From Rubripirellula reticaptiva (GTDB taxonomy: Bacteria; Planctomycetota; Planctomycetia; Pirellulales; Pirellulaceae), in NCBI RefSeq assembly GCF_007860175.1, contig NZ_SJPX01000004.1, positions 496,001-560,000 on the forward strand: a stretch of DNA of 64,000 nucleotides. Direction: 5' to 3'. The position numbers and the translations under genes are program-made. Below the pieces are notes generated by a model. The model worked only from the letters and a program-made list of their open reading frames with translations. It was not told the origin of the DNA and did no database searches. Positions 1 through 64,000 of the stretch are shown piece after piece (the first letter of the stretch is position 1; each line of letters begins with the position of its first letter).

Positions 1-1029
1 CGCTAGCGACGCAAAGCCCGCACCGAAGCATTGGTCACAGCCGACGGCCTCAAAGAGTTGTGGTTTCTGACCGCCCAGCACATTGCCGATTCTCGGTCCG
101 ATGTCCATGTCGACGTCACAAATCGGTCGGCGGCAATTCGGGCATAATTGGCGAAGCAGTCTTTGGTTGATCACCCCAAGCAAAGCGCCCGCCAAGAATT
201 TTGGTTTCGTATCGTACTGCAGCATCGCATCGACCGCTTCGGCGCAGCTCTTCGCATGAATGGTTGCCAAGACGAGTTGTCCGCTAGCGCCCGCTCGTAC
301 TGCAGTCGACGCTGTTCGTGAATCACGGATTTCGCCAACCATGATGACGTCCGGGCTGTGGCGCAGTACCGCGGTCAGCAGGTCGGCAAAGTCGAGCCCG
401 GCTTTGATGTTGACCTGCGACTGCATGACGCCGGGTAACGAATGTTCGATCGGGTCTTCAAGTGTATGGATCTTGCGGGTGCCGTCGTTGAGTGCTTCCA
501 CCGCCGAGTACAACGTGCTCGACTTTCCGCTTCCTACCGGGCCAGCGACAAGGACCAGGCCGGACGGACGATGGATCAGGTCTAAGATCGTTTGAAGTTC
601 CGAAGGATCGTAACCAAGTTTGTCGATCGATCTTGCGCCTCGCACCGGGTCGAACAAGCGAATCGCGATGTCTTGTCCATATAGCGTTGGGATGCTGCTA
701 AGACGCAAATCGATCTCGCTGCCGTTGGGTGTGGTCAGGACGCCGCGTCCATCGGCGGGTCGAATCGATTCGCCCGCATCGGCACCTGCCAGCACTCGCA
801 GATGTCCTTGCAATCGTTTCCCGTACTGGCGTGCAAGTTTTCGCACCAACTCGATCTTCCCGAGTCGGCGGATTGCCACCAGGACACAGTGTTCGGAATC
901 GGAAATGAACAGATCGCTGGCGTGCCGTTCGACCGCCCATTCGACTAAGTTCGCGGCATACATCTCAGGCGGCGAAATCTCAACTTCGCCCTCAAGAGGT
1001 TCAAATTGAACCTCGTTTTTCGTGCTCAT
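1..1029 (-). CDS. GspE/PilB-type secretion or pilus ATPase (3' end cut by window)
   Basis: Read from an ATG at 1029 to the window edge, 343 codons are open with no stop. Walker A GPVGSGKS sits near residues 163-170, an Asp-box-like region and the Walker B region (VMMVGEIRD) follow, and a CPNC...CDQC cysteine tetrad typical of GspE/PilB lies near the visible C-terminal end. The family consists of hexameric cytoplasmic ATPases that power type II secretion or type IV pilus assembly at the inner membrane. The N-terminal domain is short compared with full GspE, so an N-terminal module may be missing or encoded elsewhere. Family assignment is firm; whether it drives secretion, pili or DNA uptake cannot be told without neighbours to the left. 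Confidence 0.9.
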   Translation of the reverse strand, partial: MSTKNEVQFEPLEGEVEISPPEMYAANLVEWAVERHASDLFISDSEHCVLVAIRRLGKIELVRKLARQYGKRLQGHLRVLAGADAGESIRPADGRGVLTTPNGSEIDLRLSSIPTLYGQDIAIRLFDPVRGARSIDKLGYDPSELQTILDLIHRPSGLVLVAGPVGSGKSSTLYSAVEALNDGTRKIHTLEDPIEHSLPGVMQSQVNIKAGLDFADLLTAVLRHSPDVIMVGEIRDSRTASTAVRAGASGQLVLATIHAKSCAEAVDAMLQYDTKPKFLAGALLGVINQRLLRQLCPNCRRPICDVDMDIGPRIGNVLGGQKPQLFEAVGCDQCFGAGFASLA

Positions 1030-1130
1030 CTTGATGTCTTATTTCTGGAGGCGATTCAAATCATCGATGTCGGAGAACAAAAGCAGCATGACTATGGACG
1101 ATTGGGCACATCATTGCAAAGATTTAGGGC

Positions 1131-2600
1131 ATGACCGAGCTTAACTCATCAGCGTTTGGAGACGGGCCCAAGGAACACTTGCAAAAGGAACTCTTGCAAA
1201 GGCACTTTGGATATTCGTCATACCGTGGTTGCCAAAGAGAGGTCATCGACCACGTTCAGGCGGGCCGGCATGCGATGGTCGTGATGCCCACCGGCATGGG
1301 CAAGTCTCTATGTTATCAGATTCCAGCATTGGCCATGGAAGCAGACGGTCGCAACTTGGTCCTCGTCTTGTCCCCGCTGGTGGCGTTGATGCATGACCAA
1401 GTGGATTCGCTGGTACGCCGTGGGATCGATGCCGCATATATCAATTCGTCTCTTGATCGCGAGACGAGATTGCAGCGGTATGCAGCGGTCGCGGCCGGGG
1501 GGTATCGGTTGCTTTATGTGACCCCCGAAAGATTTCGCAAGGACGATTTTTGTGAGGCGCTATCGCATCGTCACGTGCATCTTCTGGCGATTGACGAAGC
1601 TCACTGTGTTAGCCAATGGGGGCATGATTTTCGTCCCGACTATTCTCGCATCAGTGACATTCGACAGCAGTTGGGCGACCCAACGACAATCGCACTAACG
1701 GCGACAGCGACCGCAGAATGTCGCCAAGATATCGATCGGCAGCTTGGAATCGACCCAAATGAAATTCGTTTGTTTCACGAGGGCATTGATCGACCGAATC
1801 TATCGATCGATGTTCAGCCCGTTTTTGACGAAGACGAAAAGATCGACGTGATCGTTCAGACGCTTGATGATCCGGTCTATCACGGCGGCAGCGTGATTGT
1901 CTATTTTTCGTTGATCAAGACGCTTGAACGAGTCAGTGACCAGTTGATGCAGCGGAAAATAAGCCACGTCGTTTATCACGGCGATTTGCCTCGTGGGAAG
2001 CGACGACGAATACAAGATGAATTCATGACCGGTGATGCTGATATTGTGCTAGCTACACCCGCGTTTGGGATGGGCGTCGACAAAGAGGACATCCGGATCG
2101 TAATCCACGCGGAAACGCCCGGTTCGATCGAATCTTATTATCAAGAAATCGGCCGAGCTGGGCGGGATGGCAAACCCAGTCTGTGTCGGTGGCTTTACGA
2201 TCAATCAGATCTGATGACGCAGATGCAATTCATTGAATGGTCGAATCCGGATGCAGACTTTTATGGTCGCGTTTACACGGCGATCGTCGAGCATCCCGAA
2301 CCCTGTCGAGCGTTCGGTTTGCAATGGCTGAATGATCGACTTCAGCGGGTCAGTCGGCACGACCACCGGCTAGCGACCGCGATCGCGATGCTTGACCGTC
2401 ACGGGGTGGTGGCGGGACCTTGCGAACCCGAGTGCTTTGATATTCTTACCGCGTTACCCGCGTACTTCACTGACGACGAATCGCTGGGTGAAAAGAAGCG
2501 TCGCGATCAACAGCGGTTGTACGCGATGGTCCAATTGGCGGCCGAAGAAGGCGACCGCAAAGAATTCCTGAACCGATATTTCATGGGTCCAGACGCGTAA
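1131..2600 (+). CDS. recQ: RecQ-family ATP-dependent DNA helicase, short form
   Basis: A 489-residue SF2 helicase. Walker A PTGMGKS is at residues 53-59, the DEAH box with the RecQ-specific aromatic loop (DEAHCVSQWGHDFRPDY) near 155-171, motif III TATAT, and motif VI region QEIGRAGRDGKPS. RecQ unwinds forked and recombination DNA 3' to 5' during repair. The protein stops soon after the RQC region: there is no recognisable HRDC domain, and the usual zinc-binding cysteine set is reduced, so it is shorter than E. coli RecQ (about 610 residues). It is transcribed away from the secretion ATPase. Start ATG at 1131 gives the conserved N-terminus; no strong Shine-Dalgarno is visible. Confidence 0.93.
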   Translation: MTELNSSAFGDGPKEHLQKELLQRHFGYSSYRGCQREVIDHVQAGRHAMVVMPTGMGKSLCYQIPALAMEADGRNLVLVLSPLVALMHDQVDSLVRRGIDAAYINSSLDRETRLQRYAAVAAGGYRLLYVTPERFRKDDFCEALSHRHVHLLAIDEAHCVSQWGHDFRPDYSRISDIRQQLGDPTTIALTATATAECRQDIDRQLGIDPNEIRLFHEGIDRPNLSIDVQPVFDEDEKIDVIVQTLDDPVYHGGSVIVYFSLIKTLERVSDQLMQRKISHVVYHGDLPRGKRRRIQDEFMTGDADIVLATPAFGMGVDKEDIRIVIHAETPGSIESYYQEIGRAGRDGKPSLCRWLYDQSDLMTQMQFIEWSNPDADFYGRVYTAIVEHPEPCRAFGLQWLNDRLQRVSRHDHRLATAIAMLDRHGVVAGPCEPECFDILTALPAYFTDDESLGEKKRRDQQRLYAMVQLAAEEGDRKEFLNRYFMGPDA

Positions 2601-2682
2601 GGCGAAAGTCACCTGCCCACGATCAAAGATCTGCCGAAACGCGTTCGGCAGGTTTCGTCGATCGCTTGTTAGGCGATCGTCT

Positions 2683-2889
2683 CTAACCAACCATTATTGA
2701 TTGAACCGGCATTACCATCACCGACGGATTGGCCGTGTTGGTGCGGTAGTAGTCGGGTGCCCAGCGGTTCAATTCGATCCACATTGCGATCACTGCAATC
2801 AGCATGAACAGCATGCTAAGCAAAAGCATGACGGTATAGACGCTTGGCGGCTGTTTGCCGCTTTTTTCAATCGAGGGTTGTGTCGACAC
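2683..2889 (-). CDS. small single-pass membrane protein, GTG start, overlapping the upstream gene
   Basis: A GTG at 2889 gives a 68-residue protein with one strong transmembrane segment (about residues 19-38, VYTVMLLLSMLFMLIAVIAM) followed by a short Trp/Tyr-containing tail. A GGAG Shine-Dalgarno lies 7 bases upstream of the GTG, inside the 3' end of the preceding coiled-coil gene, with which it overlaps by 23 bases. The overlap and the shared strand indicate translational coupling and a joint role at the membrane. A longer ATG-started reading of the same frame runs back inside the neighbour and has no such ribosome site. Function unknown. Confidence 0.72.
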   Translation of the reverse strand: MSTQPSIEKSGKQPPSVYTVMLLLSMLFMLIAVIAMWIELNRWAPDYYRTNTANPSVMVMPVQSIMVG

Positions 2890-3715
2890 GGTCGTTCTCC
2901 TGCATGATGCCTTGGCTGTAATCTTCCATAATCTCGCCGACTGAACGGTCTGGTTCGGTCTTACGAATCTTGACCTTGCCTTTATAGACACCGCCACGGG
3001 TGACTTCCAGCATGTGGCCTTCTCGCAGTCCTTCGTCGTATCCGATCGAGACTAGTACCAAGCGACGCGGGCGATCGATTTCAAGAATCTTGCCATTCCG
3101 CATTGGCGGTGCGCCATCAAGGGGTGCGTTGATGTCGATTCCCTTCGAGGTCACGACTTCTTCGAAGCGAGTGACTTGAGCCATCAGTTGTGCGTTGCGT
3201 TCTTCAAGCTGTTGCTTGAATCCGCGAAGCTTATTCATCTGGTCGGTAAGTTCGAGCGTTTGCGTGAAAAGGCTGTCGCGATTCTGTTGCTCGTCGCGGA
3301 CCTTCTGACGAAGTGTCGAGTTTTCAGCGGTCAGTCGTTCCAACTCTTGGGCTCGGCTGAGGTCGGTTTGCGTCAGTTCTTGAACCTGGGCGGTAAGAGC
3401 TTGAACGCTCGATTCGCTTTGCTGAAGATCGCTCTTGAGTTGGTCAAGCTGCGTCTGCAGGGCAGCTAGTGCAGTGCGACGAGCAGCCTGTTCGCGGTCG
3501 AGCGAAGCTTGACTGTTTTCTCGCTGGATATTGAGTTGTTCGTTTTCACGCGAGATTGCTTCGATCTTCGCCTTCAGGCCCGGTTGACCGTTGACACCCG
3601 TCAACACGACATCGCGCCAATTGCGGTGCGAGGCGTTAACGGCAAGCGCCAGCACCATAAAAACGGCACTGAGGATCAGAATGAGAGCGGTGAAGGACTT
3701 CCCAAGTAGGGTCAT
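2867..3715 (-). CDS. membrane-anchored coiled-coil protein, unknown function
   Basis: 282 residues: an N-terminal membrane anchor (about residues 8-28), a long heptad-rich coiled coil (about 45-190, rich in Glu, Gln and Leu) and a C-terminal globular part (about 200-282) with beta-strand character, KILEIDRPRRLVLVSIGYDEG. The layout (anchor, coiled coil, small beta domain) recalls MreC-like or other cell-envelope scaffolds, but I see no sequence signature that proves this. It is co-transcribed with the small membrane protein that overlaps its 3' end. Start ATG at 3715 places the anchor at the very N-terminus. Confidence 0.8.
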   Translation of the reverse strand: MTLLGKSFTALILILSAVFMVLALAVNASHRNWRDVVLTGVNGQPGLKAKIEAISRENEQLNIQRENSQASLDREQAARRTALAALQTQLDQLKSDLQQSESSVQALTAQVQELTQTDLSRAQELERLTAENSTLRQKVRDEQQNRDSLFTQTLELTDQMNKLRGFKQQLEERNAQLMAQVTRFEEVVTSKGIDINAPLDGAPPMRNGKILEIDRPRRLVLVSIGYDEGLREGHMLEVTRGGVYKGKVKIRKTEPDRSVGEIMEDYSQGIMQENDRVDTTLD

Positions 3716-3932
3716 GGGTGTTTTCCGTAAACGACGAGATCGACAAAGACTGCCACGAAGTATAGTTACGCGGAAAAACGAGTGTCAACGAATTCGCCGC
3801 GAAAACCGGCAATGACACCCCCTTTTACCGAAACTGACCCAAATGCACGGCGCCGTTTGATTTCACAGGGAAAATCGAAACGGCGGAACATGCAAATTGG
3901 GCCGAAAATGGGGATTTTAAGGGTTGTTCTGG

Positions 3933-4835
3933 TTAGTCAACAAAGGCTTTTTCCACTTGGCGGATTCCGTGCAGGAATTGATCCATGTCGGCGGTCCGAG
4001 CATCGACATCGGGATTCAGCGCGTGCATGATCGTTCGTGCCAAACGGGGGTCTATGTTGGGGCACCGTTTGATCAAATCTTTCGGCGGTGATGAATCGTG
4101 TTGCAGGGCGGCTCGACCATTCAACATTTGGCTCTGCCACGGGTGCTCGAAACAGCACAGGCAGTAACACGTGACGCCGAATGAAAAAATATCGACTCGC
4201 TTGTCGGTCGGTCGGCGTCGGACAATTTCCGGCGACATGTATAGCGGCGTGCCGGTACGGTTTCCGGCCACCATGAATGGAGCGGTCGCTGGCACGGTCA
4301 ACCCAAAGTCGATCAGTTTCACGCCTGTCGTTTCCGGCAAGCAAATGAAGTTTCGCGGGCAAATGTCGCGGTGAATGAACCCTTGGTCGTGGACGTATTT
4401 CAGAGCTTCCGCCATGTCGCGGATCATCAGCATCCGTCGGCCTTTGACGTGATGTTCCTGATGTTGAACGACGATATTTTGAAGGCTAGGACCGCCGATG
4501 TATTCCATCACGAGCACCGGCTCACCCTTGAGCGAAAAGCCGATTTCGTAGGTTTCGACGACCTTCGGATGCTTCATCATCATCGCGATTTGGCCTTCGG
4601 ATGGTTTGCCGAGTCCTTTGAAACGGGCCTCGAACAATTCCATCTTTTCAATATCAAGAACCTTAACTCCGACCATGCGGTCGTTGTGTTCCCGGTCTTT
4701 CGCGACGAAAAAGTTCGCCATTGTTCCGGTAACGGCCGTTCTTTGACGGGAAAACCGTCCCGCTACGTCAATCCGGCCACCGGTTCCGCCACCGCTGGAC
4801 TTGAACGCCGACTTGATGGAATCGAACAGGCTCAT
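3933..4835 (-). CDS. serine/threonine protein kinase
   Basis: 300 residues forming almost only a kinase domain: catalytic Lys in VGVKVL (K58), HRD at 155-157 within HRDICPRN, DFG at 176-178, and an APE-like SPE after the activation loop. It transfers phosphate from ATP to Ser/Thr of unknown protein targets. It has no transmembrane segment or sensor domain, unlike many planctomycete kinases, so it is probably cytosolic. The N-terminal 30 residues are Gly/Ser rich. The glycine-rich loop is unusual (no clear GxGxxG), but the HRD, N and DFG residues expected for activity are present. The gene stands alone. Confidence 0.9.
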   Translation of the reverse strand: MSLFDSIKSAFKSSGGGTGGRIDVAGRFSRQRTAVTGTMANFFVAKDREHNDRMVGVKVLDIEKMELFEARFKGLGKPSEGQIAMMMKHPKVVETYEIGFSLKGEPVLVMEYIGGPSLQNIVVQHQEHHVKGRRMLMIRDMAEALKYVHDQGFIHRDICPRNFICLPETTGVKLIDFGLTVPATAPFMVAGNRTGTPLYMSPEIVRRRPTDKRVDIFSFGVTCYCLCCFEHPWQSQMLNGRAALQHDSSPPKDLIKRCPNIDPRLARTIMHALNPDVDARTADMDQFLHGIRQVEKAFVD

Positions 4836-5106
4836 CGGAATTGGTGATCAGGGTTCAGGTATCAGGAGCAAAATTCGGACGCGTAGGCTCGTCGAAACCC
4901 CACGCCCACTTATTCTAGTTTACGCATTTTGTTTTGAGCTTGGCACTGCAATCCTAAATCTGAATTGCAACAATCTGGCTGCGCGTAAGTCCACTAGGCG
5001 GCGCGACTCGAGGCTGATGCCTTAGATATCGGCTGTTTGGCCGTTTTGCATGCGTCGCTTTGCTCGTTAACACCGCTTGCGATGGCCAGCCGGCGGTCGG
5101 ATGCGG

Positions 5107-5991
5107 CTATTTTCCGCAATAGTCGATGGCTCGGGCGATCTCGCTTTTCAAATTTTTGCGAGTCACGATTCGATCCACATAGCCATGTTCGAGCAGAAAT
5201 TCGCTGGTTTGGAAGCCTTCGGGCAATTCGATTCCGATCGTCGCCTTGATCGTTCGCGGACCAGCAAATCCAATCAAAGCCTTGGGTTCGGCGAAAACCA
5301 GATCGCCCAGCGACGCAAAGCTCGCCGCGACACCGCCCATCGTCGGATTCGTCAGCACGCTGATGTACAGCCCGCCCGATTCGTCGTAGCGCGCCAAAGC
5401 GGCTGATACTTTTGCCATCTGCATCAGCGATAGGATGCCCTCGTGCATGCGGGCGCCACCGCCCGAAGCGGAGATGATGATCAGCGGAAGCCCGTCATCG
5501 GTGGCTCGTTCGATCAATCGAGCGAGTCGCTCGCCGACCACTGAACCCATGCTTCCCATGATGAACGCACTGTCGGTGACAGCAAACGCAACACGTCGTG
5601 CTCGGATCATTCCGACGCCCGTCATCGCGGCATCGGTCAGTCCGGTGCGTTTTTGTTCGCCTACCAAGCGGTCGGCGTATTTGCGGCGATCCGAAAATTC
5701 TAACGGATCAACTGGACGAAGCGCCTCGTCCATCGGTTCGAACGTGCCCTCGTCTAAGACCTGGGCAATTCGGTCCTTGGCGGAAACATAGAAGTGATGG
5801 TCGCACTTCGGGCAAACGTTTAACCGCTGCTCAACTTCTTTTTTGTAAACCGACGATCCACATCCTGGACACTTCAACCACAATCCTTCTGGCACGCCGC
5901 GTTTCTTTGGTGGCACGGGCGCATCGGCAGACGACGCAGGTGTTTCCTCGGACATCGCGGGACCAGCAGAGTTGGAATCGACGGTAGACAT
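5107..5991 (-). CDS. accD: acetyl-CoA carboxylase carboxyltransferase subunit beta
   Basis: 294 residues. The N-terminal four-cysteine zinc ribbon is visible (CPGCG at 41-45, CPKC at 60-63), followed by the crotonase-fold carboxyltransferase core with [12 protein letters not shown] and [12 protein letters not shown]. AccD with AccA moves the carboxyl group from biotin on AccB to acetyl-CoA, giving malonyl-CoA, the committed step of fatty-acid synthesis. Length is usual. The first 30 residues are a low-complexity extension (Ser/Ala/Pro rich). The start ATG at 5991 lies 6 bases beyond the stop of the tiny basic gene upstream on the same strand. Confidence 0.96.
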
Positions 5992-5997
5992 TCAGAA

Positions 5998-6087
5998 TTA
6001 TTTCTTGCGGTGACGAATCTTGGCTCGCATACGGCGTTTCTTACGTCCTACTTTTCGTCGACCTTTTCCCGTTCTCTTAGTACCCAC
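5998..6087 (-). CDS. tiny basic AURKAIP1/COX24-like ribosomal protein
   Basis: A GTG at 6087 with a GGGAG ribosome site about 10 bases upstream opens 29 codons ending at 5998. The product is almost half Lys/Arg, with the run KKRRMRAKIRHRK near the C-terminus. This resembles the AURKAIP1/COX24 domain of very short bacterial proteins (basic KRMRKKKHRK-type motif) thought to bind rRNA. It is immediately upstream of accD on the same strand and probably co-transcribed. The resemblance is by motif and size only, so the family call is moderate, but the ribosome site, composition and gene fit make it a credible gene. Confidence 0.68.
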   Translation of the reverse strand: MGTKRTGKGRRKVGRKKRRMRAKIRHRKK

Positions 6088-6349
6088 CTAGTCTAATCTC
6101 CCATGGTTTTGCGTCGAAAACAGAGTGTCATTCGACATCAAGGCTGAACAATTCCCTCACTATAAATGCAACTGAGGGTCGCGTAGCGTACCAAATCGCA
6201 GCTACAGGGCAAGTCGGATACGGAAATCGCTATCCATCGGCCCAAGCGGCCAGCACGTTATCCAGGAATCCTGCGGCGCGTCCAGATTCCTTGACCCGGT
6301 CTGATCGCGGTCTTACGATCCCAAAACCCCAATCGGAGACGAATCCAAT

Positions 6350-7780
6350 ATGTTGCTGCGAACAATCGAATGCTGCCTGCGCAGATGGATGATGGCTTCC
6401 GCCTTCGTTTTTGCCGCGGTCCACGCCGAAAGCAATTCGGTCATTGCCGACACTGTCCTGCCAAGTTCGCCGGACGATCAGGCTGGTGACCAGACCGGTG
6501 ACCAGACCGGTGACCAGGCTGGGCAGGTTCCGGATGGACCGTTTGTGCCGCGGCCGTTTTGGCGAAAAAAAGGCGACTCGCCCACGTTTGCTCCCGATTG
6601 GTACGCCAATCGAGGCGAGGCAACGGTCGAGGTTCATTTTGACTCTTCGAAAACCGCTGCCCAAAACGGCGAGCTGTTGAAAAGGACGCTGAGCAATCTG
6701 TCGGCGGGCGACCATGTTCGAATCCATGCGGGCACCTACGTTGTCGATTCTCTGTTGGTGATCCAAGCCCAGGGGACTCGGTCATTTCCCGTCACCATTG
6801 AAGGTGCCCCCGGCGAAGAAGTGATCGTCACTCGATCGGATGCGCGTCAGAACGCCTTGAACGTCGACCGTTCGGAATACTTGATCGTGGAACGTCTGAC
6901 ACTCCGCGGGGGCTCGACAGGTTTGAAGCTGCAGAGCGCCAATCACTTCATGTTGCATGACGTTGAAATTGTTGGCACCGCAAACAATGCGATCGCCGCA
7001 AATTCGGCGAGCACGTCATATCTGTATTTTATCGACAATGAAATTCATGACACGGCCAGCCATGGCGAAGGCTTTTATCTAGGGTCGCACGATGGCCAGT
7101 TCGTCACTCACCACACCTTTGTGATCGGCAACTATATCCACGATCTAAACCACTCCGACGTTGACCAAGGCGACGGAGTCGAGATCAAAGACGGATCGTA
7201 TGCAGTAATAATTAAGCAGAATTTCATCCGCGGGACGAAGTATCCGGGCATCATCGTCTATCGAACCGGCCGAGAGCCTGCCGATCGCAACGTGATCGAA
7301 GAAAACGTGATCCTTGATTCGGGGGACAACGCGATTCAAGCAACCGCCGATGCAATCATTCGTAACAACTTGATCATCACCGGCGTTATCGGAATCATGT
7401 CCAAGCCCTCGGGCACGGCTCCACGAGACCTGACGATCGTCAACAATACGATCATTGCCAAAGGTGACGCGATCAAAACCATCGATTGGGACACGCCTGA
7501 ATCAACGGGCATCCGTGTTGCCAACAATGCCATCTTTACGCAGTCCGGTCGCGCAGTCGCCAACGGATTCGGCAACGCCCGTTCCACCGCCAACGTGGTC
7601 GTGAGTGAACTGTCGAAGACGTTCAAGAATGTCCAGTTGGATGGTAGCGGTTTGGACGCGAATCCGTTGGAAACGTCAAATCTAGTGGGCGTCGCAAACG
7701 CAGCAGACTTGCCAGGGCACGATCTGTCGGGACGCGTACGCACAGGCTCGTCTGATGTCGGTGCACTCGGCATACGCTAA
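6350..7780 (+). CDS. secreted right-handed parallel beta-helix protein
   Basis: 476 residues. An N-terminal hydrophobic stretch (about 12-25) reads as a signal peptide. A DQ/TG-rich linker made by 12-bp repeats follows, then from about residue 85 a beta-helix with repeated short strands and Asn ladders (VNNTII, VANNAIF, IRNNLI, IEENVIL). This fold is shared by pectate lyases, chondroitinase B and other polysaccharide-degrading or surface proteins. The motif EIHDTASHGEGFYLGS is of the kind found in PbH1 right-handed helices. No lyase active site can be named from sequence alone. Start ATG 6350 gives the signal peptide. Confidence 0.85.
   Translation: MLLRTIECCLRRWMMASAFVFAAVHAESNSVIADTVLPSSPDDQAGDQTGDQTGDQAGQVPDGPFVPRPFWRKKGDSPTFAPDWYANRGEATVEVHFDSSKTAAQNGELLKRTLSNLSAGDHVRIHAGTYVVDSLLVIQAQGTRSFPVTIEGAPGEEVIVTRSDARQNALNVDRSEYLIVERLTLRGGSTGLKLQSANHFMLHDVEIVGTANNAIAANSASTSYLYFIDNEIHDTASHGEGFYLGSHDGQFVTHHTFVIGNYIHDLNHSDVDQGDGVEIKDGSYAVIIKQNFIRGTKYPGIIVYRTGREPADRNVIEENVILDSGDNAIQATADAIIRNNLIITGVIGIMSKPSGTAPRDLTIVNNTIIAKGDAIKTIDWDTPESTGIRVANNAIFTQSGRAVANGFGNARSTANVVVSELSKTFKNVQLDGSGLDANPLETSNLVGVANAADLPGHDLSGRVRTGSSDVGALGIR
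6473..6520 (+). repeat. four 12-bp tandem units coding a GDQT/GDQA linker
   Basis: Three near-identical units of GGTGACCAGACC start at 6485, 6497 and 6509 (the last ends GGCT), preceded by a decayed unit at 6473. They encode the linker between signal peptide and beta-helix. The units are in frame, so copy-number change would lengthen or shorten the linker without a frameshift. Confidence 0.9.
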
Positions 7781-7861
7781 CAAGTAGAACGCGAAAACAG
7801 GATGAGTGATTTTCATTGGTCAGGTCCTCTAGTGCCTGTCGTTTCGCGACGGTGTAACTGA

Positions 7862-8494
7862 ATGGGCATCGATGCAGCGACAGGTTCACAGGCATCCTTG
7901 CAGCTGCCCGAACGCGTGATCTTGATCCCCGGTTTGCTTGAGCCTCGGCCGTTCCTTTGGCCTTTGCAAGGTAGCCTGGCTCGTCATGGTTTTCGGGCTG
8001 AATGTTGGCGAGATCGAGTGGTATTTCGCAACTTGGAACGCAGTGTCGATCGATTGTCTGCCGCGATCGCAGGCGATGCGAATCAAGACGGTTCCATTGG
8101 GATCGTGACTCACAGCTTTGGTGATTGGGTCGCACGTGCAGCAATCGCTAAATCACGCCGACATCGTGTGACGGCGATGGTGTCGTTGGCTCCTGTGATG
8201 CGCGCCGGGTTCTTTCCCAGTCTGCTGTACGGAGTGACTTGGAATCTGATCCCCGAAATCAAGATCATCATGAACCGAGTCGATGCGTCGGCGAACCTTG
8301 ATTGTGACGATCGAGTTCGCCGATTGGTGGTGTGGTCGCGGTTCGATGAAAGCTTACGGTCGGTGTCGTTGGATCACGTTCGTAATCTGCAAGTTCGACG
8401 TGTGTTTGCGACGCATCTTACAATCGTTTGCCAGCCGAACGTGTTGAAGCTGACGCGGCAATTTCTGCTTTCCGGCAACCAATTTTCGAAATAA
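7862..8494 (+). CDS. alpha/beta hydrolase (lipase-like)
   Basis: 210 residues with the hydrolase layout: an early beta strand and oxyanion region VILIPGLLEPRPFLW (19-33) and a nucleophile elbow THSFGDW with the serine at 85. It resembles small lipases and PGAP1-like esterases; the elbow is HSFGD rather than the classic GxSxG, the first Gly being replaced by Thr/His context. An acid and a histidine for the triad are plausible (D127 region, H182) but not certain. No signal peptide, so probably cytosolic. The substrate is unknown. It is a single gene between two secreted-protein genes. Confidence 0.72.
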   Translation: MGIDAATGSQASLQLPERVILIPGLLEPRPFLWPLQGSLARHGFRAECWRDRVVFRNLERSVDRLSAAIAGDANQDGSIGIVTHSFGDWVARAAIAKSRRHRVTAMVSLAPVMRAGFFPSLLYGVTWNLIPEIKIIMNRVDASANLDCDDRVRRLVVWSRFDESLRSVSLDHVRNLQVRRVFATHLTIVCQPNVLKLTRQFLLSGNQFSK

Positions 8495-8608
8495 AACGAC
8501 ATCGCGTTTGCGATGTCGGGTCAGGGGGCCGGGCATATTCATTGGAACGCAATCGGGTTGTTGGTAGACTACCTGTACATCCCTCTCATTTGAATCGAGA
8601 AACATTCT

Positions 8609-10234
8609 GTGTCGCCAATGCATCTGTCCGCCCGTCATGTCAGCACGTTGATCTGCGTCGTGGTTGTGTTCTCGTTGGGATGCCGCGACTCAAACGAAAA
8701 CGATGTTGCTGGGAACTTTGGAAAATCTTCATCGGGGACACTCCGTCGACTTCCCCCCACGAATTCGGGCCCAAACGTGGGCCTTAACATTCTTAATGCA
8801 AGTGAGAAAGCGGAATTCGTTGAACGTGTTCGCCCACAAGTTGAGCAATTCTGTGGTGATTGCCATGTGATGGCGCTGCCGAGTAGTTCGGCGGTAGATG
8901 ATTGGGTTGCCGAAGTCGAACAAGGATTCTCGTTGTACGAATTTTCTGGACGGACGGATCTGCAGCTGCCGGATCGAAGTGATGTGTTGAAATTCTTCCA
9001 GTATCAGGCTCCCGAACACATCGAGCTGACGAATGGGATCACCGGATACCCTGAATCACCCGTGCCTTTTCGCGAAACAACGGTTCGCTTTCCTGGCAAT
9101 CGGCCACCCGTCGTCACGAATGTCACGTTGATGGATTTGGGGATCCAGGAAACTTTGGCCCTGGTCTACTGTGACATCGGTTCTGGCGCGATCCTAGCGC
9201 ACTGGCCTGCCGAGCCTGAGCCGACGACGATTCGTTTGGCGACCGTTTTCCAGCCGGTACATGTCGAGTCCTGTGACCTTGATGACGATGGCAACGTTGA
9301 CTTGGTGGTTGCTGATATCGGCGAGTTCAACGCCAACGAAAGCGACCTCGGTCAAGTCGTCTGGCTGCATCGTCGTGGTGATTCCAGCAGTTTCGAGAAA
9401 ACGGTTTTGCTAGACGGTTTAGGCCGAGTCTCGGATGTGCGGCCCGGCGACTTTGACGGCGATGGTGATACCGATTTGCTGGTCGGCGTCTTCGGTTGGC
9501 GAAAGACTGGGCAGATACTTTTGATGCTCAATGACGGTAACGATTCGGGCGGCGTACCCGAATTTACTATCAAAAAGATCGACGATCGGAATGGCGCCAT
9601 TCATGTGCCACCGATCGATCTTAATGGTGACGGACATCTCGATTTCATCGTTCTGCTAAGCCAAGAACACGAACGGGTAGAAGTGTTTTTGAACGATGGT
9701 GCGGGCAACTTTGAAAATGAGTTGCTTTGGGCTGCTCCGAATCCCGCGTACGGATCCAGCGGAATTGAATTAGTCGATATGGATGGCGACAAGGACATCG
9801 ATTTGCTGTATGTCAACGGCGATTCGTTTGATCGTGGGGCCAAGGCTCATCACTCGGTTCAGTGGCTCGAAAATGTCGGCGGTAACTCTTTTGCGCACCA
9901 TCATGTGTGTAACATGCCCGGAGCCATGGATGCGACGGCCGCTGATTTCGATGGTGACGGTGACATGGATATCGTCGCTGCGTCTCTGTTGGCAGGCGAT
10001 AGTCGACAGCAACTAAACGCCGTCGACTCGTCGTCCCTTGTGATTCTGACTCAGACGGGCAACGGCGAATTTGTCCCGGCGAGAATCGAAGGCAAGCTAC
10101 ACCAGCACCTTTCGTTGGTGGCCGGGGACTTTGATCACAATGGTACCGTCGATGTGGCGGTCGGCAATTTCATTCGGGATGCCGTTTCGGACTTGCCCGA
10201 TCTGGTGATCCATTGGAATGAACGCCAGCAGTAA
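8609..10234 (+). CDS. FG-GAP/VCBS-repeat lipoprotein with a haem-type CxxCH motif
   Basis: 541 residues starting at GTG 8609 (or ATG 8618). A lipoprotein signal ends in the lipobox FSLGC (cysteine about 29). A single CGDCH motif near residue 90 is of the haem c type. From about residue 200 to the end there are repeated calcium-binding FG-GAP/VCBS blades: DLDDDGNVDLVVADI, DFDGDGDTDLLVG, DLNGDGHLDFIV, DMDGDKDIDLLYV, DFDGDGDMDIVAA, DFDHNGTVDVAVG. Such beta-propellers sit on the cell surface or in the periplasm. The join of a haem motif to a propeller is common in planctomycetes. Ligand unknown. Confidence 0.88.
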   Translation: MSPMHLSARHVSTLICVVVVFSLGCRDSNENDVAGNFGKSSSGTLRRLPPTNSGPNVGLNILNASEKAEFVERVRPQVEQFCGDCHVMALPSSSAVDDWVAEVEQGFSLYEFSGRTDLQLPDRSDVLKFFQYQAPEHIELTNGITGYPESPVPFRETTVRFPGNRPPVVTNVTLMDLGIQETLALVYCDIGSGAILAHWPAEPEPTTIRLATVFQPVHVESCDLDDDGNVDLVVADIGEFNANESDLGQVVWLHRRGDSSSFEKTVLLDGLGRVSDVRPGDFDGDGDTDLLVGVFGWRKTGQILLMLNDGNDSGGVPEFTIKKIDDRNGAIHVPPIDLNGDGHLDFIVLLSQEHERVEVFLNDGAGNFENELLWAAPNPAYGSSGIELVDMDGDKDIDLLYVNGDSFDRGAKAHHSVQWLENVGGNSFAHHHVCNMPGAMDATAADFDGDGDMDIVAASLLAGDSRQQLNAVDSSSLVILTQTGNGEFVPARIEGKLHQHLSLVAGDFDHNGTVDVAVGNFIRDAVSDLPDLVIHWNERQQ

Positions 10235-10396
10235 CGTAAACAGCGCTGGGATGGCGGGCATGTCGTCTCAGTTGTGAGCATGGCATGAGCTTTGCAATCA
10301 GGTCTGTTAGCGGAAGGACTGCGCGATTCCAACTTCGGTGTGTCGTTCGTTCGCCGTCGTTGCTTACCTGTCGTTGCTTACCTAAGGAGTGCTGTG

Positions 10397-10807
10397 ATGC
10401 GACTGAACGTTTGGATGTTGTTGGTTTGTTTACTCGGAACGCCTTTATTCGCGCAAGATCCAAAAATCGAGCCTGCGGATGAATTGGTTCCGGTCGAGTC
10501 GGCCGAAACGCCACTCGATTTCTGGATGCAGAAAAAGCTTGGTTACTCAAGCGAAATACTGAAGGGGCTTGCTCTGGGCGACTTTGACTTGGTCGAATCG
10601 AGTGCACGCCATCTGCGAGTTCTCAATCGCATCGAAGGGTTTGTGCGGAGCCGCAATCCGGACTATCGAACCAACATAAACTTGTTTGACCGATCGACGA
10701 ACGAAGTGATCCGACAAGCAAAGGCGGAAAACATCGAAGGCGTCACTTTGGCGTATCACCAAATGACGCTCAGTTGTGTTCGTTGTCACCAAACGCTTCG
10801 CGAGTAG
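10397..10807 (+). CDS. cytochrome c'-like secreted protein
   Basis: 136 residues from ATG 10397, preceded by a good AAGGAG ribosome site at 10384-10389; an upstream in-frame start exists but lacks such a site and would bury the signal peptide. Signal peptide residues 1-19 (MRLNVWMLLVCLLGTPLFA). A helical body ends with CVRCH about eight residues from the C-terminus. A C-terminal CxxCH on a four-helix bundle is the cytochrome c' pattern; such proteins bind small gases or shuttle electrons in the periplasm. Function beyond haem binding is inferred. Confidence 0.8.
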   Translation: MRLNVWMLLVCLLGTPLFAQDPKIEPADELVPVESAETPLDFWMQKKLGYSSEILKGLALGDFDLVESSARHLRVLNRIEGFVRSRNPDYRTNINLFDRSTNEVIRQAKAENIEGVTLAYHQMTLSCVRCHQTLRE

Positions 10808-10904
10808 TTTTCGTCAACCCTCAGCGGCGCAAATGTTGACGGCTTCGCAGCGATTGTTGCATCGAGGCAGTCACTGCAGCGTTGCATTTACCGCATTGCT
10901 GTGA

Positions 10905-11468
10905 TCATTGCATCGCGGCGAGTTTGTCCAGGATGACTTGTTCGTTTACGGACAACTTGCCTTTTCCGAAACGAGCGTTCGACGAGTTGGCAACATTCGT
11001 GGCCATCCGTAAGAACTCGGCATGCAGCATGGCTGACATCTTTGGCGTCAGCGTCTGGTCGACTGCGGCTGCGTATTCTTCCCAAACTTTCCAAAGCGAT
11101 TGCGGCGGGCAATGGTGGAGCCACGTTTCCAGCAGATCGAACGCCGTTGGCGAGTCTTTGACGCCGTGACGCAAGGCGGCGCTCAAAATGGCTTGACGTT
11201 CGGCGGGAGTGACACGGCCGTCCGCCCAGGCCACAAACACGGCGGGAACCAACGCTAGTGCCGCGATTGATGAAGACCTGATGCCAGCGTCGATCAAGTG
11301 GTCGAGTAACTCTTGGTCGTGAAAGCCGGTTTCTGCTTCCAGATCGAAGCGAGACTCTTCGAGTTCAAGTTTTTCACGCAGTCGTGCGCCCAATTGCTCG
11401 TCGACTCGGTGGAAAAACTCATCTTCAAGGGCTTTGCCTCGTCGATGAAGGGAATCCATTTCAGGCAT
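10905..11468 (-). CDS. TerB-like protein (paralogue A)
   Basis: 187 residues, mostly helical. The motif VAWADGRVTPAERQAIL (about 79-95) matches the TerB-type helical metal-binding signature (ADGxxxxxE). The protein closely parallels the gene on the other strand at 11818-12402 (VAWADGNVSQEEREAV), including the pattern of the following helices, so the two are paralogues arranged head to head. The family is linked to stress and tellurite-resistance networks, but no ter operon is present here. No signal peptide. Function in this organism is unknown. Confidence 0.78.
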   Translation of the reverse strand: MPEMDSLHRRGKALEDEFFHRVDEQLGARLREKLELEESRFDLEAETGFHDQELLDHLIDAGIRSSSIAALALVPAVFVAWADGRVTPAERQAILSAALRHGVKDSPTAFDLLETWLHHCPPQSLWKVWEEYAAAVDQTLTPKMSAMLHAEFLRMATNVANSSNARFGKGKLSVNEQVILDKLAAMQ

Positions 11469-11817
11469 GATTTCGCATCTCGGTTAGTGAGAATCGGCTT
11501 GCCAGCGTTTTGTTCGCCGACGTCAGTTGAGTTGATTTGAACGCAAAAGCAATTGTGGTGCCAACCTGCTTGTTGACTGCAAGAGTACGGGAACGGCCAA
11601 CTTGGTTGTGTTCAACCGGCCCGGTGGCGCGCTGTGATGCCCGTCGCAGATCGTGCGAATCCGCACGCGTGAGCGGAATGGGACCAGCTCTCAATCGCAT
11701 CGCTTGCGAGAATCTTGGAAATGCAGCCGGCGACGTCGTTTGTCGCTGCTGCGATAGTTGGTCCGCGCTTTGCTTTACCGATTGTGGCTAGACGATATAC
11801 ACCTTGGAATTGACCTC
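11469..11817. other. divergent intergenic region between TerB-like paralogues
   Basis: About 350 bases without a credible gene. It must hold the promoters of both divergent paralogues. Short open frames exist on both strands but have no ribosome site or recognisable content. No clear palindrome or terminator was seen. Confidence 0.6.
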
Positions 11818-12402
11818 ATGACATCCATGAAGAAGCAATCTGGACAACTTCGCAATGTTGCCACTCAGCATTTTTTCGGCGAACTGGAACGACAGATCGT
11901 CCAACGCCTTCGCGACGAGGCGACAAGCGAACAAGGCCGCGTCGAGTTGCTGCGAAGTACTGGGCTTCACGATACTGAGTTGTTGGAAGAACTCGGTAAG
12001 TTGGGGATCACTGCTGATGGTGTCATCGCGCTGCGACTGTTGCCGTTGGTGTTGGTCGCCTGGGCAGACGGAAATGTTAGTCAAGAGGAACGCGAAGCCG
12101 TTATGGCCGCGGCGTTAAAGATGGGGATCGTCGAGAGCACGACGGCTTGGATATTGCTTGACCAGTGGCTCACCAAGCGTCCTCGCGGTGTCAGTGTCGA
12201 CGCTTGGCGACGGTACATCCACGAGGTCATGGCTCAGATATCAAGCACTGCGCAGAAACGGTTGGTTGACTTGACCTGCCAGCAAATGACTCAGGTTGCG
12301 AAAGCCACCGGCGGCGTCTTAGGCTTTGGCAGTGTTTCAAACAAAGAACAAGAAGTCATTCACGAAGTCAAAATCGCGATGCAACTAAAAGCAACGCCTT
12401 AG
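11818..12402 (+). CDS. TerB-like protein (paralogue B)
   Basis: 194 residues from ATG 11818 (a second ATG lies three codons on). The VLVAWADGNVSQEEREAVM segment (near 80-97) carries the TerB-like ADG..E signature, and the C-terminal part VSNKEQEVIHEVK mirrors LSVNEQVILDKLA of paralogue A. The longer frame that begins at 11758 runs through promoter sequence and is not supported. A soluble, helical, probably cytosolic protein. The two paralogues may form heteromers, which is inference from their divergent pairing. Confidence 0.76.
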   Translation: MTSMKKQSGQLRNVATQHFFGELERQIVQRLRDEATSEQGRVELLRSTGLHDTELLEELGKLGITADGVIALRLLPLVLVAWADGNVSQEEREAVMAAALKMGIVESTTAWILLDQWLTKRPRGVSVDAWRRYIHEVMAQISSTAQKRLVDLTCQQMTQVAKATGGVLGFGSVSNKEQEVIHEVKIAMQLKATP

Positions 12403-12451
12403 GAACGCGAAGCTTGTTAAGTGCCTCATTCGCAGTCTCCCCTTCGATCAA

Positions 12452-13006
12452 CTAGTGATCGTGACCGCTGTGGTCATGGCCTCCGTGATCGTGCCCGTCG
12501 TGGTCGTGTTTGATTTCACCGCGATAGGGAGTTCCATTGATGGTCAGCGTTAGCTTGGGGGCTGCAGTATCGTCATCGATATGTCCGACTAGTTCAGCAT
12601 CAGCAATTGTGAATCGTGACGATTTGCCATTGGGATCTGCGTCATCAGGGGTGGCGGCAAGCTTGTATTGTTCCGGCGTTCCGTCGTGCATCAAGTTGAT
12701 CGTCAACTCACTCGCATCAATGGGGACGGCTTTGGTTGCCGACGAATCAAGTACATAGATCGTCACCGAATTGTTGTCGTGGATCACTTCAGCGTGGAAT
12801 TCTTCGTTGCCGAGTTCGACTAGAGTTCCGTGATGTGGTCCTTCGGACGGGTGGGAATGAACGTCGGCGTTATCAGGCGGAAGACTATTCATCTCAACTG
12901 CCGCGTCCGAAGTTGTCGTTGCTGGTTTGGATCCGCACCCGGTGGCAATCAACAGTGTCGCGCCAATGGTGAATGCCAAGTTAAAGTTTCGCATTTGCTT
13001 TCTCAT
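12452..13006 (-). CDS. His-tailed lipoprotein of metal efflux operon
   Basis: 184 residues from ATG 13006 (alternative ATG 12994). Signal peptide ending in a lipobox ATGCGS, so an outer- or inner-membrane lipoprotein. The C-terminal end is a run of HDHDGHDHGGHDH type with about ten histidines, a likely metal-binding tail, and there is a second small His cluster (HSHPSEGPHHG). It follows the RND pump gene on the same strand. The histidines and context suggest metal buffering or delivery to the pump in the periplasm. The longer frame upstream overlaps the promoter gap and is not supported. Confidence 0.8.
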   Translation of the reverse strand: MRKQMRNFNLAFTIGATLLIATGCGSKPATTTSDAAVEMNSLPPDNADVHSHPSEGPHHGTLVELGNEEFHAEVIHDNNSVTIYVLDSSATKAVPIDASELTINLMHDGTPEQYKLAATPDDADPNGKSSRFTIADAELVGHIDDDTAAPKLTLTINGTPYRGEIKHDHDGHDHGGHDHSGHDH

Positions 13007-13113
13007 AGGTTTTAAGATTGTGCGAAAGGAGTGTCGGGTCGGACAGTCTTTTTCGCTCATTAAACTAGGAACTGTGAACTGGTTTATGCATTGCAATGTG
13101 ATCGCGATGTAAA

Positions 13114-16100
13114 TCATGCGTTGGCTGTTGCTTCGTCAAGTGTCGCTTCGCTCGTCGCTTCGCTGACCACTCGGGCAGCCGACTTCATACCAAACAACCA
13201 GAACAAAGCTGGGTGAACAAAGAAGTCGAGCGCCGTTGAGCTGATCAGGCCACCTAAAATCACAGTCGCGACTGGATACAAAATTTCTTTGCCTGCTTCG
13301 CCAGCCGACAACACCAATGGCACCAGCCCGATCCCCGACGTCAGTGCGGTCATCAGCACGGGTGCCAGTCTTTCCAGGCCAGCTCGAACGATCATCGCGG
13401 GTGTGAACTGTTCGCCTTCGTGTTGCACCAAGTGCAGGTAATGCTGAAGCAACAGAATCCCGTTTCGCGAGGCAATCCCCGCTAGCGAAATGAAGCCGAC
13501 CATTGCTGCGATCGTCAGCGTTTGCCCGGTCATGACCAGTGCGGCAACCGAGCCGATGAATGCCATCGGCAGCGCCGCCATGACTTGGAACGCTAAGTTC
13601 GCACTGTGGAACAAAGTAAACAGCACCAAGAAGACACCAACCATCGAGATCACGAACAACACCGAGATCACACGACTGGCTGACTTCTGACTTTGGAACT
13701 GTCCGCCGTATTCGACGAAGTAACCGGGCGGCAGCTGGGCAATGATTGGTGTGATCGCCGCTTGAATGTCCGTCACGACATCGACCACGCCGCGGTCAGC
13801 CACGTTGCACTGGATCACAACCCGGCGGCGAACGTTCTCTCGGTTTACGACGTTGGGGCCGCCGGACTCATAGATCTTTGCCAGTCCCGACAGCGGAATG
13901 GTGCCACCCTCTGGCAACTGAATGGATAGTCGTTTGAGTTGCTCGATGTCCTCGCGATAGGCTTCCTTCATACGGACGACTAGATCGAAGGTTCGCATCC
14001 CGTCAAGAATCTCAGAGACGACTTTGCCGTTCATTGCTGTTTCGATGTAGTCGTTGACCGCGGCACTTGATAAGCCGTATTGCCACAGCTTGTCGCGATC
14101 CAATTCGATGCGAAGCTGCGGGATGATCACTTGCGGTTCTAGCAGAGCGTCGGTCACGCCCGGAACCAATTCCATTTGGGCTTTGACTTGCTCGGCCTTC
14201 TGGCGAAGCAGGTCAAGATCGTCGCCATAGATCTTGATACCGACCTGTGCCTTCACACCCGACAACATGTGCGAGATCAGGTGAGCAATCGGTTGCTCGA
14301 CGGCCGTGACGATACCTGGAATGTCTTCCATCGACTCGCGTATTTCTGCCAACTGTTCTTCACGCGAACGAGGTGAATCAGGGTCCAGTTCAATGATCAT
14401 TTCGGACATGTTCACGCCCTCGGCGTGTTCGTCTAATTCCGCGCGACCGGTTCGCCGAGCAAACTTCTGAACATCGTCAATCTTCTTTAGCGACTCTTCG
14501 ACCGTTTGCGCAATCGTGTTCGAAGCAGCAAGCGAAGTTCCAGGCGGAAGAACGACGTTCAGCTGAATCGTTCCTTCGTTGAACGGTGGCAGGAAATCTT
14601 TTTCCAATCGCGATACAAAGATGGCTGCGATCGCAACCAAGAGCAATGTCACACTCAAGTTGAATCGCGGGAAAGTCAAGCTAAAGCGAATCACTTTGTC
14701 AGCAACCCATTTCAATCCTCTTAGCACCAAGCCGTCCTGCTCGTCATCGCGACCTTTGCCGAGTGCGAGCAGCCAGTACGACAGGATCGGTGTCACGGTC
14801 AGCGAGACGACCAATGACGACAGGATTGATACGATATAGGCGATGCCGAGCGGCGCAAATAGTTTGCCTTCCATGCCGCCGAGTGCGAACAGAGGCAAGA
14901 ACACCAAGACGACGATCATCGTGCCGAACACGATCGAACGGCGAACTTCGGTGCTGGCCCGAAACACCACCAGCAGCGGATTGAGCGGGGTGCCGGCCGA
15001 TCGGTTCTCTTTCAAACGGCGGTAGATGTTCTCGACGTCGACGATCGCATCGTCAACCAACTCGCCCATGGCAACGGCGATGCCACCAAGCGTCATCGTG
15101 TTGATGGACAAACCGAACACCGAAAAGACGATTGCGGTCATCACCAGTGAAAGCGGAATCGCGGTCAGCGTGATGAACGTCGTGCGAATGTTCAACAGAA
15201 ACAAAAACAGAATCACGACGACGAGAATGCCGCCATCTCGAAGTGCTTCGACGACATTTTCGATGGCTCGGTCGATGAACGATTTTTGCGAGTACACCGT
15301 CGACAGTTGTGTGCCCGGTGGCAGAGTCGGTTTGAGCTCCTCGATCGCCTTCATCACTTCGTTGGTGACGTCGCGTGTGTCGGCGCCTGGTTGCTTGTTG
15401 ATCGTCATGACGACCGCCGGACCGCCACGCCATTTGCTGCTGACGGGCGAGGTGGTCAGGTCTTCAACTCTGACGAACGCCGAACTGTCGCCGCGCTTGA
15501 CTTGTGCTCCCTCGATGACATTGGCGACTTGCGAAAGCAGGACCGGGCGCCCATCACGAATCGTTACCGGAATCTTTTTCAGGTCCTCAATCGATTGGAT
15601 TCGTCCGAGTGATCGGACCAACAGTTCGCTTGGCCCTTGGCGGTCAAGGTAACCACCGGTTCCGTTCTCGTTGCTGCTGGTGACCGCAGATTCAACTTCG
15701 GGCAGGGTAACGCCGTAACGCAACATCGCGTCAGGATCGACCAGCACTTGATACTGCTTGCGTTGACCGCCCATCGTAAAGACTTGGGACACGCCCGGTA
15801 TCGTCAGTAAACGTTGCCGAACGACCCAATCGGCCGTCGTACGCAGCTCCATCGGATCGGCGGCTGGGTCGTCGTTCCATAAACCCAACATCAAAATCTG
15901 GCCCATGATTGACGAGATCGGCGCAAGCTGGGGAGTGATCCCTTTGGGCAACCGATCTTGGACCATCTGCATTCGCTCGGCAACAATTTGTCGATCCGTG
16001 TAGACGTCCGTGCCGTAAGCAAACTCGACGTAGATCACCGAGATGCCAACGCCCGACGAGCTGCGCACGGCTTCGACGCCGTTTGCACCGTTCATCGTTG

Positions 16101-16311
16101 TTTCGATCGGCAACGTGATCAGTGTTTCGACTTCTTCGGGCGCCATCCCGGGCGCCTCGGTCATGATGACCACGCGCGGGCGATTGAGATCCGGAAAAAC
16201 ATCGATCGGCATCACCATCGTTTGCCAGGTTCCATAGCCGATCAGAAACACGGCAATCGCGATGACGAGCAAACGCTGGTGAAGCGAAAAACGGATGACT
16301 GCATTTAGCAT
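13114..16311 (-). CDS. heavy-metal efflux RND pump, CusA/CzcA family
   Basis: 1,065 residues, the usual length for the inner-membrane pump of tripartite HME-RND systems. It shows the internal duplication (two sets of transmembrane helices around 340-520 and 880-1,040, each after a large periplasmic loop), the conserved start FPDLNRPRVVI after the first helix, and the helix-4 motif GELVDDAIVDVENIYRRL with the acidic residues that carry protons in this family. It exports metal ions (Cu/Ag or Co/Zn/Cd/Ni class) using the proton gradient. Which metal cannot be decided here. It sits between the adaptor gene (17 bases upstream) and the His-tailed lipoprotein gene. No TolC/CusC-type outer-membrane channel gene is nearby. 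Confidence 0.93.
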   Translation of the reverse strand: MLNAVIRFSLHQRLLVIAIAVFLIGYGTWQTMVMPIDVFPDLNRPRVVIMTEAPGMAPEEVETLITLPIETTMNGANGVEAVRSSSGVGISVIYVEFAYGTDVYTDRQIVAERMQMVQDRLPKGITPQLAPISSIMGQILMLGLWNDDPAADPMELRTTADWVVRQRLLTIPGVSQVFTMGGQRKQYQVLVDPDAMLRYGVTLPEVESAVTSSNENGTGGYLDRQGPSELLVRSLGRIQSIEDLKKIPVTIRDGRPVLLSQVANVIEGAQVKRGDSSAFVRVEDLTTSPVSSKWRGGPAVVMTINKQPGADTRDVTNEVMKAIEELKPTLPPGTQLSTVYSQKSFIDRAIENVVEALRDGGILVVVILFLFLLNIRTTFITLTAIPLSLVMTAIVFSVFGLSINTMTLGGIAVAMGELVDDAIVDVENIYRRLKENRSAGTPLNPLLVVFRASTEVRRSIVFGTMIVVLVFLPLFALGGMEGKLFAPLGIAYIVSILSSLVVSLTVTPILSYWLLALGKGRDDEQDGLVLRGLKWVADKVIRFSLTFPRFNLSVTLLLVAIAAIFVSRLEKDFLPPFNEGTIQLNVVLPPGTSLAASNTIAQTVEESLKKIDDVQKFARRTGRAELDEHAEGVNMSEMIIELDPDSPRSREEQLAEIRESMEDIPGIVTAVEQPIAHLISHMLSGVKAQVGIKIYGDDLDLLRQKAEQVKAQMELVPGVTDALLEPQVIIPQLRIELDRDKLWQYGLSSAAVNDYIETAMNGKVVSEILDGMRTFDLVVRMKEAYREDIEQLKRLSIQLPEGGTIPLSGLAKIYESGGPNVVNRENVRRRVVIQCNVADRGVVDVVTDIQAAITPIIAQLPPGYFVEYGGQFQSQKSASRVISVLFVISMVGVFLVLFTLFHSANLAFQVMAALPMAFIGSVAALVMTGQTLTIAAMVGFISLAGIASRNGILLLQHYLHLVQHEGEQFTPAMIVRAGLERLAPVLMTALTSGIGLVPLVLSAGEAGKEILYPVATVILGGLISSTALDFFVHPALFWLFGMKSAARVVSEATSEATLDEATANA

Positions 16312-16328
16312 TTGATTTCAGCTCCGTT

Positions 16329-17882
16329 TTAGTGGTTGTGGCCAGCGTGCGGGTCGACCGCTCCGCCGGATTTGTTCTTAATTGCCATCTGCATTTGATG
16401 CGCAGCTTTTAGCGCGATGACGTCGCCTGGATACACCGAGCCATCGTTGGCGATCACGGCAGCATTTTGGTCGCGATAGCGAACGTGGACGGGAACGCGA
16501 GTGAACGATTTACCGTTTTGTTGGAATACGAACCAGTCAGCCCCGTCTCTGACCACGGCATCAACGGGCAGCACGATTTGGTGTTCCCACTCTTCGACGG
16601 GCACGCGTAGTTCCATCCGCTGGCCAAGTCGGTATTTCCACGAAAGGAAGCGTTGGTTCTCGTTGTTGGTTTCGTCTCGAACGACTTCGTTGGGCAGTTC
16701 CACGAACATCGATAGCGTTCGCGAATCAGGATCGATTGAATTGGAAACGAACGTCAGTTTTAGCCCGCGAACCGTTTCTTGTCCGGACGAGCTGCTGATC
16801 ACCGCATCAACGGCCCATCCTCGTTTGGCAGCTTCCGTGATCGCGTTGACGTCGTTCTCGAAAGCCTTTCCTTCGATGAACAGCCGGGTGTAGTCCGACA
16901 GCGAACAGAGCTTTTCGCCTGCCATGATCGCCTGGCCTTTATGAACCAACAGGTCATCAATCACTAGCGGCGTGCCAGGTTGGTCGTGCGAGTGTCGATG
17001 CGAGGCATCGTTGGTCGGTGGCAGTGATGGAGGTAGCGACGGGTCTTGGCGGAACGAAACAGGACGGATTTGAACCTGGCTTAGTCGCAGTTCTTCATCG
17101 TGATCGTGTTCGTCCACATCGGGTGCAACGATTCGCAGGTCGCGCAGCAATTTGCCGTTCGTCCCGATTGCATCGACTTGTCGATCAGACAAACCGTGCA
17201 TCCGCAATGCTTCACGCTGAGACGTGGCAAAGGCTTCGAGTTTTTCTTTTGCGTAGCGTCGTTCCAGCAATAGTTTTCCTGAAATGGCACCTGATTGAGT
17301 TGCCTGTTCAAGACGGTTGATCTCGCGTGCTTCGACTTGCAGCTCGCTCACCGTTTTCAGGTAAGCCGTTTGCGTCTCGACCAAGTCTTCGTATGTCAAA
17401 CGAACTTCAAACAGCAACTCGCCCGGCATCACGGCTTCGCCGGTGACGGCGTGGACGTGCGTCACGACTCCGTTTAGCGGCGATGAAACAATGATCGAGG
17501 ATCGGCCAGGTTTTGCGACCACCACCGCCGGCACCGTGATTGATCGGCGGTAAGTTGATAGTTCGATTGGACGTAAGAAGTCTTGCGTCAGTCCAAGATT
17601 CTTCAGGGCTTGCGGAGTCAGTTGCAAAGATGCCGTTGCGTTGCCGATCGCCGTTGATTCGTTGTGCGCAGCATGGCCGGGCGAGTCGTCATGCGGACCC
17701 GAATGTTCGTCGTCTGAACTCGCACGCTGTGACGCTAGAGTTTGGTCGATCAACCGCGACAACGGTGGCCACCAAGCGGAGGATGTCGCAAAAGCTGCGA
17801 TCAATACGACGAGGCCCACGCCCCAGCGTATCGCAGTCCATGGCATCGAAGCCCTCGGCATTTTGGTTTGATTCGATTGCAT
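16329..17882 (-). CDS. RND membrane-fusion (adaptor) protein, CusB/CzcB family
   Basis: 517 residues. N-terminal membrane anchor (about 18-38), His-rich segment HSGPHDDSPGHAAHNES soon after, then the adaptor architecture: lipoyl-like halves (VVSSPLNGVVTHVHAVTGEAV, VHKGQAIMAGEKLCSL), a helical hairpin and beta-barrel domain, and a C-terminal HAGHNH metal-binding tail. It links the inner-membrane pump to an outer-membrane channel and may hand metal to the pump. Located directly upstream of the pump gene on the same strand; both clearly form one operon. Confidence 0.92.
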   Translation of the reverse strand: MQSNQTKMPRASMPWTAIRWGVGLVVLIAAFATSSAWWPPLSRLIDQTLASQRASSDDEHSGPHDDSPGHAAHNESTAIGNATASLQLTPQALKNLGLTQDFLRPIELSTYRRSITVPAVVVAKPGRSSIIVSSPLNGVVTHVHAVTGEAVMPGELLFEVRLTYEDLVETQTAYLKTVSELQVEAREINRLEQATQSGAISGKLLLERRYAKEKLEAFATSQREALRMHGLSDRQVDAIGTNGKLLRDLRIVAPDVDEHDHDEELRLSQVQIRPVSFRQDPSLPPSLPPTNDASHRHSHDQPGTPLVIDDLLVHKGQAIMAGEKLCSLSDYTRLFIEGKAFENDVNAITEAAKRGWAVDAVISSSSGQETVRGLKLTFVSNSIDPDSRTLSMFVELPNEVVRDETNNENQRFLSWKYRLGQRMELRVPVEEWEHQIVLPVDAVVRDGADWFVFQQNGKSFTRVPVHVRYRDQNAAVIANDGSVYPGDVIALKAAHQMQMAIKNKSGGAVDPHAGHNH

Positions 17883-18093
17883 TTGTCGGACTCTGTAGGA
17901 ATGGATTTGATGACTCGCACCAGCATCGGTTTCGACAAAGCTGCACCGCGCATTGCTGACTCCGGCACGGGAATCAACGTCGCAGCAGCGTCACATCGTG
18001 GAACGCAAACGAGCTGGACAGCAACTCGTCGCGGCTGGCCTAAATAAGAAATCGCCAAGAATGGTCGTGACGATTAACCCAAACTAGCGAGGC

Positions 18094-18636
18094 TCAGATC
18101 TGCCAAGATTGCAGATCGGCGCAGCGGCCACTGGAGGTCAATGCACTCGAAAGCGGCGAAGAGGCGAAGAAGCGGTGCGCAAGCAGACCGTCCGTGACCG
18201 CAAACTGATGCGAGTCCCAGTGCACCGCTTCAATGAAGCGGGCGATCGATTGGAAATCGAACGTTTGCACCTTGGCCGTGACATAGCTGCATCGAGCTTC
18301 GTTGAAGTCGTGGGAATCACTGTTTGATCCGTCACAGCAAGCGGCTTCGATCGATGTGATAACACGATCGAAATCCGCCTCGGTTGCCTGATCGTACCCG
18401 TCGTCTTCCAAACCGCAGCGGTGGCCCGCGTGGTCATGTGCGACGGTGCTGATGTCCGCATGAGCAGTCCCGTGTTCAGCACAGCAATCGTTGCCGACCG
18501 CGTGCGAATGATGCCAGCAGCAACCCAACACCGCGTGAGCGGCGAACGCAAAAAGCGTCAATCGTTGGATGAACCGCGCAATCACAGCAACGCAACTCGC
18601 TAAATACAAGAACCGAACCAGAACCGTTAACCTCAT
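18094..18636 (-). CDS. His/Cys-rich secreted protein at head of metal efflux operon
   Basis: About 180 residues from ATG 18636 (MRLTVLVRFL), which gives a hydrophobic N-terminus. It then shows many Cys and His (GCCWHHSHA, CCAEHGTAHA, HDHAGHRC, ACCDG), consistent with periplasmic metal binding. It is the first gene on the same strand as the RND pump operon, about 210 bases before the adaptor gene. The family is not recognised; similar Cys/His-rich heads are common in planctomycete metal operons. An upstream ATG at 18705 would put the signal peptide in mid-protein and is less likely. Confidence 0.66.
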   Translation of the reverse strand: MRLTVLVRFLYLASCVAVIARFIQRLTLFAFAAHAVLGCCWHHSHAVGNDCCAEHGTAHADISTVAHDHAGHRCGLEDDGYDQATEADFDRVITSIEAACCDGSNSDSHDFNEARCSYVTAKVQTFDFQSIARFIEAVHWDSHQFAVTDGLLAHRFFASSPLSSALTSSGRCADLQSWQI

Positions 18637-18705
18637 TGTCACCAGTCCTACAATCGGGTCAATGGCGACCGAACTTGAACATCCCACGTCAGTTTTGTCA
18701 GCCAA

Positions 18706-19441
18706 GAGTTCGCTCCAAGATCGAGAAACGTGCTTGCAGGCCGCTCAATTCCTCGGTTTTGACGTGAATGCAGGTGCTTGACCGTGTTTCGCGGACGGGC
18801 GCAGTCGTCGTTGCCCTACTGGGCCGACGCTCGGTCTCGGCTCGGCACAAGTTCCCAATTCCAAAACTCGTACTGGCTACGATTTTCGGCATTGAAGCTG
18901 GGACAGCTCGACAGGTTGTGTGGGGGGCTCGTCGCCAGACTCTCGAGGATCAAACCCCCATCGTGATGGCTTTCTCGCTGCGTTCGTTGGCACCATTACT
19001 CTGGTTGCTACTCGCTCGGTATCTCAACGCTCTTTCGACAATTGGATCAATTGGCCCCAATCCGATATCCAACTTTTCGAGGTTGGGAATCGACTGCGGC
19101 CACTCTCCGAATCGTTGTTCATGCAACCGCACCGCGATCGCCAACTTCGTTAGTCGTCGTTCCATGGTCGATCAAACGATGGCGGAACCGCAGACGCTCA
19201 ATTTCGTTGACTTTGCCATGACAGACCAAAAATATCTGAATCACTGGACCGGTGTCATGGTAAAGCTAGATCGTGGCCATAAGGGTTGCGATGCTAGCAG
19301 GGAGTTTCTCACCTTCGCTTCTGATCCAAACAAAAACTGGGCCGCCCGTTTCATCGTTGACATTGTTAGTGCGAAGCCTCGGAGGATTCGACTAGACTTA
19401 TCTGCCTTGCTTCTGCGTCGTTCTCACTCTGACGATGGTTT
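18706..19441. other. gene-poor stretch with a gene relic
   Basis: No intact gene is supported here. One minus-strand relic (18950-19165) is described separately. A 225-residue plus-strand frame across most of this stretch has no family signature, is Arg/Ser/Leu-biased and overlaps the relic, so it is treated as chance. The right end must hold the promoter of the large cytochrome gene at 19442. Confidence 0.55.
18950..19165 (-). pseudogene. relic of a planctomycete membrane or signal-linked protein
   Basis: A 71-codon fragment whose middle reads RRLTKLAIAVRLHEQRFGEWPQSIPNL. The pattern LAIAxRLxEQRxGxWPxS recurs in planctomycete proteins of several hundred residues, where it is followed by a C-terminal domain. 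Here the frame breaks on both sides and nothing upstream extends it, so it looks like a decayed copy. The assignment rests on that one motif. Confidence 0.45.
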
Positions 19442-22400
19442 GTGATGTCTCCATTGGTGCCCGCCGGTTTGTTTGTGATGATTGTCGCCGGGGGGGCTGC
19501 TTTGCCGTGGTGCATTGCGGATGCAGCCGATGGAGTCAGCGGGACAGCGATCAGTTTTCCCGAACAGATTCAGCCCTTATTAGCTCGCGACTGCTTTTCA
19601 TGTCATGGGCCAGATGCGAGCACTCGCGAAGCAGACTTGCGATTGGATATCGAATCGGCTGCCAAGCAGCATGCGGTTGTTGCCGGCGACGCCACTTCTA
19701 GCGAATTAGTCTCGCGGATCTATTCGACGGATCCGGACTCGCAGATGCCGCCGCCCGAAACGGGGCACCGTTTGTCAGATAGCGAAAAAGCACTAATCCG
19801 TGGCTGGATCGATCAGGGCGCCGGTTGGCAATCGCACTGGGCATTCGAACCGATCGTCGCGCCGAAAATGTCTCCGGCTGGCGATGATAAGAAGGCCAGC
19901 CCGATCGACCGATTCGTCTCTGCTCGACGAAAGGAAGCGGGGTTGGACGCTTCCCCGCCGACCGACCGAGCCACGTTGTTGCGGCGGGCTTATTTCGATT
20001 TGGTTGGCTTGCCACCGTCGTCTACACAAATCCAGCGGTTTATCAACGACGACCGTGAAGATGCCTTTGAAATCGTGGTCGACGAGTTGTTGCGGTCGCC
20101 TCACTACGGCGAGCAGATGGCGGTTGAGTGGTTGGATGCGGCGCGGTACGCCGACACCAACGGATATCAGAACGATTTCAATCGCAGCATGTGGTTGTGG
20201 CGTGATTGGGTAATCGCCGCATTCAATGAAAACCTCCCCTACGATGAGTTCATCGTCGATCAAATTGCTGGCGACATGCTGCCCGCTGCTACCGAGCGGC
20301 AACTGGTGGCCACCGGATTCAACCGAAACAATCGTTCCGTGACCGAAGGCGGATCGATCGAAGCGGAGTGGCGCGTCGAGAACTGTGTCGATCGTGTAGA
20401 AACGACCGCAGGTGCCTTTTTGGGACTGACGATGGGCTGTGCCCGTTGTCACGACCACAAGTACGATCCGGTTTCGCAAAAAGAGTTCTATCAATTCTAC
20501 GCCTTCTTTAACAACGTTGACGAACGCGGTGTCTATAACGAGGCACGCGGAAACGTGGGGCCACAGATCGCAATCACAACCCCAGCGCATGCGGCAAGAC
20601 TGCAGGACTTATCACAGCAAGTCGCCATACAGGAAAAACTCGTTGGCGTTGACGTCTTTCCGAAAACCATCGCCGGCTGGCGTGCAGAACTGGAAAGCAG
20701 TGAATTCGAAAACCGTGACAGCAAAGTACCTGAGGCTATCTTCCGCTATCCCAATCCAGGGGCCACTTTGGCCGGCGCTGAAAGTCCCGTTGGTAAAAGC
20801 ATTCTTTTAAAAGGACTCGCTGGGACGATCGATATCAAGCCTGAGCCGGAATTTCCGTTCGAACAAGACCGGCCGTGGAGCTGGTCGGTGTGGGTTCACG
20901 GTGACGCTCGCGGGGCTCTGTTCGGAAAAATGGATGTCGGCAATGCCTACCGAGGTGTCGATGGATTGATCTTGTCCGATGGGCGGTTGAAGATTCACTT
21001 GATTCACCGCTGGCCCCAAAATGCGATCGCCGTTTTGTCAGGTACAAAGCTGCCCGGCGGCCAGTGGACGTGCATCACAGTGACGTACGATGGATCGTCG
21101 AAAGCCTACGGGCTGCGTGTTTACTTTGACGGCCAGTCGATCGAGGTTACGACCGAGCAAGATGCATTGACTCAGACGTTGGCAACTGACGTTCCCTTTC
21201 GTATCGGACAGCGGTCGACGTCCGAATTCTTGACGGGCCAGATGGCCGACTTCCGGCTCTTTGAAGTCACACTCACCGACGCTCAAGTCGCCCAGCACGT
21301 CCGTTCATCGATCGTGCAACATCACGATCAATTGCAGCAAGCGAAGGCCGGTGTCGTCGCGGCCGAGCCAATGGATCAGGCAGATCCAATGGTTCGGTAT
21401 GTCAGCCGCGTGCATGATAGCCCGTCGGCGCAGAAACTAAAGAAGTTGCGTGCCGAACTGAATCAGCTACACGACGCGCGTCCAACAACCATGGTCATGC
21501 GAGACCAGGCAGAGTACCGTGAGACGTTCTTGCTGATTCGAGGTCAATACGACTTGCCCGACACTAGCGAACCGTTGTGGCCGGCGATCCCGGCCGCGTT
21601 GCCTCCGCTAGCTGACGACCAGCCTGCCAGCCGGCTCGGACTGGCACGATGGATGGTCGATGATCGCAACCCATTGACCGCTCGCGTTGCCGTGAACCGT
21701 GCGTGGCAGAAATTCTTTGGTCGCGGCTTGGTGGAGTCGGCCGATAACTTCGGAGTTCAAGGTGCCCCGCCAACGCATCCGAATTTGCTGAACTATTTGG
21801 CTGACGATTTCCGACAGCATGGTTGGGATCTCAAACGGCTGCACAAGCAAATTGTGTTGAGCGATACCTATCAACAGTCGTCCAAACATTCGGCCGAATC
21901 ACTTGCCAGCGATCCCGACAACCGTTGGCTCAGTCGCGGGCCACGCTATCGTTTGTCGGCTGAACAAATTCGCGATCAGGCGCTCGCAATATCGGGGTTG
22001 CTGGTCGATCGCCACGGTGGGCCGGCGGTGTTCCCGTACCAGCCGGCCGGGTTGTGGGAGGAACTAGCCGGCGGCGCTAGCGGTGGCCCCTACGTACAAT
22101 CTGAACGCGATGACCTCTATCGTCGCAGTCTTTACACGTTTCGCAAACGAACTGTATCGCACCCCACGCTGGCAACGTTTGGCGCGCCGAGTTGGGAGGT
22201 CTGTCAGTTGAAACGATCTCGTACCAACACGCCGTTGCAATCGCTCGCACTGCTGAACGATGTCACTTACGTCGAAGCTGCTCGGCACTTAGCCACGCGG
22301 GTGTTGACGCACGACGGCGATGCCGAAAATCAATCGCCCACTGATGCGATCGGATTCGGTTTTCAAACTGTCGTTCTGCGTCAGCCCACAGCATCGGAAA

Positions 22401-22588
22401 TCGAGACGCTTGTTCGCGGCTATGCTGATCGCCTAGCGTTTTACCAGTCGCATCCGCAGGAAGCCGAAGCAATGTGTGAAGTTGGTGATTCGCCTTGTGA
22501 CGAGTCGTGCGACCGCTCGCATTTGGCGGCCATGACATCCGTCGCGGCGATCCTGTTGAACTTAGACGAAGTCCTAACGAAGCAATAA
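19442..22588 (+). CDS. PSCyt1/DUF1549/DUF1553 (PSD1) cytochrome-type protein with LamG-like domain
   Basis: 1,048 residues with a signal peptide (about 1-28). PSCyt1 haem motif [19 protein letters not shown] near residue 52, DUF1549 with [21 protein letters not shown] near 335, a LamG/concanavalin-like insert (about 450-620), then DUF1553 with the [24 protein letters not shown] signature (about 740). The family is hugely expanded in planctomycetes and usually paired with DUF1501, as here: the stop is followed after one base by the DUF1501 start. Roles in breakdown of sulphated polysaccharide or in surface redox chemistry are proposed for the family, not shown. Confidence 0.95.
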
Positions 22589-22589
22589 A

Positions 22590-24020
22590 ATGATGTCGCC
22601 ATTCGAGCAATCCATGCAGAGCAACCGACGGCTGTTCCTGAAATCGGCAGGTCTCAGTTTGGGTGCGATCTCGGCCGCTGCGCTGGATCATTCGCAAACG
22701 AGTGCAGGTGTTTCGACGTCGCATCATCCGGCGACCGCGAAGCGAGTCATCTATTTGTTTCAGTCCGGGGCGCCGTCGCAGTATGAAACGTTTGATTACA
22801 AACCCGGGCTCAGAAAGCTTGCCGCAACCGAGTTGCCTAACAGCATCCGTAATGGACAGCGTTTGACGGGCATGACGTCAGGGCAATCAAGTTTTCCAAT
22901 CGCGCCGTCAAAGTTCGATTTTCAACAACGCGGCGAGTCGGGCATCTGGGTCAGCGATTTGTTACCGCACATTGCGAAGGTCGCTGACAAGCTGTGCGTG
23001 GTTCGGTCAATGCACACCGAAGCGATCAATCACGACCCAGCGATTACGTTCTTTCAAACCGGATCGCAATTGTCGGGCAGGCCCAGCATGGGCGCGTGGG
23101 TGGCCTATGGACTCGGTTCGATGAATGAAAATTTACCTAGCTTTGTCGTGATGGTTTCGCGAGGAACGGGGCGCGCCGCAGGTCAACCGCTTTACGATCG
23201 ACTATGGGGCAGCGGTGTGTTGCCGGGGATACATCAGGGTGTCAAACTGCGGGGCGGCAGCGAACCAATCTTGTACTTGTCGAATCCAGCCGGTTGTCCA
23301 CCCAACATCCGCCGCGGGATGCTCGACGATCTGAAGCAACTCAATGCCGAAAACTATCAACGAACTTTGGACCCCGAAGTCCAAACTCGTATTGAACAAT
23401 ATGAACTGGCGTTCCGGATGCAAACCTCCGTTCCCGATCTGACGGATTTTTCCGACGAACCCCAATCGTTACTCGATAGCTATGGTCCAGACGTTCAAAA
23501 GCCAGGCACGTACGCGCGGAACTGTCTGCTAGCCCGACGTCTTGCTGAACGCGACGTTCGTTTCATTCAGCTTTTTCACATGGGTTGGGATCAACACGAC
23601 AACTTGCCCGATCACATGGGCAAACAGTGTCGCGATACCGATCAGCCGACTGCGGCCTTGATCAAGGATCTTGAGCAGCGAGGTTTGCTGGAGGACACGC
23701 TTGTGGTTTGGGGTGGCGAATTTGGGCGGACTGTGTATTGCCAAGGCAAACTGACGGAACAAAATTACGGCCGTGACCATCATCCTCGTGCGTTCTCGAT
23801 TTTCATGGCGGGCGGTGGCGTCAAGCCAGGTATCGTTCATGGCGAAACCGATGACTTCGGCTACAACATCGTCGCTGATCCTGTCCATGTAAATGATCTG
23901 CACGCGACCATCCTTCACATGCTGGGGATCGACCATCGCCGACTGACAATCCCGTTCCAAGGACTCGATCTGAAACTCAGTGGGGTCGAAGAACGACACC
24001 CTGTTACCGCAATTCTCTGA
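22590..24020 (+). CDS. DUF1501 family Tat-exported protein
   Basis: 476 residues. The N-terminus carries a twin-arginine motif ([11 protein letters not shown], about 11-21), so it should leave the cytoplasm folded through the Tat system. The body has the DUF1501 signature of sulfatase-like phosphatase fold, with [26 protein letters not shown] and [21 protein letters not shown], which hold probable metal ligands. It is translationally coupled to the PSD1 gene just upstream. The exact reaction is not established for the family. Confidence 0.95.
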
Positions 24021-24628
24021 TCTTGCGCAATCCCTGTTCTTTCTCAAGAAAGTTCGGCTCTCCGGCGCTGTGAATTCTTGCCGCCAGACGTGCCAGCGGT
24101 TTGTCGATTCATTCCCAGGACCAAGACTTTTTTCGATTTCGTCCTTGCCGCCCTCGACAATGACTCGGTGATAGTTATCGGAGTGGCTGTGGGGCGGATC
24201 AAGGAAAAGCAGGTGGATGGAGTCGGCACGAAATCGGGAAGCCACCATGGGCATTCACCCATGATCGTCTTCTCGAGTTGAGCACCCCTCGCCTGGTCAG
24301 AGCACTGCCAGTCGCCAAGGATGATTTGACTTCTCCGTGTTTGTCATGAGTTCTGTCGCGGCGATGGGCAACGATTTCCTTGACCGCCGGATCCGCCTGC
24401 AGTTCGCCCACCCCCACCAGAATGTTCTTGGCGTACAACGAGACTTTTTGCTTACTTGTTTGGAACAGCTCGGCAACTTCCATCTGGCCGACAAAAATCG
24501 TGCCGCCATCGCCCGGCACTTGCAGCCAAAGTTCAAAGTCGTCGGACATGTGCAGGACCGGATCACCTGCGACGCGTTGCTTCCGCCACAATCTCCCCCA
24601 ACCACGATCGCGTCCGAGGCCAACAACG
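24021..24628. other. degenerate region left of the integration site
   Basis: About 600 bases between the DUF1501 stop and the tRNA-type terminator. It contains a RhuM-like relic (24300-24556, minus) and further broken minus-strand frames at about 24040-24250 that I cannot assign. Nothing in it looks like an intact gene. Decay next to an integration site suggests debris from an earlier element. Confidence 0.6.
24300..24556 (-). pseudogene. RhuM-like (phage/virulence-associated) protein relic
   Basis: The minus-strand translation around 24540 to 24345 contains GGTIFVGQMEVAELFQTSKQ and KNILVGVGELQADPAVKEIV. This matches the N-terminal pattern of the RhuM/Fic-associated family (TQAQMAELFQTTKQNISLHIKNIFEEGEL...SVVKEF). 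After about 80 residues the frame diverges with no match to the rest of the family, and the start is lost. It is truncated at both ends and lies just outside the left 52-bp repeat, fitting a remnant of an earlier insertion. Confidence 0.7.
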
Positions 24629-24665
24629 AAAAAAGCCCGCAAAACGCTGGGTTTTACGGGCTTTT
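24629..24665 (-). terminator. terminator of the left tRNA-Val 3' fragment
   Basis: Inverted repeat GCCCG(c)AAAAC / GTTTT(a)CGGGC at 24635-24661 flanked by A-run and T-run, so it works for minus-strand transcripts leaving the tRNA fragment. The right-hand copy has CCCCG/CGGGG at the same places: the outer base pair differs in both arms, keeping the stem. Confidence 0.8.
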
Positions 24666-24713
24666 CGGTGATGGACGATACAGAACTCGAATCTGTGACC
24701 TCCACGATGTCAA
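24662..24713 (-). repeat. attL: 52-bp direct repeat, 3' half of tRNA-Val(GAC)
   Basis: Identical base for base to 56930-56981. Read on the minus strand it runs anticodon loop TTGACAT (anticodon GAC), anticodon 3' arm CGTGG, variable AGGTC, T-arm ACAGA-TTCGAGT-TCTGT, acceptor ATCGTCC and discriminator A. Upstream of the loop on the minus strand no tRNA 5' half is present, so this is not a working tRNA. Confidence 0.9.
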
Positions 24714-24778
24714 CACCGTCGTTGATTTGCCGTAACTCGTTTGCCACCAATTACCTGGGTTTGGAACGAACGAAAAAA

Positions 24779-24815
24779 GGCAGAGTTGGGGGCAGAGATA
24801 CGAATTTACTCTGCG
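24779..24815 (+). repeat. left arm-type repeats (GGCAGAG) for integrase
   Basis: GGCAGAG occurs at 24779 and 24791, exactly 12 bp apart, with an inverted CTCTGC at 24810. The right end of the element has the same pair, also 12 bp apart, with an inverted copy. Placement between attL and the integrase gene fits arm-type integrase or excisionase sites. Confidence 0.7.
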
Positions 24816-24843
24816 GCTTTAACTTCCACCGGAGTGTAAAGCT

Positions 24844-25863
24844 GTGTCATCAAAACGCGAAGCGAAACCATTTTTCCGCAAATCAAAAAACGCCTGGTAC
24901 CTCCAGCTTGGTAAACGCCAAGTGAGCCTTGGGCGGGAGAAAAAGCAAGCCTGGCAAAAGTACCATCAATTGATGGCAGACAGCGAACCGATTCGCGAAA
25001 CCGCCACGGTTGAAATGCTCTTTGAGCGATACCTGGATTGGGTTGAGGAGAATCGAAAGCCGGGAACGTACAGCAAGATTCGTGACAATTTGTCGTCTTT
25101 TGCAAAGTTCATCGGCAAGCAGACCAAAATTGCCACACTGAGCGGTTCGGATCTCTCCAATTGGGCTGAAGGGCAAAGCACATGGTCATCGACGACACGA
25201 AATGAAGGGATAGGCTCGGTCGTTCGATGCTTTAATTGGGCGGTAGGAAAAAAGTACCTAAAAACCAACACGGTGGCTCAGGTGCCAGACAAGCCTCGTC
25301 GGAAACGCCGCGAAACCGTGATCTCAACTGACGAGTGGACAACGCTGCTCGGTTTCGTCAAAGACCAAGCGTTTCGTGATCTGCTTTGCTTTATGTGGGA
25401 GGTAGGCTGCCGTCCCCTGGAAGCTCGTACGATGGAAGCAAAGCACGTCAACTTGGACGCAGGCATCGTCATCTTTCCGCCATCTGAGGCAAAAGGCGAA
25501 CGTCATGAGCGAGTGATTTATCTGACAGAAGCAGCAAAACAGATCTGTGCTCGCCTCGTAGCAAAATGGCCAACTGGTCCCATCATGCGAAACACTCGCA
25601 ACCGACCATGGACAAAGGACTCGATCAACTGCCGGTTCTCCAGGCTCAAAAAGAAAACCGGCAAACGCGTGTTTGCCTACGCCATTCGGCACAGCTTCGC
25701 TACTCAAGGGCTAATCGATGGTGTGGACTCGGTTACCTTGTCACAGCTCATGGGACATGCTGACGTAAGTACGTTGGCAAAGAACTACGCTCACCTTTCA
25801 AGAAACCAACGCTACTTGAAAGAACAAGCTGAATCGGTACGAAAACGCCCTGACGCAAACTAA
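24844..25863 (+). CDS. tyrosine recombinase / integrase of the element
   Basis: 339 residues from GTG 24844, with a GGAG ribosome site at 24831-24834. An N-terminal arm-binding-like region and core-binding SAM-like domain (about 50-135) precede the catalytic domain with R190 (EVGCRPLEA), K217, R282 (AIRHSF), H305 (LMGHAD) and nucleophile Y315 (NYAHL). The usual first His of HxxR is replaced by Tyr (YAIR), a tolerated change. It would cut and join the 52-bp tRNA core. It lies 130 bases inside attL and reads into the element. Confidence 0.95.
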   Translation: MSSKREAKPFFRKSKNAWYLQLGKRQVSLGREKKQAWQKYHQLMADSEPIRETATVEMLFERYLDWVEENRKPGTYSKIRDNLSSFAKFIGKQTKIATLSGSDLSNWAEGQSTWSSTTRNEGIGSVVRCFNWAVGKKYLKTNTVAQVPDKPRRKRRETVISTDEWTTLLGFVKDQAFRDLLCFMWEVGCRPLEARTMEAKHVNLDAGIVIFPPSEAKGERHERVIYLTEAAKQICARLVAKWPTGPIMRNTRNRPWTKDSINCRFSRLKKKTGKRVFAYAIRHSFATQGLIDGVDSVTLSQLMGHADVSTLAKNYAHLSRNQRYLKEQAESVRKRPDAN

Positions 25864-25890
25864 ATCGGTTCTGCTCTCTTTAAAGTGAAT

Positions 25891-25921
25891 CATCCTACGC
25901 TCCAAGGATGGAGCTAGGATG
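25891..25921. terminator. bidirectional hairpin between convergent genes
   Basis: CATCCTAcGCTCC-AAGGAT-GGAGCtAGGATG forms a 12-bp stem with one mismatch between the integrase stop (25863) and the convergent partition gene, whose stop codon lies in the 3' arm. No T-run of note follows, so Rho-independent action is weak. Confidence 0.55.
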
Positions 25922-26336
25922 TGATGGATTTGTACTTTTCAAAAAGAAGCCCAAACGCTTCATCTGCTAAGTCCTGCTTTCTCCGCCCATCTCCTGCAAG
26001 CTGGAGAGTATGAAAGAGGCGGCTGAATTTTTGCTCTGTTTCGTCAAGCACTTTGAGATTGAGATTTCGGCGAACTTCTTTTTTCGTAATGCGAGGAGCT
26101 GAAGTCCCCTGCCCGCTTGCGGTCTTCTTTTTGATCGGCTTTGCTTTTATCGCAGCAACTTTTTCTGTTGGTTTTTCAACTGGCAATTTTTTTGCTGCTT
26201 CGGTTGCCGTCGTCTTTTCTGCGAGCTTGGCACGATCTTTTTCCAAGCGTCTTTGTTCGAGGCGTTTTTCAGTCTCTTCAAGTTGATCGTCGACTATCGC
26301 AAAAGTTGATGAAAAATTTGGTGCTCGACTACTCAT
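25914..26336 (-). CDS. small partner of ParA (partition-type)
   Basis: 140 residues, highly charged. N-terminal half is a Lys/Glu/Ala-rich helix or coil (about 15-85). The C-terminal half (about 90-140) reads TKKEVRRNLNLKVLDETEQKFSRLF, of a helix-rich nature close to ribbon-helix-helix or other small DNA-binding partners of ParA. Its start overlaps the parA stop by 8 bases, so translation is coupled. I infer a centromere-binding role from this pairing; no ParB motif is seen. Confidence 0.7.
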   Translation of the reverse strand: MSSRAPNFSSTFAIVDDQLEETEKRLEQRRLEKDRAKLAEKTTATEAAKKLPVEKPTEKVAAIKAKPIKKKTASGQGTSAPRITKKEVRRNLNLKVLDETEQKFSRLFHTLQLAGDGRRKQDLADEAFGLLFEKYKSITS

Positions 26337-26985
26337 TTGAAACTCTCTGTTCGTTGTTCAGTCTTGGCAGAATGATTTCAGCAACAAGCGATTGAACATC
26401 GGTTGCGGGACCATCTTTTCCACCAAAGCGTTTGTCTCTCATCACGCTAGTGTTTCGCTTGATGGCAATTCGTTCTCGTATTTCAGTGTCTGCCACTGGA
26501 ATGCCGTAGCGAAGCAAGTTTTCACGCACGCTTGGAACCGCAATGTCGTTTTTCAGTGTCCGAGTTAGAACGATACTGGCGTCTGGCTTCCCTCCCTCGC
26601 TTCGACGTTGTTGTCGTCTGACAAGATTGATGACACCAACAGTTTGAAGAAGATCTTGCTCAGAAACGCAAAGCGGAATCAGAACTAAATCCGAGAGCAA
26701 GCAAAGCGTTGAAACTTGGTCGCCTTCTTTTCCTGGTGCATCAATGATGACGTGATGCCCTGACTCAGAAAGCTCCTGCACTTCGTCATCGATTCCATCG
26801 AGTGACGTTGCTGAGCGAAGAATCAAGTTCGAATCAAAGTTCTTGAGCAGCGTTGCCGTTGGCGCGTACTCTTCCGCGTCCACAAGAGCTGTCGAAAATC
26901 CTAAGTCGTTCAAGTACACCACCAGATTTCTGGCAAGAGTGCTTTTGCCGACACCACCTTTACTGTTTGCAAGTCCAATTATCAT
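26329..26985 (-). CDS. parA: ParA-type partition ATPase
   Basis: 218 residues from ATG 26985, which follows an AAGG ribosome site; eight extra codons upstream are possible but less likely. The deviant Walker A SKGGVGKST (about 8-16), the A' motif VIIDAPG and VDAEEYAPTA are all present. ParA proteins sort low-copy plasmids and elements by ATP-driven movement on nucleoid DNA. Here with its small partner and the inverted repeats just upstream it forms a compact partition locus near the replication region of the element. Confidence 0.93.
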   Translation of the reverse strand: MIIGLANSKGGVGKSTLARNLVVYLNDLGFSTALVDAEEYAPTATLLKNFDSNLILRSATSLDGIDDEVQELSESGHHVIIDAPGKEGDQVSTLCLLSDLVLIPLCVSEQDLLQTVGVINLVRRQQRRSEGGKPDASIVLTRTLKNDIAVPSVRENLLRYGIPVADTEIRERIAIKRNTSVMRDKRFGGKDGPATDVQSLVAEIILPRLNNEQRVSNE

Positions 26986-27044
26986 TTCGCCTTGAAGGTT
27001 ACCAATCAACCAGACAATCTGACAAGATAGTAATATTGCTCACC

Positions 27045-27104
27045 AGCAATCTTTCTTGTGAGCAATCAAGAAAGCAAGTCAGCAATCTTTCTTGCTTGAT
27101 TGCT
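27045..27104. promoter_or_regulatory. inverted and direct repeats upstream of parA: centromere or operator
   Basis: AGCAATCTTTCTTG occurs at 27045 and 27081. CTTTCTTG (27051-27058) is inverted as CAAGAAAG (27067-27074), and AGCAATCAAG (27061-27070) is inverted as CTTGATTGCT (27095-27104). The cluster lies directly upstream of parA and is well placed for binding by the partition partner, both as centromere and as self-repression site. Confidence 0.65.
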
Positions 27105-27468
27105 TACTTGCTCACCAACATTGTGCGCTTAACCTTGATTAAGAGAGCGTTGCCAACAGGTGTTTAGCGGTGAACTGGCCGTATTTAGCTCTAGTACTCC
27201 GCAAACAGGTCAGTACGGTGCAATGACTGTACGAAAAAACTTGGCTTCCAGCGTGAAATTTGAAGGTCTGGCAAAGTAACAAAAGCACACAGGCTGAGAA
27301 CCACGAAGGACGGCAAGCATTGAAAGAGTGGAAGTTCTGCAACTGGAGCCTTGTTCGGCTTGACGTCGCAGCCAGCCCCAGATGGCGTTCGAGTTAATGC
27401 TTGCTTGAACGCATCTGTTCGAGCTAGTCTTGCCTTGGTTTAACGAACTTGAAGTATGGCGGCAAGCT

Positions 27469-27596
27469 ATCGTGTTCAGAGACGGGGCTATCGTGTTGAT
27501 AGACGGGCGTACCGTGTTGAGAGACGGGGATCTACCGTGTTCAGAGACGGGTTGTACCGTGTTGAGAGACGGATTGTACCGTGTTGGCAGACGGGT
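27469..27596 (+). repeat. six iterons of a replication origin
   Basis: Six direct copies of an approximately 19-bp unit ACCGTGTTgAGAGACGGG start at 27469, 27490, 27511, 27534, 27556 and 27578 (spacing 21, 21, 23, 22 and 22 bp, two helix turns). Variation is mostly at the first two bases and positions 9-10. They lie just upstream of the Rep-like gene, the standard layout of iteron-controlled plasmids. A short A/T-rich tract follows at 27645-27680. Confidence 0.88.
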
Positions 27597-27677
27597 TTGG
27601 TGGTCGATCGTCAATGAAAGCAAGCCCTTAGCGGGGCGGAACTTATAGAACTTAATATAACTATATTAACTTGTATT

Positions 27678-28823
27678 TTGATTTTGAGTAAAAAAGAACA
27701 AAGAAAACAAGCCGAAGTCATCCAGCTATTTGGGCGGGACGAAATGAATCTAGTTGAGATTCCATTTGGTCCAATTTCAAAGACGCAAGTGAAGACGCTT
27801 GAAGTAGAACATGAAACCTACGACAAGCAGCTTAAACGCTACGTGACTCGAAAATTGTTAATGACTGGCACCGATGCCTTCGGCCTTCCTCAGCCTATTG
27901 ATGACCAGGTGATTGTTGGCCTCAAAGCACTTACCTGCAAAGCCAAATTTGAATCAAGGCGAGTTGAATTTAGCCGTTACCAGCTATGCAAAGAAATTGG
28001 CTGGCCAACAGACGGGCGTTCGTACCGGAGGCTTGAAGACTCGCTCGATCGAATTGCGAGCACGACACTGAAATTTAAAGACTACTGGTGGGACAAGGGC
28101 GACCAGGCATGGAAGTCGAAAACCTTCACCCTAATCGGAAGCGTACAGATTTGTTCACGAGATGAATTTGACAGAGCAAGAAAGAACAAAACTGGTGCTG
28201 GTTATCAGCTCTGTTCATTTGAGTGGAGCGAGGTTGTCTGGAAAAGCTTCACCGACGGTTACGTCAAGAAGGTCGACATGGAAATGTTCCGACGCGTTTC
28301 TTCGGGACGTAGCAAAGAGGTAGCAGTTCGGCTTTATCGAGTGCTCGACAAACGACTGTACAAAAAGCAGACGTGCAATTTCAAGCTAGAGCGATTGTGC
28401 AAGGGAATCATCGGACTCAGTGATTCTTACTGCCCAAGCGAGATGAAACGCATCCTTGAACGTGCAGCGAAGTGGCTCGTTACATGCGGTTGTATTTCAG
28501 GAATGGAAATCAAACCCGATCGCAAAACCGGGGAGCTAATGGCAATTTTTCGACGAGTGAGAAAACTTCCGACATTCAAGAACCTAGATGATCCAGAGAG
28601 TGGAAAACCTGCAAGCCGTCCATTGCTTCAACAATTTGATGGCATGAAAACGGCGCAACGAGAGAAGCTGCTAAAATCTGCAATTGAGTTTAGCCGGACT
28701 CATCACCCAGAACAGTACGAGGGCTTCCAACGAAGCGAGCAACGAGAAGGGGAGGCGTCTCGGGCATATCTTGAACTGATTCTGAGAACCTTCCTGGCTG
28801 CAAACAAAAAGAATGCTGCATAA
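27678..28823 (+). CDS. replication initiator protein (Rep-like)
   Basis: 381 residues if started at TTG 27678; an in-frame ATG lies at 27744. Two winged-helix-like halves are suggested: about 70-200 (SRYQLCKEIGWPTDGRSYRRLEDSLDRI, typical of plasmid Rep replication initiators) and about 215-330 (VRLYRVLDKRLYKKQTCNFKLERLCKGI). Position directly after the iterons is the strongest support. It would bind the iterons, open the origin and recruit the helicase. No ribosome site is clear for either start, so N-terminus is uncertain. Family call is by layout and motif, not by a firm named signature. Confidence 0.8.
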   Translation: MILSKKEQRKQAEVIQLFGRDEMNLVEIPFGPISKTQVKTLEVEHETYDKQLKRYVTRKLLMTGTDAFGLPQPIDDQVIVGLKALTCKAKFESRRVEFSRYQLCKEIGWPTDGRSYRRLEDSLDRIASTTLKFKDYWWDKGDQAWKSKTFTLIGSVQICSRDEFDRARKNKTGAGYQLCSFEWSEVVWKSFTDGYVKKVDMEMFRRVSSGRSKEVAVRLYRVLDKRLYKKQTCNFKLERLCKGIIGLSDSYCPSEMKRILERAAKWLVTCGCISGMEIKPDRKTGELMAIFRRVRKLPTFKNLDDPESGKPASRPLLQQFDGMKTAQREKLLKSAIEFSRTHHPEQYEGFQRSEQREGEASRAYLELILRTFLAANKKNAA

Positions 28824-29227
28824 CCTGCATTCGCGTAGATATCCTCGCAGCCATTGTCTGCGAGCGGTCAAATCAGCTATGCTGACCGACTACTTCAAAG
28901 CAAGGAATTTGGATACGCAAGACAACGTGCTCGCCAGAGCATTGCATCGCGTACTTTCCGATGAAACTACAAAGATTGATCAAAAAGACGAGTCTGGAAA
29001 AGCCGGGGGAAGTCTGTATCTGTTCGAACCTAAAACGCTGTTTGCTTTGCGTTTCAATACCCTGCAAAATCAGCCCGTGGAACGATTCCACACGTGTCAG
29101 TGTTCAACAAACGTTAAAGCACTTTCTTTCGATGTAAGAACCGTTGCGAGTTTGGCTACCAACCAAACAAGCTGTGCTTGCCTAACCAGCGAGAGAGTCG
29201 GCGAAAGCCAACTCTGTTCTTAGTCAG
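28824..29227. other. gene-free lead-in to the large RNA
   Basis: About 400 bases after the Rep gene. A 136-codon open frame (28813-29223) runs through it with no ribosome site, no known motif and odd composition; I do not support it as a gene. The stretch could hold the promoter of the large structured RNA that starts near 29228. Confidence 0.5.
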
Positions 29228-30195
29228 TAGAGCTGGATGCCATGAGAGTGGCTCGTCCAGTTCGACGGGGGCTGCTAAGCCTAATCCCGTCTCACTTAGT
29301 TTGTGAGCGGTCTAATTCTTAGCTTCTACCCGATAGCAACAGAAAGTCTGAATTGGAATTTCGGGCGACACTGAAAAACCTCCCGTCGGTTTTTGATTGG
29401 AGGCCGTTGTTTTGGAAGTGGTGAAGCAGCTAAAGGGCTGCGTAATCCACCGAAGGGGATTGTAGGTCTCTGACCTGCTTTAACCTTCGCCGCCGCGTGG
29501 AGCCTGGTTGCGGTAACGTAACCAGCCGGGAGGCCGACACCTCTCGGGTACCTGGAGAAACACCAGGACGTGAAAAGCTCAAGCGTGAAAGGGGAGCAAT
29601 CCCTTGGCGGTAAGTATCTCTGAAGTGGTTGCCGAAAAGGTGCTGGGCTTGCAATAGCGTACCCAGCACGACGAACGGCCCAACGTGAAACGGTAAGGGG
29701 AAGCTTCTGTTTTCTGTCCCCTGAAACCTGGCGTCAAGCCAGTGGAGTAGGAAAGCCTGACGGCTTCACCTATCGCGTTGAACAGCTTGCGAGCTGTTAC
29801 AGGTCATGTGGGGTCACGCCCACTAGTCACCAGAGCAGAGACGCATCTCGATGCAACTAAAGTGGGAAGCAGTCATGTTGCCGCCGTTTGGTTATGGCGG
29901 GGCCTTGGAATGTCACCAAGGAGCAAGCGTGAGTGTGGGAGTGAGTAGCAAGTAGAAGCAGGTCAAGGGAAGGTCTCGGAAGAGGTCTTCACTACCCGGC
30001 GGGAGCTTTGCCGTGCTAGCGGCAAGCGAGATGAGGCAAGGCAGTTTCAAACCGTTCTGGACCTAAGGTGGTACTTGGGTTTTGACAGACGACGAAAGCT
30101 ACGACTGACCAGTGGGAGCATGCGTTCCCGAGGTCGAAAGAAAGTTGATGCGAGTTGGTGCTTACTTTTTGAGTGGCACCGACTCGCTTTCTTGA
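29228..30195 (+). ncRNA. large structured non-coding RNA, about 0.97 kb, unknown class
   Basis: No long open frame, but a very dense series of hairpins. Examples with positions: CTGGA/TCCAG enclosing GCCA/TGGC (29233-29260); GACGGG/CCCGTC enclosing GGCT/AGCC (29264-29291); CCTGG/CCAGG (29551-29567); GCTGGG/CCCAGC (29642-29667); AACAGCT/AGCTGTT with a TGCG loop (29781-29798); CCGCC/GGCGG (29881-29900); CCTTGG/CCAAGG (29903-29921); and a final 12-bp stem GCGAGTTGGTGC / GCACCGACTCGC (30150-30187). A protein gene follows after a structured leader. I do not see a group I or II intron core, a reverse transcriptase or an IscB. Size and texture recall GOLLD, ROOL or HEARO-type giant RNAs. Strand is inferred from the downstream gene. 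Confidence 0.72.
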
Positions 30196-30454
30196 TTGAA
30201 TGCAGTGCGGTTAGACGCGAGTTTCCCTGACGGGCAATTGGCCTCTAGCAGTGAGCTGACGCAGTACAGGCGACGTTCGCTTTGCGTACGAAGCTTAGGT
30301 TTTAGAAAGGAAAGAAATCGAAGGCCAATGGAATTGGCCGCAGGCATTTTGGAAAACAGATGTACTCGCGAGTTTGGCTTTGCAAACTCCCTGAGTACGA
30401 TGTTTTCAGCACCGTAGGTTCCTTCACACGAGTGAAACGAAGGTTCTGGCTTTC

Positions 30455-30512
30455 GCGATTGTGCCCTAACAATCGCCTCACCTGAGACGCCTACGGGCGT
30501 TTGAGGTGGAGG
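30455..30512 (+). promoter_or_regulatory. alternative hairpins that bury the ribosome site of the 30519 gene
   Basis: Hairpin 1: GCGATTGT/ACAATCGC (30455-30476). Hairpin 2: 30476-30512, with ACGCC-TACG-GGCGT at the tip and a lower stem in which CCTCACCT pairs with AGGTGGAGG, covering the whole Shine-Dalgarno GGAGG (30508-30512). The two share base 30476, so they stand side by side and may compete at the base. An RNA or protein that opens hairpin 2 would release translation. Confidence 0.66.
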
Positions 30513-30518
30513 CAAAAA

Positions 30519-31238
30519 ATGGCAAGAAAAGAGTACCGATACGTTGCAACGTCAAAGGCCGGGTTTATCCGGCAGTTGGTCAATTACGCCCGTCACGGCT
30601 ACGTGTTCTACGTAAAGGGGCATGTACGAAAGGGGTTAGATCCTGAGCGAGTTGATGACAAGCTGCTAGGCCTTTACGACGTGCGTAAGACTGACGCGCA
30701 GCGTCACTGGCGCAAAAAGAACGGAAACTGCAACTTTCAATACCTCCGGTTTGAACGCACCTGGGTGCTGCTCTTAACGCCTGGTGAGCAACCAGCGGAG
30801 TTCATGAAGCGAGAAAGAAACAACATCAGAAACCTTGAGCGAGGAGAGCCGCTTGCCGTTTGCGGCTATTCGATTTGCCGCGTGATGGGCGATTTCATCA
30901 GAAACCGAGACAAGCCAGAAGACACAACGGGTGCTGTCCGAGACACCAAGCGACGAGTTCGGGTGCAAATTTCAAAATCTGAATTCAAGGAACTAAAGGG
31001 CGAGTTCCTGCGACATGCCAGGACTCGCTCTGAGGATTGGTATCGGCTAAAGTTCTATCATTCGGGCTTTGAGCCATACGCTCCTATTCGTAAACAGCTG
31101 CTCGACTTGCTTCGAATGGTGAACGCGGCTCGGGCACCGCACGGGTTGCCGAAGATTAAACCCGACTGCATTCGCTACCGAATTGAACCAGTGAAGGTGT
31201 TTGAAGCTGTGAGCGAGGCCGGAAAACAAGCTGCATAG
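30519..31238 (+). CDS. basic protein of unknown family, partner of the large RNA
   Basis: 239 residues from ATG 30519, set by the GGAGG at 30508-30512 (an earlier TTG start at 30501 lies inside the hairpin stem and is unlikely). Rich in Arg and Lys throughout, e.g. RHWRKKNGNCNFQ and MKRERNNIRNLERGEP. There is no transmembrane segment or signal peptide. No recognised nuclease, transposase or polymerase motif: no HNH, RuvC, HUH or RT signature. The basic surface suits RNA or DNA binding. It sits alone downstream of the structured RNA on the same strand, followed by a hairpin-rich gap. Function is unknown; pairing with the RNA is inference from order, spacing and leader structure. Confidence 0.72.
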   Translation: MARKEYRYVATSKAGFIRQLVNYARHGYVFYVKGHVRKGLDPERVDDKLLGLYDVRKTDAQRHWRKKNGNCNFQYLRFERTWVLLLTPGEQPAEFMKRERNNIRNLERGEPLAVCGYSICRVMGDFIRNRDKPEDTTGAVRDTKRRVRVQISKSEFKELKGEFLRHARTRSEDWYRLKFYHSGFEPYAPIRKQLLDLLRMVNAARAPHGLPKIKPDCIRYRIEPVKVFEAVSEAGKQAA

Positions 31239-31401
31239 CGACCAGCTTGAGTGCGGCAACTGCCCTGACTAGACTGGTGGGGGGGAAGTAGCTGAACCTC
31301 TCGTTTGAGGGGAGCCATGTTCGCTTCATCTTGCAGGTACTTTGCGAAGCGATTCGCTTGAAGTTTTCACACCATTCATTTTCTAGATACAGCGACCTTC
31401 A

Positions 31402-32241
31402 ATGCGTTCGATTGCAATTCTCGTGCTGTCCCTGGCACTCGTGTCATCCGCTCATGCCGCAACCATCACCGTCATCGGAGGTGATAACATCGGCTCTGAT
31501 AATTCGACCGTAAATGGTAACGGAGTTGTAGGTGCTCATGGGAGTGCAAGCTACTCTCCACTGACTAATCTAGGGATGCCAGCAATTCCGTTTTCAGCGG
31601 ACGGTTCGACTCGTCTTTATGACTTTCGGATTATTGCCGGTGTTCTTCCAAACTCAAATGCCGGTTTGACTAACGTTGATTGGTCGAATCAGAACTGGAC
31701 GCTCTCCGTTTTTAGCGATACAGCCTACAAAAACGAGCAAATGCCATTTATCTCTCATGCCTTTGGGGCTGAACCTGATAACTGGTCTGGATTTAATCGT
31801 GTGAGCTCTACTTTAAACGTGCCTGATACGGCTTCCTTTGGAGACTTTGGAACATCGGGGAATATCGACCAAGGTCTCTACGACTTACAGTTCTCATTAG
31901 CTGGTATTGAAGACTTTGAAGCACCTCTAGCTGCTGGCGACTACTTTATTGCTATTCAATCCCATGCTAATCAATCTGCCTTTGGCGAGGGCGTACTTGC
32001 TATTACTAGGAGTGCTGTTCATCCTGACTATTGGTATGACAGCAACCAAATCTTACCCCAAGCCGTGGTGCCAAATTTGACACCATTCACTGACGTCGGT
32101 GTTGCATTCTCGGTAAGAGCAATCGCAGTACCGGAACCAAGTTCTCTGATGCTTCTGGGGTTTGGGTCTTGCTGGGCAGTGTGCAAACGTCGGAAGCGAG
32201 CTGCTAGCTACGAGACCAACGAAGGCAGCAGCAATGTCTAG
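31402..32241 (+). CDS. PEP-CTERM secreted protein, copy 1
   Basis: 279 residues. Signal peptide 1-20 ending in SAHA, a beta-rich passenger domain, and a C-terminal sorting tail VPEPSSLMLLGFGSCWAVC followed by KRRKR: this is the PEP-CTERM pattern (VPEP, hydrophobic segment, basic end), processed by exosortase at the cell envelope. The function of the passenger is unknown. The second copy follows about 100 bases later and the two share long exact DNA blocks at both ends. A secreted envelope protein on a mobile element is unusual cargo. Confidence 0.9.
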   Translation: MRSIAILVLSLALVSSAHAATITVIGGDNIGSDNSTVNGNGVVGAHGSASYSPLTNLGMPAIPFSADGSTRLYDFRIIAGVLPNSNAGLTNVDWSNQNWTLSVFSDTAYKNEQMPFISHAFGAEPDNWSGFNRVSSTLNVPDTASFGDFGTSGNIDQGLYDLQFSLAGIEDFEAPLAAGDYFIAIQSHANQSAFGEGVLAITRSAVHPDYWYDSNQILPQAVVPNLTPFTDVGVAFSVRAIAVPEPSSLMLLGFGSCWAVCKRRKRAASYETNEGSSNV

Positions 32242-33102
32242 AAAGCTTGACCAGTGCGGCTCTCGCCTCCTTCAAGTTGCCCGACCAAGCTGGGGGCCTT
32301 GTCGGCTCCGTTCTCGCTCGACTCCAAGTCTGAAATATTTAGAAATGCGTGCGATTCCAATTCTCGTGCTGTCCCTGGCACTCGTGTCATCCGCTCATGC
32401 CGCAACCATCACCGTCATCGGAGGTGATAACATCGGCTCTGATAATTCGACAGCCAACGGCAATGGAGCTATAACAGCTCATGGGAATTCAAACTATTCT
32501 CCAACTGCTAATCTAGGCATGCCTGCAATGCAATTTTCAACGGACGGTACCTCCCGTCTGTATGATTTTAGAATCATTGCAGCCGTTGTTCCTGACTCAA
32601 ACAGCAACTTGACGAACGTTGACTGGTCACAACATAACTGGACACTCTCGGTGTTTAGTGATGCCGCGTTTAAAAACGAGCAAATGCCATTTATCTCGCA
32701 TGCATTTGGGGCTGAACCTGATAACTGGTCTGGCTTCAATCGTGTAAGTTCTACCTTAAACGTTCCCGATATAGCTGCGTTTGGAAACTTCGGAACATCG
32801 GGTGATGCAAGCCAAAATCTCTACAATCTGCAGTTCTCATTACTTGGAATTCAAGACTTTGAAGCACCGCTCGCTGCTGGCGACTACTTTATTGCTCTTC
32901 AATCCCATACCAGCCAGACTGCTTTTGGAGAAGCTGGCCTTGCTATTACTAGAAGTCCTGTTCATCCCGACTACTGGTACGACACCAATCAAATCTTACC
33001 CCAAGCCGTGGTGCCAAATTTGACACCATTCACTGACGTCGGTGTTGCATTCTCGGTAAGAGCAATCGCAGTACCGGAACCAAGTTCTCTGATGCTTCTG
33101 GG
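31415..33102 (+). repeat. 943-bp tandem duplication with identical ends and diverged middle
   Basis: The 94-bp block 31415-31508 equals 32358-32451, and the 113-bp block 32047-32159 equals 32990-33102, both at the same 943-bp offset. Between them the copies differ at many positions although no net length change has occurred. Pattern of gene conversion at ends or selection for change in the middle. Confidence 0.9.
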
Positions 33103-33151
33103 ATTGGGGTCTTGCTGGGCAGTGTGTAAACGTCGAAAAAGGAAAGCCTGA
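32345..33151 (+). CDS. PEP-CTERM secreted protein, copy 2
   Basis: 268 residues from ATG 32345, which aligns with the start of copy 1; a longer in-frame reading from 32162 overlaps copy 1 and is not supported. Same signal peptide and VPEPSSLMLLGLGSCWAVC sorting tail. The passenger is clearly homologous to copy 1 (for example the shared SHAFGAEPDNWSGFNRVSS) but differs at many positions in the middle. An exosortase gene is not in the window, so sorting must use the host machinery. Confidence 0.9.
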   Translation: MRAIPILVLSLALVSSAHAATITVIGGDNIGSDNSTANGNGAITAHGNSNYSPTANLGMPAMQFSTDGTSRLYDFRIIAAVVPDSNSNLTNVDWSQHNWTLSVFSDAAFKNEQMPFISHAFGAEPDNWSGFNRVSSTLNVPDIAAFGNFGTSGDASQNLYNLQFSLLGIQDFEAPLAAGDYFIALQSHTSQTAFGEAGLAITRSPVHPDYWYDTNQILPQAVVPNLTPFTDVGVAFSVRAIAVPEPSSLMLLGLGSCWAVCKRRKRKA

Positions 33152-33218
33152 AACGCGAATCATGCATTTGCAAGTAACCCGTAACCGAAGAACTCGCCGC
33201 TAAGCAAATTGCATCTCA

Positions 33219-35867
33219 TCAGCGGTCAATGACCACGAGCCTGGTTCTGACGCCTGTGTGCCGAAAGGAATCAACACCCTTAAATGTATCCTCTGGTAGC
33301 TGCTCGCTTGTGCCAGCGTTGTCATCGAGCCAGGCACGAAAGGCCTCGGCCTTCTTGTCAGAGCGAAAGAATGGCCCCTCGCTCATGATGGCCACCATGC
33401 GTCCACCAGGCTCTAGAAGCGAGTAGGCGTGCTGAACGTGCTCAATATCTGCCCCATTTTCAAAGGGTGGATTCATCACGATACGGTCATAGCTTGCCTT
33501 GTGCTCAAGGAAGTCAGAAAACTCAACCTCGATGCCCTTGGCTCCCAATACGTCGGAAAGCGTGCGGTTAAATTCAATCGCTTTAATGGCAACGCCTGGC
33601 ACGCGTTCAGCAATCGCTTCAACGATGTCACCCTTACCGGCGTTTGGTTCTAAGACGCTGTGATGTGCTTCAATGTCTGCATGGTCAAGCATGTCTGAAA
33701 TGGTGCTCTTTGGGGTTGGGAAAAAGCCTGGAAGCTTCTTGCCGATTAGCTCCCGTTCAGCAATCGCTATCGGGCTATCGCCCCTGACAGATGCTTTGTG
33801 CGGAAGGTACTCATAGAGTGCAGCACGTAGCTCATGAACGTCAAAAATGTTCGCTCGTCTTACGCGGTTGAATCGTTCAAGGTCATCCCTCATGTGGTCT
33901 GAAGTCATCCGAGCTGGAAGCCTTGAAAGAAAGTCAGTCAGCTGGCTTATCTCGTACTCTGCTTCAAAGGTCACGTAGTCTTCCGTGTGGTTGCGAAGCC
34001 TCTTTTCCATGCGGGCCGCAGCAAGCTTTGCTCCTGAGACGCCCTTGGCAATAGAGGCAGCTTCAAGTAGGTGCTGCTTGTAAAGAGTGGGGAAGGGGTA
34101 CTTTGCAAAACGCACATCAGCCTCACCGTAGGGCTTGTCTGATTCTGTTTCTTGTCGTTTGTGATGGTTGTAGCTTCCCTCGTTTTCAAGCTTCTTCACT
34201 TCCCTTATCCGAGCGTACTTTGCCAGGTAGAGAATAGAATCAAGCTCTTCGATTTGCACCTTAAAGCGTATTCCATCAAGGAACTTCGCTTCACCTGTTG
34301 AGAGTGCTTCAGCTATCGAGTGAAGTGAGCGGGCAAGGGCCTGGTCAGCATGAGCACGGCCCCTGATGCCAGCTTGCATGTCGGCACGTCTGACTGTGTT
34401 TTGAAGCGAGTTCTCGCTTGCTTCAATCGTTTCTTCAGCTTTATCGAAGGTGCTCTTTGCAAGCTCGTGAAGGCGTTCAGCAGCCGTCAGTTCTCGGCGT
34501 TCCTTTCGTTGCTCAAGCACGTCTGTTCTGTCAACGTCACTTCCCAGTAACGCTGTAAAGCGTTCAGCTCGCTCTTTGTCTAGAAACTGAAAACCAGCAT
34601 CTGCCTTTTTGAAACTTGAGTACCAGCCGCCAAGCATCTTCGCTTTGTTCTTTAGCTCTGTGAACGTGGCACGTTCAACGCGTCCTGGAAGTTGGACAAT
34701 CCAAAGCGAGCACTCTTTCTTGTCGTGGTAGCCTTCTTTGACGGTGAAAGCGATGTCTGAAAGTTCCTCTGATTCAAACTGGCTAACGGACTGCTCTTGT
34801 CTTTTCTCTGCTCGCCGTTTGCGGCTGATACTTGCGTTCAGCTCGCTAAACGTCCGTAGTTGAGAATCAGAAAGTTCAGCTTCTCCCAGGTGGCGTAGGA
34901 ACGTGTGGAATTCTGAAAGCGTTTCTGGGTTTGAAACTGCTTTTTCGGTTTCCTCCTTCGCATCATTGCGTTTTGCAAAGTAGGCTTCGATGTCGGCTTT
35001 AGTTTGCCCAAACACTGCATCGCGTAGCACCTGTTCTGGGTCTTGGCCCATCACGTAGGAAAACGAATCTGCGAGATGAAAATCGTGCAGTAGCATTCTG
35101 TGAATGCTTGCAGCGTTTTCTTCCTTTCTTTGGCTCTTGGCGTTCCAGTCACCAAGCCTTGAGGCAAGGGCTTTTAGCTGGGGAGCCTTTAGGCGGCCCA
35201 CCAGGTCAGCAACAAAAGCGTCTTTTGATTCGAGTAAGCGAGTAAAGCCGTCTTGGATTTCAGCAACGGTGATGCTGCCATCGCGGAGCTTTTCCACCGT
35301 CTGCTTGTGGTCAGCAAACAAGTAGGGCGTAGCCTGTGCGGGCACGCGGTCAGCCTCTGTGAGCGTCTCGCCGTGCTTGCTGTTTAGCCTCTCTATGACG
35401 CCTGAAAGGGGTACACCCTTTGGGGGTTCCTCTATTGGCTGTTTGCTTGGGTAGATGTAGCCAAGGGAAAACCAAATTCCGTCTGTCCCAGCTCTGGCAC
35501 CTGGAAAACGGATAGACACTTCGTTTCGAGCGTGACTGATGCCAACAACTTCTCCGTCTTTTTGCTTATCCTTAGTAAGATTAACCCTTACTGTATCGCC
35601 TCGAAGAATGACAAAGCGATGTGGTACTTGGCCGTTAACGGTTCCAACTCTATCAACTGTGATGGTGTCTCGGTCGTGCTGATTGCTAGCCTCTGGCCAA
35701 TCAAAATGAAGTTTACCAGGGTAGTGAAGTATTCTCGGCTGTTCACGCTCGCCCTGTGGCGGTGGTGGCAGTGAGACATCTTCTTGTACCTTGTTCACTT
35801 CCTTTGTGGGCAGCTCTGCTGATTCAAAATTGAGCATATATTGTTGCATTGTGTTTTTCCTTTTCAT
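33219..35867 (-). CDS. large plasmid-type protein with C-terminal DNA adenine-methylase domain
   Basis: 882 residues from ATG 35867, set by an AAAGGAGG ribosome site nine bases upstream (earlier start at 35909 has none). The C-terminal 170 residues carry an SAM-binding motif VLEPNAGKGDIVEAI and the catalytic NPPF (MNPPFENGADI), the N6-adenine methylase pattern. The middle holds a module with KMLGGWYSSFKKADAGFQF, also found in large plasmid and phage methylase/helicase-like proteins. The N-terminal region contains repeat-like charged helices. Likely protects or marks DNA of the element; activity and target sequence are unknown. It is the last gene of a minus-strand operon. Confidence 0.85.
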   Translation of the reverse strand: MKRKNTMQQYMLNFESAELPTKEVNKVQEDVSLPPPPQGEREQPRILHYPGKLHFDWPEASNQHDRDTITVDRVGTVNGQVPHRFVILRGDTVRVNLTKDKQKDGEVVGISHARNEVSIRFPGARAGTDGIWFSLGYIYPSKQPIEEPPKGVPLSGVIERLNSKHGETLTEADRVPAQATPYLFADHKQTVEKLRDGSITVAEIQDGFTRLLESKDAFVADLVGRLKAPQLKALASRLGDWNAKSQRKEENAASIHRMLLHDFHLADSFSYVMGQDPEQVLRDAVFGQTKADIEAYFAKRNDAKEETEKAVSNPETLSEFHTFLRHLGEAELSDSQLRTFSELNASISRKRRAEKRQEQSVSQFESEELSDIAFTVKEGYHDKKECSLWIVQLPGRVERATFTELKNKAKMLGGWYSSFKKADAGFQFLDKERAERFTALLGSDVDRTDVLEQRKERRELTAAERLHELAKSTFDKAEETIEASENSLQNTVRRADMQAGIRGRAHADQALARSLHSIAEALSTGEAKFLDGIRFKVQIEELDSILYLAKYARIREVKKLENEGSYNHHKRQETESDKPYGEADVRFAKYPFPTLYKQHLLEAASIAKGVSGAKLAAARMEKRLRNHTEDYVTFEAEYEISQLTDFLSRLPARMTSDHMRDDLERFNRVRRANIFDVHELRAALYEYLPHKASVRGDSPIAIAERELIGKKLPGFFPTPKSTISDMLDHADIEAHHSVLEPNAGKGDIVEAIAERVPGVAIKAIEFNRTLSDVLGAKGIEVEFSDFLEHKASYDRIVMNPPFENGADIEHVQHAYSLLEPGGRMVAIMSEGPFFRSDKKAEAFRAWLDDNAGTSEQLPEDTFKGVDSFRHTGVRTRLVVIDR

Positions 35868-36011
35868 CGTTTCCTGCCTCCTTTGCTGGATTTGTTTACC
35901 TTTGCCCAAAGCTAGGTGAACAATTCCAGAAAAGGCGGCAGTTCGTGCAGCACGCCCTGCACGAACTGTTTAAGTTTTTATCGAAGTGAATTCTGTAGAG
36001 GCGAAATCGCC

Positions 36012-36635
36012 CTACCAAAGCGACGACTCCTCACGCAAAGAAGTAAAGCCTTGGTCACTCACGACAACGTGGTCAAGAACTGCAATCTTTAGCACCTCGC
36101 CACACTCAATAAGTTTCTTTGTTATTGCAAAATCACTTTCACTAGGTTGCACCGAACCACTGGGGTGATTGTGGGCAAGAATTACGCTTACAGCTCCCGT
36201 TAAGACTGCTCGTTGAAATATCTCACGAGGGTAGACAAGCGTTGCGTTGGCAGTACCAGTTGAAATGACTGAATACGATGCAATCTGATGGGAACCATCA
36301 AGATAGAAGGCAAGAAAGTGCTCTCGACTGTTATCAGGCAGCAGCAAGCGAGTGAGACCAGCTACTTGCTTGGCATCTCTGAGAACTTCCCGTTTAGTTT
36401 CCTGAAGTCGGTACTGAACATTTACCTCGCGTATGAATCGATGGTCAGACGAAGCTTCAACTGGAATTGCTTGGTACCCAGTTAGCTCAGAAAACCAAGT
36501 TTCAATCTTTCGTATTGAATGTTGAATGTGAGTTTCAGTTGGATTTTCAAGAAAGTCCATCTCTTCCTCAGACAAGTATGCGATTACTTTGCTGATTGAT
36601 TGGGCGACTTCTTGGGTCAGGTTGTGCTGGTTCAT
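36012..36635 (-). CDS. RadC/JAB-domain protein (copy 1)
   Basis: 207 residues from ATG 36635, set by AAGGAG seven bases upstream. The JAB/MPN motif is in the C-terminal half: AHNHPSGSVQPSESD (H-x-H, Ser, Asp ligands of zinc). Such RadC-like proteins are common on plasmids and integrative elements; the JAB fold is a metalloprotease fold and the true role is not settled. A N-terminal extension (about 1-75) has no known domain. The upstream paralogue shares the same motif. Confidence 0.9.
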   Translation of the reverse strand: MNQHNLTQEVAQSISKVIAYLSEEEMDFLENPTETHIQHSIRKIETWFSELTGYQAIPVEASSDHRFIREVNVQYRLQETKREVLRDAKQVAGLTRLLLPDNSREHFLAFYLDGSHQIASYSVISTGTANATLVYPREIFQRAVLTGAVSVILAHNHPSGSVQPSESDFAITKKLIECGEVLKIAVLDHVVVSDQGFTSLREESSLW

Positions 36636-36744
36636 CTGTTTTCTCCTTGAAAGCTTCATTGCCTTTGCCCCAAGCATGGTGATGAAGCTTTCTGGGAGAA
36701 AATTGTGCGGCCACTCCTCAACAAGAGAGGCCTGGCAGCACGGG

Positions 36745-37281
36745 CTAATGCTCTCGAACCGAAAGAACATCACCGGTTCCATCTCCGTAAATGATGTGGT
36801 CGAGCACACTGATTCCCATTAATTTGCCAGTTTCTGTTAGGCGATCCGTGACTTGGATATCCTCTCGGCTTGGCTCAGTGTTTCCAGATGGATGATTGTG
36901 CGACACGATAACTGCGGACGAACCCTCAATAATGGCTGGCTTAAAGACTTCACGGGGGTGAACCAGCGAGGCATCGAGCGTGCCAACTGTGACCAAAACA
37001 ACGCACTGCACACGATGCTTGGTGTCTAGGCAAGCAACGACAAAATGCTCTTGGTCGTTGGCTGGGTGCTTTTTCCAGTAGCGTTGAAAGAAGGCTTTGG
37101 CCTCCTCTGTACTGGTAATACAAGGCCGTTCTTTAAGGGAACTTTCAAAGACCAAGGAGACGCGTTTAATCGATGCGTATTGCGGGTCTTCAATCATCCT
37201 TGGAAATGTGGCTTCTCTTAGAAGCTCTGAGTTTCCTGCTTGGATGTTTTCCTGCTCAAAATCAAAAAAGCTCTGTTTCAT
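36745..37281 (-). CDS. RadC/JAB-domain protein (copy 2)
   Basis: 178 residues from ATG 37281, with a GGAGG ribosome site. JAB motif SHNHPSGNTEPSRED with the His, Ser and Asp of the zinc site. It is homologous to copy 1 over the C-terminal 120 residues and lies upstream of it on the same strand, so this is a tandem pair within one operon that has diverged a lot. Why an element keeps two is unclear; different partners are possible. Confidence 0.9.
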   Translation of the reverse strand: MKQSFFDFEQENIQAGNSELLREATFPRMIEDPQYASIKRVSLVFESSLKERPCITSTEEAKAFFQRYWKKHPANDQEHFVVACLDTKHRVQCVVLVTVGTLDASLVHPREVFKPAIIEGSSAVIVSHNHPSGNTEPSREDIQVTDRLTETGKLMGISVLDHIIYGDGTGDVLSVREH

Positions 37282-37311
37282 CGTCCTCCAAACTGGAAAG
37301 AGTCTTGAGAC

Positions 37312-37503
37312 TTAGAAAGTCTCAAGGCCATCGCCGCAACCGCCGCGACCGCACTGCATTCTTCGTTGCTGCAAGATGTACGCGGCTCGCATTTCAGCTT
37401 GCTTTTGCTCCTCAGCGGGGTCACTTTTAGGAGCCGTAGCAACTTCGAGTGACGTATCTGACTCAGGCGGTTTTTGTTTTGGGGCTGGCTCTGGAGTTGT
37501 CAT
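37312..37503 (-). CDS. small Pro/Glu-rich protein, unknown
   Basis: 63 residues, overlapping the stop of the preceding gene by one base. The first half is low complexity (Pro, Glu, Ser, Thr) and the end is CGRGGCGDGLETF with two Cys. The coupled position in the operon supports it as a gene; no function can be read. Confidence 0.55.
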   Translation of the reverse strand: MTTPEPAPKQKPPESDTSLEVATAPKSDPAEEQKQAEMRAAYILQQRRMQCGRGGCGDGLETF

Positions 37504-37790
37504 TATGCAGCCTCTTTTTCAGTCTCATCAGCTGGGCTTGATTGCTCTTCAATCCAAGCGGAGGCTTCTTTGATGACTTCAATCACTTGAGCAGCATTTC
37601 GATCAAAGAAGTTACTCGAGTAGCCTTCTTTTCCACTTGATTGGCTCTTGTAAGAGCGAGATAGAGAGTATTCAAAATAGCAATAGCCGTTCATACTTTG
37701 ACGCTTCCAAATGCTGGCAGCGATTGCACCGCGTCGAACGGTGTGAACTGGTTTTTGAGTCTTCTTGGATTCCTTCTTCTTTGTTTCCAT
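37503..37790 (-). CDS. small accessory-operon protein (family seen twice here), A
   Basis: 95 residues from ATG 37790, set by GGAGG placed inside the end of the gene upstream. It has a conserved-looking core VHTVRRGAIAASIWKRQS followed by an aromatic strand region and SSNFFDRNAAQVIEVIKEASAWIEE. The upstream gene has the same layout (aromatic strand region, then a helix ending in Met/Lys), which suggests a common family of planctomycete mobile-element proteins. No catalytic residues are evident. Confidence 0.75.
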   Translation of the reverse strand: METKKKESKKTQKPVHTVRRGAIAASIWKRQSMNGYCYFEYSLSRSYKSQSSGKEGYSSNFFDRNAAQVIEVIKEASAWIEEQSSPADETEKEAA

Positions 37791-37797
37791 GTGCCTC

Positions 37798-38088
37798 CTA
37801 TGCTGCGTTGGCTTTGTTTATCTCTGCCATTTTCTTCGCCATCCAGCGGGTAGCGTCGTGTTCTTCACGAAAGCGAATCATCTGAACGATTACCTCGTTT
37901 AGCGACTCATCATTGTGGCTTGAGAATGTATCTGAATACTCCCACTCTTCACCGCGTTTGAAGCAACGAGCAAAGCGGTACGTCCAGAAATAGGAGCCGT
38001 CTTGCTTTTGCTGCGGGGTCAACTCGATTCCGACTGATTTGACCCAGATGCGGTGTTTGAGTCCTGAGTCAAGATTTGATTCTTCCAT
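37798..38088 (-). CDS. small accessory-operon protein (family seen twice here), B
   Basis: 96 residues from ATG 38088, first gene of the minus-strand operon; AAGGAG lies eight bases upstream. Core IWVKSVGIELTPQQKQDGSYFWTYRFARCF followed by a His-containing helix (SSHNDESLNEVIVQMIRFREE). It parallels the next gene in size and layout. Function unknown. The divergent hsdM gene lies about 280 bases upstream on the other strand. Confidence 0.75.
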   Translation of the reverse strand: MEESNLDSGLKHRIWVKSVGIELTPQQKQDGSYFWTYRFARCFKRGEEWEYSDTFSSHNDESLNEVIVQMIRFREEHDATRWMAKKMAEINKANAA

Positions 38089-38367
38089 GATGTCTCCTTG
38101 GGGTGATTCACTCCAAGGATGTTGGCAGAACTGCTCACGCTACTCAAAAATCTCGCAGTGGTTTACTGAGATGGCGACTGATTCGGGTAGATCGAGACTG
38201 CGGGGAGCAAAAAACGTCGAGGAGCAAAGACTTGCACCGGTGGCGGAATGGCTTGATGCCTCATTCGTCGCTGCCCACGCTGCCCAATAGTTTGGTATTG
38301 CTTCTACGAGTAAACTGTTGCACGATCTTCGACTGAAACCCGAGTCCACTAGTTGAATTTGCATTGC

Positions 38368-39975
38368 ATGGCCAAGAAAAAAGCGGCTTCCGAAAAGGCA
38401 GCGGCGAAGAAAAAGTCGACCACTCAAAAAAAAGCTCCCAAAGACGACAAGGGCTTTGAAGTATCCCTGTGGGATTCTGCCAACCGGCTTCGCGGCAGCG
38501 TGGAATCTTCCGAGTACAAGCACGTCGTCCTGAGCCTGATCTTCCTGAAATTCGTCTCGGACAAATTCGAAGAACGCAAAGCAGCGTTGATCGCTGAAGG
38601 CAAGCAGGACTACACCGACATGGTGGAGTTCTACACGATGCAGAATGTGTTCTATCTGCCCGAAACATCTCGGTGGAGCCACATTCAGCAGCACGCCAAA
38701 CAGGACGACATCGCCATCAAAATCGACTCGGCGTTGGCTCAAGTCGAAAAGAGCAACGCGTCGCTCAAGGGAGCCTTGCCAGATAACTACTTCTCTAGGC
38801 TTGGTCTGGATGGCAGCAAGCTGTCGGCCTTGATTGACGCCATCAACAACATTGACACCGTTGCCGACAAAGAAGAAGACGTCGTTGGCCGCGTCTACGA
38901 ATACTTTCTGGGCAAGTTCGCAGCATCCGAAGGGAAGCTTGGAGGCGAATTCTATACGCCCAAGTGCGTGGTGAATTTGATTGCTGAAATGATCGAGCCC
39001 TACAAAGGCAAAATTTACGACCCCTGCTGTGGTTCAGGCGGGATGTTTGTGCAGTCGCTTAAGTTTGTAAAATCGCATCACGGTAACACCAAGGACATCT
39101 CGGTGTACGGTCAGGAGTTTACGGCGACCACCTACAAGCTGGCCAAAATGAATCTTGCGGTGCGAGGACTGTCGGCCAATCTGGGTGACGTTCCGGCCGA
39201 TTCGTTCTTTAAGGATCAGCATCCTGACTTAAAGGCCGACTACATCATGGCCAATCCGCCGTTTAACATGAAAGATTGGCGAGCGGCTGATGAGCTGACC
39301 AAAGACTCGCGTTGGGACGGCTACGAAACACCTCCGACGGGCAACGCCAACTATGCGTGGATTCTGCACATGGTGTCGAAGCTCTCGACCAATGGTGTGG
39401 CTGGTTTTGTGTTGGCCAACGGTTCGATGAGCACCAACACCACCGGAGAAGGTGCGATTCGTCAGAAGCTGGTCGAGAACGACATGGTCGATTGCATGAT
39501 AGCGTTACCGGGTCAATTGTTTTACACGACTCAAATTCCCGTTTGCCTTTGGTTCCTGACCAAGTCTAAAAAAGTAGACAAGCAACGGGGCTACCGTAAT
39601 CGTGAAGGCGAGACGTTGTTCATTGACGCACGCCAAATCGGTTCGATGATCAGCCGCACGCAAAAGGAACTGACCGACACCGACATCGCAGCCGTCGCCA
39701 AAACCTACCACGCTTGGCGCGGCGAGAAAAAAGATGGTGTGTATGAAGATCAGGCAGGTTACTGCAAATCGGCGACATTGGAGGACATCCGCAAACACGA
39801 CTTCATGCTGACGCCCGGTCGTTACGTCGGCGCTGCAGCGTTGGAAGACGACGGTATCCCTTTTGAAACCAAGATGACGGAGATGAGCCAGACGCTTTAC
39901 CAGCAGATGGACGAGTCGGCGAAGTTGGACAAAGTGATTCGCAAGAATCTGGAGGTCTTGGGTTATGGAAAGTGA
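38368..39975 (+). CDS. hsdM: type I restriction-modification methylase subunit HsdM
   Basis: 535 residues from ATG 38368; a TTG five codons earlier is an alternative. N-terminal Lys/Ala-rich tail, then the HsdM helical domain (SANRLRGSVESSEYKHVVL pattern) and the methylase domain with DPCCGSGGMF for SAM binding and ANPPFNM as catalytic motif. It joins one HsdS and two HsdM to methylate adenine in a bipartite target. hsdS overlaps its end by 11 bases. The gene starts a three-gene operon in the usual M-S-R order. Confidence 0.96.
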   Translation: MAKKKAASEKAAAKKKSTTQKKAPKDDKGFEVSLWDSANRLRGSVESSEYKHVVLSLIFLKFVSDKFEERKAALIAEGKQDYTDMVEFYTMQNVFYLPETSRWSHIQQHAKQDDIAIKIDSALAQVEKSNASLKGALPDNYFSRLGLDGSKLSALIDAINNIDTVADKEEDVVGRVYEYFLGKFAASEGKLGGEFYTPKCVVNLIAEMIEPYKGKIYDPCCGSGGMFVQSLKFVKSHHGNTKDISVYGQEFTATTYKLAKMNLAVRGLSANLGDVPADSFFKDQHPDLKADYIMANPPFNMKDWRAADELTKDSRWDGYETPPTGNANYAWILHMVSKLSTNGVAGFVLANGSMSTNTTGEGAIRQKLVENDMVDCMIALPGQLFYTTQIPVCLWFLTKSKKVDKQRGYRNREGETLFIDARQIGSMISRTQKELTDTDIAAVAKTYHAWRGEKKDGVYEDQAGYCKSATLEDIRKHDFMLTPGRYVGAAALEDDGIPFETKMTEMSQTLYQQMDESAKLDKVIRKNLEVLGYGK

Positions 39976-41350
39976 ACCAGCAACCGAATGTGTTTCGCTC
40001 ATTGACTGCACTTCCGACGGCAAAATTTCGTACGGCATTGTTCAGCCTGGCAGCCATTTAGAAAATGGCGTCCCAATCGTTCGCGTGAACAATTTTGATA
40101 ACGGGAAGCTTGATCTTTCGTCGCCAATTAAGGTGCAGCCTTCGATAGAAGCCAAACACAGCAGAACACGTTTGGTGGGCGGAGAGGTTCTTCTTTCCTT
40201 GGTCGGGTCGACCGGACAATCGGCGATCGCGGGGCCAGAACTAGCTGGTTGGAATGTTGCTCGCGCAGTCGCTGTGATTCGGCCATCAGCAGAGTACAGC
40301 GCTACTTGGATTCACATTTGTCTGCAGACTCCGGAAGTTATGCACTTTCTTGATTCACGTGCGAACACGACGGTTCAGAAGACTTTGAATTTAAAAGACG
40401 TTTGTGAAATCCCGATCCTTCGTATGCCAAAAGCAAGAAGGGACTTTATCGAAACTTGCTGGACTGCGGTCACTGACAAGATCGAGTTGAATCGTCGGAC
40501 GAATGCGACGCTAGAAGGGATGGCTCAAGCCTTGTTTAAAAGTTGGTTTGTGGACTTTGATCCGGTGATCGACAATGCCCTTGCCGCTGGGAATCCGATC
40601 CCCGAAGAACTGGCCGACCGAGCCGAAGTCCGGCGTGCGGCACTTGCCGACGGAACCGCCAATCGCGAAGCCGCCAAACCCTTCCCAGCCGCCTTCCAAC
40701 AAACCGACGAACTGGGTTGGATTCCTGAAGGTTGGGAAGCGACGCCGATTTCAAAACTCCTCAACACGATTTCGGAAACCTTTCCGCTGAAGTCTGTTGA
40801 TGAAGTCGTCTTTCTCAACACTGGTGACATCCTCAACGGACGGTTTCTTCACGATGACCTTTCGTTAACGACTGGCCTTCCCGGACAAGCAAAGAAGTCG
40901 ATCAGGAAGGGCGACATTCTTTACAGCGAGATCCGACCCAAAAACAGACGATTCGCATATGTATACTTCGATAGCCCGAATCACGTCGTCTCTACAAAGC
41001 TGATGGTTCTTCGGGCAATCGGCAATGTCAATTCGCTGTTCGCGTATTTGATTTTGAAGCAAGAACCAATCATTGAGCATTTACAGATGTTGGCCGAATC
41101 AAGATCCGGTACGTTTCCGCAAATCACATTTGACGTTCTGTCGAAGGTTCAGACAGCACTTCCAAAGGATCCAAAGATTGTTGAAGTGTTTACCGAAACG
41201 ATCCTTGAACCAACGTATCAGAAGCAACTTCGAAACGACGCGTCATCGGACGAACTCACCAAGCTCCGCGATACCCTTCTTCCGAAACTTATCTCAGGCG
41301 AACTCCGAATCCCTGAAGCTGAAAAACTGGCGGAGGGAGCCTTGGCATGA
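39965..41350 (+). CDS. hsdS: type I restriction-modification specificity subunit HsdS
   Basis: 461 residues with two target-recognition domains (about 5-185 and 245-420), separated and ended by helical spacers (NRRTNATLEGMAQALFKSWFVDFDPV near 180-200; KLRDTLLPKLISGELRIPEAEKL near 430-455). The first domain sets one half and the second the other half of the split recognition sequence. It overlaps hsdM by 11 and hsdR by 4 bases. The recognised sequence cannot be deduced. Full-length without frameshift, so the system may work. Confidence 0.95.
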   Translation: MESEPATECVSLIDCTSDGKISYGIVQPGSHLENGVPIVRVNNFDNGKLDLSSPIKVQPSIEAKHSRTRLVGGEVLLSLVGSTGQSAIAGPELAGWNVARAVAVIRPSAEYSATWIHICLQTPEVMHFLDSRANTTVQKTLNLKDVCEIPILRMPKARRDFIETCWTAVTDKIELNRRTNATLEGMAQALFKSWFVDFDPVIDNALAAGNPIPEELADRAEVRRAALADGTANREAAKPFPAAFQQTDELGWIPEGWEATPISKLLNTISETFPLKSVDEVVFLNTGDILNGRFLHDDLSLTTGLPGQAKKSIRKGDILYSEIRPKNRRFAYVYFDSPNHVVSTKLMVLRAIGNVNSLFAYLILKQEPIIEHLQMLAESRSGTFPQITFDVLSKVQTALPKDPKIVEVFTETILEPTYQKQLRNDASSDELTKLRDTLLPKLISGELRIPEAEKLAEGALA

Positions 41351-44300
41351 AGTTCACCGAAGCGCAACTTGAAGCGGCTATTGTCGAGCTTCTTGGCGAG
41401 GTCGGCTATCCGCATGTGATTGGCGTGGCTATCAGCCGTCCGCCTGACGAAGTTCTGATTAAGGATGACTTGCGAGCGTTTTTGGCAGCGCGCTACGCAT
41501 CGGACAACATAACACCAGGTGAAATTGAATCGATCATCCAGAAACTCACCTCGTACGCAGCTGCCGATCTGTACGAAAGCAACAAAGCGATCATGAAAAT
41601 GGTCGCCGATGGCTTCTTGCTAAAGCGTGAAGACCGAAAGCAAAAAGATTTGTATGTGCAATTGATCGACTACGGTCGTTTGTCCGTAGGTGCCGAAAAC
41701 GACCAGAACATCTTTAAGCTCGTCAATCAGCTAGAGATTTTTGGCAGCGAAAAACGCATCCCCGACGGCATTTTGTACATTAATGGCCTGCCGCTAGTGG
41801 TGTTTGAATTTAAGAGTGCTATCTCTGAAAACGCGACCATTCATGACGCGTTTAAGCAACTCACAGTGCGTTACCATCGCGACATTCCAGAGCTATTTAA
41901 ATACAACGCTTTCTGCGTGATAAGCGACGGAGTCAACAACAAAGCTGGTTCGTTCTTCGCTCCGTACGAGTTCTTTTACTCGTGGCGAAAGACTGATGGC
42001 GGCGACCTTGTCGAAGTCGATGGCATTAATTCGCTACACAGCATGATTCAGGGCATGTTCCACACGAATCGCTTGCTGGATGTGATTCGTAACTTCATCT
42101 ACCTACCAGACACTTCCCGTCGTGAGGAAAAAATTCTCTGCCGCTATCCGCAGTACTATGCCGCGAACAAGCTGTTTCAAAACATCTTGCAGCACATGCG
42201 GACAGAAGCGAACGGTGAACGTGGAGACGGAAAAGGCGGTACGTACTTTGGAGCGACTGGTTGTGGCAAAAGTTACACGATGCTGTTTCTAACACGCTTG
42301 CTGATGAAAAGTGTTGCTTTATCCAGCCCAACTATCGTTGTCATTACCGACCGCACCGATTTGGACGATCAGCTGTCGGCTCAGTTTACAAACGCAAAGT
42401 CATTTATTGGCGATCAGCTTGTAGTTAGCGTTGAAAGCCGGTCAGATTTGCGAGATCACTTAAAAGGGCGTAGCAGTGGCGGAGTATTTCTGACCACCAT
42501 TCACAAATTCACCGAAGACGTAGAACTACTTACAGATCGCAGCAATGTGATTTGCATTTCAGACGAAGCGCATCGCAGCCAGGTGAATCTGGATCAGAAA
42601 GTCACCACTACCGATGAAGGCGTGAAACGTACATACGGCTTTGCCAAGTATCTGCACGATTCGCTGCCGAACGCGACGTATGTAGGCTTCACCGGTACGC
42701 CCATCGACGCGACGTTGGATGTGTTCGGACCAGTGATTGATTCGTACACGATGACTGAATCTGTTATCGACGAAATCACCGTGCCCATTGTTTACGAAGG
42801 TCGAGCCGCCAGAGTGTTGCTGGATAATAGCAAGCTAAAGGAGATTGAAGAGTATTACGCTCAATGTGCCGACGACGGAGCAACCACCTACGCGATTGAT
42901 GCCAGTAAGAAGGCCAACTTGCAGATGAATTCTATTTTAGGCGATCCCGATCGCTTGAAATCGCTGGCTGCTGACTTTGTGGAACACTATGAAGCTCGCA
43001 TCGAGGAACGTGCAACCGTTGCGGGTAAGGCAATGTTTGTTAGCAGCAATCGCCAAATTGCCTACGAGTTCTACAAAGAAGTGATCGCTTTGCGGCCAGA
43101 GTGGGCAAAAGTGAAGGTATGTGCCGACGGTGTGGAGCTGAGCGAGAAAGAGAAAAAAGAAGTTCTGCCGATGCCGCAAATTCACTTGGTGATGACTCGC
43201 GGCAAGGACGACGAAAAGGCTCTGTACGAGATGCTGGGCACTAAGGAGTATCGCAAGAAGCTCGACGGCGAGTTTAAGAATCGCAAGTCGAACTTCAAGA
43301 TTGCCATCGTTGTGGACATGTGGCTGACTGGCTTTGATGTGCCCGAACTAGACACCCTCTACATCGACAAGCCTGTTAAACGCCACAACTTAATACAAAC
43401 GATTTCTAGAGTGAATCGCACCTTTGAGAAGAAAGAAAAAGGCCTGGTTGTCGACTACATCGGCATTAAAAAGCAGATGAATCTGGCCTTGGCTCATTAC
43501 AGCAAAGGCGACCAGGATAACTTTGAAGACGTGGCGGCCTCGGTGGTCGTGGTGAAGGATCACCTCGATTTGTTAAAGGCGGTCTTTCATAAGTTCAATT
43601 CAAAGCCGTACTTTAGCGGCCAGCCGATGGAGCAACTTCACTGCCTGAACATGGCAGCGGAATTCGTGCAGGTGACGGAAGCCCTGGAACAACGCTTCAT
43701 GAACCTGACCAAACGCATGAAAGCGGCCTACGATATTTGTGTCGGCAGCGACGGCTTTACTCAAAGCGAACGCGACCATGTGCATTTCTACTTTGCCATC
43801 CGCAGTATCGTGTTCAAACTGACCAAAGGCGATGCTCCTGATACGGCTCAGATGAACGCCAAAGTCCAACAGATGCTGGCAGATGCTTTGGCAAGTGACG
43901 GCGTAGAAGAAGTTTTCAAGATGGGTCAGGGCGATACTTCTGAGGTTGATTTGTTCGATCCCGATTACCTGGCAAAGATCGACAAGATTAAACTTCCCAA
44001 CACGAAGATTAAATTGCTTCAGCAGTTGCTGACCAAAGCAATTGATTCGTTTAAGAAAGTAAACAAGATACAGGGAGTGGAATTTTCCAAACAGTTTGCG
44101 GCTCTAGTGGAAAAGTACAACGACCGCAGCGAACACGATGTGCTTCAAAGCACTGTGCTGGAAGACTTCACCGACGAGATCATCGACCTGTACCATGCGA
44201 TGCGAAAAGAGCGAGATTCGTTTGAAGAACTCGGTATCGACTTCGAAGAAAAAGCCTTCTACGACATCCTGAAAGCTCTGACCGTCAAGTACGACTTTGA

Positions 44301-44523
44301 ATACCCAGAGGATAAGCTGCTGGCTCTAGCAACGAAAGTGAAAGTCATCGTTGACGACAAGGCCAGGTACACCGACTGGAGCCAACGCGACGACATCAAG
44401 GCTGAACTGAAGGTCGACCTGATAATCCTGCTAGCGGAGAACGGTTACCCGCCGATTGACCGTGATGAGGTCTACAAGGAGATTTTCGAGCAGGCCGAAA
44501 ATTTCAAGAAGTATCAGGGCTGA
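41347..44523 (+). CDS. hsdR: type I restriction enzyme translocase/nuclease subunit HsdR
   Basis: 1,058 residues. PD-(D/E)xK nuclease domain near residues 120-180 with FEFKSA as catalytic element, an SF2 translocase with Walker A GATGCGKSY (about 300) and DEAH (ISDEAHRSQ, about 400), motif FTGTPIDATL, and the C-terminal helical domain that binds the methylase core. HsdR moves DNA past the fixed complex and cuts unmodified foreign DNA. It overlaps hsdS at ATGA, ensuring balanced synthesis. All key motifs are intact. Confidence 0.96.
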   Translation: MKFTEAQLEAAIVELLGEVGYPHVIGVAISRPPDEVLIKDDLRAFLAARYASDNITPGEIESIIQKLTSYAAADLYESNKAIMKMVADGFLLKREDRKQKDLYVQLIDYGRLSVGAENDQNIFKLVNQLEIFGSEKRIPDGILYINGLPLVVFEFKSAISENATIHDAFKQLTVRYHRDIPELFKYNAFCVISDGVNNKAGSFFAPYEFFYSWRKTDGGDLVEVDGINSLHSMIQGMFHTNRLLDVIRNFIYLPDTSRREEKILCRYPQYYAANKLFQNILQHMRTEANGERGDGKGGTYFGATGCGKSYTMLFLTRLLMKSVALSSPTIVVITDRTDLDDQLSAQFTNAKSFIGDQLVVSVESRSDLRDHLKGRSSGGVFLTTIHKFTEDVELLTDRSNVICISDEAHRSQVNLDQKVTTTDEGVKRTYGFAKYLHDSLPNATYVGFTGTPIDATLDVFGPVIDSYTMTESVIDEITVPIVYEGRAARVLLDNSKLKEIEEYYAQCADDGATTYAIDASKKANLQMNSILGDPDRLKSLAADFVEHYEARIEERATVAGKAMFVSSNRQIAYEFYKEVIALRPEWAKVKVCADGVELSEKEKKEVLPMPQIHLVMTRGKDDEKALYEMLGTKEYRKKLDGEFKNRKSNFKIAIVVDMWLTGFDVPELDTLYIDKPVKRHNLIQTISRVNRTFEKKEKGLVVDYIGIKKQMNLALAHYSKGDQDNFEDVAASVVVVKDHLDLLKAVFHKFNSKPYFSGQPMEQLHCLNMAAEFVQVTEALEQRFMNLTKRMKAAYDICVGSDGFTQSERDHVHFYFAIRSIVFKLTKGDAPDTAQMNAKVQQMLADALASDGVEEVFKMGQGDTSEVDLFDPDYLAKIDKIKLPNTKIKLLQQLLTKAIDSFKKVNKIQGVEFSKQFAALVEKYNDRSEHDVLQSTVLEDFTDEIIDLYHAMRKERDSFEELGIDFEEKAFYDILKALTVKYDFEYPEDKLLALATKVKVIVDDKARYTDWSQRDDIKAELKVDLIILLAENGYPPIDRDEVYKEIFEQAENFKKYQG

Positions 44524-44639
44524 CTACGAGACGTTTGTGCAAAGCCGCTCAGGAACGGCATATTGGCTCTTTGAAAATACCGGTCTCACACTTCAGGTTG
44601 GGCTAAGGTAGATGATTTTGCAGGTTATCTAATTGCCAA

Positions 44640-46400
44640 CTAACTATCTGCATCGTCGGGGAAGAGTCTCAAAAAGAATTCGTCAAAGAACACTTTGACT
44701 GACTGGCGTTTCCCAGCCTCCCGTGCGGCATAAAAGAGAAACACTTCCTTTGATATGCCAGTGCTGTGCAGTGCCTTCGAATGCAGCGCTTTTAATACAC
44801 GTTTTCCGCTAAACTGTTCACGGCGTCGATTCTCTATTTTTATTGCATGGACATTCTGCTGAGCTTCTTCTATCCACGATTTGACCTGTTCTGGTGTTAC
44901 TTTCGCTACAAGTTGTTGGCAAAACTCTTGGATTTGAGTGACAAGTTCAGTTGCAGGTCTTTGTGGCTGGAATTTGCGATAACCTACCTGCTGAATTACC
45001 GTCCGTTCAATTTCTTCTTCAAACTGGTCGTCTAGGATTTTGTCAATCACGGCTTCGACCTGAGCAATTGTTGAAAGATCTGTCTTGTGGCGCACACTCT
45101 CGATTGCGGTATATATTACGTGGGGATCGACTAAAAAATTTTCAATCATCGAGACCGGAAGGGAGTAGCAATTTGCTTTAGTCGTACCGCTTCCAGTATC
45201 ACGGTCGACAAGTGCCATGACAGGAATAGCCACTGAAAATTCACCTAACATTGTCTCGATTCGCTGTCGCAGCTCCATGACTTGTCCCTTGCTACCGCCT
45301 GGAACGACTGTCACTCTATCAAAACGCGAATCGAGATTCCGATAAAGCTGTTTATCGGAGACGACTTTTGTGTCACCGTCCAGGCCGACGCCCTCCACGA
45401 CAACGACGGGTTGCATGGACGTAAGGTTTACGGGGGAACCAAACAGGTCTCGAATCGTCTGTAGACGCTCCTCGTCGGTTGCAAGCTGTGTAAGCTGATT
45501 TTCCGTCTCCGATGTATGCTCCGCTGGCCGGAGCAGATATAGCTCTTCAAAAGTCGCGTTCTCTATAATTGCCGTTGATTGAGTGGTCAGGATTACTTGC
45601 GAGTCGCTCAGCAGTGAAAGAGTGCGAAGGTAGTCTAATACCTTAACCTGCAGGGCGGGGTGGAGATGGAGTTCTGGCTCGTCAATCAAGATACACCAAG
45701 GATTTCTAGAAACAGCTGCTGCAGTGGCGGTTTCACCACGAGCGTATTGTTCTAGAAGAGCCTTTATTTGGTGCTCGATTAGTGGATAAAACAGTTGGAC
45801 AACGCTCTTTTCGCCTGAACTGAGTTCGTCCAAGTCGACCAGTGTATCGAGTCCGTGAGCTAAAAAGTTGCAACGGATATTTGTCTTGATCTTTGAGTCC
45901 ACTCCCTGGAATTTCAGATGGGGGAGCAGAAACTTTAGGAGGTCGTGAAATGGTTTCCAAGGGTCCTGTAGACCAGGAGGAATCTCACCTTTAAGGTCGT
46001 ATAACTCCTTGAGTGCATCAGCCCGTTCCACTTCAATTTTACAAAGTCCATATTTCACAAAGCTTGTTGATTCGTCTTGGTCCCATGGCGTACGCGCGGT
46101 AGCCTGAATCGTTATGCCTTCATACTGAACTAGGTTATCTAGCGAGAATAGTTCTTCCATTGAGGACACTTCGTTGCTCGGATACATATATCGCATCTGA
46201 ACATTCTGTCGTCTTGATACGCGATGAGGACCAACATATAGAGGTTTCGGGTTTGCTTGTTTTCGAATGGCATCGAGAAGTGTGGATTTTCCAGCACCGT
46301 TAGGTCCAGCAACAACCATCAAAGATGGCACGGAATCACAAAAGGCTAGTCGAACGCCACGCTGCCGCTCTACTCTAAAGTTTTCAATTCTTTTTGCCAT
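44640..46400 (-). CDS. OLD-like AAA ATPase with DUF4435 (TOPRIM-like) domain
   Basis: 586 residues. ABC-type ATPase: Walker A GPNGAGKST (33-41), signature LSSGEKSVVQL, Walker B ILIDEPELHLHP, His switch region ILTTQS. The second half has VVVVEGVGLDGDTKV and VMALVDRDTGSG, the pattern of DUF4435, related to the TOPRIM nuclease of OLD proteins. Such proteins act in anti-phage defence or DNA repair. It is convergent with hsdR, 116 bases away, so it may be an add-on defence gene. The target is unknown and the nuclease residues (E, DxD) are plausible but unproved. Confidence 0.86.
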   Translation of the reverse strand: MAKRIENFRVERQRGVRLAFCDSVPSLMVVAGPNGAGKSTLLDAIRKQANPKPLYVGPHRVSRRQNVQMRYMYPSNEVSSMEELFSLDNLVQYEGITIQATARTPWDQDESTSFVKYGLCKIEVERADALKELYDLKGEIPPGLQDPWKPFHDLLKFLLPHLKFQGVDSKIKTNIRCNFLAHGLDTLVDLDELSSGEKSVVQLFYPLIEHQIKALLEQYARGETATAAAVSRNPWCILIDEPELHLHPALQVKVLDYLRTLSLLSDSQVILTTQSTAIIENATFEELYLLRPAEHTSETENQLTQLATDEERLQTIRDLFGSPVNLTSMQPVVVVEGVGLDGDTKVVSDKQLYRNLDSRFDRVTVVPGGSKGQVMELRQRIETMLGEFSVAIPVMALVDRDTGSGTTKANCYSLPVSMIENFLVDPHVIYTAIESVRHKTDLSTIAQVEAVIDKILDDQFEEEIERTVIQQVGYRKFQPQRPATELVTQIQEFCQQLVAKVTPEQVKSWIEEAQQNVHAIKIENRRREQFSGKRVLKALHSKALHSTGISKEVFLFYAAREAGKRQSVKVFFDEFFLRLFPDDADS

Positions 46401-46487
46401 GAATTACCTTTTCACTTCGTTAGATGGCGGCCAGAAAGTCTGGTCATTGCTCCGTTGTTTACCCCAGTTCCTTGACATTTCAAAGGA

Positions 46488-47456
46488 CTAAAACGAAATC
46501 CGTTCCACGAGGTTTCTGGTCGCCTTGCGGTTTGTGCGGTCGTAGAGCTTTGTGGTGCGTGCATCTGCGTGCCCTGCAAGCTCCTGCACATCTTCAACGG
46601 GCACCCCTTGAGCAATCAAGTCGGTGATGGTGGCAACTCTAAATGAGTGAGCAGAAAGCTCGGTTCGGATACCAGTCTGGCGAAGCTTGCGTTTTACCAT
46701 GCGGCCAACGTCGTTCGCTTCCATGGCCGTAGCCTGCAAGCGTTCTTCTCGCCTAACAAGGGGCCTAAAGAGCGGTGCGTCCCTGTGGGCGGTTTTCAGG
46801 CTCGCTCGCTCAATGTACTCGTTTATCCAGGCCTCTAGGTCGTGCCTGACTTCAACGCCTTGGTGATTGCCGCCCTTTTCGTGAAAGCGAAGCGACATTT
46901 TGCCAGGCTGCCCCTGAAAGTCGCCCCGACGGAGGTTTGCCACTGCACCAACGCGGCAAGCGGTGTAAACAAGAATTCCAATCGCTGCACGGTCTCGCAC
47001 CTGGCTCAGTTTGGTGCCGGTAAGTGTGGCGAGCAATTGCCGAACTTCATTCTTGGCAATCTCTGGTGTAACGCCTTGCTTTATTCTGTGCTTTTCTGTT
47101 TTCGCTGATGCTGCCGGGTTAATCAAACAAACGTGCCGTTCAACGAGCAGGTCAAAAAACCGCTTGATGGCAGAACGATGCTGCTTTTTCGTGCTCGGTG
47201 CCCCGGCGTGCTGACGTAGATACACGCCAACGTCGCCAGGTCGAATCTGAGCAAGCTCAAGACCCTGAAGGTCTGCCCACTCAAGAAATTGGCCAACCGC
47301 GTGGCCGTAGGCTCGCTGGGTGTGGTTGTTGGCAAGCTCGCCGTAGAAAAAATCCCGAAAAGCGGTCGCTGCCGGACGGCCCGCAGCTGCAATCAAGCTT
47401 GGCAGCTCCGTTGCCTGGAGTTCTCTCGAGCCTAAAACCGTCAATTCCATTGCCAT
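46488..47456 (-). CDS. second tyrosine recombinase (XerC/D-like)
   Basis: 322 residues. A SAM-like N-terminal core-binding domain (about 40-115) and a catalytic domain with R168 (TACRVGAVANL), K194, H270 and R273 (HSFR), H296 (GHADARTT) and Y305. It resembles Xer-type resolvases of plasmids rather than the integrase at the left end, with which it shares only general architecture. Likely role: resolving multimers of the element or moving a cassette. Starts at ATG 47456; ends near the OLD-like gene start on the same strand. Confidence 0.94.
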   Translation of the reverse strand: MAMELTVLGSRELQATELPSLIAAAGRPAATAFRDFFYGELANNHTQRAYGHAVGQFLEWADLQGLELAQIRPGDVGVYLRQHAGAPSTKKQHRSAIKRFFDLLVERHVCLINPAASAKTEKHRIKQGVTPEIAKNEVRQLLATLTGTKLSQVRDRAAIGILVYTACRVGAVANLRRGDFQGQPGKMSLRFHEKGGNHQGVEVRHDLEAWINEYIERASLKTAHRDAPLFRPLVRREERLQATAMEANDVGRMVKRKLRQTGIRTELSAHSFRVATITDLIAQGVPVEDVQELAGHADARTTKLYDRTNRKATRNLVERISF

Positions 47457-47667
47457 CGCGTACCGTCCTGTTTTAATGCCTGATAACTCCCTTTATCATG
47501 CACTAACCGGGGGGATCTGAAAAGACGGGAAACAGCACGCGTGGGAAATGGACGCCCCCTCGAAAGTACGCTACAGAAAACATAGAGCGACGAGAGCGAA
47601 CGCGATGGGTGTTTTGCCGCTCTAGTTATTTCAACATTCAAACGTCAGCTAACGACGAAGGGGAAAG

Positions 47668-48531
47668 ATGCGGAACGGTGACAAGCTCAGCGAACGAGCG
47701 ATCAACGCAATCGAACTTGTGGTTTCAGGCAACCCAACTGCGACGGGCGACGTTCTTGCCCCGTATCGGTCTGGCCCGAAGCTGATTGACTTCTTCGTCG
47801 ATTTTGGATGCAACGATTCCTACGGAGCAGGCTTCCCGTCGCGACACGTCTACGCCAAGGATTCGCTTCGGTCTCTCGACAAAGACACGCAGTGGAAGGC
47901 GGTCGAGGCGGCGGTGGACCCTGCCCATTTTCTTGAATTCGACGGTGGCGTTGAGCCAGCGGTGGAGTACATCAACAAGTACCTGGCATTTGACGGCCTG
48001 CGGCTGGTTTTGTCTCGCAATCGTTACCGGATGGCTCGTGCTGATGATTCCCTTGTTGAAGTTGAAGATATCACCCTTGCCGTCGACCCTCTGGCTCAAG
48101 AGTTTGTCGAAGAGCAACTTTACAAATGCCGAGTCAAGATCCGCGACGAGGATTACGACGGTGCCATCACCAACGCAAGATCCTTGCTGGAGGCGGTATT
48201 GTCTGAGATCCAGGTTCGGCTAATCGCCGAACCTCAGAAAGCAGATGGTGACCTCGGAAAGCTGTTCAAGCGAGTTCAAAAAGCGTTGAACCTTGAACCG
48301 AGCCGTCCAGACGTTGCCGATTCACTGAGGCAAGTTCTCTCTGGTCTGTCCAGCATCGTTAACGGTATTGCACCAATCAGGAACCGGATGAGCGACGCTC
48401 ACGCACGCTCGTTTAAGCCAACTCGCCATCATGCAAAACTAGCGGTGAACGCGTCCCACACTGCCGTCGATTTCCTCGTGGAAACGTACAGCTACCAGGT
48501 GACAAACGGAGCCGTTCATCCTCTGAGCTAG
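47668..48531 (+). CDS. Abi_C/HEPN-type protein (abortive-infection-like)
   Basis: 287 residues. The C-terminal third has RNRMSDAHARSFKPTRHHAKLAVNASHTAVDFLVETY, which matches the Abi_C family: Rx4-6H catalytic-type motif of HEPN RNases (R, N, D, H around 240-250) followed by a conserved helix. The N-terminal domain (about 1-120) is undefined. Such proteins cut RNA upon phage infection in studied cases. It stands alone with its own upstream region, next to other defence genes, which supports a defence role but does not prove it. Confidence 0.83.
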   Translation: MRNGDKLSERAINAIELVVSGNPTATGDVLAPYRSGPKLIDFFVDFGCNDSYGAGFPSRHVYAKDSLRSLDKDTQWKAVEAAVDPAHFLEFDGGVEPAVEYINKYLAFDGLRLVLSRNRYRMARADDSLVEVEDITLAVDPLAQEFVEEQLYKCRVKIRDEDYDGAITNARSLLEAVLSEIQVRLIAEPQKADGDLGKLFKRVQKALNLEPSRPDVADSLRQVLSGLSSIVNGIAPIRNRMSDAHARSFKPTRHHAKLAVNASHTAVDFLVETYSYQVTNGAVHPLS

Positions 48532-48560
48532 CTCAATTGCAGTCAGGTCGTTTTCCGTTT

Positions 48561-48609
48561 CCCTTCATCCCGATGGCCTTCGCAGAAACCAGGCCGTCGG
48601 GATGAAGGG
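48561..48609. repeat. 19-bp stem palindrome downstream of the Abi_C gene
   Basis: CCCTTCATCCCGATGGCCT pairs with AGGCCGTCGGGATGAAGGG through 19 pairs (one G-U), loop TCGCAGAAACC. No T-run follows. The rest of 48532-49024 (about 490 bases) holds no supported gene; the hairpin may end the Abi_C transcript or mark an old insertion. Confidence 0.75.
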
Positions 48610-49024
48610 GAGCGGAAATAAGACGGCCACACCTTCGTTTTTCTATTTTAGCTGATTCCTCGCTTGGCCTTCCCGGCGGCTGGATGCCGCGAAAAAAGAC
48701 GCTCGCCGCTAGGCGTTCATTCAATCCGACGCTGAAGCGAATGCTCGTGACCATCGACATCTAGCTCGTAGCCCCATTTCCGGCACCCATCCTTTGCCCC
48801 CATACGGATTGCGAAGCGAGGTCGCTTTTTAAATAACCGAAATTTCAGGCAACGCCCTGCCTATCTCCGTTTTGCGGCTGTCGATTAAACTGATCCGACA
48901 CTCCTGCTCGAAATCCTTGGAAAGCCTGCTCACGCGACAATTTTGCAGTGCCCAGCAACGACCAAATCACTCGTTTAAACTTGAAAAGCAAGAAGTAGCA
49001 GTGAGACAACGACAGGGATAATCA

Positions 49025-50062
49025 GTGACTGATCCGTACAAAAAATTGCAGCAAGACGAGCACAAGAGTGTCCCTGAGGCAGATACTCCGGACCTTGCGC
49101 CACCGCTTGATAATGTTACTCGCCCTGCTGAAACTCCGACGTTACCAGATGACGGAGGAATCGGATGGTCGATCGGAGGTGCAAGGCAACACAGGCTTTC
49201 GATCACATTCCGATTGCGTTTTCATTTGGACAAAGACTCTGCGACGATTCCAAGCTTCAGTGCGTCGGATAATCAAAATGATGCCTTGTACCCGACAGTT
49301 TCAAATATCTTGGGAACTGCCGTAGATAGGCTGGTCTCACGATTAGTTGCTGATGAGCTGGATTTTCTTCGAGCGAGCGAGTTCGATATTTTGGTGGCCG
49401 CTGGCACCATCGTCAAAGACCTAGAGACTGCTTTACCGAGATGCCTTAGGTTGCTCGTTAGTCACAGAGAGTGCCGTGGACTGATAGTTGGATCAAGTCA
49501 GCAAGGACTGTACACAGATCATGAAACTGGTGACGAGGAACACCAGGAGAAGGCAGGGGGCGGCGGGCATTTGCTTAGCGATAACGGTCATGGCATCCTT
49601 CAACGTAAGTTGCCAAAAGAACCGCCAAAAGGACAAGTGGGTGAGCGTCGCTTAGATAAAATTAGGGAAGTGAAGCGGAGCTTTGCTGAGCTTTCATTCT
49701 CCGAACGCGATGATGTGGAGCAGGAGGCTGTTATAAACCTCGCTGCTGAGTCGCTATCTTTGATTCCGGTTGATCGCATTCCCCAAATTTTTGAACGAGT
49801 CGACTTACCTGAACCAAAGCGGAGGGTGATTCATGATGCTACCGCTCAAGGTGAAACTCCCCCCGTTCCGTTGGAACGGATGACTGGAAAGGAGTTAGTT
49901 GATGCACTCCTTTCCGAGCCGTTTGGCATGACCTTGCGAGATATTGGTAGCGAGATTGGCAAGCACCATTCAATCCCTGGAGACATTTCTAGCGGGAAGA
50001 CTAAACAGCCCAGGGAACCTGTAATGCAGGCCCTTCGGGAACTTTTTCGGCGAAAATCGTAG
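49025..50062 (+). CDS. unknown protein, charged, 345 residues
   Basis: Starts at GTG 49025 with a GGGA ribosome site. The N-terminal 45 residues are Pro/Thr/Asp rich. A middle section has SFSASDNQNDALYPTV and helices with LVSRLVADELDFLRASEFDILVAAGTI. The C-terminal part includes MTGKELVDALLSEPFGMTLRDIGSEIG and many Arg/Lys/Glu. No domain is recognised and no transmembrane segments are seen. It is followed by a structured region ending in a strong terminator, so it forms its own transcription unit. It may be an element-specific protein of unknown role. Confidence 0.6.
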   Translation: MTDPYKKLQQDEHKSVPEADTPDLAPPLDNVTRPAETPTLPDDGGIGWSIGGARQHRLSITFRLRFHLDKDSATIPSFSASDNQNDALYPTVSNILGTAVDRLVSRLVADELDFLRASEFDILVAAGTIVKDLETALPRCLRLLVSHRECRGLIVGSSQQGLYTDHETGDEEHQEKAGGGGHLLSDNGHGILQRKLPKEPPKGQVGERRLDKIREVKRSFAELSFSERDDVEQEAVINLAAESLSLIPVDRIPQIFERVDLPEPKRRVIHDATAQGETPPVPLERMTGKELVDALLSEPFGMTLRDIGSEIGKHHSIPGDISSGKTKQPREPVMQALRELFRRKS

Positions 50063-50100
50063 AAAAGCCCTTGTCGGATTTAATCCGACACCCTATGCTT

Positions 50101-50276
50101 CAGTGGTGCAAGGGCGAATCGCTCGCTCTTGTCCACGAAACTGAGCAGCTTTCCACTGGCAGGAGCCACGGAAAGGGAGGGGTCTCACTCCCTCCAGCTC
50201 TGGGCCGATAGTTGAGTCAAGCCCTCGTGATTTCCAAGTCGCAGCAAAAGCTGCGCTGGGAGTCACGAGGGTTTTT
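50101..50276 (+). ncRNA. multi-stem RNA ending in a strong terminator
   Basis: CAGTGG (50101) pairs with CCACTG (50153), enclosing CAAGGGCGA/TCGCTCTTG (50109-50131); GGAGGG/TCCCTCC follows around 50177. The end is a Rho-independent terminator at 50222-50276: CCCTCGTGA...TCACGAGGG with GCAGC/GCTGC near the tip and a six-T run. Either a 3' UTR structure of the 49025 gene or an independent small RNA; I cannot tell. The next 197 bases up to 50473 hold only the start region of a small gene. Confidence 0.6.
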
Positions 50277-50473
50277 TCGTGTCAACACCGAAGTGGAGCC
50301 GACCTCGAAATTCCGATTCTGGGTGCAATTCAAAACAATCAACCGAATCGCAATGAGATCGCGGCTTCTTCCGAAGTGAACCTTTCAGTATACGAATTCC
50401 GTTCCTCTAACACCGACTCACATTCTGGGCGACAGCGTTGTCGCCATAACTTTCGTTCCTATGGAGAAGAGAA

Positions 50474-50596
50474 ATGTCCAAGAGTGAATCAGAAAAAGCA
50501 GCTGAGAAAGCTGAGCAAGATCGCCAGTACGCGATGCAGCAAACTGCGAGGGAGCAGAAGACGCCACCACCGCCTCCACCACCGCAGCAATCCTAG
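50474..50596 (+). CDS. 40-residue protein with poly-proline tail
   Basis: ATG 50474 follows GGAGAAGAG ribosome site and opens 40 codons: a short Glu/Lys/Ala helix then seven consecutive prolines in KTPPPPPPPQQS. Too short for usual gene callers. The ribosome site and a terminator-like hairpin 57 bases on support it. Poly-proline suggests a linker or peptide that binds another protein; function unknown. Confidence 0.62.
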   Translation: MSKSESEKAAEKAEQDRQYAMQQTAREQKTPPPPPPPQQS

Positions 50597-50652
50597 CAAC
50601 CGGCCTCATAGCTGGTGCGGAAAGGCAGGCCGTTTAGGGCCGCCAAATTATC

Positions 50653-50681
50653 GGGCAGGGTGCTCACTGAGCACCCTGCCC
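50653..50681. terminator. 14-bp perfect hairpin after the poly-proline gene
   Basis: GGGCAGGGTGCTCA / TGAGCACCCTGCCC with a one-base centre. No strong T-run follows. First of a series of GC-rich hairpins that separate the small genes in this block. Confidence 0.6.
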
Positions 50682-50767
50682 ATGGAGACAACAAACAGAA
50701 AACGAGATCGTTCGCTGAGTAATAAGCTTCTTCATCTTCACATCCAGTCTTTTCAAGGCCCAAACGC

Positions 50768-51304
50768 ATGTCCGTTTCAATTGACCGCAAATCCATTCGC
50801 AATGTCGAGCTGACCATTCAAATGCGAAAAGTCGACGAACTGCTACGCGAAGTTTTTACAGACCATGAGCAGCTTCCCGCAAAGCTTTGGTTTCGAAAGC
50901 AACTTGGCAAATACCCACCTGAAGAGGTGAACCAATTGCTCACTGAAATCAGTGACATGGAAAAGCCCACGTACACCGAACTATGGATCGCTGCTCTTAC
51001 GATGCTGCCGGGATTTTTGCCCGTTCCAGTGTGCACAAGTGAACCCTCGGCAAGTGGGTGCTCGATGTCTATCGAGTCAATGTCAGTGAGTGAACTTCAG
51101 GAACTCCATCGAGAGTGTGAAGAGTCAATCGAAGCAATCAGCAGCGAAGTGATCGACCTGCAATCCGATCGCGACGACTTGCAGTTAGAAATCGATGAAC
51201 TCAACGAAACGCTGGAGCCGCTTGAAGATTCACTTGACGAGCAGCAGGAGCTTTTCGACTCGATTGAATGCGAACTCGAGGGCCGAGGCGATCAGGTTCT
51301 GTAG
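50768..51304 (+). CDS. unknown protein with C-terminal coiled coil
   Basis: 178 residues from ATG 50768. The first 90 residues are mixed, with a hydrophobic stretch LWIAALTMLPGFLPVPVCTS that could dip in a membrane. The C-terminal 80 residues form a strong acidic coiled coil (SEVIDLQSDRDDLQLEIDEL). No known family is seen. It is flanked by perfect hairpins at 50653 and 51328, so it may be transcribed alone. Confidence 0.62.
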   Translation: MSVSIDRKSIRNVELTIQMRKVDELLREVFTDHEQLPAKLWFRKQLGKYPPEEVNQLLTEISDMEKPTYTELWIAALTMLPGFLPVPVCTSEPSASGCSMSIESMSVSELQELHRECEESIEAISSEVIDLQSDRDDLQLEIDELNETLEPLEDSLDEQQELFDSIECELEGRGDQVL

Positions 51305-51327
51305 TGAAAGCAACAACTAGAGCGTAA

Positions 51328-51357
51328 GGGCAGCGTGCCGATTTCGGCACGCTGCCC
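51328..51357. terminator. 14-bp perfect hairpin
   Basis: GGGCAGCGTGCCGA-TT-TCGGCACGCTGCCC. It shares the GGGCAG...CTGCCC ends with the hairpin at 50653 although the middle differs. Lies 23 bases after the 50768 gene stop. Confidence 0.65.
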
Positions 51358-51392
51358 AGAACGAAAATTTTTCATGAAACCGAAAGATACTA

Positions 51393-51830
51393 ATGCAAGT
51401 TTCTAGAAACAAAAGCCTGGGTAAAACCCGTTGTGGCGACGAAGTCACGGCGACTATCCAGGTGTCGGGTGTAGTCGAAAGCAGCACATCCAAGAATGGC
51501 ACTCAGGTAGTGCGACTGACCTCGCTTCAAATGAGCAACCCCTATTCGTTGACGAGTGATGGACGTGACGTTGTGGTCCCTGGGAAAATCACTCTGGAAA
51601 GTCAAGGCGATGACTTCGTTTTAGAACTCTGCGGAGGGAAAAATCAACGAGTCGTCTGCAATGGACTATCGGACAGCGAACGGAAGTCGATCGCTGCCGC
51701 CCCAACCGAGTTGCTTGCATCAACACTCGCCACGAAATCAGATGCTCAACGAGCGACATTGGCAAGCTCGCTTCTGTCGTCGTTGACTGTCGAAGAGCGG
51801 AAGAAGCTGTTATCGGAGCTTCGACCATGA
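51393..51830 (+). CDS. unknown 145-residue protein
   Basis: The first 80 residues form beta-like strands, VTATIQVSGVVESSTSKNG and VVVPGKITLESQGDDFVLE, which suggest an OB-fold-like or small beta-barrel. A helix-rich tail follows (SERKSIAAAPTELLASTLAT and SLTVEERKKLLSELRP). No named family. A single-strand nucleic acid binder is possible given the OB-like start and mobile-element context, but this is guesswork. Confidence 0.55.
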   Translation: MQVSRNKSLGKTRCGDEVTATIQVSGVVESSTSKNGTQVVRLTSLQMSNPYSLTSDGRDVVVPGKITLESQGDDFVLELCGGKNQRVVCNGLSDSERKSIAAAPTELLASTLATKSDAQRATLASSLLSSLTVEERKKLLSELRP

Positions 51831-51981
51831 AGAAGTTTTTAAGTTCGATGGTTTCTATTTCACGTTTACCTTTTGATTGTTGGCTTCGCTGCGACTTCGT
51901 TTGAAGTGGCAGGGGAATCGAAATCAACGAGCAGGCTGCAACCCCAACGTTTATGCAGCTGCTCCGAAAAAGGAAAAGCAT

Positions 51982-52359
51982 ATGTCATTACTTCAAAGTA
52001 ACGGACAAACAGCAAAACGTAAGAATGCACCGGACGAGACGGTATGTGTTGAAGAGGGAGAAGATGTTCTAGTTGATCTTTGGGTCTCCGAGAAAGGTCT
52101 CTCTTGGTCTCTGTCGAGACTAAATAGCAAAGACCCACATGGTCGCGGCTATCGAACTTTGCGACCTATTGACGTGCGTGCAGCAGTCTCTGGACTAGAG
52201 CTACTTAGCCGCGTCTTTAGTAATACCGAAAAAGTGGACGCCGACATCCGCACTTATTGCGAACGCTTGAGTGGCGAGTTGGCAACCGTTCTTTCTCGAA
52301 TGGGGCGTATGGAAGTTGGTAAGGGTTCGGTGAAAACCAGCTTATTAGCAACCGCCTAG
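51982..52359 (+). CDS. unknown 125-residue protein
   Basis: Start ATG 51982 is set by AAGGA eight bases upstream; a longer frame back to 51877 has no ribosome site. Acidic middle (VEEGEDVLVDLWVSEKGLSW) and helical C-terminal half (DADIRTYCERLSGELATVLS). No family recognised. It is followed by the 15-bp hairpin at 52373. Confidence 0.6.
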   Translation: MSLLQSNGQTAKRKNAPDETVCVEEGEDVLVDLWVSEKGLSWSLSRLNSKDPHGRGYRTLRPIDVRAAVSGLELLSRVFSNTEKVDADIRTYCERLSGELATVLSRMGRMEVGKGSVKTSLLATA

Positions 52360-52372
52360 GAACTTCGAACTT

Positions 52373-52406
52373 GGCTATCGCCGACCCGAAAGGGTTGGCG
52401 GTAGCC
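52373..52406. terminator. 15-bp stem with GAAA tetraloop
   Basis: GGCTATCGCCGACCC - GAAA - GGGTTGGCGGTAGCC, with two G-U pairs. It lies 14 bases after the stop of the 51982 gene and before a T-containing stretch (TCTTTAATT). Confidence 0.65.
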
Positions 52407-52462
52407 TCTTTAATTCAAATTATCAACAGTTGATTCGCAAGTATTTTCCAAAGAGCAAAGCG

Positions 52463-53236
52463 ATGTCCAAAGTGCATGACATTGAAGCAATCCTCTGGTA
52501 CGCCTACCGGCAAGGCTTGATTTTGCCCGCAATTGTGTCGCACCTTCTAAACGATGGCAAAGCCGTTGACAGCAAGCTGCGCGACTTGGAAGGTAAACAA
52601 GCGATTCGCCAATGGAATCGAGAAATCCAAAGCCGCTACAGCTACGGATTGATCGACACTGCTGGTTGCAATCGACTTGGCGTCCAGGCATCGAAAGCAA
52701 CGCAACTTACGCCAACTCGTTTAGACCAACGCATCGGCCTGGCCTGGTTCTGTGCAATGGAGGCGTATCACCGGCAAGTGCTGCTTGCATCCGAGCTAAG
52801 AAGTTGCTTTGGAACTTCAGCGAACAACAAACATCGACACGTTCTCTCAAACGAGTTTGGATGCCCGGTCGTGCTTCGTGTGTATCACGCCGGTAGCACT
52901 CAACGTGCCGCTCGTGATCACGTGACATCGTTTTTGAGCGAGCATCGAAGAAAGGACGGCATTGCAACGGAACTCGATAATGGGCGCTACGGACTCGCCG
53001 TGCTTGGGTCGAACAAGGTGCGAGTGGCCGAGCTTCGCGAGGAATTCGAACAAGTCGGTTTTAGCGGTCAGCTACGCATCGTGGTTGGGCTGGGACCAAC
53101 CGCCGAGACTTATTCGGACGCACTCGCAGAGTCACGGGTGGGGGCAACACGGATGGGGGCCGGAAATGGGGCCTGCCAGACCGCCGTAAACGCCATGCCT
53201 GCCAACGAGTTACGTAGCGTCTCGGAGGTCGGGTGA
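52463..53236 (+). CDS. unknown protein, first gene of a possible mobilisation operon
   Basis: 257 residues from ATG 52463 (an upstream TTG at 52430 is possible but unlikely). Helical first half with AILWYAYRQGLILPAIVSHLL, then NEFGCPVVLRVYHAGSTQRAARDHVTSFLSEHRR, and a C-terminal region rich in Ala/Gly. No named family. One base separates its stop from the next start, so it is an operon with the following two genes. Confidence 0.62.
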   Translation: MSKVHDIEAILWYAYRQGLILPAIVSHLLNDGKAVDSKLRDLEGKQAIRQWNREIQSRYSYGLIDTAGCNRLGVQASKATQLTPTRLDQRIGLAWFCAMEAYHRQVLLASELRSCFGTSANNKHRHVLSNEFGCPVVLRVYHAGSTQRAARDHVTSFLSEHRRKDGIATELDNGRYGLAVLGSNKVRVAELREEFEQVGFSGQLRIVVGLGPTAETYSDALAESRVGATRMGAGNGACQTAVNAMPANELRSVSEVG

Positions 53237-53237
53237 G

Positions 53238-53846
53238 ATGGTGACCGACCCACGAACAGAAATCGCCAGATTGCTGTGCCGCCAGGTTCGCGTGCTATCT
53301 GTCGATCAGATTGCTCGGGAGTACTTTTGCGAGTGTCTTGATTCAAAAACGCAAGCGCTCGAAGCAGTACGAAGGCTTGAATCTCTCGGCTACGTAAGCT
53401 CTCGGAAGATATCCGTTAGGCAGCTCGGTCTACACCAAGCCCCACTTTTCCAGTGGAGTCCAGGGCAAAGCGAAATGCCAGACTTCGCAAAAATTGCAGC
53501 TGCGAATAGAAAACGGTGGCGAGGAGACCTAGCTTGCACTTCCGTGATCTCTGCGACACCCAAGGCTCACAAACGCTTTGGAGGAACTCCAAGACGTGTT
53601 CGATTGCAAGAAGTCGAGCATGACTTGCGAGTTGCAGACCTTTGGTTCTCACTTTCGGCTGTGCAGCAACTCGACTGGAAGACCGAAGATTCCTTGGCAA
53701 AGAATGCCTTCGGAAACCGACGGCCTGATGCCGTTTTGGAGCAAGGCATAACCAAGGTCATCGAGGTCGCAGGACGATCTTATTCATCCACCAAACTTGA
53801 AGCGATTTTCAACCACTTTAACCATCTGCCATTGGAGTTTGCGTAA
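53238..53846 (+). CDS. wHTH plus nuclease-like protein, possible relaxation factor
   Basis: 202 residues. N-terminal winged helix (about 15-60: SVDQIAREYFCECLDSKTQALEAVRRLESLGYVSSRK) and a C-terminal part with RRPDAVLEQGITKVIEVAGRSYSS, which is the PD...E..(x)K-like pattern seen in replication-relaxation (Replic_Relax) type proteins of mobilisable elements. It is encoded near the TraD-like ATPase. A role in origin nicking or processing is therefore plausible but not certain. Its stop overlaps the next start by one base. Confidence 0.62.
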   Translation: MVTDPRTEIARLLCRQVRVLSVDQIAREYFCECLDSKTQALEAVRRLESLGYVSSRKISVRQLGLHQAPLFQWSPGQSEMPDFAKIAAANRKRWRGDLACTSVISATPKAHKRFGGTPRRVRLQEVEHDLRVADLWFSLSAVQQLDWKTEDSLAKNAFGNRRPDAVLEQGITKVIEVAGRSYSSTKLEAIFNHFNHLPLEFA

Positions 53847-54157
53847 TGAAGACTTTCGAAATAACGGGCTCGTATGTTGCTGAGCCATTAATGCTGACGT
53901 GGGCTGAGGACTCGACTAAGTACAAGGTCGGAACGATGCTCCTTTTGTGTGCCGACGGCGGCGTGCGTATCGGTGACAGACACTTTGCGATCGATAGACC
54001 CATTGAGGTCAATATCGAGAGAACCGACTTTCGCTTTACTCGCAAGACGGACTCAAGGGTCCTGTCTTTTGAAAACGGTGTGAACAAACGTTTGTTCGTT
54101 TACAAGTACATTTCCAAACAACGCTTCGCTTGGGTCGAACTCATCGCGTCACTTTAA
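53846..54157 (+). CDS. small beta-rich protein, unknown
   Basis: 103 residues, one-base overlap with the preceding stop. Mostly beta-like strands (SYVAEPLMLTWAEDSTKYKVGTML) and no helix-rich segment; possibly a small barrel. No family seen. Co-transcribed with the preceding two genes. Confidence 0.55.
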   Translation: MKTFEITGSYVAEPLMLTWAEDSTKYKVGTMLLLCADGGVRIGDRHFAIDRPIEVNIERTDFRFTRKTDSRVLSFENGVNKRLFVYKYISKQRFAWVELIASL

Positions 54158-54175
54158 ATCAACTACGGGAAAACC

Positions 54176-54463
54176 ATGAAAACAACGTTAGAGATACTTT
54201 GGCGTGGCACAAAGTTTGTTTTGTACTACGCAAGCGTAGTCTTGTTTTGGTGCCTATTGCTGGTGCCACCACTATGGCCGGTGTTTCTGTTTCTGTTTCT
54301 GCTCCTGCTAGTGCTCGACTGGATATCAGAGCAGCGTGAAGAGATTCGTTTGAGTAAAGACTCAGTTGAAAAAGAAGGTCTGCAATCGGCGAACATTGAT
54401 TACACGCTTGTCGATATTGAGATCGAAAATTGGCAGCTTCGTCAGAACCGACTGAACAGCTAG
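54176..54463 (+). CDS. small membrane protein, 95 residues
   Basis: A hydrophobic hairpin (about 12-45: FVLYYASVVLFWCLLLVPPL then WPVFLFLFLLLLVLDWI) gives one or two transmembrane segments, followed by a charged cytoplasmic-type tail. It starts 19 bases after the preceding stop. Typical of small membrane partners near conjugation-like ATPases, but no family can be given. Confidence 0.65.
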   Translation: MKTTLEILWRGTKFVLYYASVVLFWCLLLVPPLWPVFLFLFLLLLVLDWISEQREEIRLSKDSVEKEGLQSANIDYTLVDIEIENWQLRQNRLNS

Positions 54464-54564
54464 CGTTGCTTTATCGCTTTATGGATGGATGAAAGCTTGG
54501 TCTTGTTCACAGTTCGGTGAGCGAGGCCTGAAGTTTGAGTCCATCTAATTAATGGAGTGGATGG

Positions 54565-54711
54565 ATGTTAATGGATGCTAACAAGGAAGAGACTGTGGGC
54601 GCGTATTTGTTTCGTTTGGTGGATTTGTCGGTCAACTGGGTTCTTCGAACCATGATTCTGTTGCTTCTCGGTGCTGCACTAGAACGAATTCGATACTCGC
54701 TTGCAGGTTAA
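54565..54711 (+). CDS. 48-residue single-pass membrane protein
   Basis: ATG 54565 preceded by GGAGTGG; a second ATG lies two codons on. The product has one hydrophobic segment (WVLRTMILLLLGAALERI) and is short enough to be missed by gene callers. A hairpin with GAAGTCGTCC/GGACGGCTTC (54715-54750) follows the stop at once. Function unknown. Confidence 0.58.
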   Translation: MLMDANKEETVGAYLFRLVDLSVNWVLRTMILLLLGAALERIRYSLAG

Positions 54712-54714
54712 ACA

Positions 54715-54750
54715 GAAGTCGTCCTTGGATTCCTATCCTCGGACGGCTTC
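54715..54750. terminator. 10-bp hairpin after the 48-residue gene
   Basis: GAAGTCGTCC - TTGGATTCCTATCCTC - GGACGGCTTC, one G-U. It also lies just beyond the 3' end of the convergent gene at 54760-55026 and could serve both strands. Confidence 0.55.
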
Positions 54751-54759
54751 CTTCCCTGC

Positions 54760-55026
54760 TTAGTCTCGATGCCAACGCTCATGTATGTCTAGCAAGAGCC
54801 AAGCGATACCGCTTGCAATAAGAAGGTGGTGTACTTCAAGCGGGATTTCCATTTCGTCAATGAAGTACCAAAACACGCGAATCAGGGCATACCATTTTAA
54901 GAGAAATGGAAGCCAACCAATCTCACTTGGAAACGGACCCACTATCCAATTGACCGCCCAAGGCGGGAGAACAAGCTCCCATCGTTCGCGTGCAGACATT
55001 TTTTCAAATAGGTCAGGCTCATTCAT
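54760..55026 (-). CDS. small membrane protein, minus strand
   Basis: 88 residues from ATG 55026. Two hydrophobic stretches (FLLKWYALIRVFWYFI and HLLIASGIAWLLLDI) and many Trp. Divergent from the TraD-like ATPase gene, with which it may share a promoter region. No known family. Confidence 0.55.
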   Translation of the reverse strand: MNEPDLFEKMSARERWELVLPPWAVNWIVGPFPSEIGWLPFLLKWYALIRVFWYFIDEMEIPLEVHHLLIASGIAWLLLDIHERWHRD

Positions 55027-55088
55027 AGAAGCCTGCGATCTTATCACACCTTTGTCGCAACATTCCATAACTTTCTTTGAACTGAAAA

Positions 55089-56438
55089 ATGACAGATATA
55101 ACCTTGGGCTTGGACGCTGACGGAAATGACATTGCCTATCCCGTCAGTGATTTAGAAGAAACGAATTGGTTGATCACCGGGGCCCCTGGTTCAATGAAAT
55201 CCGTATTGGCCGTTTCTTGGATGGCCCAGTACATCAAGCACCCAGACCATGCAGTGGTCATGGTGGACTTGGGCGGTGACTTAGCCGGTTACCACGCATT
55301 GAAGTCCAAGGCCGATGCAGCGGGCAAACCGTCCTACCTAATATGCCTTGATGAAACCGTCGATTGTGACGGATGGGACATGTTGAAAAACACTCCGGTA
55401 TTCAAGCTTGATCCAAAGCGAGCAGTACCGGGACTAATGGGAGCACTCAGGCTTCAAAGCGGTGAAGGTTACCCAAACACATTTTGGTCACGTCATTCGG
55501 CAGCAGACGTGAACAAGGCCGTCGATGGACTTAAGGCAATCGACAAGTGGTCTTTTGAGGACTTAGCCGAACAACTTCGGCAAAACGATGCCGAGTCCAA
55601 GAACAAGGGTCAAGTCAGCGAGGCGTTTCTTGCAGCCGAAGAACTTTGTCGGTACACGCGAGCGATGTCGAGCAGAGAGCGGCAGCTCTTAATCGGCCAA
55701 GCCATTGAAGAGGCGGCATTGATTTACTTCTTTGTTCCCTCAGGCATTGAGGGAGGAGCCGCCAGAAGCATAGCTGCTGCCGCAAACTGGTGCGTGATGA
55801 TTGAAGCCGCCCTTCGTTTTGATTCCGAAGCAGCTAGTAAACGAACAATCCACCTTGTTGTGGATGAGTTTGCACAAATTGCCTCGTCAGGCTCCACGAC
55901 GGAATCGATCCTCAACCTTGCCCGCAAGTGGAACGTGCAACTGACGCTAATCCTGCAATCAATTGCACAAGTGCCGGACGACCTGCAATCGGTACTTCGG
56001 ACCAATTGCCAGCAAGCAATATTTGACGCCTTCACTCGTGACGAGCAGGAGCATCTTCGCTCGCTTAGCTTAGACGTGTACCAGCAAGGTCAAAGAAGCA
56101 TGAGCGTATCGGGCATTGATATGCCTACGCAAACTCAAAACGAACAAGTTGAGCCCTCACTTACCAGAAACGAAATCCTGGAAGTCTCTGGCATCAAGAG
56201 CCAGTTCTTCCTCGCTCTGAAGCTGGGAAATGGCTACCAGCAACCTGTGGTTGCAAAGGTCAAGCCTGCAATCAGCCTGGAGGAGCACAACATCTACAAG
56301 CAGATGCCGCTTCCGCGTTTAGGTACGCCGCTTTCTGTTCCAAGCCGCACTGATGCCAAGCAATTTGAATCAGTTCCAGACCCGGCACTTCTTGAGCTGA
56401 TGAATCGCATCAAGTCAGAGCAGACTTGGTGGCGGTGA
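55089..56438 (+). CDS. TraD/TraG-like coupling-type ATPase
   Basis: 449 residues. Walker A GAPGSMKS at 31-38, preceded by a beta strand TNWLIT; Walker B LVVDEFAQI near 260, and the downstream helix with Gln (TLILQSIAQVPDD) that senses ATP in the TraG/VirD4 family. The C-terminal part has the CGNC-free QQAIFDAFTRDEQ region and lies away from any membrane helix, so it is shorter than VirD4 and without N-terminal transmembrane anchors. It would pump or present the element DNA during transfer. No pore genes are near, so this suits a mobilisable element. Confidence 0.85.
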   Translation: MTDITLGLDADGNDIAYPVSDLEETNWLITGAPGSMKSVLAVSWMAQYIKHPDHAVVMVDLGGDLAGYHALKSKADAAGKPSYLICLDETVDCDGWDMLKNTPVFKLDPKRAVPGLMGALRLQSGEGYPNTFWSRHSAADVNKAVDGLKAIDKWSFEDLAEQLRQNDAESKNKGQVSEAFLAAEELCRYTRAMSSRERQLLIGQAIEEAALIYFFVPSGIEGGAARSIAAAANWCVMIEAALRFDSEAASKRTIHLVVDEFAQIASSGSTTESILNLARKWNVQLTLILQSIAQVPDDLQSVLRTNCQQAIFDAFTRDEQEHLRSLSLDVYQQGQRSMSVSGIDMPTQTQNEQVEPSLTRNEILEVSGIKSQFFLALKLGNGYQQPVVAKVKPAISLEEHNIYKQMPLPRLGTPLSVPSRTDAKQFESVPDPALLELMNRIKSEQTWWR

Positions 56439-56529
56439 CGTCTCCGCGACCGGTCCACCAATCACACCTCCACCGAGTCTTCCCCCACCCTTTTCAAAAT
56501 CACTACCGAGCAAGCACGGGATCTAAAAC

Positions 56530-56748
56530 ATGGTCAGCGTAAAAGAGATGGCAAAAATTCTCGGGGTCAGCCCGAAAACGATCTACGCCATGGCAGAGGG
56601 CGAGCAGATTCCGTTTTTCCGCATCGGGACGGGACGAGGAACACTTCGCTTTGAAGTCGAGGAGGTAAAAGCGGCGCTCAGGCAGGAGGCAGCTGGGCAA
56701 GGATCTTCGGAACCGCTTAAGAGAGCCCCTTCTCGTCACCTCAGCTAA
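56530..56748 (+). CDS. excisionase-type HTH protein
   Basis: 72 residues with a MerR/excisionase-type winged helix: VSVKEMAKILGVSPKTIYAM near residues 2-21, then IPFFRIGTGRGTLRFEVEEVKAAL. Small HTH proteins of this type direct integrases to excise. It is the last gene before the right att repeat, 44 bases from the first arm-type repeat, while the integrase is at the other end. Confidence 0.85.
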   Translation: MVSVKEMAKILGVSPKTIYAMAEGEQIPFFRIGTGRGTLRFEVEEVKAALRQEAAGQGSSEPLKRAPSRHLS

Positions 56749-56929
56749 CGTGGGTGAAAAAGCCGTGGACAGTTTTGCGGTGCCCAAAAAAGGGCAGAGA
56801 TAAGGGCAGAGAATTACGGTAAAAAGCGTTCTAAACCTCTGCCCTACGGTACAATACGTTTTTCCCACGAAGCCAAAGAGGTATCGTCCTGCCACGAAAA
56901 AACCCCGCAAAACACTAGGTTCTACGGGG
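56749..56929. other. right end of the element: arm sites and tRNA-type terminator
   Basis: Contains the GGGCAGAGA arm-type repeats (56792 and 56804), an inverted CCTCTGCCC (56836-56844), then the terminator of the right tRNA fragment. No gene is supported here; a minus-strand frame that crosses it (56503-56973) only translates the arm repeats and tRNA. Confidence 0.7.
56792..56844 (+). repeat. right arm-type repeats (GGGCAGAGA)
   Basis: GGGCAGAGA at 56792 and 56804, 12 bp apart, with inverted CCTCTGCCC at 56836-56844. The same pair with the same 12-bp spacing lies just inside the left border. Confidence 0.7.
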
Positions 56930-56930
56930 T
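56897..56930 (-). terminator. terminator of the right tRNA-Val 3' fragment
   Basis: CCCCG(c)AAAAC / GTTCT(a)CGGGG with flanking A- and T-runs. Compared with the left copy (GCCCG/CGGGC) the outer pair is exchanged on both arms, so pairing is kept: evidence for a conserved terminator. Confidence 0.78.
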
Positions 56931-56981
56931 TTTCGGTGATGGACGATACAGAACTCGAATCTGTGACCTCCACGATGTCAA
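56930..56981 (-). repeat. attR: 52-bp direct repeat, 3' half of tRNA-Val(GAC)
   Basis: Same 52 bases as 24662-24713. Sequence to the right diverges at once and does not contain a tRNA 5' half, so this is also a fragment. Confidence 0.9.
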
Positions 56982-57205
56982 AGCAGCTTTTTTATCTTCA
57001 AAAACGCGAAAGTCCTGCAAATCACGGCATTTCTGCATTCCTTGCTTTCCATATTTTGCGTCAACACTTCCCTTTTCCGACCTGAAAAGGGAAGGGAAAA
57101 GGGAATGAAACCCACCTCTGAAATCAGCCGTTAAAAAAGTTGGGATATTGATCAGCATCACGCGACAGCCCTCCAAACCGGAAGGATGTCTGTCACAGAT
57201 CAGCT
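56982..57205. other. intergenic region right of attR
   Basis: No gene is supported. A hairpin CTTCCCTTTTC - CGACCT - GAAAAGGGAAG (57067-57094), 11 perfect pairs, is followed by a direct repeat of GAAAAGGGAA. Its role is unknown; it may end minus-strand transcription of the ankyrin gene. Confidence 0.55.
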
Positions 57206-57904
57206 TCAAGCGGGGGCAAGCCAAGTGTCTTGAATTGCCATCGCGGTTTCCAACTGCCCATGCCGTTCGGCGACTTTGCGGACGCGGTCAGGAATGGACG
57301 ATGACCGGAAGCGAGAACTGAGTGAGTCTTCGTGCTGGAGCATTGCCTGTGCGACCTCGGTATGACCAGCTGCGGCGGCGTCGTGAATCGGGGTGTATAG
57401 TTCGTTGTTGGTGATCGTCGCCGTTGCGTGATGCTTCAGGAGAAGCTTCACCATCGGAAAGTCGCCACGGCGTCCTGCGAAGTGGAGCGGGGTGTTTCCA
57501 GCTGCGTCCGTTGTGTCTGGATTCGCATCTTTGTCCAACAGAATCTGTGCCATGAACTGGAACCCGTGCTCGGCGACCAGATGAAGGGGCGTTTTGCGCC
57601 TTGTCCCTATTGAGTCTGAACAGACGCCCGCTTCCAGCAGGACGGCGAGAATGCCGATGTCTCCGGTCCGCGCTGCACGATGGATCACTCGATCCTCTCG
57701 TTTTCCGATTGCCCCGTTTGGATCTGCCCCAAGCTGAATCAGTTCCCTCGCCATTTCAGGCTGCCCTGATCTTAACGCGACTTCGAGAACGCCTCGCCCG
57801 ACGCAATCCTTGGCAGTCATTTTTGCTCCACGTGATATCGCATCGCTGAAATCGACATGGCATCCTGATTCGATGGCGTGAATGAGCTGATAATCCGGCA
57901 ACAT
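57206..57904 (-). CDS. ankyrin-repeat protein
   Basis: 232 residues. Five ankyrin units can be traced: GRGVLEVALRSGQPEMARELIQLGADPN, VIHRAARTGDIGILAVLLEAGV, PLHLVAEHGFQFMAQILLDKDANPDT, PLHFAGRRGDFPMVKLLLKHHA and PIHDAAAAGHTEVAQAMLQHE. Ankyrin arrays bind other proteins. No signal peptide or enzyme domain. It is a lone gene, and its placement next to attR makes it possible cargo of a neighbouring element. Confidence 0.88.
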   Translation of the reverse strand: MLPDYQLIHAIESGCHVDFSDAISRGAKMTAKDCVGRGVLEVALRSGQPEMARELIQLGADPNGAIGKREDRVIHRAARTGDIGILAVLLEAGVCSDSIGTRRKTPLHLVAEHGFQFMAQILLDKDANPDTTDAAGNTPLHFAGRRGDFPMVKLLLKHHATATITNNELYTPIHDAAAAGHTEVAQAMLQHEDSLSSRFRSSSIPDRVRKVAERHGQLETAMAIQDTWLAPA

Positions 57905-57965
57905 GCCGGCAAATTGCCACGACCAAATCGTAAGCGCAAGACTTTTATTTCAACACGATTGCCAG

Positions 57966-58433
57966 CTAGCTCACTGCTCGACCTGCTGTCGAAATCAGGT
58001 AGAGACCAATCAGCACAATCGTAATGCCGATGCAACCGCGTATCGAAATCTCTGCGTTGCCAAACCACTTGGCAGCGACAACAGCGAGTAGGGCAGTCGT
58101 CGCGTAGACGATCGCGGTGCTCGCATTGATGATCGCAAAAGGCAAAGCGGGATTGGGAGCCTCCAGTGCGACGCGTCCCATCGCGATGTTGGCAAGCGCG
58201 CCAACGGTGATGCCCAGGACCAGCAACACTACAACTTGTAGGGGCTGACTGGTAAGGCTCGTCACATTGACGTGTGGTGAGAACAGCACGATGCCGACGC
58301 CGGACCCGAACATCCATGTAAAGATCGTCAGATCAGAATTGAGACTGAAGTTCTTTGCCATGAACGGTGCGAGCATAGCAAACACGCACATGGCAAGCAT
58401 GATGCCGAAGGACTTGAATACCCAGGGTTCCAT
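57966..58433 (-). CDS. half-size DMT/EamA-type permease
   Basis: 155 residues from ATG 58433; about four to five transmembrane helices (LAMCVFAMLAPFMA, WMFGSGVGIVLF, VVVLLVLGITVGALANIAM, IVYATTALLAVVAA, GITIVLIGLYLI). A longer in-frame reading to 59165 runs through the other genes' antisense and is not supported. Ten-helix EamA transporters consist of two such halves; small ones pair as dimers. Substrate unknown. Confidence 0.75.
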   Translation of the reverse strand: MEPWVFKSFGIMLAMCVFAMLAPFMAKNFSLNSDLTIFTWMFGSGVGIVLFSPHVNVTSLTSQPLQVVVLLVLGITVGALANIAMGRVALEAPNPALPFAIINASTAIVYATTALLAVVAAKWFGNAEISIRGCIGITIVLIGLYLISTAGRAVS

Positions 58434-58607
58434 CGTTTGATCTCGCAATTGAGTCGGGAGGCGTTGATGTGGTTCGTGTGCAAATTCTTTCCGGCAAGAC
58501 AGAGAAGGCAAATCATGACGGCGCAAAAAATGGTTGCGCTCATGAACGAGATCGTGTAGCGTGAAATCGCAACAACGTGCAGTCTCATGCACAGAAATAC
58601 GACGAAC

Positions 58608-59228
58608 ATGATTTACGCATTCCTGAACCAGAAAGGTGGTGTCGGCAAGACAACGCTTTCCATCCATACCGCCGCCGAACTCTCCAACCGAGGAAGGCGA
58701 GTGCTGTTGATCGACGCGGATCCGCAGGGCAGCTCGCTTGGATGGTCGAACCATCGCGAGACGGCGGACTTCACTGTCGTTGGGATGGCCAAAGCCACCA
58801 TCCACAAAGAGATCGAGAGCCTCGCCCGAGACTACGACGACGTTGTCATCGACGGTCCGCCTCGAGTCACCGAGCTGGCCCGATCCATCATCCTCGCAGC
58901 AGACATCGTGATCATTCCACTCCAACCATCGCCAATGGACGTTTGGGCAGCAGCCGAAACGGTTGACCTGGTTCGCGAAGCACAGATGTTCAATCCTGAG
59001 ATCAAATGCTGCCTTGCGCTGAATCGAAAGATCGCCAACACGGCAATCGGAAGGGACGTGAGAGAGGCGTTGAAGGAACTCGACGTGCCGATTCTGAAAA
59101 GCGACATCGGCCAAAGAGTGGCATTCGCCGAGAGTGCAGCAAGCGGAACGACGGTTCTCGATCAAAAAAGATCGAAAGCAGCGAATGAAATCAAGAGATT
59201 CGTCGACGAACTAAGGAGGCTCCCATGA
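58608..59228 (+). CDS. ParA-type partition ATPase, second locus
   Basis: 206 residues from ATG 58608 (an earlier in-frame ATG at 58587 exists). Walker A QKGGVGKTT with the deviant Lys, DADPQGSSLGW, and VVIDGPPR near 80. Typical ParA/Soj of plasmids and phages. Coupled to a small ribbon-helix-helix gene by a 4-base overlap, making a full two-gene partition cassette different from the one at 26.3 kb. Confidence 0.93.
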   Translation: MIYAFLNQKGGVGKTTLSIHTAAELSNRGRRVLLIDADPQGSSLGWSNHRETADFTVVGMAKATIHKEIESLARDYDDVVIDGPPRVTELARSIILAADIVIIPLQPSPMDVWAAAETVDLVREAQMFNPEIKCCLALNRKIANTAIGRDVREALKELDVPILKSDIGQRVAFAESAASGTTVLDQKRSKAANEIKRFVDELRRLP

Positions 59229-59473
59229 GCAAGAAAATCACCATGACAGCTCGCCCAAAAGCGAAAGCGGAAGTCGACAAATGGGTCGAGACTCGAGGAT
59301 CGACCGTAGCAGAGAAGCCAGCCGTCAAACCGAAACGGCTAACAATCGATATCGACCCAACGCTTCACACCGATCTAAAGGTGAGCTGCGCCATACGGGG
59401 CATTCAGATCGCGGATCTGGTGCGCACCCTTATCGAACGCGACCTGCTCAGTCGGGTTTCAAGCGACGATTAA
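59225..59473 (+). CDS. ribbon-helix-helix partner of the second ParA
   Basis: 82 residues. Basic N-terminal tail (about 1-40) and a C-terminal KRLTIDIDPTLHTDLKVSCA...IADLVRTLIER, the ribbon-helix-helix signature of ParG/CopG-like centromere-binding proteins. ATGA overlap with parA. It would bind a repeated operator and stimulate ParA. No centromere repeats were recognised nearby. Confidence 0.85.
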   Translation: MSKKITMTARPKAKAEVDKWVETRGSTVAEKPAVKPKRLTIDIDPTLHTDLKVSCAIRGIQIADLVRTLIERDLLSRVSSDD

Positions 59474-59669
59474 TCGCTGATGACGTGGATGTCGGCTACA
59501 GGAACAGGCGATATTACATCGCAATTCGGTTTCACAAATCTCCGAACCTCGTCGACCAATTTCTTCGCTTGACAGCGGTCATATGTTCACCGCTTAGCCT
59601 CTGTTTGGGAAATGGAAAAGCGAATTATGCCTGAGAAAATACTGAGTACTAACCACGCAGCTCTCCACG

Positions 59670-60581
59670 CTACATGATCGCGATCACACGGGTTGTGGTG
59701 AGAGTCTTCTGAGAGTGGATCAATATGAAAACTTGTTTTGTTGTCGTGAAAGCTTCGGCAACGCATTCGTGAGTCGCACCGTTGCGGTCAACGAGTCCAA
59801 TTTTGCGAATACCTGACATCCGTTTTCCCGTTGCGGGCACGGCCGCACCGACTTCGTCGCTGGGCGTAAAAAAGCCCGGCCAGTACAGCGATCCGAACTG
59901 AGTGTCGAAACTTGGTGAAGAGACAAAGCGTCGCAACTCACATCGAAAACCAAATTCTTGGTCGACCTCGGGCATTTCAAGGACCAAGACTCCGCACGCC
60001 CGGTGATGAGTCGAAACATATCGGCGAACTGCCATGTAGACCGATGAGCCGTACGTTTTTGCTAAGCCGAGCGGTGCTCGTATTCCAAATTTGTAGTCAG
60101 CCGCTTCGCTTTGAAAAGCATCTCCTTGAAACATGACTTCGGTTGCGAAATTGCTTGCTTCCCGCTCGAATGCTTCCGCAATCTCAGGGTCCAGTGTCAT
60201 TCCGCAATCTTCGGTCACTGCGTAAAGGTCTTTCTGCCAGGGCAATACCGCGTGCGCCGTCTCGTGGAGTTTCAAGAACGGCAACTGTGCTTTGTGCAGT
60301 GCTTGGTCGAGGTAAACGATTCTCGCGACAATGTCGACGACACCGCGAATTTTTTCGACGGCTCGCTTGATCGCTCCCTTGGCTCGACTCCGAAACGATC
60401 TCAATAGCGTTTCGTCGGCCAAGTCTTCGCGAGCGAGTTCGACTTTCGAGACGGCCATGATCCGATCAATAGGCGTCGGGAACACTCCGATTGCATCGGC
60501 TTGAGTCAGAGCCTTAAACGCTTCCTGGCGGATTCGTTGACGCTGTCGTTCGCTAAGGGCGCTGTCGTCGGGTTTTGGCAT
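59670..60581 (-). CDS. ImmA/IrrE-type metallopeptidase
   Basis: 303 residues from ATG 60581, four bases after the XRE stop. Central HETAH (about 130) is the HExxH zinc motif, with a downstream Glu in FEREASNFATEVMFQ as third ligand. The C-terminal half (about 160-303) is a further domain seen in longer IrrE-like proteases. In integrative elements and phages, ImmA-type proteases cut an XRE repressor upon DNA damage to free excision genes. The direct partner is the XRE gene upstream. Activity is inferred. Confidence 0.87.
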   Translation of the reverse strand: MPKPDDSALSERQRQRIRQEAFKALTQADAIGVFPTPIDRIMAVSKVELAREDLADETLLRSFRSRAKGAIKRAVEKIRGVVDIVARIVYLDQALHKAQLPFLKLHETAHAVLPWQKDLYAVTEDCGMTLDPEIAEAFEREASNFATEVMFQGDAFQSEAADYKFGIRAPLGLAKTYGSSVYMAVRRYVSTHHRACGVLVLEMPEVDQEFGFRCELRRFVSSPSFDTQFGSLYWPGFFTPSDEVGAAVPATGKRMSGIRKIGLVDRNGATHECVAEAFTTTKQVFILIHSQKTLTTTRVIAIM

Positions 60582-60585
60582 TCCA

Positions 60586-61011
60586 TTATTTCCTAGAGCG
60601 AAGAAACGCAAGATACTCAAGCAACTGATCTTCTTCTTGCTCGGTCAGAGCCTCTTCGGCGAAGGTTGCTGCTCGTCCGTGCTGTTGGGGTTTGCTCTGC
60701 TTGCTGCTCTGCTTTATTGACGATTCAGGTGATCGAGTCGTGATGTAGCCCGCCTTTTGCATCAGTTGATCGTACGCCACGTCGTACACCTCAGCTAACG
60801 TATGGAGCACATGCGGCGACGGTTTCGTGATTTTGTCATTCTCCAACTGCGACAGATAGCCATTGGAAATTTCCTTGTCTGTCGCATCTTCGACCTGCCG
60901 AAGCGTCATCTGCTTTTCAGTCCGCGTTTTTGCCAAAAATTGCCCGAGAGTCAGCGTTGAATCGTTGTCTTTCGCCGCGGACACACGCGATTTGATGGTC
61001 TTCTTCGGCAT
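60586..61011 (-). CDS. XRE-family HTH repressor, partner of the protease
   Basis: 141 residues. HTH near 25-60: KTRTEKQMTLRQVEDATDKE and ISNGYLSQLENDK, a classic XRE helix-turn-helix. The C-terminal half has low-complexity Gln/Ser and helices for dimerisation. Order and spacing with the protease gene match the ImmR/ImmA pairing. It likely represses its own promoter and that of the next gene through the dyads upstream. Confidence 0.88.
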   Translation of the reverse strand: MPKKTIKSRVSAAKDNDSTLTLGQFLAKTRTEKQMTLRQVEDATDKEISNGYLSQLENDKITKPSPHVLHTLAEVYDVAYDQLMQKAGYITTRSPESSIKQSSKQSKPQQHGRAATFAEEALTEQEEDQLLEYLAFLRSRK

Positions 61012-61052
61012 TGGTTACTCTCCAAAGTTCAATGTTTCCACTCACAGTTTAC

Positions 61053-61104
61053 TAGCATGTGCTAAATAAAGCAAGCAAAAAGAACCGCGTTGCTTGACAA
61101 GCTT
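61053..61104. promoter_or_regulatory. operator-like palindromes between XRE gene and cytochrome gene
   Basis: TAGCATGTGCTA (61053-61064) is a perfect 12-bp palindrome. Further AGCAAGC/GCTTGC-type repeats follow to about 61110, with a TTGACA-like -35 element in the middle. Suits binding by the XRE repressor. Confidence 0.55.
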
Positions 61105-61178
61105 AGCAAGCATCCCTAGGCTTTGTGGCGACGCTTGAGTTGCCGCATTCAGCCGGTTCTACCTTTGGAGAAAATGCC

Positions 61179-63134
61179 ATGCAGTTTGTTAGTCGAACAG
61201 CCTTCTTGTTGGTCGCTGCCTATGCGACCGTCAGTTGGGCGCAGGAAAACCCCCTGCATATCCACCACGGTGATGCCGTTGATCGGGTGGTGACGCTCAA
61301 GCAGAATTGGTCGGACGAAGAATCGAACTGGTTCTATAATGTCCCCCAAGGTTCGCGGCTGTTGCCGTATGACTGGTTTCTTCATTTGGAACAACCGGCG
61401 TCAGTGTCGCCGTTTTTTGACCCCGAACATATTCGCGACCTTGGCTACATTCCGCGAAATGTGTCAGCCGACAATCCTGACGGCTTGCCATTGGGATTTG
61501 TAAAAGATGCCGCCTACGATGACGGTACCGCCGGTCTAGGTCTCACGTGTGCGGCCTGTCATACGTCGCAGATCAACCACGGGAGAGTTGGCTACATTAT
61601 CGACGGCGGCCCTGCCATGGGCGACATGCAGACTTTGATGAAACACTTGGTCGCATCGTTAGACAACACGGTTAAGCAGGACGGAAAGTTCTTACGATTC
61701 GCTGGCAAGTTGTTCGGCTCCGACGACTCTGAAGAGAATCGCAAATTGCTTCGGTCGGCTTTGCAATCCGCCGCCAGTGCGAGGGCTGGATACAACACTC
61801 GAAATTTTCCAAATGAAGATGCGGAAGGTTTCGGCCACGGACGGGTGGATGCTTTTGGAGCGATCTTCAACGAGGTCTCGGTCACCTTCTTGGGCATCAG
61901 CGAAAACGTCCGTCCCGCATCGGCACCTGTCAGCTACCCGTGTCTCTGGGACGCGCCGCAACACGATCGTGTCCAATGGAACGGGGCTGCCGAAAACCGA
62001 ACGAGCGAACTGGGAAAACTGCTGTTTGGCACGGTGAAGGTGGGAGCGCTCGGCAGAAACACCGGTGAGGTACTGGGCGTCTTTGGCCACGCCGAGATTG
62101 AGGATCACGAGTTGCTTGTTCCTCGTAAGTACGCATCAACGGTGAACAAGGCGAACCTCCTCGAAATTGAGGACAGCCTTGAAAGATTGTGGTCGCCAGA
62201 ATGGCCCACGGCTTTTGGTGCGATTGATAAGTCACGCAAACTCCGCGGTGAAGCGTTGTTTGTAGAGAATTGCCAAAGCTGCCATCAGGCTATTGATCGA
62301 ACCGCAGATGATCGCAAGGTGACCGCCATGATGTCGGACGAAGGAACCGATCCAGCAATGGCGATGAACTTTGGCCGAACAGCAAAAACGGGTGTGCTGG
62401 AAGGACGACGCATTTCGTTATCCGATCACGAACGATTCGGCTCCGAAGCACCGATTGGTTCTCTGCTCAAGCACCTTGTCCAACGCGTGATGCTCAATTC
62501 GCTGCCGCGAGCTGAGATCAAAAATCTGTTGGTCACTGGCAAGGCGGGGGATGAAGAACTGAGCCCCGGCTATCAGAACACAGCGGTCATTCGATTTGGC
62601 GACAACTCGGTTAACGTGCCTCTTGATTCGCTCGCTCGTATTGGCGACGCGACTATCCAAATATCCGCAGGCAATGAAAAACTGAATTCGCTGGCTGACA
62701 TGATCCGGACGAAGTTGGCTGCTGATCCCAAAGTTGCTGGTGCGCTAGAAAGCGTGGTGTCGTCCCAAGAGCGAGTAACGCTTTCGCAACCGGATGATGA
62801 GGGAAGCGGTGGGGAACTTCGTGTAAACGAAGCAACGGCGTCCTTCGCCTACAAGGCAAGGCCGCTGAACGGCATTTGGGCAACTGCCCCGTACTTGCAC
62901 AACGGGTCGGTTCCAACGCTCTGGGAACTTTTGCTTCCAGAGGGCAAGCGGAAGCCTACGTTTCATGTCGGAAGTATTGAGTTTGATCCGGTCCACGTCG
63001 GTTTCGTTGACGATGCACGCTTTCCAACCTTCGACACGTCGGTCGACGGTAATCTCAACATCGGCCACGAGCATGGGGTCGACCTTGAAGATGACCAGAA
63101 GCTCGATTTAATCGAATACCTGAAGTCACTCTAG
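61179..63134 (+). CDS. di-haem cytochrome c (peroxidase / RoxA-like)
   Basis: 651 residues from ATG 61179, GGAG at 61166-61169; a frame back to 61125 adds 18 residues before the signal peptide. Signal peptide ends SWA. Two haem motifs: CAACH about residue 125 and CQSCH about residue 365. The layout (two haem c domains, 650 residues, periplasmic) matches the family that holds bacterial cytochrome c peroxidase and rubber oxygenase RoxA. The reaction is not clear: peroxidase, oxygenase or electron transfer are all possible. It is followed by another secreted protein gene in the same direction. Confidence 0.88.
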   Translation: MQFVSRTAFLLVAAYATVSWAQENPLHIHHGDAVDRVVTLKQNWSDEESNWFYNVPQGSRLLPYDWFLHLEQPASVSPFFDPEHIRDLGYIPRNVSADNPDGLPLGFVKDAAYDDGTAGLGLTCAACHTSQINHGRVGYIIDGGPAMGDMQTLMKHLVASLDNTVKQDGKFLRFAGKLFGSDDSEENRKLLRSALQSAASARAGYNTRNFPNEDAEGFGHGRVDAFGAIFNEVSVTFLGISENVRPASAPVSYPCLWDAPQHDRVQWNGAAENRTSELGKLLFGTVKVGALGRNTGEVLGVFGHAEIEDHELLVPRKYASTVNKANLLEIEDSLERLWSPEWPTAFGAIDKSRKLRGEALFVENCQSCHQAIDRTADDRKVTAMMSDEGTDPAMAMNFGRTAKTGVLEGRRISLSDHERFGSEAPIGSLLKHLVQRVMLNSLPRAEIKNLLVTGKAGDEELSPGYQNTAVIRFGDNSVNVPLDSLARIGDATIQISAGNEKLNSLADMIRTKLAADPKVAGALESVVSSQERVTLSQPDDEGSGGELRVNEATASFAYKARPLNGIWATAPYLHNGSVPTLWELLLPEGKRKPTFHVGSIEFDPVHVGFVDDARFPTFDTSVDGNLNIGHEHGVDLEDDQKLDLIEYLKSL

Positions 63135-63156
63135 CAATCGAAAGTTGAACAGAATC

Positions 63157-64000
63157 ATGCGAACTATCTTGATCGGTCCGTTGTGTGTCGTTGCGTTGAG
63201 CATCACATCAGTAGCACGCGGCGAAGCTCCGAAACTCGATATGAATGACGTTTCTTGGTTGTGGCCGGCACCGCAAAATGCGGCCGACCTGGATCGAGTT
63301 TTGTCAATCTCGTCGATTCAAGCGAAGGATGGTAGCGACGTCTGGTCTGACGACCAATTCCAGGATTTGATAGCGACCATCGAAAGCGATGCGTCCAAGC
63401 TTGGCGAGAGTCAGATTGGATTGCGTGATTCATTCCGGAATAAGCAAATGTGGAAGATTGCTGCCATGCGAATTGATCCGACGGCACCGGGAGGCCATGT
63501 CAGCATTGTCGATGCGTTCGGCAGCTCACCACAAATTCGGCTTGTCCTTCAACCAGTGGACGTTTCAGGTGAAGCCGTCGTTGTCCACGATGTCGCGGTT
63601 CACCTGGTGTTCGATTACACCGTTGCCGACGCTACATCGAGCCGAAAGGTACCGGACCGCGAAGCGTTCACGTCAATCCTCAGAGAGTTGGACGGCCTCA
63701 AGGCAATGTCGGAGATCGCTGGTGCAACCACGACGGGCAAGTCGCTTGGCGTGCATCCCGGATTGAAAGCCGAAGTCGATGGCTTGTCTCAGGCGGTCAA
63801 AGACTTCCTTGAAAGTCATCTCGCATCCGAGAATCTGTCCGCGATGGCGATCATGGGGCTAGACAGGACGCTTCCCGAGCCTTGGATGTTTCTGGCGCTT
63901 GGCAAATCGCGTCAGCCGCCAGGTTGTTTCGGGCCGGTCCCGTTCCTCCCGGTGCAAGTGATTGACTTTCGTTCTATGAGCGTGTCGCCGCCACCAATCG
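63157..64000 (+). CDS. secreted protein of unknown function, 3' end cut by window
   Basis: At least 281 residues open from ATG 63157 to the window end. Signal peptide (MRTILIGPLCVVALSITSVARG). The body has the beta-rich GGHVSIVDAFGSSPQIRLVLQ and VHLVFDYTVAD, and a later SEIAGATTTGKSLGVHPGLK. No family is recognised. It lies 22 bases after the cytochrome stop and may be co-transcribed. Confidence 0.7.
   Translation, partial: MRTILIGPLCVVALSITSVARGEAPKLDMNDVSWLWPAPQNAADLDRVLSISSIQAKDGSDVWSDDQFQDLIATIESDASKLGESQIGLRDSFRNKQMWKIAAMRIDPTAPGGHVSIVDAFGSSPQIRLVLQPVDVSGEAVVVHDVAVHLVFDYTVADATSSRKVPDREAFTSILRELDGLKAMSEIAGATTTGKSLGVHPGLKAEVDGLSQAVKDFLESHLASENLSAMAIMGLDRTLPEPWMFLALGKSRQPPGCFGPVPFLPVQVIDFRSMSVSPPPI

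Follow-up and report, generated by a model that had tools for sequence, protein, structure and literature searches.

A circularly permuted group II ribozyme and its AcpG partner, most likely a fingerless, polymerase-dead maturase, in Rubripirellula reticaptiva

What fills the nearly one kilobase of gene-free DNA between a plasmid-type replication gene and the gene for a small basic protein in Rubripirellula reticaptiva? An earlier note on the 64-kb stretch analysed here (the window, with positions counted from its first letter) had seen in it a giant ornate RNA with a protein partner and "not a visible group I or II intron". Ordinarily, Domains 5 and 6 (D5 and D6) close a group II intron at its 3' end. 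In the window, these two domains stand at the 5' end, contrary to that exclusion: the Rfam family RF00029 (group II D5/D6) matches at 29228-29334 on the plus strand with 50.1 bits (cut-off 40), and about 850 nt of structured RNA continue 3' of D5-D6, giving a structured RNA of about 0.95 kb. The large structured, gene-free stretch described in the earlier note is real, as judged by the RF00029 match, by covariation (see below) and by the absence of any ORF of at least 90 aa overlapping 29228-30160; the minus strand of 29228-30190 stays open for up to 135 codons at a time, yet across relatives it is the RNA that is conserved. Positions 29,227-30,190 form a circularly permuted (CP) group II ribozyme in the order D5-D6, splice-site linker, D1-D2-D3-D4, and we hold with good confidence the joint reading in which the AcpG protein encoded downstream is its partner and most likely a fingerless, polymerase-dead maturase. 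The features of the locus are:

24844..25863, plus strand: tyrosine integrase
26329..27009, minus strand: ParA-type partition ATPase
27678..28823, plus strand: plasmid-type replication initiator (RPA, PF10134), a recurrent upstream neighbour
29160..29226, plus strand: 5' extension upstream of D5 with putative P1/P2 stem-loops, from short recurring patterns, assigned with low confidence
29230..29263, plus strand: Domain 5, catalytic, with AGC triad, UC bulge and GAGA tetraloop (RF00029 match, model R1)
29266..29334, plus strand: Domain 6, with bulged branch-site adenosine A29328 (alignment and pairs)
29335..29362, plus strand: 28-nt intervening sequence, predicted RNA circle (splice-site rule)
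29363..29865, plus strand: Domain 1, starting with the 5' splice site GGGCGAC, with a conserved core at 29443-29613 (model R2)
29866..30109, plus strand: Domains 2 and 3, ending in conserved ACGACGAAAGC..GAC (alignment A4; border with D1 approximate)
30150..30187, plus strand: 12-bp stem-loop, assigned to Domain 4 solely by its position
30455..30476, plus strand: conserved hairpin GCGATTGTGCCCTAACAATCGC preceding acpG, a candidate site for protein binding or translation control
30519..31238, plus strand: acpG homologue, 239 aa (P0001), with predicted palm and thumb and no catalytic Asp pair

D5 of the window reads GAGC...UC...GUUC, with a UU or UC bulge in all seven aligned sequences, and its helix 1 is paired in 98.4% of cells across 62 distinct relatives. 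D6 ends in TTC[TG]A[TC]CC[GAC]AT in most relatives. The predicted 3' splice site follows 29334 (..GAU) and the predicted 5' splice site precedes G29363 (GGGCG), so that the two lie in reverse order around the linker. The 12-bp stem that the earlier note had placed at the end of the RNA is formed by 30150-30161 and 30176-30187 with one G-U pair, and some relatives have, by eye, a stem of other sequence at roughly the place of D4. Within the 130 nt upstream of D5, GGTAAAC-like and TAAGGG-like sequences recur in 38/63 and 47/63 cases, respectively, counts made without a control, and the window's own copy of these patterns is divergent.

This anatomy is that of the CP group II ribozymes ('T-large' RNA) described in 2021 by Roth et al. 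(PMC8637638). As far as that class is set out in the main text of PMC8637638, the window RNA shares with it the D5-D6-D1-D2-D3-D4 order, the UN bulge of D5, the bulged A of D6, splice sites (there AY- and GUGYG-like) in reverse order around a short linker, the size, the plasmid association and an AcpG gene nearby. The D5 triad A differs: it is paired in the window branch (A-U in 54/61 relatives, C-G in 6/61) and apparently unpaired according to PMC8637638. Applied to the P. naphthalenivorans pPNAP05 RNA as a positive control, our splice-site rule returned 213-244, the same 32-nt circle that is predicted in that publication (PMC8637638), and applied to the window RNA it returned the 28-nt circle. 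IBS1/EBS1 pairing at the 5' splice site (length 5) was scanned in 26 loci and is partly supported there; the best of 48 registers reached 3.65/5 pairs versus 2.99 in shuffled sequences, a register that the window does not fit.

Covariance models for D5-D6 (R1) and the D1 core (R2) were built from seven sequences, the window and six relatives, so that the R2 match in the window is a match to a training sequence. Compensatory changes among these seven were seen at 15/29 pairs of D5-D6 and 32/51 pairs of the D1 core. Over 62 distinct relatives, 97.8% of the 1758 D5-D6 cells pair, with double changes at 23/29 pairs, and over 67 distinct relatives, 96.3% of the 3313 D1-core cells pair, with double changes at 35/51 pairs; these counts use matches aligned to the model, hence lean towards it, and one match (L075) is itself a training sequence (G216). 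None of 500 shuffles scored as high on any covariation measure for either region, and sliding the partners by one to three columns lowered pairing to 27-45%. The D2-D3 alignment A4 (29691-30109) likewise holds double changes, at 40/63 pairs. The homologue search and stem-covariation analysis proposed in the earlier note thus bore out the structure, as relatives carry the RNA. Both models recover relatives outside the training set (L021, L022, L023 and the Planococcus plasmid L006), and R1 also matches the published pPNAP05 RNA (E 1.1e-6). Since the Thermus pTT8 RNA gave only a weak R1 match (14.5 bits, filters off) and R2 gave no convincing match in the Thermus or pPNAP05 records, the planctomycete RNAs look like a distinct branch of the CP group II RNAs.

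The protein downstream is, as first described, a basic 239-residue protein on the same strand (51 K+R, 29 D+E). PMC8637638 presents AcpG as a frequent neighbour of CP group II RNA for which that study found no homology with any other protein class; among the open-licence papers listed in our literature searches it is the single one that details this protein or class, and later closed work could exist. BLASTP with P0001 found no match in the Thermus pTT8 protein (L004:6164-6943, which from size and position should be TTHC007). Profile comparison did connect the two: in hhalign, a nine-sequence profile (P0001 and eight relatives) matched six Thermus proteins with 93.3% probability (E 2.7e-7, collinear, 169 columns), and a 77-sequence profile matched the Thermus AcpG profile with 77.1% (E 2e-5), the match covering 164-169 columns across both runs. 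By this comparison, the window protein belongs to the AcpG family of PMC8637638, and it resembles TTHC007 also in size and in having the same RNA partner, although, according to PMC8637638, the Thermus gene and its RNA point away from each other while the window acpG lies on the same strand. P0001 has no match in Pfam or NCBIfam; across the AcpG members, five Pfam families appeared at E up to 0.1, each in one or two of 77 members (best E 0.0085), and a sequence comparison of AcpG with PDB chains gave one weak match (molecule S2_1.2, E 0.043). The AcpG alignment (A10) omits L084 and L114, which have an in-frame stop near the range end, and the partial L071 and L072; alignment A14 is a subset of 60.

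Relatives of P0001 occur on the planctomycete plasmid pK2D_1 (48%), on a 5.5-kb Planococcus plasmid (28%) and in 8/392 genomes of the phylum, its own included. The species genome collection holds 121 relatives, of which the best 80, chosen by protein, make up the locus set. Most of these 80 are labelled planctomycetes, a phylum that the main text of PMC8637638 does not name for its hosts; the other labels are Acidobacteria (L103, L104), Calditrichota (L099), Thiocystis (L119), Hydrogenedentota/Hydrogenedentes (L109, L110) and, for a few, only 'bacterium'. R1 matches 62 and R2 matches 67 of the best 80 loci, always upstream of the protein and on its strand. In this set, every locus with the RNA (67/80, best 80 of 121) thus has acpG 3' of it and in the same orientation, whereas the loci described in PMC8637638 have acpG in either orientation and many are given there as lacking it. 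Where at least 1.9 kb of upstream sequence is available, 63/66 loci carry the RNA (60 by both models, three by R2 only), versus 4/14 with less; the AcpG loci L103, L112 and L117 gave no RNA match in 4 kb upstream, also with filters off. For two of these, L103 and L112, the upstream flank includes a ParA gene. The converse, RNA-first survey with R2 found ten places in 9/392 genomes, with the protein just downstream at eight; at the remaining places, G278 breaks off at the end of its contig shortly after the D1 match and G125 has a lone partial D1 match at which D5 and AcpG were not detected. The stricter filters of this survey missed the G266 RNA, which R1 and R2 searches elsewhere find. The RNA-protein pairing proposed in the earlier note therefore recurs, while the RNA is not of a new class and the protein not of an unknown family. 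Searches of viral contigs (39 candidate stretches) and a first genome-contig scan with P0001 alone (17 stretches) yielded no relatives. The R. reticaptiva genome has a second CP group II RNA with acpG, on contig C2 at 1202826-1204769 (L024 9327-11270), arranged as in the window and with 37-38% protein identity.

What kind of protein is AcpG? Two structures were predicted, for the window protein and for the Thiocystis protein (pLDDT 94.2 and 96.5). The structure search proposed in the earlier note led to group II reverse transcriptases (RTs): each model has a single Foldseek match with an E of 1e-3 or lower, in both cases to a group II RT, though the Foldseek alignments to such RTs fit loosely (query TM no higher than 0.41, rmsd 7.8-18.8 A), and in VIA-align, group II-type RTs take ranks 1-10 for one model and 1-11 for the other, followed by spliceosome chains with Prp8, by DRT9 and mostly by other RT and RdRp folds. 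In the predicted models, which have overlapping alignments, the alignment to RTs starts at about residue 100, past the fingers, and the helix and strand order follows that of palm and thumb. The fold predicted for AcpG is therefore the palm and thumb/X of a group II RT. Fingers with RT motifs and a catalytic YADD were not found in AcpG, and at the motif-C turn no Asp pair occurs in any of the 77 members. When the AcpG profile was compared with 11 maturases, the probability was 0.3%, below that of an unrelated Rep control (2.0%); Thermus AcpG with maturases gave 0.1%. Since a profile match between AcpG and maturases is missing, the case for a maturase is built on fold, topology and the place of the gene. 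In these respects AcpG is like a group II intron protein (IEP) of the GsI-IIC or LtrA type, with a predicted palm and thumb and a position just 3' of D4, and unlike it in having no fingers, no Asp pair, about 240 aa rather than about 420 or more, and no profile match. The models thus point to AcpG most likely being a fingerless, polymerase-dead group II maturase, reduced to palm and thumb, that aids RNA folding. The likeness to palm and thumb might instead reflect convergence or an over-read model, in which case a CP group II RNA would be joined by a functional AcpG of other than maturase descent; we consider this unlikely, as group II-type RTs fill the top 10 and 11 places for two models, as the order of helices and strands is that of palm and thumb, and as acpG sits where a maturase ORF would.

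The position of acpG also bears on the origin of the module. Ordinary ORF-bearing introns have the order D1-D2-D3-D4[maturase ORF]-D5-D6. If the circle of such an intron, with its exons joined, were cut within D4 immediately behind the ORF, the result would read D5-D6-linker-D1-D2-D3-D4-ORF. Because such an opening gives the order observed in 63/66 loci, AcpG is probably a vestigial IEP still in place, and rotation in D4 with AcpG as the old intron protein is probably the most economical origin. We lean towards a broader view in which CP group II modules in general would be intron RNPs rotated at Domain 4, with AcpG the old IEP left behind D4, stripped to a polymerase-dead palm and thumb; it would act as a bacterial counterpart of Prp8 (itself far larger and eukaryotic) in the service of a non-mobile catalyst and may regulate itself through a hairpin before its start codon.

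We infer that the RNA is made, that it splices in the cell and that AcpG binds it; co-transcription with acpG is proposed on the same footing. The window RNA would fold like a group II intron, with AcpG assisting the folding in a role like that of Prp8's dead RT domain. A29328 would attack the 5' splice site before G29363, and the freed 3' end at 29362 would then attack the 3' splice site after 29334. A 28-nt circle would be released and a T-shaped branched RNA would remain, in which D1-D4 (and acpG, if co-transcribed) hangs from D6 by a 2'-5' bond. As to role, we would tentatively guess that the module serves to maintain or regulate the host replicon and not to make the RNA itself mobile.

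Domain IVa of ordinary introns offers a comparison for a candidate maturase-binding hairpin. A hairpin with the loop UGUGCC..AACA and a stem that varies but stays paired lies at most 200 nt upstream of acpG in 40/63 sequences versus 2/4415 control windows, which were taken from the same loci from which the pattern was derived; a stricter search found it in 33/63 within 160 nt of acpG. By analogy, the window hairpin at 30455-30476 may bind AcpG. The plus strand has a terminator-like site at 30279-30294, between the RNA and acpG, in a region with six such sites versus 3.3 expected, and a scan for sigma-70-like promoters found none.

The mobile-element setting suspected in the earlier note is seen in the plasmid-type genes alongside (RPA-type Rep, ParA and tyrosine integrase). 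Of the 51 RNA loci whose flank before D5 is 1.5 kb or longer, 27 have an RPA-family Rep upstream on the same strand, and pK2D_1 (L005) likewise starts with RPA. Given this recurrence and the plasmid-type genes of the window, plasmids and integrated plasmids are, at least largely, the home of the module, in agreement with the plasmid association described in PMC8637638. Among upstream neighbours of 58 RNA loci, 10/103 scanned ORFs are RNase T-like 3'-5' exonuclease genes, and among downstream neighbours of 55 loci, Class-V aminotransferases (6/102) and ArdC anti-restriction domains (3/102) were seen.

Could the window RNA be a decaying, misordered canonical group II intron that has lost its function and lies beside an unrelated gene? 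The same genome does carry, on contig C3, other D5-like matches and a canonical maturase domain, but the order, the splice sites and the pairs are kept, with compensatory changes, over about 60 relatives from several phyla by label, and the same protein follows in 63/66 loci, leaving this reading very improbable. A new ornate class of the OLE, GOLLD or ROOL kind with a protein partner, which the size, the many stems and a basic protein downstream on a mobile element might have suggested, has next to no probability and is refuted by the D5-D6 and splice-site anatomy, as the group II intron is the sole Rfam family at gathering score in the whole 64-kb window, as OLE, GOLLD, ROOL and HEARO, which the earlier note had named for a covariance-model check, are absent from the four Rfam matches up to E 10 in 28800-30560, and as the domain order, the splice sites and AcpG all agree with the class set out in PMC8637638. 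D5 and D6 at the 5' end also rule out an RNA unrelated to group II introns.

The reading preferred here, a CP group II ribozyme with a reduced, dead maturase, concerns active molecules without a known role and a protein that had no known relatives. If AcpG is such a maturase, three questions become testable: the origin of the class, its need for a protein in the cell, and whether AcpG joins Prp8 as another RT that was domesticated to serve RNA splicing and nothing else. Clean material for genetics and structure work comes from the planctomycete set, which is large and fixed in its RNA-then-acpG order.

Several observations concern ordinary introns and other genes nearby. The weaker D5-like matches on contig C3 of the R. 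reticaptiva genome, at about 491888 and 498800, come with a GIIM maturase domain and probably mark an ordinary group II intron. In L053 and L076, the R1 match is closely preceded by a second, canonical-looking D5, and L052 gave two R1 matches; an ordinary group II intron may be inserted in or next to the CP RNA in these loci. RVT_1, Intron_maturas2 and an AI2M-like HNH were each matched by one of the pooled upstream ORFs. Just 3' of acpG, the window encodes tandem PEP-CTERM proteins (31402-32241 and 32162-33151) that share a near-identical stretch in their 5' coding parts, and an HsdM-type DNA methyltransferase is encoded at 38353-39975.
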